The notes beneath the pieces are model-generated. The model searched no databases. It saw nothing but the letters and a program-made list of their open reading frames with translations, and had not been told where the DNA came from. A stretch of 35,300 bases of DNA from Thermoleophilia bacterium (GTDB taxonomy: Bacteria; Actinomycetota; Thermoleophilia; BMS3ABIN01). The stretch lies in assembly GCA_014859345.1 (NCBI GenBank), contig JACUUL010000020.1:1-35300 (forward strand), written 5' to 3'. The position numbers and the translations under genes were made by a program. Shown piece after piece: positions 1-35,300 of this stretch (positions are counted from its first letter, which is position 1; every line of letters begins with the position of its first letter).

Positions 1-35
1 ACATGACTCGAAATGCCGCACCGGCTTCCAGTCAT
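1..35 (-). CDS. Start of an unidentified gene downstream of plsX (partial)
   Basis: An ATG lies 24 bases after the plsX stop, preceded by a purine-rich AAGAGG at about 46-51 that could be its ribosome binding site. Only eleven codons (reading M-T-G-S-R-C-G-I-S-S-H) fit before the window ends. In many bacteria plsX is followed by fabH or fabD, so a fatty-acid synthesis gene is a reasonable guess, but the few residues seen do not identify it. Confidence 0.35.
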   Translation of the reverse strand, partial: MTGSRCGISSH

Positions 36-59
36 GCCTGAAGCACCTCTTTAAGCCGG

Positions 60-1118
60 TCAGGCCTCTTGAGCGCCATGGGCCGGCCCGATGGCCGCCA
101 GCCTCTGCTCGAGTTTGCTGGTAAGATTCTGTTCGGCGGCACGGCCGGCGTACCTGAGAGCGCTGGCTATGGCCCTGCGGCTGGAATTACCGTGGCAGAT
201 TACCACCAGCCCGCGCACCCCCAGCAGGTAGGCGCCTCCGAATTCCTCGGGATCAATGCTTTTCTTGAAAGCGGCAAGCTCCTTTTTGAGCAGCAGGCCG
301 CCGACTCTCGCCATCAGGCTCCGTCCCGCCGCCTTTTTGACCTCCTCGACGATCAGCGAAGAAGTACTCTCCATCAGTTTCAGACAGACATTTCCGGTAA
401 AGCCATCGGTGACCACAACATCTACCACGTTGCGGACGATGTCGCGTCCCTCTACATTGCCATAGAAGTTGAGACCGGGGCTCTCCGCCATCAGCCTGTG
501 AGCCTCGAGCACCAGCTCATCACCCTTGATTGGCTCTTCGCCGATTGACACCAGGCCCACGGACGGGTTCCCTACATCAAGCACGTCCTCCGCGAAAATG
601 CTGGCCATATTCGCGAATTCCAGGAGGTGAACCGGTCTTACCTGGGAATTGGCTCCCACGTCGATAAAGAGGGTCGGCCTGCCGGGGGTGGGTATCACAG
701 CGCAAAGACCTGGCCTCTTGAGCCCCCTGATCCGTCTCAATTTCAACATGGCGGCGGCCATGGCCGCGCCGGTGTTGCCGGCGGAGACCACCGCGTCGGC
801 CCTGCCGGCGGCAACTTCAGAGCAGGCGGCCACCAGAGAGGAATTCTCCTTCGAGCGCACCGCCTTGGCGGGCTCTTCATCAAACCCGATGACTTCGGGC
901 GCGTCGACAATCCGGATATGGCCGCGCCGGGGCTCAGGCACCTGGGTCAGGTGCCTCTCGATCTCGGCTGCCCGGCCAGCCAGCAGGATCCGCAAGGAAG
1001 GCCCGGCCACGGCGGCGGCGCCCATGACGATCTCGTCAGGGGCATAATCTCCGCCCATGGCATCCAGGGCGATGATGGTGGGGCGTTTTTTTTGAGGAGC
1101 AACAGAGTTCATAATCAT
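60..1118 (-). CDS. plsX: Phosphate acyltransferase PlsX
   Basis: PlsX converts acyl-ACP and phosphate to acyl-phosphate, the donor used by PlsY in the first step of phospholipid synthesis; it is a peripheral membrane enzyme. The 352 residues match the family's usual length. Family landmarks are visible: IALDAMGGD near residue 16, the VVSAGNTGAAMA segment near 108-119, the FIDVGAN segment, VVTDGFTGNV near 235 and the C-terminal GNSSRRAI region. The ATG at 1118 gives MIMNSV; a second ATG two codons in is also possible. No Shine-Dalgarno is seen, but a TATGAT element sits six bases before the ATG, which suggests a leaderless transcript. The usual upstream partners rpmF and the DUF177 gene are absent here: the next gene up is a glycosyltransferase 336 bases away. 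Confidence 0.96.
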   Translation of the reverse strand: MIMNSVAPQKKRPTIIALDAMGGDYAPDEIVMGAAAVAGPSLRILLAGRAAEIERHLTQVPEPRRGHIRIVDAPEVIGFDEEPAKAVRSKENSSLVAACSEVAAGRADAVVSAGNTGAAMAAAMLKLRRIRGLKRPGLCAVIPTPGRPTLFIDVGANSQVRPVHLLEFANMASIFAEDVLDVGNPSVGLVSIGEEPIKGDELVLEAHRLMAESPGLNFYGNVEGRDIVRNVVDVVVTDGFTGNVCLKLMESTSSLIVEEVKKAAGRSLMARVGGLLLKKELAAFKKSIDPEEFGGAYLLGVRGLVVICHGNSSRRAIASALRYAGRAAEQNLTSKLEQRLAAIGPAHGAQEA

Positions 1119-1124
1119 AACCAG

Positions 1125-1130
1125 ATCATA
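1125..1130 (-). promoter_or_regulatory. Possible -10 box for leaderless plsX
   Basis: On the minus strand TATGAT ends six bases before the plsX ATG at 1118, which would place the transcription start at or next to the A of the ATG. No convincing -35 hexamer lies 16-18 bases upstream (the region reads TTTATG), so this rests on the -10 match, its spacing and the lack of a ribosome binding site. Confidence 0.35.
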
Positions 1131-1199
1131 TTTGCCGTATCCATTCGCATAAAACGCTTGCAGACGGAGCTGTTAACAGCCGGCTTCAAGTATAATAAT

Positions 1200-1379
1200 A
1201 TGCGGACAGCAGTGGCTGACAACCCTCCGGGAGCAGTGATTTTGCCAAGAATAGCCTATATCATCGTCACAGCGATCTGCATGATAACAGCGATTTTTCT
1301 CTGGTTCTCAGGCTATCATGGCTACGCCGGCCTCATAGTTGCCATCGGGCTGGCAGCGGCCATCAACATCAAACGCTAA
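1200..1379 (+). CDS. Possible 59-residue two-helix membrane protein
   Basis: This short plus-strand frame starts at ATG 1200 (a GTG at 1212 is an alternative) and ends at a TAA. It lies almost wholly in the gap between plsX and the glycosyltransferase, so it is not a shadow of a real gene. The product would have a polar start, a hydrophobic helix at about residues 16-38 (AYIIVTAICMITAIFLW), a short glycine/histidine/tyrosine turn and a second hydrophobic stretch ending in a basic N-I-K-R tail. That is a plausible helical hairpin. There is no clear Shine-Dalgarno; a TATAAT lies at 1191-1196, just before the ATG. I do not recognise a family. Antisense noise is the alternative. Confidence 0.4.
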   Translation: MRTAVADNPPGAVILPRIAYIIVTAICMITAIFLWFSGYHGYAGLIVAIGLAAAINIKR

Positions 1380-1454
1380 ATCCCACTATCCGGCGGCCGG
1401 CGGGCCGGCAACACTTTCCTCAGGATTGAGAATCGAGGAAGGCCGTAACATCTC

Positions 1455-2687
1455 CTATTGGAAGACAAGGGAAGCAACAAGCGCGCCAAGCTCATCTTTC
1501 AGGCTTGCAAGAGAAAAATGCCTCTTGCCGATCGCAAAATTACGATCAGCCATCTCTTTGAGCAATACCGGAGAATCCATCAGCTTAACGGCGCGACTGA
1601 CCGCCCCTTCATCAAGCGGCAGGAACTGAAATCCGAAAGCCCGCAGCTCATCCAGAACCGGGTATTCACCGACGAGCAACGGCTTGCGATGAACCACCGA
1701 TTCCAGCACCGGATTCCCAAAACCCTCCCAGAGACTGGGAAACGTAACCATGTCGCAGCAAGCGTAAGCATCCGGCACATCGTATCGTGACCCCGCCTTC
1801 GGGTCGTCGCGTCTTGACCCCAGCCAGCCAGGTTTGTGAATCACTTCTATCCTGGATTCCCGGCATAACCTGGCGAGCTCCGTCTCGTATCCGTCCTCGA
1901 CAGCTCCAGGCAGGAAAAGTTTCGAACTCCATCCACTGATTTCCTGGAACTCTGCCGCAAATCTGATCGCACGGTCGATTCCTTTCCGGGGGATCGCCCT
2001 GGTAGGCTGCAAAAAGAGTAAATCGCTGTTATCTATCCCGAGGTCCCGGCGCAGGCCGGCGTTGAACTCATCATTCTGTCTGGGAGACTCGAAATCAAAA
2101 CAGTTGCGTACGCAGGTCGCGGTTATTCCGGTCCGCCTGCTAAGTTCTTTTCGCGCCTGAATATTTATGGTAACGTGCCTCATCTGCGGCAGCGCCGGCG
2201 GAAAATGACTGGCCAGCAGTTCCCCCATCGCGCAATGCTGGAATCTCGCATGCTCCCAGTAAAAATCATGATGCACGGCGATGCAGGGCAGGCGCTCCTC
2301 CGACAGAAACCGGCCTAACACCATCGTCAGAGGAATATTCACGGGTAAGGAAAAAACGTTTTCCGCCACCATGATGTCCGCATCGATCTCTGCCAGAACC
2401 GCCAGAAGTTCCCTTTCCAGCGAGGTGGTCAGCAACGCCAGCTCTCTCTGCAGATCGTGACGGTTTGGGTCTCGGCTAAACGCCGTTGCCGTGAAAGGAT
2501 CGATCAGGGGATCGCGGTGGTTCATTTCCGGAATGACTCGATCTGAATTGCCTGGTTCGGGAATGTAGCCCGCCACCCTGCACGTCCGGTATCCCAACTC
2601 CCTGAATACCCTGCTCCATTTCTCGGCTTCGACCGATACGCCATCGCTCGCCCCAAGGCGAAAAGAAACAAAGACGACTTTTGGCAA
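1455..2687 (-). CDS. Family 4-type glycosyltransferase
   Basis: A GT-B glycosyltransferase of the group 1 (GT4) type that would transfer a sugar from an activated donor to an unknown acceptor in the cytoplasm. The N-terminal half opens with a beta strand (KVVFVSFRLGASDGVS) typical of the acceptor domain. The C-terminal donor domain shows a QPTRAIPRKGID segment, an HKPGWLG segment and the nucleotide-sugar motif S-L-W-E-G-F-G-N-P-V-L-E. Length is 410 residues, normal for the family. The start is TTG at 2687, chosen because AAGGAG lies five bases before it. A promoter-like TTGTCC/TATACT pair about 100 bases upstream suggests its own transcript. Possible roles are surface polysaccharide or glycolipid synthesis; neighbours do not settle the substrate. 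Confidence 0.85.
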   Translation of the reverse strand: MPKVVFVSFRLGASDGVSVEAEKWSRVFRELGYRTCRVAGYIPEPGNSDRVIPEMNHRDPLIDPFTATAFSRDPNRHDLQRELALLTTSLERELLAVLAEIDADIMVAENVFSLPVNIPLTMVLGRFLSEERLPCIAVHHDFYWEHARFQHCAMGELLASHFPPALPQMRHVTINIQARKELSRRTGITATCVRNCFDFESPRQNDEFNAGLRRDLGIDNSDLLFLQPTRAIPRKGIDRAIRFAAEFQEISGWSSKLFLPGAVEDGYETELARLCRESRIEVIHKPGWLGSRRDDPKAGSRYDVPDAYACCDMVTFPSLWEGFGNPVLESVVHRKPLLVGEYPVLDELRAFGFQFLPLDEGAVSRAVKLMDSPVLLKEMADRNFAIGKRHFSLASLKDELGALVASLVFQ

Positions 2688-3019
2688 GCCTGCTCCTTAC
2701 GTCATCCCGAAAAGGGAACATGAAACGGGAAACCATCGGACTCGAAGGCCCGGCCGACGGTTTCTTGGCAGCCGCCGGCAAATTAAGTATATTTTCTCCT
2801 CCCCTGCCGGACAATGATGATATAAGGAGTCATGTTAGTGGGATAAACAGGATTTGGCTAAATATTTATCAGTCCAGGCCGATATGAGATATGTGAATTG
2901 GAAAGTGGCGGGAACGACCAGTTCCGGTCTTGGCTGTCAAATCTCAGGCTGGAAACCATCCCTTCCGTTTGTTGCAGCGGACACTCGCGATTCACACGAC
3001 GCAAGCCCTTCATCCTCTC
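2688..3019. other. Intergenic region upstream of the glycosyltransferase
   Basis: This 332-base gap is locally AT-rich around 2810-2880. It holds the glycosyltransferase promoter candidate and its ribosome binding site (AAGGAG, 2693-2698). Short open frames on both strands here have no family resemblance, no ribosome binding site and no hydrophobic or repeat character, so I do not call genes. I see no riboswitch-like fold by eye. Confidence 0.5.
2786..2814 (-). promoter_or_regulatory. Promoter candidate for the glycosyltransferase gene
   Basis: Reading the minus strand, TTGTCC (2814-2809) and TATACT (2791-2786) are separated by exactly 17 bases, a good sigma-70-type match. The start of transcription would fall near 2779, giving a leader of about 90 bases before the TTG start at 2687. 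Confidence 0.6.
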
Positions 3020-3050
3020 AAAAAAGGAAGCCTGGTCAGCTTCCTTTTTT
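3020..3050 (-). terminator. Strong bidirectional intrinsic terminator after the sugar kinase
   Basis: A perfect 12-base stem (AAAAAAGGAAGC and its complement) encloses a 7-base loop, with the A-rich and T-rich arms supplying a U-tract on either strand. It lies ten bases after the stop of the kinase gene at 3061 and separates that gene from the glycosyltransferase promoter. Confidence 0.88.
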
Positions 3051-3060
3051 GTTGACCGGG

Positions 3061-4008
3061 TCATATTTCCCTGATCTCTATCTTGGTTTTGGAGTATAGG
3101 CGCTTGACGTCGTGAGGGTCGAAGACGCCCGCTCCATATTTTTGCGTGTTCGCGGCTCCGCAGGCAACGGCATGGCGCAGGCAGTCAGGGGAGGGCTTCC
3201 CGGAAAGCCTGGCGGAGACGTATCCGGCCAAAAAGGCATCCCCTGAGCCCACGGTGCTTATCGGCTCCAGCGGTGGTATCTGTACTTTGTATACCTTGCT
3301 CTTGCCATCGGAATCAGGGATAAACGCGTAGCAGCCGCTGGGACTCGTGATAATCCCCGACTTCGCGCCCATCTTGCCCAGCTGCCTGGCGGCCTGGAAA
3401 AAATCCTCGTCGTCAGCGAATTCGTGGCCGATCAGCGCTTCGGCCTCAAATACGTTCGGTGAAACGATACCGGGTCCGGCCTTGATAGCCATCCGCAGAG
3501 GGTCACCGGCAGTATCCAGGACGGTCAGGGCGTCGGTTGAGTTCAGCGAACCGACAATTTCCTTGTACAGTCCGTCCTTGACCTTCCGGGGCAGCGAACC
3601 CGCCAGGATAACCACATCGGCGCCCTTGGCAATGTAGGCAAACTTTTCCATAAAGGCGTGCAATTCCCGCGATGTTACCGCCGGACCATACTCGTTTACC
3701 TCTGTCTGCGTGTTGCTGGTAGGATCGATGATGGCTGTCGAGGTCCGCGATTCGCCGCGGATGCGCACGAAATCGTTGAGAATGCCCTCGGCGGTGAGAT
3801 CCTCGACGATCCTGAGGCCGGTCTTGCCACCCGCCAGGCCGGTGGCAATTACCGGCTGTCCCAGGGTCTTTAGCGCCCGGGCGATATTTACGCCCTTGCC
3901 GCCCGGCAGAGCCAGGCTTTCACTGGTGCGGTGCCGGAAGCCTGCCTGGAAGTTGGGAACGGTAAGGGTCCGGTCCAGCGCAGCGTTAAGAGTAACAGTG
4001 ACAATCAT
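3061..4008 (-). CDS. PfkB-family sugar-phosphate kinase (1-phosphofructokinase / tagatose-6-phosphate kinase type)
   Basis: A ribokinase-superfamily kinase that phosphorylates a hexose phosphate with ATP. The start MIVTVTLNAALDRT is characteristic of the FruK/LacC branch, the PGGKGVNIARAL substrate-binding segment is at residues 35-46, and the second PfkB signature T-V-G-S-G-D (252-257) supplies the catalytic Asp257. At 315 residues it is of usual length. The ATG at 4008 is preceded by a GGGGGA ribosome binding site. No PTS fructose genes or DeoR regulator are nearby, so fructose-1-phosphate, fructose-6-phosphate and tagatose-6-phosphate all remain possible substrates. Transcription probably ends at the strong hairpin 10 bases downstream. 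Confidence 0.9.
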   Translation of the reverse strand: MIVTVTLNAALDRTLTVPNFQAGFRHRTSESLALPGGKGVNIARALKTLGQPVIATGLAGGKTGLRIVEDLTAEGILNDFVRIRGESRTSTAIIDPTSNTQTEVNEYGPAVTSRELHAFMEKFAYIAKGADVVILAGSLPRKVKDGLYKEIVGSLNSTDALTVLDTAGDPLRMAIKAGPGIVSPNVFEAEALIGHEFADDEDFFQAARQLGKMGAKSGIITSPSGCYAFIPDSDGKSKVYKVQIPPLEPISTVGSGDAFLAGYVSARLSGKPSPDCLRHAVACGAANTQKYGAGVFDPHDVKRLYSKTKIEIREI

Positions 4009-4060
4009 CCAGATTCCCCCGCATGGCCGATTACATGATCATGTTTCGGATGGTACACGT

Positions 4061-5272
4061 TCAGCCAGACCCAAGCACTGAAAACAGAAAAGTAAAGATC
4101 GTGGCGACATAATAGCTGACCTGCTCCTTCAGGCTGGGCGCCGCCACCTCTTCCATGGCCACCAGCCACGTGCTTCCCAGATACCTGTTGCCCTCGTAGG
4201 CCTCCACCAATCCGATCTTGTCTCCCTTGTGAATGGGCAGCTGCATTTTGTCCGGCAATATGAGGCGGCGCTCCACCTTGTTACCCAGGAATAGTTTTCT
4301 GGTCAGACTACCGTCAGACACCAGGGCCAGTTTCCGGCCGGAATAATAAGGCAAATCTACTGAAGCGTACTCCACGCCGTCATTGATAACGGTCATTTCC
4401 CGGTAGCTGTCAAACCCGAACCTGATCAGGTTCAGGACATCCTCGTCGCGCTGGCTGATGTTGGGTCCCCCCAGATACGCGACAATCAGATCCGTGCCGC
4501 CTTCGCTGGCCGAGATGACGATACACTGCCCGGCCGCGTCGGTAAACCCGGTCTTGATGCCATTTATTGATGGATCAAGGCCCAGAAGATGGTTGTGGTT
4601 TACCAGAGTGCGGCCGTGAGGATGGCCCGCCCACGGGATAAGCACATCTTCCATCTTGACTATCTCCCGGATCTCCGGGTGCTTCATGACCTCGCGGCCC
4701 AGCTTCACTAGGTCGGTAGCGGAACTGTAGTGTCCTTCCTCATCCAGCCCGTGCGGGTTCGCAAAACGAGTATTTTCCATACCCAGCTCGACGGCTCGTT
4801 CGTTCATCCTCTCCGCAAAAGCCTCGACAGAGCCCGCATGAAACTCGGCCAGGGTAATGGCTGCGTCATTGCCGCTTTGCACCAGGAGCCCGGTCAGCAT
4901 TTCCCTTAGTGTCAGCTTTTCGCCTTCCGTTAGCCAGATCGATGACTCCCCCACTTCTGCCGCCCTGGTGCTGCAGGTCAGAATCCTGTCCATTTCATCC
5001 CTGTGATTCTCCACAATCAGCAGCGCCGTCATCATTTTGGTGGTGCTGGCCATCGCCAGACGCTCGTCCGGGTTCAGGCTGAAAAGGACCTGTCCGTCGC
5101 TGGCGTCGATCATCACCGCCGCCCTGGCTTTTATGGCCGGAGGCGCGGGCGCAGCCGGAGCTTCAAACGCGGTGGATGGAGCCGACATGCCTGCGTCCTG
5201 AGCCATCGAGCCCGCCGCCGGCAAGAGTGACAGGACCAGCATGGCAAATGCGAATGGAAGCAGTCTTTTCAT
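4061..5272 (-). CDS. dacA: D-alanyl-D-alanine carboxypeptidase (S11 family, PBP5-like)
   Basis: A low-molecular-weight penicillin-binding protein that removes the terminal D-alanine from peptidoglycan stem peptides outside the membrane. An N-terminal signal peptide (M-K-R, hydrophobic to about residue 20, A-Q-A-type cleavage region) is followed by a proline/alanine linker and the catalytic domain: S76-T-T-K79 (SxxK), S133-G-N135 and K240-T-G242. A beta-rich C-terminal domain follows, and the protein ends in a hydrophobic stretch (ATIFTFLFSVLG) that probably anchors it in the membrane. At 403 residues the length is normal. The ATG at 5272 is two bases after the LysM stop with no ribosome binding site, which points to translational coupling with that gene. 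Confidence 0.93.
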   Translation of the reverse strand: MKRLLPFAFAMLVLSLLPAAGSMAQDAGMSAPSTAFEAPAAPAPPAIKARAAVMIDASDGQVLFSLNPDERLAMASTTKMMTALLIVENHRDEMDRILTCSTRAAEVGESSIWLTEGEKLTLREMLTGLLVQSGNDAAITLAEFHAGSVEAFAERMNERAVELGMENTRFANPHGLDEEGHYSSATDLVKLGREVMKHPEIREIVKMEDVLIPWAGHPHGRTLVNHNHLLGLDPSINGIKTGFTDAAGQCIVISASEGGTDLIVAYLGGPNISQRDEDVLNLIRFGFDSYREMTVINDGVEYASVDLPYYSGRKLALVSDGSLTRKLFLGNKVERRLILPDKMQLPIHKGDKIGLVEAYEGNRYLGSTWLVAMEEVAAPSLKEQVSYYVATIFTFLFSVLGSG

Positions 5273-5274
5273 TT

Positions 5275-5697
5275 TCAGGGAACGATTATTCTGGTGCCGG
5301 GAGTGAGATTGGACGGATCCAGATTTGGATTGAGCTGCTGAATCTCGGCTATGGTCGTGTCGAATTTGCTGGAAATGGAGTAGAAGCTGTCCCCATCCTG
5401 TATGACGTAGGTCTTCTCGACTTCCGGCTCTCTCCCGGAGGAGTCCTCATCGCGCGGAGGCTCCGGGGCTCCGGGATCTCCAGCCGCCGGCTCGGCAGCC
5501 GGCGCCTCTTCGCCGGCAGCGTCCGGGAGGTCGCCGCCTTCCCTGGTTTCCGCAGCAGCCCCGGCGCCGGACGGGATGCCTCCGGAGCCACCGATAACCC
5601 CTGAATCAAACGAGATGGATGCCAGCACGACAACCGAGACCGCCAGGGCTAACACCGCCATCGCTCTTAAGACTTTGGCTTCAAGATGTGAATACAT
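5275..5697 (-). CDS. Membrane-anchored LysM domain protein
   Basis: A 140-residue protein with one N-terminal transmembrane or signal-anchor segment (about 11-29), a long low-complexity acidic Gly/Ala/Pro/Glu linker (about 33-92) and a single C-terminal LysM domain (about 94-140: YVIQDGDSFYSISSKF, then the NPNLDPSNLTPGTRI end). LysM domains bind N-acetylglucosamine chains of peptidoglycan, so it should sit outside the membrane touching the wall. It has no enzymatic domain of its own. It is coupled to the D,D-carboxypeptidase that follows two bases later, suggesting it helps place or regulate that enzyme (inference). The ribosome binding site before ATG 5697 is weak. Confidence 0.85.
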   Translation of the reverse strand: MYSHLEAKVLRAMAVLALAVSVVVLASISFDSGVIGGSGGIPSGAGAAAETREGGDLPDAAGEEAPAAEPAAGDPGAPEPPRDEDSSGREPEVEKTYVIQDGDSFYSISSKFDTTIAEIQQLNPNLDPSNLTPGTRIIVP

Positions 5698-5747
5698 TTA
5701 CCAGACCATAATCCGGGAGTCACTTGTGGCCTTCATGCCGAAACGGC

Positions 5748-6671
5748 CTAATGGGTTGAAGACCAGAGCTCCTGCTGCATCCGCCGCGCGGCCTCAGCCG
5801 CCCGGGCAGCAAATTTACCACCGCCTCCGGCGTAAATTATACTACGAGAAGCCGTGATGAGCGCCCCCAGTCCTTTTTTATCGAATGCCGCGGCCGCCTC
5901 AGCGGCTCCTGCTCCCTGAGCGCCCGCTCCCGGAACCAGGAAAACAGCGCGGGGCAAGGTCTCCCTCAGGCTGGCCAATATGTCCGGCTGCGTGGCGCCG
6001 ATGACGGCTCCCACGCTGCTGTACCCGGACTCTCCGGCGAGCCCTTCTCCCCAGCTGTCCACCCGAGCCGCGACCTGTTCGTAAAACAGGCCGTCGCCCT
6101 GGACATGAAGATCCTGAAATTCCACCGATCCGGGATTGGATGTCTTGACAAGGACGAAAATCCCTTTGCCGAAACGCCGGCAGTCCTCCAGGAAGGGCGC
6201 GACCCCGTCGGTGCCAAACAGGGGATTGACAGTCATGGCGTCGACCCGCAAGGGCCTGACGGGCCCATTCAGGCCTTCGGCCCGCCCCAGGTAGGCGGCG
6301 GAGTATGCCTGGGCGGAGATGGCGATGTCTCCCCGTTTGGCATCCGCGATGACAATGAGCCCGGCTTCTGACGCCAGATCGCAGACATGCTGGAAAGCCC
6401 GCATGCCAGGCGGGCCGTATGGCTCGAAACAGGCCAGCTGGATCTTGACGGCCGCAGCATGGGGGGACACAGCCTCGATTATTTCATAGCAGAACTCCTC
6501 GAAGCAGGCGGCCACCGCCTGCCGCCCGCTGCCGCCTCCCTCCTGAACTCCGGCCCGGTGCTTTTTCACAAGCGTCGCCGGCATGCCGGAGACGCGGGGA
6601 TCCAGTCCCACGCAGAGCTGGGACCGCTTACCGAGCATGGCGGCGGTTAGCCTGTCGGCGAAATTATCCAA
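5748..6671 (-). CDS. pyrF: Orotidine-5'-phosphate decarboxylase, type 2
   Basis: PyrF decarboxylates OMP to UMP, the last step of de novo pyrimidine synthesis. The 307-residue length and the spacing of motifs fit the long type 2 branch rather than the roughly 240-residue E. coli type. Visible landmarks are CVGLDPR near residue 20, VKIQLACFEPYG near 75-86, the catalytic IADAKRGDI with D110, K112 and D115, and the VNPLFGTDG segment. The start is TTG at 6671, chosen because GAGGA lies six bases before it. A TTGGAA/TATAAA promoter lies about 80 bases upstream. No other pyr genes are present; the following LysM and carboxypeptidase genes may be co-transcribed. Confidence 0.95.
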   Translation of the reverse strand: MDNFADRLTAAMLGKRSQLCVGLDPRVSGMPATLVKKHRAGVQEGGGSGRQAVAACFEEFCYEIIEAVSPHAAAVKIQLACFEPYGPPGMRAFQHVCDLASEAGLIVIADAKRGDIAISAQAYSAAYLGRAEGLNGPVRPLRVDAMTVNPLFGTDGVAPFLEDCRRFGKGIFVLVKTSNPGSVEFQDLHVQGDGLFYEQVAARVDSWGEGLAGESGYSSVGAVIGATQPDILASLRETLPRAVFLVPGAGAQGAGAAEAAAAFDKKGLGALITASRSIIYAGGGGKFAARAAEAARRMQQELWSSTH

Positions 6672-6745
6672 ATACGTTCCTCATTCCCGTTTCCCGGCCG
6701 AGCGTTATCTCCGAAAAGCGAAGGCCCGGCCCTTGCAACTGGTTC

Positions 6746-6777
6746 TCATTTATAAATGAAATGCTTACGCTTTCCAA
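6746..6777 (-). promoter_or_regulatory. pyrF promoter with a palindrome over the -10 box
   Basis: On the minus strand TTGGAA (6777-6772) and TATAAA (6754-6749) are spaced by 17 bases. The -10 box is embedded in a perfect 14-base palindrome, TCATTTATAAATGA (6746-6759), which could be an operator or chance. The predicted start is near 6742, about 70 bases before the TTG start. Confidence 0.6.
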
Positions 6778-6843
6778 GACGGCGGTTTAAACAGCGGGTG
6801 CAGCCACGACACTTAACAACGGCCGGCAGCCGACGCCTGCTTC

Positions 6844-8214
<1,371 letters not shown>

Positions 8215-8249
8215 TCAAAACCATTTTATGACATATAAACCTGTCCGGA

Positions 8250-8289
8250 CCTCCGGGCGGCGGGCTCCAAGAAGAAAGCCGCCCGGAGG
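8250..8289 (-). other. Large GC-rich hairpin between rpmA and obg
   Basis: A perfect 12-base stem (8250-8261 with 8278-8289) closes a 16-base loop. No U-tract follows in either direction, so it does not look like a standard intrinsic terminator. It lies after the rpmA stop and about 48 bases before the obg start, where it could stabilise the upstream L21-L27 message, attenuate reading into obg or be a processing site. Confidence 0.65.
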
Positions 8290-8323
8290 CGGCCTGCCTG
8301 TTCACTGAATTTTGGACGGGCCG

Positions 8324-8584
8324 TCAATCGCCTGGCTTCTCCGGCACAACGCTGATGGTCCGGGCGGCGCCGCTGGAATAGACTACCCTGCCGGTGACCT
8401 TGGCGAATATGGTGTCATCTTTGCCGATTCCGGCCCCCGGGCCAGGCTTGAACCGGGTGCCGCGCTGCCTGGCCAGAATCGAACCGGCGGACACCAGCTG
8501 CCCGCCAAAACTCTTGCAACCCAGGCGCTGCGCCCGTGAATCGCGGCCGTTCCTGCTTGTTCCTGATCCCTTTTTATGTGCCAT
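8324..8584 (-). CDS. rpmA: 50S ribosomal protein L27
   Basis: L27 lies at the peptidyl transferase centre of the large subunit and its N-terminus reaches the tRNA ends. The 86 residues start [16 protein letters not shown], with no N-terminal extension of the kind cleaved by Prp in Firmicutes; no Prp-type protease gene lies between L21 and L27. The core reads [10 protein letters not shown], where many orthologues have I-V-R-Q-R-G. The ATG at 8584 has an AAGGAAG ribosome binding site. It sits 65 bases after rplU, the usual order. Confidence 0.97.
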
Positions 8585-8649
8585 TGCCGTTCTTCCTTTT
8601 TTCTGAAGCCTTAAACAGATCCCGCGTCGCTCCCGGGATTACAAAGGCT

Positions 8650-9015
8650 TTACTCCTTCTTCTTAGCCGGGGCCTTTTTCTCTTTTTCCGCTTTGGCTGT
8701 TTTCTTCTTTGCGGTGGTTATGGACTGAATCGAAATCCGGGACAAACGGCTGCGGTGGCCTTTCATCTTCTTGTAACCCCGCTTGGGCTTGTATGTGAAT
8801 ACCTTGACCTTCTGGCCCAGGATGTGCTCTTCCACCTTGGCCTTCACCTTTGCGCCCTTTAGCTCCGAGGCGCTTATCGCCGACGTCTTGCCGCCAAGCA
8901 GCATCGGCGTCACTGTGAGAGATTTGCCCTCTGCCACATCCAGGCGGTCGACGAGTACCTGCTCGCCCTCCTGGACCTTGTACTGTTTTCCACCCAGCTC
9001 GATTACCGCGTACAT
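8650..9015 (-). CDS. rplU: 50S ribosomal protein L21 with a lysine-rich tail
   Basis: L21 binds 23S rRNA and is needed for 50S assembly. The start MYAVIELGGKQYKV and the KVFTYKPKRGYKKMKGHRS segment are diagnostic. Length is 121 residues against about 103 in many bacteria; the excess is a basic C-terminal tail (from about residue 100: TAKKKTAKAEKEKK and onward). The ATG at 9015 has an AAAGGAA ribosome binding site. The gene is the first of the L21-L27 pair and follows rne by 73 bases, so it may be read from the rne transcript, from its own promoter, or both. Confidence 0.97.
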   Translation of the reverse strand: MYAVIELGGKQYKVQEGEQVLVDRLDVAEGKSLTVTPMLLGGKTSAISASELKGAKVKAKVEEHILGQKVKVFTYKPKRGYKKMKGHRSRLSRISIQSITTAKKKTAKAEKEKKAPAKKKE

Positions 9016-9088
9016 GTATATTCCTTTGCATAAAGCCCCTGCCAGCCTTCGGGATTATAGCAAACCTCCCCGGTCCAGGCCAGAGTTC

Positions 9089-10867
9089 CTAATGATTGCC
9101 GCTGCCGCGCTTCCAGTCCTCCCGCTTGGGAACTTCCACGTCCTCTTTCTTGTCTTCGTCCTTTAGTTCCGTGTCGATGCTGACCGGCTCATCGTCGATC
9201 ACTGAGCCATAGGCGCAAGTGCGGGTGACGCTGTCGATGCGCACCCGGTGGTCCTCGCCTACCATCTTGCCGCCCCCGGCGATGCTGACCACGTATCCGT
9301 CGATCTTGGAGATTGCGTCTGCGGGATTGTACATATGGGCCTCTTCGATCCTGAGGCGCACCTCGTCACCTTCGGCAACGGGCAGCGAGGCCCGCTGGAT
9401 GGCCTCGCGGCTGCCTTCGGCACTGATTTCGAAGGTGTCAATGGGGATGGTGTCCAAGCCCTCAAAACTGAAATACTTGCCGGTCTCTTCCTCGATCTCC
9501 CGCAGCTTGGTGCCACCCTGGCCGATGAGCATGGCCGCCACTTTGGGATGCACCTCCACCAGGAATGCCTCGCTAGGCGTTGTGGACGCCAGCCTGCGCA
9601 GCCGGCGCTCGATCTCCAGAGCCATGGTCTCCTCGGAGATGATCACCCCTTCGCCTTCGCAGGTGGGGCAGGTCTTGGTAAGGATGCCTCTCAAACCCTC
9701 GGTGACATTCTGCCGGGTCATCTCCACCAGTCCCAGCGGAGATAGCTCGACGATGTATGTTTTGGTGCGGTCGGTTTCCAGCTCCTCGCCCAGGGTGTCC
9801 AGCACCAGCTGGCGGTTGCGAGGACGCGCCATATCGATGAAGTCGATGATGATGATGCCGCCGATGTCCCTGAGCCGCAGCTGCCGGACGACCTCCTTGC
9901 AGGCCTCGATGTTGGTCTTGACGATGGTGTCTTCAAGGCGGGTGCGGCCAACGTACCGGCCCGTGTTGACGTCGATAATGGTCAGAGCTTCTGTGTGCTC
10001 GATGATGAGATAGCCTCCGCTGGGCAGGTCGACCCGCCTGTGCAGGGCTTTCTTGATCTCTTCATCTACGCCGTAGGTCTCGAGGAGGGGCTTGCTGCCC
10101 TGGTACAGCTCCACCCGCTCGGCCAGCTGGGGCGTGGTCTTCTTGATAAATGAGCGGATCTTGTCATATTCCCGCTGGGTGTCGACCAGAACGCGCTCGA
10201 AAGTGTCGTTGAAGATATCACGCACGACCTTGAGCGATACCTCGGCCTCTGAATAAAGCAGGGACGGCGACGACGCGTTCTTGTCGCGCCCTTTGACTGT
10301 CTGCCACATCTTCTCCAGAAATTTTAGATCGGCCATCAATTCTTTCTTGGTGGCTCCCTCAGCGGCGGTGCGGACGATCAGCCCGGCTCCCTGTACCTTT
10401 AGTTCGCGGCAGAGTTGCCTTAATCGCTGGCGCTCTTCCTCCTCCAGCCGCCGCGAGACACCCACTCCGTCGCCTTCGGGAACATAGACCAGGAAGCGGC
10501 CCGGAATGGAAAGCTGGGTAGTCAGGCGGGCGCCCTTGGTGCCCATAGGATCCTTGACGATCTGCACCAAAATCTCCTGGCCGGACCGGAGCATCTGGGT
10601 GATTTTCTTTGGCCGTTTGTCCGGGTCTTCGTGGACCATGACCTCCTCCACATAGAGGAAGCCGTTCTTTTCCAGCCCTATGTCCACGAAGGCGGCTTCC
10701 ATCCCGGGGAGGACGTTTTCCACTTTGCCCTTGTAAATATTGCCCGCGAGAGGCCGGCGCCCCTTGCGTTCCACATAAATCTCGCAGAGCCTTCCCTGCT
10801 CAAGCACCGCTACCTTGAGCTCATTGGGCTCCGCGCTCACCAGAATCTGCTTGGCGCGGGTAGCCAT
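9089..10867 (-). CDS. rng: Ribonuclease E/G with KH-like and TRAM-like C-terminal domains
   Basis: An endoribonuclease for rRNA maturation and mRNA decay. The order is: S1 RNA-binding region (about 36-120), RNase H-like and DNase I-like catalytic core with D299 (IIDVNTG) and D342 (IIIIDFIDM) as metal ligands, and the zinc-link CPTC at 400-403 that joins subunits. Beyond this core the protein has a GQGGTKLREIEEETG segment (449-463) resembling a KH or R3H-type nucleic-acid fold, then a stretch at about 498-557 (DGYVVSIAGGGKMVGEDHRVRI within it) resembling a TRAM RNA-binding domain, and a short acidic/basic end. It lacks the long disordered RNase E scaffold, so it is closer to RNase G in plan. 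The ATG at 10867 is preceded by an AAAGG about 17 bases away, so the ribosome binding site is weak. Confidence 0.94.
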   Translation of the reverse strand: MATRAKQILVSAEPNELKVAVLEQGRLCEIYVERKGRRPLAGNIYKGKVENVLPGMEAAFVDIGLEKNGFLYVEEVMVHEDPDKRPKKITQMLRSGQEILVQIVKDPMGTKGARLTTQLSIPGRFLVYVPEGDGVGVSRRLEEEERQRLRQLCRELKVQGAGLIVRTAAEGATKKELMADLKFLEKMWQTVKGRDKNASSPSLLYSEAEVSLKVVRDIFNDTFERVLVDTQREYDKIRSFIKKTTPQLAERVELYQGSKPLLETYGVDEEIKKALHRRVDLPSGGYLIIEHTEALTIIDVNTGRYVGRTRLEDTIVKTNIEACKEVVRQLRLRDIGGIIIIDFIDMARPRNRQLVLDTLGEELETDRTKTYIVELSPLGLVEMTRQNVTEGLRGILTKTCPTCEGEGVIISEETMALEIERRLRRLASTTPSEAFLVEVHPKVAAMLIGQGGTKLREIEEETGKYFSFEGLDTIPIDTFEISAEGSREAIQRASLPVAEGDEVRLRIEEAHMYNPADAISKIDGYVVSIAGGGKMVGEDHRVRIDSVTRTCAYGSVIDDEPVSIDTELKDEDKKEDVEVPKREDWKRGSGNH

Positions 10868-11216
10868 CAGTAATCAACTGCCTTTCGATCAAAATTTCGG
10901 GCCGGTTCATCCTTTAAACCTGGCCTTGAAAGCTCCGGCTCTCCGGGAAAAGCCGAAAAGCCCAAAATTGTAAAAAATTAATTCCTGGTGACCGGCGACC
11001 GCGCCTTGCTAATGCCCGATCATCCGGGAAAGTACCTGGGGGAATCGGAATCGGCCTCTTCTGCGACAGTCCCTTCGTTAATTATATCCTTATTTTGTTC
11101 CGGACGGGTTATCCCGAAACCTAAAACGAACCATTGCCGGGGCGGGCCGGCCTCCCGGCAAGGGGCCCGGCGCCGTCGGGGCTCGTGGGCGCCCTGCGCC
11201 CGTAAAGGCGCCGGTT
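10868..11216. other. Leader and intergenic region upstream of the RNase E/G gene
   Basis: This 349-base gap has an AT-rich half near the RNase gene (several A/T runs, a TATAAT on the minus strand at about 11080-11086 and a TACAAT at about 10970) and a very GC-rich half near the DUF2344 stop. Neither -10-like box has a good -35 at 16-18 bases. The long untranslated leader is in keeping with the self-regulated leaders known for RNase E genes, but nothing specific is recognised. Confidence 0.45.
11134..11161 (-). terminator. GC-rich hairpin after the DUF2344 gene, possible terminator
   Basis: An 8-base perfect stem, TTGCCGGG with CCCGGCAA, encloses a 12-base loop that itself contains GGCCGGCC. 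On the minus strand it is followed by a loosely T-rich stretch (TGGTTCGTTTTAGGTTT) rather than a clean U-tract. It would separate the elongasome/radical SAM transcript from the RNase gene if it works. Confidence 0.35.
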
Positions 11217-11918
11217 TTACTCGGCGCCGCGACGCTGGGCCAGCCCGCCCCGCCAGGCAGGCGCAGGCCGCTGTTCCTCGCCTAAAACGATGCCGGTCCG
11301 TACTGTTCTGGATACCTCGAGTTCCTTGCTGCCCAGGATCCTGAGCGCCTCAATGATCTCTTCCGGGCGTCCGGTCCCGCCGGCTGTGACCCGCATGTCA
11401 AAAACTATTCCGCGACCCCGGTCATCCAGATCAACATGAGGAACATACTTCCTGATATCTATTTCCTTGTCTCCCTTTGGGCGCCTCCGGAGAATGACCA
11501 GCGGATCACGGATGGCATTGTACTCGTGCATGGCCCTTGTATAATCCCCAGGCGGATTTTCCAGCTCAATCCGGTAACTTACTGATTCGACACGGGAGGC
11601 CGCCTTGCTGCGTCCATAAACCGGGCCCACGGATTTGAACCCGATACCCTCCGGAAGCTGCTTGCTGATCTTTCTGGCCAGGTCCGTCAACGGCGCCCGC
11701 TGGCGCAGGGAGAACTCGCAGATCTCGTCCTCGCCTTCCACACCGACGCCGAGAGGCATCGCCAGGCTGAGAATGGGCTTTGGCCTCATCCCTTCGGTAA
11801 AAGCCAGGTCATAACCGGCCCGCCTTATGGCGCGCACCAGAAGGCTCACGGTATCCAGATGGGCAATGAACCTGGCCCGTCCTGTCTTGGAGAACCGCAT
11901 CTGGTAATTGAATTTCAT
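11217..11918 (-). CDS. DUF2344 / TIGR03936-type radical SAM-associated protein
   Basis: A 233-residue protein of the family that is encoded beside, or fused to, TIGR03960-type radical SAM proteins; its biochemical function is not established. The family start is clear (YQMRFSKTGRARFIAHLD followed by the L-V-R-A-I-R-R-A helix), as is the segment with MRPKPILSLAMPLGVGVEG that includes a GEDE end. The C-terminus is an Arg/Ala-rich tail. The ATG at 11918 has a GAAAGG ribosome binding site. It follows the radical SAM gene after 108 bases. Because RNase E/G and L21 follow, a link to rRNA or ribosome modification has often been guessed for this neighbourhood; I see no direct evidence. Confidence 0.85.
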   Translation of the reverse strand: MKFNYQMRFSKTGRARFIAHLDTVSLLVRAIRRAGYDLAFTEGMRPKPILSLAMPLGVGVEGEDEICEFSLRQRAPLTDLARKISKQLPEGIGFKSVGPVYGRSKAASRVESVSYRIELENPPGDYTRAMHEYNAIRDPLVILRRRPKGDKEIDIRKYVPHVDLDDRGRGIVFDMRVTAGGTGRPEEIIEALRILGSKELEVSRTVRTGIVLGEEQRPAPAWRGGLAQRRGAE

Positions 11919-12026
11919 ATATGACCTTTCTGGGATTTGAGGAGCCGGCCCGGTCCTCTGATCCGTTGTCGATCAAGCTCAGGCATTTTCCCTGTGTCGC
12001 CGCATCTGCGCTCCAAGACGCGGCTA

Positions 12027-13748
12027 TCAGGAACCGACACGCATGTCGATCTCTCCATCGCAAACACCGCAGATGGCGCATTCGGCCCAGCGGCAGTCAG
12101 GCGTAATCTGTGCCCGATACGCCTTTTCTTTCTCCTCGAGCAGAAACTCTCTGGATATCCTGGAGTCGATGCTGTCCCATGGCAGCGGTTCATCCACCGG
12201 GAAACCGCGAGCGGCCTGCTGTTCCACCGTGGTGCCGACGGCGGCGAAGCCCTTTTCCCAGGCGGAGAAATCGAAATGCTCGGTCCAGTCATCGAAACGG
12301 GCGCCAGCCCGCCACGCGGTTTCGATGGCCAGGGAAGTTTCTGCCGTCCCCCGGGCCATCGCCCCTTCCACAAGGCTGGGCTCGATATCGTGCATCGACA
12401 GCTTGATCTGCTTGCGGGGCATGTTCTTTTTGAGAAACTCTTGTTTCTGCGCCAGTTGCGCCCGCGTATTCATCCCCTCCCATTGAAACGGCGTGTGCGG
12501 CTTGGGGATGAACGAAGCCACGCTCACGTTTATCTGAACCCGCCCCGGATTGCGTGTCGCTTTTCTGCCAATGGAACGGGCCATGGCGGCGATATCGACG
12601 ATACCCTGAAGATCGGCTTCGGTTTCGGTTGGCAGCCCGATCATGAAATACAGCTTCACGGTCGTCGCGCCGCCCGAGAAAGCTTCATTCAGAGCCTTTT
12701 TTATGTCCTCATCCGATACCTGCTTGTTGATGACATCGCGAAGCCTCTGGCTGCCCGCCTCGGGAGCGAGGGTGATGGAACCACCCCGTGAGCGCGTCAA
12801 TCTGAGCAACCGGATTGATTCCGGATCAACCCGCAAGGAAGGGAGCGAAACAGTAAGGGAAGGCTGCTTCTCCGCCAGTTCCCGCAGAATTTCCTGGATG
12901 CCGCTGTGGTCGGTCGCTGACAGCGAGCTAAGCGATGCCTCTTCGTATCCGGTCCGGACGATCATTTCTGTTATGCCACTGCAGACATCACCAGTCCCCC
13001 TCTCCCGGACCGGCCGGTACCATATACCCGCCATGCAGAAGCGGCAGCCTCGGGTACAGCCGCGCTTTATCTCCACCGTAGCCCGGTCGTGCACAGAATG
13101 CATGGAAGGAATAATGGGACTGAATGGGATGTTTCCGTATTCGAGGTCCGTGATGACAGCCCTGGCGACCGGAGCCGGAAATGCGGGCACATAAACGCCG
13201 TCAAGCGCCGCGAATCTCTCCAGGCGAAGAAGCCGTTTCTGGCCTTTGGTCTCTTCGCATAGCGACAGCACTTCTGATATGACCCGCTCGCCGTCACCGA
13301 TAATGAAGAAATCGAAGAAGGCCGCCACCGGATGGGGGTTGCTGGCGCAGGGGCCGCCCGCGAACACGAGCGGGTCGCGATCGCCGCGGTCCCGCCAATG
13401 AACCGGCACGCCGGCCAGATCCATCATCTCCAGAATATTGGTGTAATTGAGCTCATGCTGCAAAGTAATGCCCCAGAGGTCGGCATCGCGAACCGGTCTC
13501 CAGCTTTCCAGGGAGAAAAGGGGAACGTCCTCACGGCGCATGAGTTCCGCCAAATCCGGCCATGGACAATAGGCGCGCTCAGCCCAGCATCCCGAGCTGT
13601 TGTTGACCAGGGAATAAAGCAGTTGCACCGCCTGATTGGCCGTGCCGATCTCATAGACGTCAGGGTAGCTCAGAACCAGCCGGCATGTGTATTCTGCTTT
13701 GCTTACGCTGCCGACTTCGCCGCCAATGTAGCGCGCGGGCTTCTCCAC
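12027..13748 (-). CDS. B12-binding-type radical SAM protein, TIGR03960 family
   Basis: A radical SAM enzyme of unknown substrate. An N-terminal Rossmann-type region resembling cobalamin-binding domains (about 20-155) precedes the radical SAM barrel with the cluster motif C231-x3-C235-x2-C238 (GCTRGCRFC). The C-terminus carries further cysteines (C-R-W-A-E-C-A-I-C-G-V-C-D-G), usual in the family. The only standard start is GTG at 13748, giving MEKPARYIGGE, but that cuts off part of the usual N-terminal helix: the same frame continues upstream as K-K-I-E-S-L-L-E-R-V-E-K-P. An AGGAAG lies five bases before an in-frame ATC at 13805, which may be the true start. The upstream TAG at 13815 is also the stop of the preceding gene, in the same frame. 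Confidence 0.9.
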   Translation of the reverse strand: MEKPARYIGGEVGSVSKAEYTCRLVLSYPDVYEIGTANQAVQLLYSLVNNSSGCWAERAYCPWPDLAELMRREDVPLFSLESWRPVRDADLWGITLQHELNYTNILEMMDLAGVPVHWRDRGDRDPLVFAGGPCASNPHPVAAFFDFFIIGDGERVISEVLSLCEETKGQKRLLRLERFAALDGVYVPAFPAPVARAVITDLEYGNIPFSPIIPSMHSVHDRATVEIKRGCTRGCRFCMAGIWYRPVRERGTGDVCSGITEMIVRTGYEEASLSSLSATDHSGIQEILRELAEKQPSLTVSLPSLRVDPESIRLLRLTRSRGGSITLAPEAGSQRLRDVINKQVSDEDIKKALNEAFSGGATTVKLYFMIGLPTETEADLQGIVDIAAMARSIGRKATRNPGRVQINVSVASFIPKPHTPFQWEGMNTRAQLAQKQEFLKKNMPRKQIKLSMHDIEPSLVEGAMARGTAETSLAIETAWRAGARFDDWTEHFDFSAWEKGFAAVGTTVEQQAARGFPVDEPLPWDSIDSRISREFLLEEKEKAYRAQITPDCRWAECAICGVCDGEIDMRVGS

Positions 13749-13814
13749 TCTCTCGAGCAGTGATTCGATCTTTTTTGAATCGTGCCTCGTACCTGGTTCC
13801 TCGATAAGTTCTTC

Positions 13815-14720
13815 CTATCGGCGGCGCAGCCGCTTCAGTTTCTCAACTAGAGGCGCCAGCCGCGAGGGAGTAAGCCTCCGGGGACTGTCAAAATAAATCC
13901 TGGCGGTGCGGCCGATGGCCCTGGTACCGCCATAAGCCACCGATCCCTTGATGATCCACCCCGGTCCCGGCAGCAGAACCAGAGCCTGGCGAGCAATAGC
14001 CCGGAGGCCGAAACCGGCCCCCACGACCCCCAGCAGCTCCAGAGTTCGTTCCGCGCCAACATCCTCTCCGTGAGCGGCCGCCAGACGAAGCACCATCCGG
14101 GCCTCGTTGATTGTCATTACCGGCATATCGGCTCCGGGAATAATGAACAGGCAACCTATGACCGCATTTTGCCGGGCTGTCCTCCTGACGATCTGGCGGC
14201 ATGCCTCTTCCCTGAGAACCGGCAATCTGGCAGCAAGCGCTGCGGCCTGGTCTCCCGCCGCGTCCACCACGGCTTTCGCCAGCAGGTCGGCCGGCGGTGT
14301 GCCATCCATGGACATGCCCACCACCCGGCCGGGACCTACCCCGGGAAATGAAACCTCGATGCCGGGGGGGTTTTTCAGTACGACCACTACCGGCTTATCC
14401 GCCCGGGACAGGTCGGCAAACCAGCCTTTGAATTCGTCGCCTGTCAGCTCCTCGGCAGACGCCACGACCACAACCGCCGCCACTTTCTTGGAAAAGGCTT
14501 CGCGTGGTAAACCGGCATCGCCGTCCGGCACAATGCTCTTAACAGGAGCATGGGCGGGTCCCGCATCTTCCCACGACTCGACAGACAGGGCCTTTCGGGT
14601 TTTCTCGACGGCTTCGGCATCGGCCCCCGTCACCAACAGACGTGAAGGACCGTGAGCCAGTTCCCTGACTTCGCCCACCAGCGAAGCGACCTTCATGGGG
14701 CTAACCGGTAATTTGGGCAC
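13815..14720 (-). CDS. DUF697-like protein with an N-terminal Rossmann-like region
   Basis: Function unknown. The C-terminal half (about 180-285) resembles DUF697, the domain found at the end of some Era-like GTPases: a hydrophobic helix containing GCLFIIPGADMPVMTINEARMV-type residues, then glycine-rich amphipathic segments (LLGVVGAGFGLRA and IKGSVAYGGTRAIGRTA). The N-terminal half (20-150) alternates strands and helices and has VAAVVVVAS and KPVVVVLKNPPG, reminiscent of a G domain, but there is no P-loop or NKxD motif, so nucleotide binding is doubtful. The protein ends L-K-R-L-R-R-R. The GTG at 14720 has a GGAGG seven bases before it and overlaps rodA by 20 bases, so it is tightly co-expressed with the elongasome genes. 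Confidence 0.75.
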   Translation of the reverse strand: MPKLPVSPMKVASLVGEVRELAHGPSRLLVTGADAEAVEKTRKALSVESWEDAGPAHAPVKSIVPDGDAGLPREAFSKKVAAVVVVASAEELTGDEFKGWFADLSRADKPVVVVLKNPPGIEVSFPGVGPGRVVGMSMDGTPPADLLAKAVVDAAGDQAAALAARLPVLREEACRQIVRRTARQNAVIGCLFIIPGADMPVMTINEARMVLRLAAAHGEDVGAERTLELLGVVGAGFGLRAIARQALVLLPGPGWIIKGSVAYGGTRAIGRTARIYFDSPRRLTPSRLAPLVEKLKRLRRR

Positions 14721-15858
14721 GCCTGTACCTCCTGTCCGATATCAATTTACTACGTATATGGATGCTCTCCAGCAAACCGACGGCCAGCAGGTTGGCGACC
14801 ATCGCGCTCCCTCCGTAACTGAAAAAGGGCAAAGGAATGCCGGTGACCGGCATGATGCCGATCGTCATGCCAATGTTAACAAAAACCTGAAACAGCAACA
14901 TGCTGAGCACGCCTCCGGCCACGAGGCTGCCGAACAGATTGTCAGAGAGGATGCATATGCGCAGGGAGCGCCAGATCACCAGCATGTACAGGGAGAGGAG
15001 CACCGCGATGCCGATGAAACCGAGTTCCTCACCCAATACAGAGAATATGAAATCGGTGTGGTGCTCCGGCAGGAAATTCAGCTGGGTCTGTGTTCCCTGA
15101 TACAATCCTTTCCCGGTCATCATGCCGGACCCGATGGCGATCTTCGACTGCAGCAAGTGGTAACCGGCCCCGCCAGGATCCGTGTCAGGCTGCATGAAGA
15201 CCAGCAGCCGGTCTAGCTGGTAAGCCTTAAGCAACCGCAGGCCGGCCATCGGCAGGATTTTCAAAACAATGACGAGTCCCGCCGCCAATGTTGCACCGAT
15301 GACAGCAAAGTGAAGAAGCCGGGTTCCGTAAATGAATAAAATGGCCATGGTTACCGCGGCAAACACCAGCGCCGTGCCGATATCGGGCTGCAGGAAGACA
15401 AAGAAGACGGGTACAGCCGCGTACGCCAGCGATTTCAGGGTCGTGTGCGATTCCGGCTCCCGGGTGCGTTCGGAAAGAAGGGCGCTAAGGACCAGAATCA
15501 TGCCCACCTTGGCCAGCTCCGATGGCTGCAGGTTGAAGAAGCCCAGCGAAAGCCATCGCTGACCGCCCTTTGCTTCCGAGCCCAGAATGGAAACCAGAAG
15601 AATCAATACCATGACCACGGCGTACATGTGGATTCGGTAGTTGCGAAGGCCACGGTAATCGATCAATGCCGCCGCCGCCAGGATTGCGGCGCCGAGGACA
15701 GCCGCGATTATCTGCGTCTTCACGTAATAAAACGGGCTGGGAAGGTCAGGATCCGCATGAGTGGCGCTGTAGATGATCAGGCAGCCGTAAATGATCAGTC
15801 CCAGCACGCCGAGCAGCAGCGCGTAATCGAAGTGTCTGAAGTAATATCTTATTTCCAT
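14701..15858 (-). CDS. rodA: Peptidoglycan polymerase RodA (SEDS family)
   Basis: RodA is the integral-membrane glycosyltransferase that polymerises lipid II during side-wall elongation, working with a class B PBP and MreBCD. The 385 residues show about ten membrane helices. SEDS landmarks include GGQRWLSLGFFNLQPSELAK, the extracellular PEHHTDFIFSVLGEELG segment and the C-terminal GIPLPFFSYGGSAMVANL. The ATG at 15858 gives MEIRYYFRHFDYALL; no ribosome binding site is visible. It lies 48 bases after its partner PBP2 and overlaps the next gene by 20 bases. Confidence 0.97.
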   Translation of the reverse strand: MEIRYYFRHFDYALLLGVLGLIIYGCLIIYSATHADPDLPSPFYYVKTQIIAAVLGAAILAAAALIDYRGLRNYRIHMYAVVMVLILLVSILGSEAKGGQRWLSLGFFNLQPSELAKVGMILVLSALLSERTREPESHTTLKSLAYAAVPVFFVFLQPDIGTALVFAAVTMAILFIYGTRLLHFAVIGATLAAGLVIVLKILPMAGLRLLKAYQLDRLLVFMQPDTDPGGAGYHLLQSKIAIGSGMMTGKGLYQGTQTQLNFLPEHHTDFIFSVLGEELGFIGIAVLLSLYMLVIWRSLRICILSDNLFGSLVAGGVLSMLLFQVFVNIGMTIGIMPVTGIPLPFFSYGGSAMVANLLAVGLLESIHIRSKLISDRRYRRAQITG

Positions 15859-15906
15859 TGGGTTTGCATGTGCTGATTCAGTTGCCGAAAATGGGCCAAC
15901 TTTTGC

Positions 15907-17805
15907 TCATCCGCCCGGCGCCACGGCTGGCCCCGGGGGAGCCGCAAAGAAGGCCTCCAGTATCCTTCTGACCGTTGGGGCGGCCACCTTGCCGCCGCCG
16001 CCGCCCTGCTCGATCAGGACGACCACGACCACCTGGGGGTCCTCCACGGGCGCGTATGCCGCGAACCAGGCGTAATCTGTCTTGCCTGCGACTTCCGCAG
16101 TGCCTGTTTTGCCGGCCACGGGCATCGGAAAGCCCGCGAACGCATCACCCACAGTGGCGGCTCCCGGCCGGGCGGCGTCGACGAGGCCCTCCTGAATCGG
16201 TTTCAGATGCTCCATTGATATCGGCAGCTGAACTTTCTCATCAGGCTGGAGATCGGCCAGCATCCCGCTGGTGTATTTGTCCTCCACCCATAAGCCGACA
16301 TGGGGTTTGACCCATAGTCCGTCATTGGCGATTATCGAATAGGCGTTTGCTAACTGCAGGGGCGTGGCCAGCATGTCACCCTGGCCGATTGAGAGATTGA
16401 CACTGTCACCGGGAAGCCACATCTGATCGACTTCGGTCTCCCCGGCAAGCTCTTTCCATTCGGGGTCGGGCACCCTTCCCGTAGCCTCTCCAGGCAAGTC
16501 GATACCGGTCTGCCTTCCCATTCCCATTTCCCGGGCCCACCGCTGGATGCCCAGGTTGTCTGCCTGATAGAAACGGTATCCCACATTGTAAAAGTACGTG
16601 TCGCACGAGTCGACGATGGCTGAGTGCAAATCCTCCCGCCCGTGGACACCCCAGCATTTGAAGGGCTGGGAAAGCACATCCCACACGCCGGTGCAGACAA
16701 AATTGGTGAGCGGATTTATCATCCCCTCCTCCAGCCCGGCAATGGCTGTCACTACCTTGAAGGTGGAAGCCGGCGGGTATTGAGCGGACGTGACCCGGTT
16801 GAGCAGGGGGTCGTTGGCCCATTCACTGGTGAGCGACTGATATTCCTCGCTGCTTATGCCGCCTACCCACACCTTCGGATCATAGGACGGATAGCTCGCC
16901 ATGGCGTAGACCTCACCCGTCTTGGGATTCATGACCACCGCCGCGCCGCCGTTGGCTGCGGAAAAATTCTGGGAATGGGCCAGGTCAATTCCGGAGGCCA
17001 GGATTTCCTCAGCCTCTTTCTGAATGCGCATGTCAAGCGAAAGTATCACGTTGTTACCGGACTGCGCGGTGATGCTGCGCAGCTCGCGTTTGGGCCTGCC
17101 ACTGGCGTCGACTTCGACTTCGCGGCCGCCGTCGGCGCCTCTCAGATACCGGTCAAACTGATACTCGACCCCGTCCTTGCCAACGTCATCGCCGGCCTTT
17201 TGCCCCTCGAAATTAGGATCATCCAGATCCTGCTCGTCGATCTGCCCGACATGGCCCAGCAAATGCACGGCCTGTGTGCCGTTGGGATAATCCCTGAGAG
17301 GGAGCTTCTTGATGTCCACACCTGGAAAATAAAGAGGGATCCGCTCGATGATGAAGCTCTTCGTCTCGGGTGATATGTCCTTTTTGACCACCACGGATCG
17401 GTAGGTATCATTTTTGTGCAGTTCCAGCTGCTTGTATATGTCCTCAACCGGCATCCCGAGGGCCGCGCCCAGTTCCTCCAGCTCCTTCTGGGGATTCTCG
17501 AGAGCCGGCGGAAAGACGGTGACGGCCAGCCCGGCGCGGTTCTCCACCAGCGGCTGGCGGTTACGGTCGTAAACTATTCCGCGGGGAGCTTCCTCGGGGA
17601 TGTAACGGATGCGGTTATTCTCCGCCATGGCCACGTATTCCTCGCCTGATAGGATCTGCAGAAACCAGATACGGAAGATGAGAACGGCGAACAGCAGCAC
17701 AGCCACGGCGCCAAGGACGCCCACTCTGAGTGCCAGCGAAGGAGCTTTGCGCTCGTTATTTTTCCGGGAACCGTTACTCAGCAAAAAAGGCATGCATCCG
17801 CTCAC
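15907..17805 (-). CDS. mrdA: Penicillin-binding protein 2, elongation transpeptidase
   Basis: The class B transpeptidase of the rod complex, cross-linking new peptidoglycan in the periplasmic-side space. It has one N-terminal membrane helix (about 27-50), a dimerisation/pedestal region (PRGIVYDRNRQPLVEN near 74-89), and the transpeptidase domain with S347-T-F-K350 (active serine), S400-C-D402 in the SxN position (Asp instead of Asn, common in PBP2 proteins) and K566-T-G568. At 632 residues it is of normal length. The GTG at 17805 overlaps mreD by 32 bases; an ATG four codons further on (17793) is an alternative, and a GGGAGG lies 11 bases before that ATG. Confidence 0.96.
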   Translation of the reverse strand: MSGCMPFLLSNGSRKNNERKAPSLALRVGVLGAVAVLLFAVLIFRIWFLQILSGEEYVAMAENNRIRYIPEEAPRGIVYDRNRQPLVENRAGLAVTVFPPALENPQKELEELGAALGMPVEDIYKQLELHKNDTYRSVVVKKDISPETKSFIIERIPLYFPGVDIKKLPLRDYPNGTQAVHLLGHVGQIDEQDLDDPNFEGQKAGDDVGKDGVEYQFDRYLRGADGGREVEVDASGRPKRELRSITAQSGNNVILSLDMRIQKEAEEILASGIDLAHSQNFSAANGGAAVVMNPKTGEVYAMASYPSYDPKVWVGGISSEEYQSLTSEWANDPLLNRVTSAQYPPASTFKVVTAIAGLEEGMINPLTNFVCTGVWDVLSQPFKCWGVHGREDLHSAIVDSCDTYFYNVGYRFYQADNLGIQRWAREMGMGRQTGIDLPGEATGRVPDPEWKELAGETEVDQMWLPGDSVNLSIGQGDMLATPLQLANAYSIIANDGLWVKPHVGLWVEDKYTSGMLADLQPDEKVQLPISMEHLKPIQEGLVDAARPGAATVGDAFAGFPMPVAGKTGTAEVAGKTDYAWFAAYAPVEDPQVVVVVLIEQGGGGGKVAAPTVRRILEAFFAAPPGPAVAPGG

Positions 17806-18361
17806 CTCCCAGCCACCAGCGGGCCGCGACGAAAAGTGGCGGCGTCAGCAGTCCGTTGAGAATCGCGGTCGGCAGCAAGATGCGGATCAGGACAAAACTC
17901 ACCGATGCTTCCACCCCCAGCAGATACATCATGACGGCGTTGAGAAGCTGTACGACCAGCGTGGAGATAAAAACGGTAATCAGGGGAGGAATCCAGGAAT
18001 CCATGTCTGCGCCCTCGCCGTAGCGGCCGCTAAAATAGCCGGCCAGCGTAAAGAGAAACGAAGAAATGCCCAGGGTCTGTACCAGCGCCACATCCAGCAG
18101 CAAACCGGTCACGAAGCCGACGGTGGCTCCCCAGACCGGACCCCGGATAAGAGCCACGCAAACAACCAGAACCAGGGCGGAATCGGGCTTGGCTCCCAGG
18201 ACCGTGATGTGCGGCGCTATTGTCGTCTGAACAACCACGGCCAGCATGATCAGCGTAAAAACGCGCAGAAAATACAGCGGCCCCTCTTTGGTGGCGGCCG
18301 ACGTGACCGGGCCCCCGTTTCCGCGAAGAATCCTGGAATGCTTCTCATTGGACGAGGACAT
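17774..18361 (-). CDS. mreD: Rod shape-determining protein MreD
   Basis: A 195-residue integral membrane protein of the rod complex. After a polar N-terminus of about 28 residues it is almost entirely hydrophobic, with five or six helices, including the family-typical GPVWGATVGFVTGLLLDVALVQ-like middle segment with a D in GLLLD. Assignment rests on this and on its place between mreC and mrdA. A GAGGAGG lies 13 bases before ATG 18361, and only two bases separate it from mreC. Confidence 0.93.
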   Translation of the reverse strand: MSSSNEKHSRILRGNGGPVTSAATKEGPLYFLRVFTLIMLAVVVQTTIAPHITVLGAKPDSALVLVVCVALIRGPVWGATVGFVTGLLLDVALVQTLGISSFLFTLAGYFSGRYGEGADMDSWIPPLITVFISTLVVQLLNAVMMYLLGVEASVSFVLIRILLPTAILNGLLTPPLFVAARWWLGGERMHAFFAE

Positions 18362-18363
18362 GA

Positions 18364-19239
18364 TTATTCCGCATCCTCCTCGATGGCTGGAGGCGGCAGA
18401 TCCGCGCCCGCGGGAGGCAACAGCACCAGTACCTCTTCCAGACGGCTGAAGTCGACAAACGGCGTGATGGAGATGCGCTTGAAGAACTCTGCCTCCTGGT
18501 CAGCCGCTTCTTCCACAACGCCTATCGGGACTCCCTTCACGAAAAGCATGCCGGTTCCCGAGGTTACCACCACGTCGTTTTTGACGATTCTCTGATGCTT
18601 CTCCACAAAGTCCATCTCCAGAAGTCCGTTGACGCTCCCGACAACAGTTCCGGCCGCGTTTCCGTTCTGCAGCTTTGCTTCCACGTGGCTATTGTGGTCG
18701 ATGATCAACAGCACCTGAGCCGAATTTGTGGTGACCGCGGATACCTGTCCCACCAGTCCCTGGCCTGATATCACCGTCTGCCCCGTCTGCACGCCGTGGT
18801 TGGAACCGCGGTTGATGGTGATGGTGGCGTTCCATGCGGACGCGGAACGTCCGATGACCCGGGCGGCGGCCGTCCGGTAATCCTGGGGAAAGGTGGGCTG
18901 GGAGGTGAAGTCGATCATTTCCCTGAGGCGGCGGTTCTCATCAGCGGCTTCCCTTAGCGCAACCAGCTCACTGCGCAGGCGGTCCGTCTCCTCGCGCAAC
19001 CGCTTGTTCTCGCTGCGGGCGTTTATTGTCCCGGCGGTCCACCGGTAACCGTTCTTGAACGGCGACAGCACCGTGGTGACGCCGGACTCCAGAGGAGAAA
19101 TGACCCTGAGCCCCCCGCGCTGAGTGGAATGGAGGATACCACCCACCGGCTCCCGGAAGTACAGGGTGAGCATTGCCATTGATACCAGCAGCAGAACCGC
19201 CAGCACCGCTTGACGTTTTACGACAGTCTTGCGGGCCAC
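18364..19239 (-). CDS. mreC: Rod shape-determining protein MreC
   Basis: MreC is a single-pass membrane protein that activates the PBP2-RodA pair from outside. After a short basic N-terminus there is one membrane helix (AVLAVLLLVSMAMLTLYF), then a coiled coil (about residues 65-105, with repeated R-L-R-E-E and L-R-E-A-A-D-E-N-R-R-L-R-E heptads) and the beta-barrel C-terminal domain (GQTVISGQGLVGQVS, VVTSGTGMLFVKGVPIG). I choose GTG 19239, which begins after the mreB stop and leaves a normal N-terminus; the open frame runs to 19350 but that would overlap mreB by 91 bases with a non-family extension. With this start the protein has 291 residues. Confidence 0.94.
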   Translation of the reverse strand: MARKTVVKRQAVLAVLLLVSMAMLTLYFREPVGGILHSTQRGGLRVISPLESGVTTVLSPFKNGYRWTAGTINARSENKRLREETDRLRSELVALREAADENRRLREMIDFTSQPTFPQDYRTAAARVIGRSASAWNATITINRGSNHGVQTGQTVISGQGLVGQVSAVTTNSAQVLLIIDHNSHVEAKLQNGNAAGTVVGSVNGLLEMDFVEKHQRIVKNDVVVTSGTGMLFVKGVPIGVVEEAADQEAEFFKRISITPFVDFSRLEEVLVLLPPAGADLPPPAIEEDAE

Positions 19240-19259
19240 GACAGACCTAGAATCGAGTC

Positions 19260-20381
19260 TTAAAAACGGCGCTTTGACTTCGAATGCCGGGAGGACTTGT
19301 GCAGCGCCTCGAATTCCTCGAGCGACCTGCCGGAACCGACCGCCACGCACGTAAGCGGCGACTCAGCCATGTGAATGGGCATGCCGGTCTCCTCACGCAG
19401 GCGCTCGGGCAAGCCTCTGAGCAGGGAACCTCCGCCGGCCAGCATGACGCCGCGGTCCATGATGTCGCTGGCCAGTTCTGGCGGGGTCTTGTCGAGGGTG
19501 GTCCTGAGGGCGTCGATGATGGCGGACACGGGTTCCGCCAGGGCCTCCCGGATCTCTTCCGAAGTAAGCACCACTGTCTTGGGCAGACCGGTCACAAGGT
19601 CACGGCCCCTGATTTCGGCCTGCTCCTCTTCATTCAAATCGAAAGCGGAGCCGATCTCCAGTTTCAGTTCCTCCGCCGTCTGATTGCCTATCATAAGTTT
19701 GTACTCTTTCTTGACGTAAGCCATGATTGCTTCGTCCATCTCGTCGCCGCCAACGCGTATGGATTGCGACGTCACAATGCCGCCAAGAGAGATGACCGCT
19801 ACCTCGCTGGTGCCGCCGCCAATGTCCACGACCATGTTGCCCGTAGGCTCGCTGACCGGTAAACCGGCGCCGATGGCGGCCGCCATCGGCTCCTCGATAA
19901 GATAGCAAAGACGGGCGCCGGCAGACAGGGTTGCCTCCTCAACGGCGCGCTTTTCCACCCCGGTGACTCCGGAGGGCACGCAGACCACCACCCGCGGATG
20001 GGCCCAGCGGTTCTGATGGACTTTCTGGATGAAGTGCCTCAGCATCTGCTCGGTGACGTCAAAATCGGCGATGACACCATCCTTGAGTGGCCGGATGGCG
20101 CTGATGGTGCCGGGCGTGCGGCCCAACATTCGCTTGGCCTCGGCGCCCACCGCGTGCACTTCCTGGGTGCGCTGGTCAATGGCCACCACCGAAGGCTCGC
20201 TCAGCACGATGCCGCGGCCACGGACATAAACGAGGGTATTGGCGGTCCCCAGATCGACAGCCATGTCGCGGCCGCCAAATCCGGCGAAGTAACTGAAGAT
20301 GCTGATCGGTTCTCCTTTCGGACTGATAATGGAAAGAGGAGCTGTTCCGTACTCGACTGCGCCGGACCGGCATGCTTCCAC
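19260..20381 (-). CDS. mreB: Actin-like rod shape protein MreB
   Basis: MreB forms membrane-bound filaments that steer side-wall synthesis. Actin-fold motifs are clear: the phosphate 1 loop [14 protein letters not shown], phosphate 2 in [27 protein letters not shown], and the adenosine motif [16 protein letters not shown]. The interval given uses the only standard upstream start, GTG 20381 (373 residues), which adds about 25 residues that do not look like MreB and has no good ribosome binding site. An AAAGGAG (20318-20312) lies exactly five bases before an ATC at 20306; starting there gives [15 protein letters not shown] and 348 residues, the normal family size. I think ATC 20306 is the real start. 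The gene leads the mre operon behind a TATAAT promoter. Confidence 0.97.
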
Positions 20382-20479
20382 GAACGCGCCAATCCTGCTG
20401 CCCGGTTACGGCCGGCACTCCTCGTATATTCTTTTTTGCAGCGTTAAATTACAGCCTCGACGCTGTTTATAAGCAGGTT

Positions 20480-20507
20480 ATTATACAATATTTCAGGATG
20501 GAACCAA
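20480..20507 (-). promoter_or_regulatory. Promoter candidate for the mreBCD-mrdA-rodA operon
   Basis: On the minus strand TTGGTT (20507-20502) and a consensus TATAAT (20485-20480) are 16 bases apart. Transcription would start near 20473, giving a leader of about 165 bases to the probable ATC start or about 90 to the GTG. No other strong promoter is seen down to the DUF2344 gene, so this may serve the whole cluster. Confidence 0.65.
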
Positions 20508-20534
20508 TAAGACTGGCAGCTATATAAAATAGCA

Positions 20535-20549
20535 TCAACCTACGGTTGA
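20535..20549 (-). terminator. Short hairpin after maf, possible terminator
   Basis: A perfect 6-base stem (TCAACC with GGTTGA) and 3-base loop lies about 45 bases after the maf stop, followed on the minus strand by the T/A-rich TGCTATTTTATATAG. It is weak for an intrinsic terminator but stands just before the mreB promoter. Confidence 0.4.
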
Positions 20550-20591
20550 GAGTTCAATCCTGACGCTCAAGATCTGATGGAGATGGTTGTA

Positions 20592-21206
20592 TCAGCCTGC
20601 ATGCCGGAGCCACCCGGCCGGCGGCCACTGCCCCTTTTTCTTTAGCAGTTCCACCAGCACCGAGACCGGGAGGCCCACCACGTTGGTATAGTCACCCCTT
20701 ATTTCGTGCACGAAGGCTGCCGCCCGGCCCTGAATGGCGTAAGCGCCGGCGCGGTCGCGCCATTCGCCGGTGGCGACATATGCTTCCAGCTCGTGGTCGG
20801 TAAGGTGGGAGAATTTCACTTCTGTCACGGCGTGGGCGGTCTGCTCTTCCCGGGCTCCGGGACCCAGGCCTGCCCAAACCAGCGTGATGCTGCTGTAGAC
20901 CAGGTGAGTTCGTCCGGACATGCGCCTGAGCAGTTCGAAGGCCTCCTCCTCGCCTGAAGCTTTCCCCAGGGTGCGCCCCCCAAAAACGACCATGGTGTCA
21001 ACACCGAGCACCGGGCGGTCCCGGGGAAGTTCATCTATCTTGTGCACCACGGAGAAAGCCTTGCCCCTGCTGTGGCGTTCCACCGCCTCGGCTGGCAGTT
21101 CATGGGGCCGGCCTTCCTCGGAATATTCAGGTTTGAAGACTACGAATTCGATGCCCAGCGATTCCAGGATAGCCTTTCGCTGGGGAGATTTTGAAGCCAG
21201 GTACAA
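20592..21206 (-). CDS. maf: Maf-family nucleotide pyrophosphatase
   Basis: Maf proteins hydrolyse non-canonical or excess nucleoside triphosphates, and are also linked to septum inhibition. The N-terminus LASKSPQRKAIL matches the S-P-R-R signature with Q for the first R. Further motifs are GVDTMVVFGGRTLGKASGEEEA (the conserved aspartate and K) and AYAIQGRAAAFVHEIRGDYTNVVGLPV near the end. Length is 204 residues. The start is TTG at 21206; an AGGG lies nine bases before it. It follows ndk by 16 bases, and its position next to mreB is common in other bacteria. Confidence 0.93.
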   Translation of the reverse strand: MYLASKSPQRKAILESLGIEFVVFKPEYSEEGRPHELPAEAVERHSRGKAFSVVHKIDELPRDRPVLGVDTMVVFGGRTLGKASGEEEAFELLRRMSGRTHLVYSSITLVWAGLGPGAREEQTAHAVTEVKFSHLTDHELEAYVATGEWRDRAGAYAIQGRAAAFVHEIRGDYTNVVGLPVSVLVELLKKKGQWPPAGWLRHAG

Positions 21207-21222
21207 ACCGAGCGCCCTGTAT

Positions 21223-21636
21223 TCAGACTATCTCGTCCTCGCTGAAATAGAGCGCTATCTCCCTGACGGCGCTCTCCGGTCCGTCGCTGCCGTGGACGAT
21301 GTTCGCTTCGATGTCAAGACCATAATCGCCGCGGATCGTTCCCGGATCCGCGGCCAGCGGATCGGTCACGCCCATCATCCTGCGCACTACGGAGATCGCG
21401 TCGGGTCCCTCCAGCACGAACGCAGCCACCGGACCGGAAGTGATAGATCCGACCAGGCCGTCAAAAAAATCTTTCTGACGGTGCTCACCGTAGTGCTCCT
21501 CGGCCAGTTCCCGGCTCATCTGGAAGTATTTCATTGCCTTGATTTTCAACCCCCGCCGTTCGAACCTCGCCAGGACTTCTCCCACCAGGCCGCGGGCCAC
21601 CGCCCCCGGCTTTACCAGCATGAATGTCCGCTCCAC
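21223..21636 (-). CDS. ndk: Nucleoside diphosphate kinase
   Basis: Ndk balances nucleoside triphosphate pools by ping-pong phosphate transfer. The 137 residues begin [20 protein letters not shown] and contain the active-site histidine in N-I-V-H-G-S-D-G as well as the [20 protein letters not shown] segment. The frame stays open upstream to 21834, but GTG 21636 is chosen because GGAGG lies four bases before it and the upstream residues are not Ndk-like and overlap the preceding gene. The gene is 28 bases after the zinc-ribbon gene and 16 before maf; Ndk and Maf both act on nucleotides. Confidence 0.96.
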
Positions 21637-21664
21637 ATTTCCTCCCGTAGCTTCAGGCGTCCTG

Positions 21665-22183
21665 TCAGGCGAAAAGCTCATCCTCCTTGATGGAGGTTTT
21701 GCTTTTTCCCCTGGCCGCCTCGACCTCCTCCTCGCAGTACGGACAAACTTTCCATGATTCGTCCAAAGGCCTGTCGCAGGCGGCGCACCGGTACTTGAGC
21801 CGGCGGCGGCACCTGGGGCATACCAGATACTCATCCCTTAAAGGAGCGCGGCAAACCGGACAGCGGTTGGCGCCGCCCACCAGTTCCTGTTCCCGCGCGC
21901 GGATCTCCAGATCGCGCTCGAGGATATCCTCCAGATATTCCGGAGGCCTCAGAATCGTGTAAAAAAGAGTCCCGATAAACGGAAAAAAAAGCGAAGTGGC
22001 TACCGAGACCCCGATCATCAGCGGATCGGTCAATCGCCGTTTCGCGTCCTTGTAGGTCCAGAAAACCAGAGCCAGCCATAATGCGACCAGCACCGCCTGG
22101 GTCATCAGGGTGATAAACCGCCACCAGGGCGAATCGAAAAATGATACGCCTTCGGTGGCAGTCTGCAGAATGATAAATCTCAT
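21665..22183 (-). CDS. Membrane protein with two zinc ribbons
   Basis: A 172-residue protein of unknown role. Two hydrophobic helices (about 25-43 and 54-76) are followed by an acidic/basic linker helix (80-100) and a double zinc ribbon: C108/C111 with C122/C125, then C133/C136 with C147/C150, all in CPxC or CxxC pairs. The ribbons and C-terminal tail probably lie in the cytoplasm. Zinc-ribbon membrane proteins of this layout are common in Gram-positive genomes and are seldom characterised. A GGAAGG ribosome binding site precedes ATG 22183. It sits between folC and ndk with gaps of 80 and 28 bases, suggesting one transcript. Confidence 0.8.
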
Positions 22184-22263
22184 GGCAGCCTTCCGCCTCT
22201 TTTATCCCGGATATGTTCGCGCGCCATCCTTTGGCGAGGCCCCCGGTCATTCAACCCTAATCG

Positions 22264-24198
22264 TCACGCAATGCGTTTCTTGATGTCGGAAAGCAGATAA
22301 AGCGAGCCCGTGACCAGGATAACATCCCGGATGGAGGCCAGCTTGAAAGCGCTCTCCAGTGCTGACTGGTTTTCCCTGGCCACGAAAGTCTGAACGTGGC
22401 TTTCCTTGACTACCGGCAGCTTTGACAGCTCCTGCGCCGAGGCACAGCGAGGATTGGAGTTCTCAGTGATAAATAAGATATCACAAAAATCCAGAAGGCG
22501 TTCCAGCATTTTCGCCGCGTCCTTGTCTTTCAGGATCGAGACGACACAGATGGTCCGCCTGGCCCGGACGATGCCGGCCAGCGAATTGAGAAGCTCCTCG
22601 ATGCTGGCCGGATTATGGGCGCCGTCAAGAATAACCATGGGCTTCTCGGATATAACCTCCAGGCGGGCGGGAATCTTGATTTTTGGAAGAGTCCGCCTGA
22701 GCTTCTTCTCACCGAGAGGGCGGGCCAGAAACAGCTCTGCCGCCTGGATCGCCACGGCGCAGTTGGTGCGCTGATACTGGCCGAACAGGGTCAGGGAAAG
22801 ATCGGAATATTGCCCCTTTTCCGTCCAGACATCGAATTTTTCACCACTTCCCCTGATCAGGGAGAAGTTGTCCCCGAATGTGAGCGTCCTCGCGTGCTTG
22901 CGCCTGCAGATCTTCATAATCTCATCCAGTGCCTCATCGGAAAGAGCTCCCAGCACCACTCTTCCCTTTTCGGGGATGACCGCGGCTTTTTCGCGGGCGA
23001 TTTCTGCCAACGTCTCTCCCAGGATGTCGGTGTGCTCCAGAATGACGTTGGTGATCACCTGAATCCTGGATTCGGTGACGTTGGTTGCATCGTACCGGCC
23101 GCCCAGGCCTGCCTCGATCACGGCCACCTCCACCTGCTGCTGCTGAAAATAAAGAAACGCGGCCGCCGTCAGAATCTCAAACTGGGTGAGCGGTCCGCTG
23201 CTGCGGGACCGCGAATCAACCTCCGCGGCCGTATCGCTGACCTCGGTAATGAGCTTTTCAAAGGCCCTGTCGGTGATCTCCCTGCCGCCAACCAGGTATC
23301 TCTCCGTGAAGCCGACCAGGTGCGGGGAGAGATATGTTCCGGCTTTGACGCCATGGGCAGTGAGGATCTCCGAGAGCATGCGGGCGGTCGAAGACTTGCC
23401 GTTGGAGCCCACAACGTGGATTACTGCCAGCTTCTTTTCCGGACTGCCTAGCGCCTTGAGCAATTTCCGGACGCGGGTGAGCCCGGGCTTCATGCCCAGC
23501 CGGTCCAGGTCTTCAAGGTATTTGAGCACGTCGAAGGACGGCCGCGCCTTCTCCTCGACCGCGGGCGCGGCTCTTACTGCCGGCTTCTTTTCAGACGGCC
23601 GGGCTGGTGCGCCCTTTTCAGGCTTTGGTTTCCTGGCCGCCGGGGCCTTTTCCGGCTTTTTCTTCTTCGCGGGCTTCGCCCGGGCGGGGCGGGCGGCGGC
23701 AACTTTGCCTGGCCTGGCCGCAGGGGCTTTTTTGGGTTTTGTTACTGTCTTCTTGGGTTTAGCGGCAGTCTTCTTGGGCTTGGCCGGGGGCTTTTTTGGC
23801 CGCGCGACAGTTTTTTTGCGTTTGGGGGCTGCCTTTTTGGTGACGGCCTTTTTCGGCTTGGCCCTGGCTGCCTTCCCGGCCTTGGCGGCTGTGGCCTTGG
23901 GCCGGGCGGCAGCTCTCTTTCTTCCGGCTTTAACCGCGACAGCTTTCTTTTTCGGCCTGGTGCCAGACTTTTTTGTCTTTACCGCAGGGGTCCTGGCCCT
24001 GGGGGCTTTTTTCGGCCTGGCTGCAGCCGTTTTCCTGACGGCTCCCTTTTTTGCCGGCTTCTTCGCCGGCTTGGATTTGGCAGCCGCTTTTGAGGGCTTC
24101 GCCGTGGGTATTGTCCTGGGTTTTGGCTTCTCCCGACCGGTCCCTACGGCTTTCTCAACTGGGCCGCTTCTCTTTTTTTTGGCGGTTTTTTTTGCCAT
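22264..24198 (-). CDS. folC: Folylpolyglutamate synthase FolC with a histone-H1-like N-terminal tail
   Basis: FolC adds glutamates to folates (and, in bifunctional forms, makes dihydrofolate). The enzyme part (about 221-644, 424 residues, normal size) has the P-loop G264-S-N-G-K-S-S270, the IEAGLGGRYDATN and LEHTDILG segments, a K in AREKAAVI and the C-domain VILDGAHNPAS. In front lies a 220-residue low-complexity tail made of Lys, Ala, Pro, Arg and Thr with repeated P-K-K-T/A units, like the C-termini of histone H1 or mycobacterial HupB. The frame is open throughout, the ATG at 24198 abuts the valS stop, and no ATG, GTG or TTG in a suitable place just before the FolC domain offers a shorter start. 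I conclude the tail is translated; its role is unknown. Confidence 0.9.
   Translation of the reverse strand: MAKKTAKKKRSGPVEKAVGTGREKPKPRTIPTAKPSKAAAKSKPAKKPAKKGAVRKTAAARPKKAPRARTPAVKTKKSGTRPKKKAVAVKAGRKRAAARPKATAAKAGKAARAKPKKAVTKKAAPKRKKTVARPKKPPAKPKKTAAKPKKTVTKPKKAPAARPGKVAAARPARAKPAKKKKPEKAPAARKPKPEKGAPARPSEKKPAVRAAPAVEEKARPSFDVLKYLEDLDRLGMKPGLTRVRKLLKALGSPEKKLAVIHVVGSNGKSSTARMLSEILTAHGVKAGTYLSPHLVGFTERYLVGGREITDRAFEKLITEVSDTAAEVDSRSRSSGPLTQFEILTAAAFLYFQQQQVEVAVIEAGLGGRYDATNVTESRIQVITNVILEHTDILGETLAEIAREKAAVIPEKGRVVLGALSDEALDEIMKICRRKHARTLTFGDNFSLIRGSGEKFDVWTEKGQYSDLSLTLFGQYQRTNCAVAIQAAELFLARPLGEKKLRRTLPKIKIPARLEVISEKPMVILDGAHNPASIEELLNSLAGIVRARRTICVVSILKDKDAAKMLERLLDFCDILFITENSNPRCASAQELSKLPVVKESHVQTFVARENQSALESAFKLASIRDVILVTGSLYLLSDIKKRIA
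23539..24198 (-). repeat. Low-complexity region encoding the Lys/Ala/Pro tail of FolC
   Basis: The first 220 codons of folC form an imperfect repeat region. Units such as K-P-K-K-T, R-P-K-K-A and A-K-P-K-K recur, most densely at residues 113-160. The DNA is A/G-rich on the coding strand, so reading the other strand gives a long spurious Phe/Gly/Ala-rich frame. Confidence 0.8.
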
Positions 24199-26853
24199 CT
24201 ACTGTCCGAAGTATCTCTCGTACTGTGTGTTTAACTCGCTCAACTCTCGCTGATGCAGCTCAATTTTGGCCCTTTCCCGTTCCACCAGCTCCGGAGGAGC
24301 CTTGCTGACAAAGTTTTTATTTGCCAATTTTCCCGACGCGCGGGCAAGTTCCTGCTTTTTTCTGGAAATTACCTGCATGAGACGCGTTTTTTCCTGATCG
24401 ATATCTATAAGACCGGCCAGGGGCACCAGCAGCTTTCCTCCCGGGATCAGGGCCACGGCGGTCTGCGCCAGCGACGCCGCGACATCACTCTCGGTTGCGG
24501 CAGTTTCCACCAGGCTCGTGTTGGCCAGTGACCTCAACAGGATGGAGCCTTGCTCCAAAACCTGCCGCACACCCGGATCGGCCGAAACCAGAATCGCGTC
24601 TGCTTCTTTTCTGGGAGAAACCCTGAGCTCGTTGCGAAGCGTTCTCAGAGCGGTCACCGCCTCCATCAGCTGTTGCATCTTTGCCTCCGCAGCCGGCTCG
24701 GTGTACCCCTCTGCATCCGGATACGGCATATTGATCAGAAAGCCGCGCTCCCCGGGCAACATGGCGGCGATCTCTTCGGTAAGGAACGGCATGAACGGGT
24801 GCAGCATTCTCAGGATGTTGTCCAGCAGATAAAACAGATGGGCCGATACCTCCCGCTTTACCGCTTCATCCTCCCCATATAAACGCACCTTGGCTATTTC
24901 CACGTACCAGTCGCAAAACTCGTTCCATACGAAGCGGTAGAGCTGTTTGGTGGCTTCCGCAAATTCATAGCGGTCCAGCAGACGATTGACCTCCGCTGCG
25001 GTCGCCGTCAGCCGGCTTTCGATCCAGCGGTCTGCCAGAGCTTCCCGCGCCGGAGCAGGCTCGATATCCTCCGCGCCCAGCAGCACGAACCTGGCCGCGT
25101 TGAAAATCTTGTTGCAGAAATTGCGGCTCATCTCGATCCGCTCTTCTGAGAAACGCACATCCTGGGTGCTGGCCATGTTCAGCAGGCCGTAGCGGGTTGC
25201 GTCAGCGCCGTAGTTGCCTATGAGCTCGAGCGGGTCGACACCGGTGCCGAGGGACTTGCTCATACGGCGGCCGTCCTTGGCCATGATGGTGGGATTGATG
25301 ATCACGTCCCTGAAGGGTATCTCGGAGGGAAATTCCATCCCCATCATCACCATGCGGGCCACCCAAAGGAAGATGATGTCCCTGGCGGTTACCAGCACGT
25401 CCGTGGGATAAAACCTCTCCAGCCTCTCCGTTGACTCCGGCCAGCCTAGCGTTGCAAAAGGCCATAGCGCCGAGCTGAACCACGTGTCCAGGACGTCCTC
25501 CTCCTGCCTGAGCTCATATGATCCGCATCTGCACGCAGCCGGCTGTTCCTCGCGAACGACGATCTCATCGCAATCGTCACAGTACCAGACAGGCAGGCGG
25601 TGTCCCCACCATAGCTGGCGGGATATGCACCAGGGCCGGATGGCGCGCATCCATTCCAGATAAACATCTGCCCAGCGCCCCGGGTTAAACCTGATGGCTC
25701 CCTCTGCCACCACGCGAATGGCGGGCAGGGCCAGCTCATCCATCCTCATGAACCATTGCAGGGATATATACGGCTCGATGGCTGTGTTGCAGCGGTAGCA
25801 GACGCTGACCGCGTGACGGTAGGGCTCAATTTTCTCCACCAGGCCTTCCTGCTCCAGCCGTTTCACCACCTGGCCGCGGGCCTGGTCGATGCTCATGCCG
25901 GCGAACTCCCCTCCAGCCTGGCTTATGCGCCCATCGGAGGTAAAGACATTCACCTCTTCGAGCTCATGTTTCTTGCCAAGCTCAAAATCGTTGGGATCGT
26001 GGGCGGGCGTTACCTTAAGAGCGCCCGTGCCGAAGCTCATGTCGACATATTCATCCGCGATAAGCGGGATCTCCCGGCCCACCAGGGGCAGAATGACCTG
26101 TTTGCCGACATGCTCGCGGTAGCGTTCATCATCAGGATTAACGGCAACGGCGGTATCACCCAGCATCGTTTCCGGACGGGCTGTGGCGATGATTACCGCG
26201 GCATCTTCCCCTTTTACCGGGTAACGCAGGTAATAGAGGTTGTCGTCGCACTCGATGTGCTCCACCTCGAGATCGGAAAGCGCGGTGTGACAGCGGGTGC
26301 ACCAGTTGACCATGTATTCATCACGAAAAATATAGCCCTTCTCATAAAGGGCCACGAAAACCCGGTAAACAGCCTTCACGTAGCCCTCGTCGAGGGTGAA
26401 TCGCTCTCCCTCGTAATCCAGGGCGCAGCCAAGACGTTTGAACTGGCTGATGATGGCTGAGCCGTACTGGTCGCGCCACCTCCACACCCGCTCCTCGAAC
26501 CCGTCCCGACCCAGATCCTGCCGGGTGAGCCCTTCGGCGGCTATCTGCTTCTCCACCTGGTTCTGGGTGGCGATTCCGGCGTGGTCGGTGCCGCATATCC
26601 AGAGTGTGTTCTCGCCCCGCATGTGGTGCAGGCGGATGAGCAGGTCCTGGATTGTGCCGTTCAGCGCGTGGCCCATGTGCAGCGAGCCGGTGACATTGGG
26701 CGGAGGAACCGCGATACAGTAAGTTTTCTTTTGCTGGCCGGTTTCCGGGGAAAAAAGGTTTGCCGCCAACCATCGCTCCATCCACTTCGATTCGATATCG
26801 GCCGGCGAGTAGCGGGTCTTTTCTTCGAGAATTTTACGAAATTCGGTATTCAC
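24199..26853 (-). CDS. valS: Valyl-tRNA synthetase
   Basis: ValS charges tRNA-Val and edits mischarged threonine. Class I motifs are present: H59-M-G-H62 (HIGH) after PPNVTGSL, and R530-M-S-K-S534 (KMSKS). The editing domain lies between (with ATARPETMLGDTAVAVNP near 223-240), and two CxxC pairs near 424 and 441 look like a zinc knuckle. The C-terminal 65 residues form the coiled-coil arm. Length is 884 residues, as expected. The start is GTG at 26853 without a ribosome binding site; a 7-base inverted repeat ends one base upstream. The stop touches the folC ATG, and valS-folC is a common pair. Confidence 0.97.
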   Translation of the reverse strand: MNTEFRKILEEKTRYSPADIESKWMERWLAANLFSPETGQQKKTYCIAVPPPNVTGSLHMGHALNGTIQDLLIRLHHMRGENTLWICGTDHAGIATQNQVEKQIAAEGLTRQDLGRDGFEERVWRWRDQYGSAIISQFKRLGCALDYEGERFTLDEGYVKAVYRVFVALYEKGYIFRDEYMVNWCTRCHTALSDLEVEHIECDDNLYYLRYPVKGEDAAVIIATARPETMLGDTAVAVNPDDERYREHVGKQVILPLVGREIPLIADEYVDMSFGTGALKVTPAHDPNDFELGKKHELEEVNVFTSDGRISQAGGEFAGMSIDQARGQVVKRLEQEGLVEKIEPYRHAVSVCYRCNTAIEPYISLQWFMRMDELALPAIRVVAEGAIRFNPGRWADVYLEWMRAIRPWCISRQLWWGHRLPVWYCDDCDEIVVREEQPAACRCGSYELRQEEDVLDTWFSSALWPFATLGWPESTERLERFYPTDVLVTARDIIFLWVARMVMMGMEFPSEIPFRDVIINPTIMAKDGRRMSKSLGTGVDPLELIGNYGADATRYGLLNMASTQDVRFSEERIEMSRNFCNKIFNAARFVLLGAEDIEPAPAREALADRWIESRLTATAAEVNRLLDRYEFAEATKQLYRFVWNEFCDWYVEIAKVRLYGEDEAVKREVSAHLFYLLDNILRMLHPFMPFLTEEIAAMLPGERGFLINMPYPDAEGYTEPAAEAKMQQLMEAVTALRTLRNELRVSPRKEADAILVSADPGVRQVLEQGSILLRSLANTSLVETAATESDVAASLAQTAVALIPGGKLLVPLAGLIDIDQEKTRLMQVISRKKQELARASGKLANKNFVSKAPPELVERERAKIELHQRELSELNTQYERYFGQ

Positions 26854-26876
26854 ACTTGTGAAATTCTATCACAAGT
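26854..26876 (-). promoter_or_regulatory. Inverted repeat abutting the valS start, over a -10-like box
   Basis: ACTTGTG and CACAAGT form a perfect 7-base inverted repeat with a 9-base spacer. The spacer contains TAGAAT (minus strand, 26868-26863), a fair -10 box that would start transcription about three bases before the GTG. A matching -35 is not clear. It could be an operator for a near-leaderless valS, an RNA hairpin hiding the start, or chance. Confidence 0.45.
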
Positions 26877-27026
26877 CCTTAACGCAACAGGCCCAGGAAA
26901 CACGGGAAAAGGAGCATGAAAGGCCGGGTTGCAGCGAGAGTTCGGACACAGAGGGATGAAGATTGGCCGGCTTGTGCCTCATCAGAAGGATTCCGGAGCA
27001 AAGCCGCACCGTAGTTTGGCGGAATG

Positions 27027-29411
27027 TTAGACGAACAGCGGGTCCAGCGCCTGCGCGAAATCATCCACGAAAACGAATTCCAGCCCCTTTCGCACGTTTG
27101 GGGGCAGCTCTTTGACCTCGGGCTCGTTTGCCTTGGGCAGGACGACTGTTTTGACTCCGGCGCGGGCCGCAGCCAGGCATTTTTCCCGCAGTCCGCCGAT
27201 GCGCAGCACTTTGCCTCGCAGGGTAATCTCTCCCGTACATGCCACTGCCGGCCGGATGGCGTGACCGCTGATGGCCGAAAGCATAGAAGCAGCCAGGGCG
27301 ATTCCCGCCGATGGGCCATCCTTGGGGATGCCGCCCTCGGGCACGTGCAGCCTGAGGTCCTTTCCGTTCATCTCCCATTTGCCGGCCGCGTCAAAGGCAG
27401 GCGCGGTTTTCCTGAAAAGAGTCTTGAACCGCGGATCGGCATCGACTTTGGAGAGCAGATAGCCCCAGGCGGTCGAGGCTGATTCCTGCATGACGTCCCC
27501 CAGCTGGCCGGTGAGCACCAGTTCGCCCTTGCCAGATGAAACTATCGTCTCGATTGTAAGCACCTCGCCGCCGTCGGCTGTATAGGCAAGACCCAGGCTG
27601 GCCCCTCGCAGCGGCCGGCGCTCCAGGCGCATCTCCGGGAAAGGCGCCGGTCCCAGGTATTTCTCCAGCGAGGTCCCGGTAACGCGAACCGGCAGTCTTA
27701 TTCCGTCTTCCAGGTAGCCACGGGCAATCTTGCGGTAGATCTTGCGGATAGCGCGCTCCAGGTCGCGCACTCCTGACTCGCGGGTATAAAACCTGATTAC
27801 CGCCTTCAGGGCAGCGGCTGAGAAAACCACGCTGCTTTTTTTCATTCCTGACTCTGTGGCTATCTTGGGCAGCAGATGCCGCTTGACGATCTGCTCCTTC
27901 TCCTCAAAGGTATATCCCGACAGACTTATGGCTTCCAGGCGGTCGTAAAGCGTCGGGGGGATCCCATCCTCATGATTTGCCGTTGTGAGAAACAGGATCT
28001 TCGAGAGATCATATTCAAGCTCCAGGTAGTTGTCACGGAACTCCCCATTCTGCAGGGGGTCCAGCACCTCCATGAGCGCCGCGGCGGGATTGCCGCGGAA
28101 ATCGGAGTCCATCTTGTCTATTTCGTCCAGCAGGACCACGGCATTGTCCACCTTGGCCTTGCCGATTGCGGCTATGATCCGGCCCGGCATTGCTCCCACG
28201 TATGTGCGCCGGTGCCCCCGGATCTCTGCCTCGTCGCGGACCCCGCCCAGCGATATCCGCACGAAAGGACGCTCCAGGGCGTCGGCGATGGCCCTGGCCA
28301 CGGAACTCTTCCCAACTCCCGGCGGGCCCACGAAACAAAGGGTGGTGTTGGGCTGGTCCTGACCCAGAAGCTTGCCCACCGCCAGGAACTCCAGGATCCT
28401 TTCCTTGACTTTCTTCAGGCTGTAATGGGTTTTGTCCAGATGCCGGGAGACCGCGGGAATCTCGTAATCGGATTTCTCAGCGAGATCGCCCCAGGGCAGG
28501 GCAAAGACGTTATCCAGGTAGTTTCTTATGACCGACACCTCCGGCGACATGGGCGACACCGATTTGAGCTTGTTGATCTCCTTGCGTATCGCCTCGCGGG
28601 CGGCCAGGTTCATCCGTTTCTCCTCGAGCTGACGGAGATATTCCTGAATCGGCTCGTCCTCGGCCTCCGGCGCATGGTCAAGCTCCTCCCGGATGACTTT
28701 GAGCTTCTCATGCAGGAAAATCTGCCTCTGAGTGGACTCGATCCGGTTCTGGACCTTCTGGTTTAGGTCTTGCTCCATATCAAGCACGGCGTTTTCCTCG
28801 ACCAGCAGCTCCAGCACAGCGCTCAGCCGCTTCTCCACATCCCCCATCTCCAGCAGTTCCTGTTTCTTTTCGAAGGGAAGCATGATATGGGCGGCGGCGG
28901 CGTCAGCCAGTTCGTCCGGCTCGGTAACGGCTCCAACGACGTGGCTTATCTCATCGGGGACGGCCGGATTGGTTTCCACGTATCTGATGAACTCCCTGTA
29001 CACCCCCCGCGCCAGGGCGCCTACCCGCTCTTCCGATCCCTCTTTCCAGCCGGTTCTCAGCGGTGAATAACTGACTTGGAAATGCGGCGTGATAGACACG
29101 AAATCCCGGATGAGGACCCTGCTTATACCCTCTACAAGGGCCTTTATGGAGCCGTCCGGCAATTTGTAGAGCTGAACCACCGTGGCCATCGTGCCCACGC
29201 GCACGATGTCGTTTACGCCCGGATCCTCGACCTCGGGCTCTTTCTGGATGGAAAGGATGATGGACGACTTGTCTGAATAGGCCTGCTCCAGCGCCTTCAC
29301 CGACTTTTCGCGGCCCACGAAAATAGGCGCGACCATCCGCGGAAATACTACGAGTTCTCTGGTTGGAAGTAGCGGTAGCTGTTGCTCGGGTTTATGCCGA
29401 CTCTTCGTCAA
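27027..29411 (-). CDS. lon: ATP-dependent protease Lon (LonA)
   Basis: Lon degrades damaged and regulatory proteins in the cytoplasm. The N-terminal substrate domain begins [27 protein letters not shown] long coiled coil (about 200-285) leads to the AAA+ module with Walker A GPPGVGKS (362-369) and Walker [11 protein letters not shown] (425-434). The C-terminal protease carries Ser701 in P-K-D-G-P-S-A-G and Lys744, spaced 43 residues apart as in other Lon proteins. At 794 residues it is typical LonA. The start is TTG at 29411, within the end of clpX (20-base overlap), implying coupled translation. No CIRCE-like element is seen upstream. Confidence 0.97.
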
Positions 29412-30669
29412 GTTCTGGCAGCACTCTCTCCGCCTCCGTCACCAGCGTCGGATCGATCTCGCGATCGATGGTTTCCCTGGTAACAACACACTTGCGCACG
29501 TCACCTCGCGACGGAAGCTCAAACATCACATTTAGCAGGGATTGCTCAATGATAGAGCGGAGTCCCCGGGCGCCGGTTTCCAGCTTCAGGGCTTTGTCGG
29601 CGATAGCTTCCAGCGAATCCGGCGCGAAGACGAGCTCTATGTCATCAAACCTGAAGAATTTCTCGTACTGCTTGACCAGGGCGTTCCGGGGCGTTGTAAG
29701 AATCCGCACAAGGTCTGCCTTGCTCAGATTATGGATCGCCGTTACAACCGGCAGACGGCCGATGAATTCAGGGATGAGGCCATACTCGAGCAGATCCTCG
29801 GGCATGACCTGGGCGAAAACGCTGCCAATGTCCCGCTCTATCCGGCTCCTGACGTCGGCGCCGAAGCCCATGCCCTTGTGCCCCACGCGGCGCTCGATCA
29901 CCTTGTCCAGGTGTGCGAAGGCGCCGCCGCATATGAAGAGGACATTGGTGGTATCGATATTGAGAAATTCCTGATGCGGGTGTTTACGCCCGCCCTGCGG
30001 GGGCACGCTGGCAACCGTGCCTTCAAGGATCTTGAGAAGCGCCTGCTGTACACCCTCGCCGGAGACGTCCCTGGTAATGGAGGGATTGTCGGCCCGCCGG
30101 GCGATCTTGTCCACCTCATCGATGTAGATGATGCCGGTCTCGGCTTTTTTTACGTCGAAGTCGGCGGCCTGGATCAGCTTCAGGAGTATGTTCTCCACGT
30201 CCTCGCCCACGTAACCGGCTTCGGTGAGCGCGGTCGCGTCGGCAATGGCGAAGGGAACGTTCAGGAATCGGGCCAGCGTCTGCGCCAGCAGCGTCTTGCC
30301 GCAGCCGGTCGGACCGAGAAGCAGGATGTTCGATTTCTGCAGCTCGACTTCGCCGGAATCGGTGTCGGCCGCGGCCATCTGCACCCGCTTGTAATGGTTA
30401 TAAACAGCGACGGCCAGGGTTCGCTTGGCTTCCTCCTGGCCTACCACGTACTCATTGAGCGCCTCGTAGATCTCCGTCGGCTTGGGCAGATTCTCCAGAT
30501 CGATATTCGGCGGAGCCGAGAGCTCCTCGTCGATGATCTCGTTGCAGAGATCGATGCATTCGTCGCAAATATACACGCCGGGACCGGCGATGAGCTTTTT
30601 TACCTGCCTCTGGGACTTGCCGCAGAAGCTGCACAGCAGCTGCTCGTTTCCATCGGTAGGTCGCGCCAT
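29392..30669 (-). CDS. clpX: ClpX, ATPase subunit of ClpXP
   Basis: ClpX unfolds substrates and feeds them to ClpP. The N-terminal zinc domain has C13/C16 and C35/C38; then Walker A GPTGCGKT (119-126), pore loop GYVG (152-155), Walker B IIYIDEVD (180-187) and the RKH loop (228-230). The ClpP-docking IGF loop reads M267-G-F here, a conservative change. The length of 425 is standard. ATG 30669 has a GGGGGA ribosome binding site, four bases after the clpP stop. Confidence 0.98.
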
Positions 30670-30673
30670 TGGG

Positions 30674-31297
30674 TTATTCCCCCTTAACTGTAGTCCGGTG
30701 TTCTATGACCCGGTCGATTATGCCGTATTCCTGGGCCTCCTTAGCATTCATAAAGAAATCCCGGTCGGTGTCCTGCGCCACCTTCTCGAGAGGTTGTCCG
30801 GTGTGCATTGCGAGGATTTCATCGAGATGTTTGCGTAGCGACAAGGCCTCACGGGCATGGATTTCTATGTCGGCCGCCGGGCCCTGAAAACCGCCGGAAA
30901 GCTGGTGAATCAGAATCTTGGCATTAGGCAGCGCGAACCGCTTGCCTTTTTCGCCTCCCGCGAGTATCAAGGCCCCCATGCTCATCGCTATCCCCACGCA
31001 GGTAGTTACCACATTAGGCTTGATAAACTGCATTGTATCATAGATGGCCAGACCGGCATAGACTGACCCGCCGGGTGAATTTATGTACAGATTTATGTCC
31101 TTGTCCGGATCATCGGACTCCAGATGGAGCAGCTGCGCCACAATGACATTGGCGACTTCTTCGTTGATCCCGCTGCCGAGAAATATTATCCGCTCGTTAA
31201 GGAGGCGTGAGTAGATATCGAACGCCCGCTCGCCGCGGCTTGTCTGTTCGATGACCATTGGGATTAGTGGCATTTGATTTTGCACCTCGTTCTTCAT
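30674..31297 (-). CDS. clpP: ClpP, proteolytic subunit
   Basis: A serine protease that forms a double-ring barrel with ClpX. The catalytic triad is Ser106 (in A-M-S-M-G-A), His131 (in L-I-H-Q-L-S-G-G) and Asp180 (in D-T-D-R-D). The residue after H-Q is normally proline; here it is leucine, a mild oddity. Length is 207 residues. The N-terminus ([33 protein letters not shown] as separate segments, MPLIP being the usual start of the mature form) is ordinary. AGGA lies four bases before ATG 31297. It follows tig by 61 bases and precedes clpX by 4, the classical tig-clpP-clpX-lon order. Confidence 0.97.
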
Positions 31298-31358
31298 AGT
31301 TTCCTGGATCCTGGTTTTCTCGTTGATTAAATATTTTTTTGCGTTATCAGGCGCATAT

Positions 31359-32756
31359 TCATGGCGTGATGATTCCTGACTCCTTCTCTTCCTTTTCCTT
31401 CTCTTCCGGCGATACTGCTCCTGCTTTTTTCAGCACCGGTATGGCGTGCTCCGCGATGTAGGCGGCCGCCTTTTTGTGAATCAGGTCGTCGCGGACGATG
31501 CCGGTGCGGCCCTTCTGTTTCATCTCCAGGATGAGCTCTTCCGGCTCCTTGCCTACCCGGGGAGCGGCCTTGCGGATCTCTTCCTCCACCTCTTCTTCAG
31601 CGACCTCGATGTCCTCGATATCGGCTACTGTTTCCAGGACTGCTTCGCGTTTCAGAACTGTTTCGGCCTGAGTCCGGAAATGCTCGGCGAACTTCTCCTT
31701 CTCCTCAGCGGACTGATTCAGATACTGGTCCGCGCTGACACCCCTGGCCTGAAGAGAGGTGACAAAATCCATCTCCAGCTCGTGCGCCCTTGTCGCGACC
31801 GCCTGCGGCGGTATCTCCACCTCCGCCTCGTTTACGGCTTTTTCCACCGCCCTGGCGCGAAAGGCCTTCTCGGCTTCCTCCTCGCCGGCATCCTGGAGGC
31901 GGGCCTTGATGCCTTCCCTCATCTCGGCGATGGAGTCGAACTCGCTGTTTTCTTTGGCGAATTCATCGTCGGCCTCCGGCAGAACGCGCTCCTTGATTTC
32001 CTTCACAGTGACGTCGAATTCGACATCCTGGCTGGCCAGACGCTCCGGCTTGTAATCCTCCGGGAAAGCAAGCTTAAAACTCTTCGATTGGCCTTTCTCC
32101 ATTCCTTCAATCTGATCCTCAAATCCGGGAATGAACTGCTTGCTGCCCAGTTCGAGCATATAGTCCTTGCTGGCGCCGCCCTCCAGGGGCTCACCATCAA
32201 GGTAGCCTGTGAAATCAATCAACACATAATCGCCCTCCCCAGCCGGGCGCGCGACCTTTACTTCCTCGAGCCGGCCCAGGCGCCTGCGCAGCATATCCAC
32301 CTGTTCGTCCACGTCGGCATCGGTCACGCTCACGACGTCTTTCTCCACTTCCATGCCGGTATATTTGCCTACCTTTGGCCGGGGCATGACTGCCGCGACC
32401 GCCTTGAAAGCTAAGGGAATCTTCTCATCCAGCAACTCATCCAGTCCGGCTTCCGAATCCGCAAGGTCGACTTCGGGCTGGTCCACCGGCTTGATGCCAG
32501 AGCCGTCGATGGCCCGCTGCAACCAGCCCGGCAGGGCGTCTTCAAGGGTCTGAGCCAGGATGGCATCCTTGCCGAAACGCTGGACGATGAGATTTCGCGG
32601 CACCTTTCCCGGCCTGAATCCGGACATCCTTACTTCGCGGGAAAGCTTTCTGACCGTCTTATCAACCTGGAGCCTGAGTTCTTCAGCCGGCACCTCGACA
32701 TCGAGCCGCACCTTGTTGTCTGGCAATGAAGTGACAGTCGTTTTTAGGTCTGTCAT
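31359..32756 (-). CDS. tig: Trigger factor
   Basis: A ribosome-bound chaperone and prolyl isomerase. The N-terminal domain has the ribosome-docking signature GFRPGKVP (46-53). The FKBP-type domain follows at about 165-260 ([13 protein letters not shown] and [15 protein letters not shown]), and the C-terminal helical arms end in a Lys/Glu-rich tail. At 465 residues it is slightly longer than the E. coli protein (432). ATG 32756 has a GGGAG ribosome binding site. It is the first gene of the chaperone-protease run. Confidence 0.97.
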
Positions 32757-32873
32757 TAATCTCCCGTTTTAAATTGATTGGTGATTTTCCCGGTCATCCT
32801 GGCCATAATCCCGACAATGGAGAGGCAAGCCCCGAGGCAACCAGGCGCGGCTAACAGTAAGCGCCAATCCTAG

Positions 32874-32903
32874 ATGTTAATGAAGATTGGCCCCGAAGTC
32901 CAA
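32874..32903 (-). promoter_or_regulatory. Possible promoter for tig-clpP-clpX-lon
   Basis: TTGGAC (32903-32898) and TAACAT (32879-32874) are 18 bases apart on the minus strand. The -10 is only a fair match. The leader would be about 110 bases. Confidence 0.35.
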
Positions 32904-32942
32904 ATCGAGGCCGGAAAAATCAAAAAAACTCAGTAATGTGTA

Positions 32943-32957
32943 CCCGGTAAGCCCGGG
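32943..32957 (-). terminator. Possible terminator after the TSUP permease gene
   Basis: CCCGG and CCGGG form a 5-base perfect stem with a 5-base loop about ten bases after the stop at 32968. A T-run (seven T, then five more after a GA) follows only about 12 bases later, so the match to a standard terminator is poor. Confidence 0.3.
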
Positions 32958-32967
32958 CCAGGTATCC

Positions 32968-33687
32968 CTACGGAAACGCCACCAGCTTCAATCCCACAAG
33001 GAGTAAAAACACGGCCACGACCTTTCGGAAATTTTCCTGTGGAATGCGAACTACCACTCTCTTGGCCAGTTTCGCGCCCAGGAACGATAACGGAATGAAG
33101 AGCGCCAGGCCCCACCAGAGACGGTCCGGCAGTGTCGCCCCGCCAGCGAAATAAGTGATTATGCGGGTAGAATCCACCATGAGGCCGATAGCTCCGGCGG
33201 TGGCGATATACACGGCTTTTGGCAGATCGAAAGCAGTTAAAAACATCCCCCGCACCGCGCCGCCGATACCGAACATGCCGGCGAAAAAACCCGACAGGGC
33301 GCCGCCAGCCGCCGCTGTGACGCCTGTCGCGGGAACCTTGTACCTGGCCTTGATAAAAAGAAAAAGCGCATACCCAAAAAGAAACATGCCCAGCAACCGG
33401 AGAAGCATGGTGCTTTCCGCTGCCAGCGACACGGAAGCACCGATATAGCTGGCCGCCAGCCCCGTGAAGCCAAACAGGGCGGCAAGCCCGAGATGGAATC
33501 CCCTGCGGAACAGAGCTACCTTCCAGATATTCCCGAACCAGTGAATGATAGCCACCAGGAAGATGGCCTCGACCGGCGGCAAGAAGACCGCCAGGACCGG
33601 GATCATGATGGTGGAGGTGCCGAAACCGCTCAGCGTCCCGACGGCGCTGGCTAGCAAGGTCAGCAAAGCGATTAGCAGTATCTCCAT
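32968..33687 (-). CDS. TSUP (TauE/SafE-type) membrane permease
   Basis: A member of the sulfite-exporter TauE/SafE (TSUP) family, which carries sulfur-containing or small organic anions across the membrane. The 239 residues form about seven or eight hydrophobic helices in two related halves, each beginning with a glycine-rich motif (AVGTLSGFGTSTIMIPVL near the start and GALSGFFAGMFGIGGAVRG in the middle), as usual in the family. ATG 33687 is chosen because the longer open frame would run through the tRNA-Leu gene. A GGGA precedes it. No sulfur-metabolism gene is nearby, so the substrate is unknown. Confidence 0.85.
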   Translation of the reverse strand: MEILLIALLTLLASAVGTLSGFGTSTIMIPVLAVFLPPVEAIFLVAIIHWFGNIWKVALFRRGFHLGLAALFGFTGLAASYIGASVSLAAESTMLLRLLGMFLFGYALFLFIKARYKVPATGVTAAAGGALSGFFAGMFGIGGAVRGMFLTAFDLPKAVYIATAGAIGLMVDSTRIITYFAGGATLPDRLWWGLALFIPLSFLGAKLAKRVVVRIPQENFRKVVAVFLLLVGLKLVAFP

Positions 33688-33716
33688 AATCCCGCGATTG
33701 CCACCTGCGGAGTTCC

Positions 33717-33803
33717 TGGTGCGGGCGAGAGGATTTGAACCTCCATAGGGGATAACCCTACCAGCTCCTAAGGCTGGCGCGTCTGCCATTCCGCCACGCC
33801 CGC
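33717..33803 (-). tRNA. tRNA-Leu(UAG) with encoded CCA
   Basis: Read on the minus strand, GCGGGCG pairs with CGCCCGC in the acceptor stem; CCAGC and GCTGG enclose the anticodon loop CTTAGGA, giving anticodon TAG. A long variable arm (AGGG...CCCT) marks a class II leucine tRNA. The T-arm GGAGG-TTCAAAT-CCTCT follows. The discriminator is A (33720) and CCA is encoded (33719-33717). Confidence 0.96.
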
Positions 33804-33812
33804 ATCCACCGG

Positions 33813-33821
33813 ATTCTACCA
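33813..33821 (-). promoter_or_regulatory. Extended -10 promoter for tRNA-Leu
   Basis: TGGTAGAAT (minus strand) is an extended -10 element ending nine bases before the mature 5' end of the tRNA. No good -35 hexamer is seen, as is usual with extended -10 promoters. Confidence 0.5.
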
Positions 33822-33914
33822 GACTGCCGGCGTGTTTTTGGATTGAGAAAGGTGCCGATTTACAGATAGTTGATCAAGACAAGGAATGATCCACGCTGAC
33901 GCTGACCGCGCTGC

Positions 33915-34475
33915 TTATCTCTGCTCCCTGGCGGCTCTTTCGGCCCGGTCCGCGATCTGATTCAGAATCTCTGTTGCTTCTATCAGGCATTTGCCCCCTT
34001 TGCGCGCCTCCGGCGAGCCGGGATCCTCCTCGATCATCTGCGCGCAATACTCGACGAACCGCCGCAGACCGGGTATTTCGCCGTGCCAGACGCCGGCAGC
34101 CGCCTTCGCCCTTTCCGAGTCCCCGCTTTCGGCGAGGATGCGCCTGATATCCTCAGCTATCGAGCCGTCTCCTTCTCCGAAGACGATATCCATGTACATC
34201 CTGAGGCTCGTCTTCTCGCTGTCGATCTTCCCCTGCTTCTCGGCCTCCGACATGAGAGTACTCTTTAAGATGCTCTTTTTCTCATCCGCAAACCGGATGA
34301 TCTCGTCCCCGAGGCTCCTGAGCCTCATACGAGCCTCGTTGCTTATCTGTATCACCGGATCCAACAATATCTCCCCTGGCTTATCTTTATTGCCTTCTTC
34401 CATGTTTTTTATTCCGGTATCTTGCCCAGACTGCCTGTCATCCCTCTTTCGCTCAAGGTCCGAGACGGTGGTCAA
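33915..34475 (-). CDS. Hypothetical helical soluble protein
   Basis: I do not recognise this protein. It is hydrophilic, rich in Glu, Arg, Lys and Ala, with no signal peptide, membrane helix or cysteine cluster. Long predicted helices cover about 40-85 (IQISNEARMRLRSLGDE onward) and 150-186 (CLIEATEILNQIADRAERAARE as part of it). The open frame starts at TTG 34475, immediately beside the tandem repeat and without a ribosome binding site. An in-frame ATG at 34403 (MEEGNKDKPGE) would give 162 residues and is a possible start. It is divergent from the tyrosinase-like gene and lies upstream of tRNA-Leu. Confidence 0.65.
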   Translation of the reverse strand: MTTVSDLERKRDDRQSGQDTGIKNMEEGNKDKPGEILLDPVIQISNEARMRLRSLGDEIIRFADEKKSILKSTLMSEAEKQGKIDSEKTSLRMYMDIVFGEGDGSIAEDIRRILAESGDSERAKAAAGVWHGEIPGLRRFVEYCAQMIEEDPGSPEARKGGKCLIEATEILNQIADRAERAAREQR

Positions 34476-34477
34476 GA

Positions 34478-34513
34478 ATCCGCTTGTTTATCCGCTTGTT
34501 TATCCGCTTGTTT
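34478..34513. repeat. Three perfect tandem copies of a 12-bp unit
   Basis: ATCCGCTTGTTT is repeated three times without mismatch or spacer, followed by CAATAAAA. It lies three bases upstream of the TTG start of the hypothetical gene, in the 206-base gap between two divergent genes. It may be a slippage-prone minisatellite or a set of protein-binding sites. On the minus strand it contains in-frame TAA stops relative to the hypothetical gene, so it is not coding. Confidence 0.9.
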
Positions 34514-34681
34514 CAATAAAATTCCGGGTGCCCTATTGCGTCTTGTCCGAATATCTGGAGCTGTCCGGGCGAAAAAACGGGTATAGGATGAGGCAGGGGT
34601 GCTGCCTGAAATCAGCAGAGTGATTCATGCCGAGTGACAATTGAATGCCTCTGTCAATCCGACCGCAAGCAGAGGAGGCCA

Positions 34682-35230
34682 GTGGGAAACCGTCCCCACC
34701 TAAACAGCTTTACGCCAGAACAGAGATCAAGACTGGTCGCGCTGATGCTGTCCTATCTCACCGACTCCGTGGTCGCCGACCATCTTAAAATCATTCACTT
34801 CGGCGAGAAGCACTTCACCGGGCATCGCGATTACGTGGCGAAACTGGAGGAATATCTGCTCAGAGAAGGAGCCACGGAATTCGTGCCTCTGCCGCAATGG
34901 GATCCGGCCAAACCCGTGCCGCCGGAATTCAACGTTGTGAAAGCCAGGGATGCTGGCACTCCACGACCGCCGCTCGTTAACCTCAATCCCGGACTGCCAC
35001 TGCCTGAACGCTTTGTCCTGCCCACGCTCTGTGAGTTCAGAGACGCTGACACCCTGGCTAATGAAGTCAATCCCTGGCATGTGCACGTTCACACCGCCAT
35101 CGGCGGTTCCATGGGCCACTTCCCCAGCACTGCCGCCGCGCCGATATTCTGGTGTTTTCATGCGTATGTGGGGGAGATTTATGAGGAGTGGCTGCGCCAC
35201 TGTCAGGGAGAAGGGACAAAGGACAACTGA
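34682..35230 (+). CDS. Short tyrosinase-like copper protein
   Basis: The 182 residues resemble the central domain of tyrosinases and hemocyanin-like type 3 copper proteins, which oxidise phenols with O2. The CuA helix reads H39-F-G-E-K-H-F-T-G-H48-R-D-Y-V-A-K-L-E; the 9-residue spacing of H39 and H48 matches the tyrosinase H...FLPWHR motif. The CuB part reads H133-V-H-V-H137-T-A-I-G-G-S-M-G, then P-I-F-W-C-F-H160-A-Y-V-G-E-I-Y-E-E-W, again with canonical spacing. The first CuA histidine is not at its usual distance; H34 may substitute or it may be missing. There is no signal peptide or caddie gene. GTG 34682 is chosen because of an upstream AGAGGAGG; a GTG at 34634 is the longer alternative. 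It is the only large plus-strand gene here. Confidence 0.72.
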   Translation: MGNRPHLNSFTPEQRSRLVALMLSYLTDSVVADHLKIIHFGEKHFTGHRDYVAKLEEYLLREGATEFVPLPQWDPAKPVPPEFNVVKARDAGTPRPPLVNLNPGLPLPERFVLPTLCEFRDADTLANEVNPWHVHVHTAIGGSMGHFPSTAAAPIFWCFHAYVGEIYEEWLRHCQGEGTKDN

Positions 35231-35255
35231 TTATTTCACAAGAACGCCCTGATCC

Positions 35256-35300
<45 letters not shown>

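Follow-up and report, generated by a model that had tools for sequence, protein, structure and literature searches.

Why would a folate enzyme carry a tail resembling histone H1? The question is raised by folC, which lies on the minus strand of a 35,300-nucleotide stretch of DNA from a Thermoleophilia bacterium (the window, by which we mean that whole stretch). To our knowledge, the bacterial proteins with H1-like tails are ones whose work already involves DNA or storage granules, and we know of no business that FolC has on DNA. In the literature searched (without most subscription journals), neither an earlier description of a FolC with such a tail nor a paper combining FolC, dihydrofolate synthase and lysine-rich was found. 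The features of the locus are as follows.

22264-24198, minus strand: folC open reading frame, 644 residues, ATG start, no internal stop
23545..24198, minus strand: Lys/Ala/Pro/Arg-rich N-terminal tail of FolC, codons 1-218 (from the translation, the composition, the AlphaFold model and six species of genus g6)
22264..23544, minus strand: FolC enzyme (dihydrofolate/folylpolyglutamate synthase), codons 219-644 and the stop codon
24196..24198, minus strand: ATG start of folC, directly after the valS stop
23527..23529, minus strand: in-frame GTG at codon 224, a weak internal start that is not conserved
24199..26853, minus strand: valS, upstream of folC, with its stop codon TAG at 24199-24201

The sequence-only reading had described an H1-like N-terminal tail rich in Lys, Ala, Pro and Arg on FolC, and this description holds for the first 218 codons, which are followed by an intact FolC (TIGR01499). 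Residues 1-218 consist of 28% Lys, 25% Ala, 15% Pro, 9% Arg, 6% Thr and 6% Val; there are seven acidic residues and the net charge is +75. The core of the AlphaFold model is mostly confident, but the pLDDT stays below 50 from residue 1 to residue 238, and the tail is predicted to be intrinsically disordered. Predicted disorder, a Lys/Ala/Pro-rich composition and a high net positive charge are features that it has in common with the H1-like tails of HupB, AlgP and PhaF. Dense stretches of Lys/Arg with Ala/Pro were found in seven of the 1474 non-overlapping open reading frames of at least 100 residues (in 1.63 of the 2.08 Mb of the genome), and the FolC stretch, at 227 residues, is the longest of the seven. 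Used by itself as a protein query, the tail retrieved only its own sequence and chance-level matches, probably because low-complexity matches are discounted.

The enzyme that follows the tail begins at approximately residues 219-240. The NCBIfam folC model TIGR01499 matches residues 240-642 with 350.9 bits (cut-off 162.65) and is spanned from position 1 to 399 of 400, as in a full-length FolC. Pfam at E <= 0.001 gives only the two Mur-ligase domains, Mur_ligase_M and Mur_ligase_C, with neither a match to HC2 (PF07382) nor an HU DNA-binding domain. The P-loop and ligase motifs (GSNGKSS, GLGGRYDATN, LEHTDILG and DGAHNP) are intact and are common to the family, except for a Thr-to-Ser change in the P-loop (window positions 23389-23409), which reads GSNGKSS here and GTNGKSS in all other family members read. 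Relatives of known structure are the FolC/FPGS proteins with PDB entries 1fgs, 1o5z and 1w78, with which the window's FolC shares the whole enzyme domain and its motifs; the best-matched solved chains, at 402-487 residues, are too short for a tail such as the one described here.

One rival explanation of the tail is that it is an artefact or is untranslated, owing to a frameshift, a misjoined contig or a true start near residue 224. The frame had been described as intact, and indeed no stop codon interrupts 22264-24198 on the minus strand and the same architecture is present in six other species. The open frame by itself says little: when the bases of the tail were shuffled 2000 times, 50 of the shuffled sequences were stop-free too. 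It is the conservation in seven species that decides. As reported previously, folC starts directly after valS: the ATG (24196-24198) abuts the TAG (24199-24201) without a gap. A comparison of the valS-folC junctions shows that every one of the seven tailed species begins folC at the valS stop or next to it. The g6 species use ATG or GTG, except for two with an upstream TTG or a CTG. The further claim that there is no shorter plausible start was nearly right. A GTG does exist at codon 224, the only in-frame ATG, GTG or TTG between the folC ATG and the FolC fold, and the FolC of tail-less relatives begins close to this codon; however, it has no Shine-Dalgarno-like sequence at the usual distance before it, and the codon aligned with it in the g6 genes is neither ATG, GTG nor TTG. 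The same fusion in six other assemblies and a pattern of substitutions that favours a protein reading of the tail (described below) also stand against an artefact. The sequence-only reading had allowed for a frameshift or for translation beginning near residue 221; both are very unlikely, and we give an artefact of any kind hardly any weight. A read-through fusion of valS and folC was considered as well, because the two genes are in the same frame across the TAG-ATG junction in the window's genome; the frames differ in relatives, so such a fusion is not conserved and was rejected.

To place the tail among relatives, we denote by g1-g7 the genera of one bacterial family, with the window's genome (G000) in g1, and by f5 a neighbouring family. 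FolC was searched for in 99 relatives and the best loci were then read. The same fusion of tail and FolC is present in all six readable g6 species (L008, L010, L012, L014, L016 and L022); in a seventh g6 genome (L024) folC is cut by a contig end, and it was left out. The g6 tails are about 180-260 residues long with a charge of about +57 to +77 when taken from the likely start, and 193-259 residues with a charge of +58 to +80 when counted from the preceding stop. FolC was also read in 11 species of g2, g3, g4, g5 and g7 and at 11 folC loci of f5, and it has no such tail in any of them. The concern that relatives might lack the tail is borne out for other genera, but not the frameshift that was coupled to it, as seven species share the fusion; the tail-less FolC of the other genera reflects gain or loss of a genuine feature. 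In a wider search, which gave alignment extents only, FolC matches from many high-GC genomes run on into the tail region, in some cases across stop codons, and these matches are not distinguishable from chance. A separate search for related loci returned only distant FolC of the Acidobacteria type. The match at L051 reached into the tail, but on inspection this locus has accD upstream of folC and lacks a tail.

In a tree of the FolC core the window's protein groups with those of g2, g4 and g5 and not with g6, with weak deep support. Given this placement, the tail would be either ancestral in the whole family, with several losses, or gained twice. The FolC of g3 (L009, L011 and L020) has a basic, proline-rich N-terminus of approximately 30 residues, ATRNKSLRRILAPRPSF, which starts ATRNK; two g6 tails start ATRKK, and the underlying DNA is similar. 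This short extension could be a remnant of the tail or its starting point.

Two pairs of close species show how the tail changes. Between L008 and L014 the amino-acid identity is 82% in the tail and 97% in the core, with dN/dS values of 0.56 and 0.11, respectively; between L010 and L012 the identities are 72% and 95% and the dN/dS values 0.15 and 0.08. Insertions and deletions in the tails of close pairs are of whole codons and amount to 19-28 gap columns. Single-base replacements that remain within Lys, Arg, Ala, Pro, Thr, Val, Ser and Gly number 28 of 35 in the first pair (p = 0.02) and 14 of 16 in the second (p = 0.04), both above the prediction from mutation alone, although these tests of selection are modest, depend on the alignment and come from two close pairs. 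The substitution patterns agree with a tail that is translated and is maintained for its composition rather than its exact sequence.

The main rival to a functional tail is a weakly constrained compositional expansion, in which slippage in Lys/Ala/Pro codons would have lengthened a short basic N-terminus that is tolerated as soluble and disordered sequence with no dedicated partner. The fast turnover of sequence and length, with its many gap columns between close species, fits such an expansion, as do two short DNA repeats within the window's tail and the short extension in g3, from which the tail may have grown or to which it may have shrunk. On the other hand, a high charge and a length of at least about 180 residues are kept in all seven species, the dN/dS of the tail is below 1, the window's tail has just a few weak tandem repeats, and similar tails occur on other metabolic enzymes of the same species. 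We consider this explanation a possible one, but on the whole unlikely.

FolC is not the only tailed protein of these bacteria, which also encode a free-standing H1-like protein. The corresponding loci are the following.

L094:14469-14720 (end of contig C39) and L175:1-213 (start of contig C121): free-standing H1-like gene of the window's genome, split across two contig ends
L036, L037, L038, L039 and L043: free-standing H1-like gene in g6
L150:10905-12104 (G000), L041 (G013) and L044 (G009): Ino1 (inositol-3-phosphate synthase) with a C-terminal tail
L047:1342-3177 (G005): SerA (phosphoglycerate dehydrogenase) with an N-terminal tail

The free-standing gene comprises about 120-180 codons, matches Pfam HC2 (PF07382; histone H1-like) and, in g1 as in g6, is located upstream of a gene for a nitroreductase; L036 scores 50.9 bits and L038 55.5 bits (cut-off 40). 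At the loci read from g3 and g7 it is absent from this position. That g1 and g6 have the gene at a common position speaks for an ancestral set with losses. HC2 is similar in composition to the FolC tail; it is, however, a whole small protein, whereas the tail is an N-terminal extension that gives no Pfam HC2 match. We also considered whether the FolC tail is a recent copy of the free-standing gene. This is not supported, as the patterns of basic pairs differ: the measure of adjacent basic residues is about 0.5-0.6 in the free protein and 0.05-0.33 in the FolC tails.

Read directly, Ino1 has a C-terminal Lys/Ala/Pro tail of approximately 30-50 residues in G000, G009 and G013, and SerA has an N-terminal Lys/Ala/Ser tail of approximately 65 residues in G005; both are shorter than the FolC tail. 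The Ino1 is of the mycothiol type, with TIGR03450 as the best match, below the cut-off of that model. Alignment extents, which are an indirect indication, suggest an Ino1 tail in g1, six of the seven g6 genomes and g2, and a tail on SerA in g1, g2, g4 and every g6 genome.

These tails bear on a role specific to FolC, in which the tail would steer the acidic substrate or hold the growing polyglutamate chain of the folate. The product of FolC is itself a polyanion, which makes such a role conceivable. Ino1 and SerA, however, have similar tails and make no polyanionic chain, and the tail is absent from the FolC of five sister genera. With tails on three unrelated enzymes and a free H1-like gene, a general tether to polyanions is the likelier reading, and we judge a polyglutamate-linked role quite improbable.

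The reading that we prefer, with moderate confidence, is that the polycationic, disordered tail tethers FolC to a cellular polyanion, most likely a nucleic acid and next polyphosphate. By analogy with other tailed proteins, a disordered polycation fused to an otherwise normal FolC would dock the enzyme by charge; nucleoid DNA or RNA would be the most likely partner, with polyphosphate next, and localization of the enzyme would be what selection keeps. The recurrence of the tail, its conserved charge, the H1-like gene and the tails of SerA and Ino1 count in favour of a tether. Against it, the residue-by-residue conservation of the tail is poor and most other genera of the family do without it.

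The closest parallels are tails on other folded domains. The actinobacterial HU proteins HupB and HupS combine a folded domain with a long Lys/Ala/Pro-rich, H1-like tail of PAKK/KAAK type, and in HupB this tail is required for nucleoid binding (PMC5676037). Their tail is C-terminal and is attached to a DNA-binding HU domain, whereas that of FolC is N-terminal and is attached to a folate enzyme. In Pseudomonas, AlgP and PhaF contain about 150-200 residues of Lys/Ala/Pro-rich disordered sequence, as in the FolC tail, and the net charge of AlgP is +55, compared with about +57 to +77 for the FolC tails; through their KPAA tails the two proteins bind DNA or position granules of polyphosphate and PHA (PMC9239181). 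In these proteins, however, the repeats are regular and C-terminal and the proteins are granule-associated (PMC9239181), whereas FolC is a biosynthetic enzyme. Placement on the nucleoid or on a granule by means of the tail is described for AlgP and PhaF (PMC9239181) and would be carried over to FolC by analogy. Topoisomerase I (TopA) gains processivity on DNA from lysine repeats, which in Streptomyces are found in DNA-binding proteins (PMC7398561). Actinobacterial topoisomerase I, Ku and HrdB resemble FolC in having a lysine-repeat tail on an enzyme but, unlike FolC, already act on DNA (PMC7398561). The FolC tail would be a functional counterpart of the tails of HupB, AlgP and PhaF, but it does not belong to their families.

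A variant of the tether would have the tail put FolC at polyphosphate granules or in condensates and not on DNA. AlgP, whose tail is similar, belongs to polyphosphate granules, and polyphosphate forms condensates with polycations (PMC9239181); against this, a crude motif search of 1.63 of the 2.08 Mb of the genome gave no convincing polyphosphate kinase, which does not prove its absence. We regard this variant as rather improbable. A broader form of the tether, in which the tails of FolC, SerA and Ino1 together with the free H1-like protein would gather enzymes on the nucleoid or another polyanion and the chromosome would serve as a scaffold for metabolism, with lysine modification of the tails as a possible switch, is doubtful. 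If charge-based tethering does operate, it would place ordinary metabolism (one-carbon, serine and inositol enzymes) within the cell, and the tailed and tail-less orthologues form a natural set for a direct test of what the tails do.

Some minor observations concern other proteins and the opposite strand. The alpha subunit of the electron transfer flavoprotein (EtfA) of the window's genome (L090:8949-10196) has a basic, Lys/Arg/Pro-rich N-terminus of approximately 50 residues, and cationic stretches are present in RpsB and IF2. Opposite the FolC tail, the plus strand of the window contains an antisense open frame of 355 codons (23186-24253), which is probably a by-product of the codon make-up of the tail.
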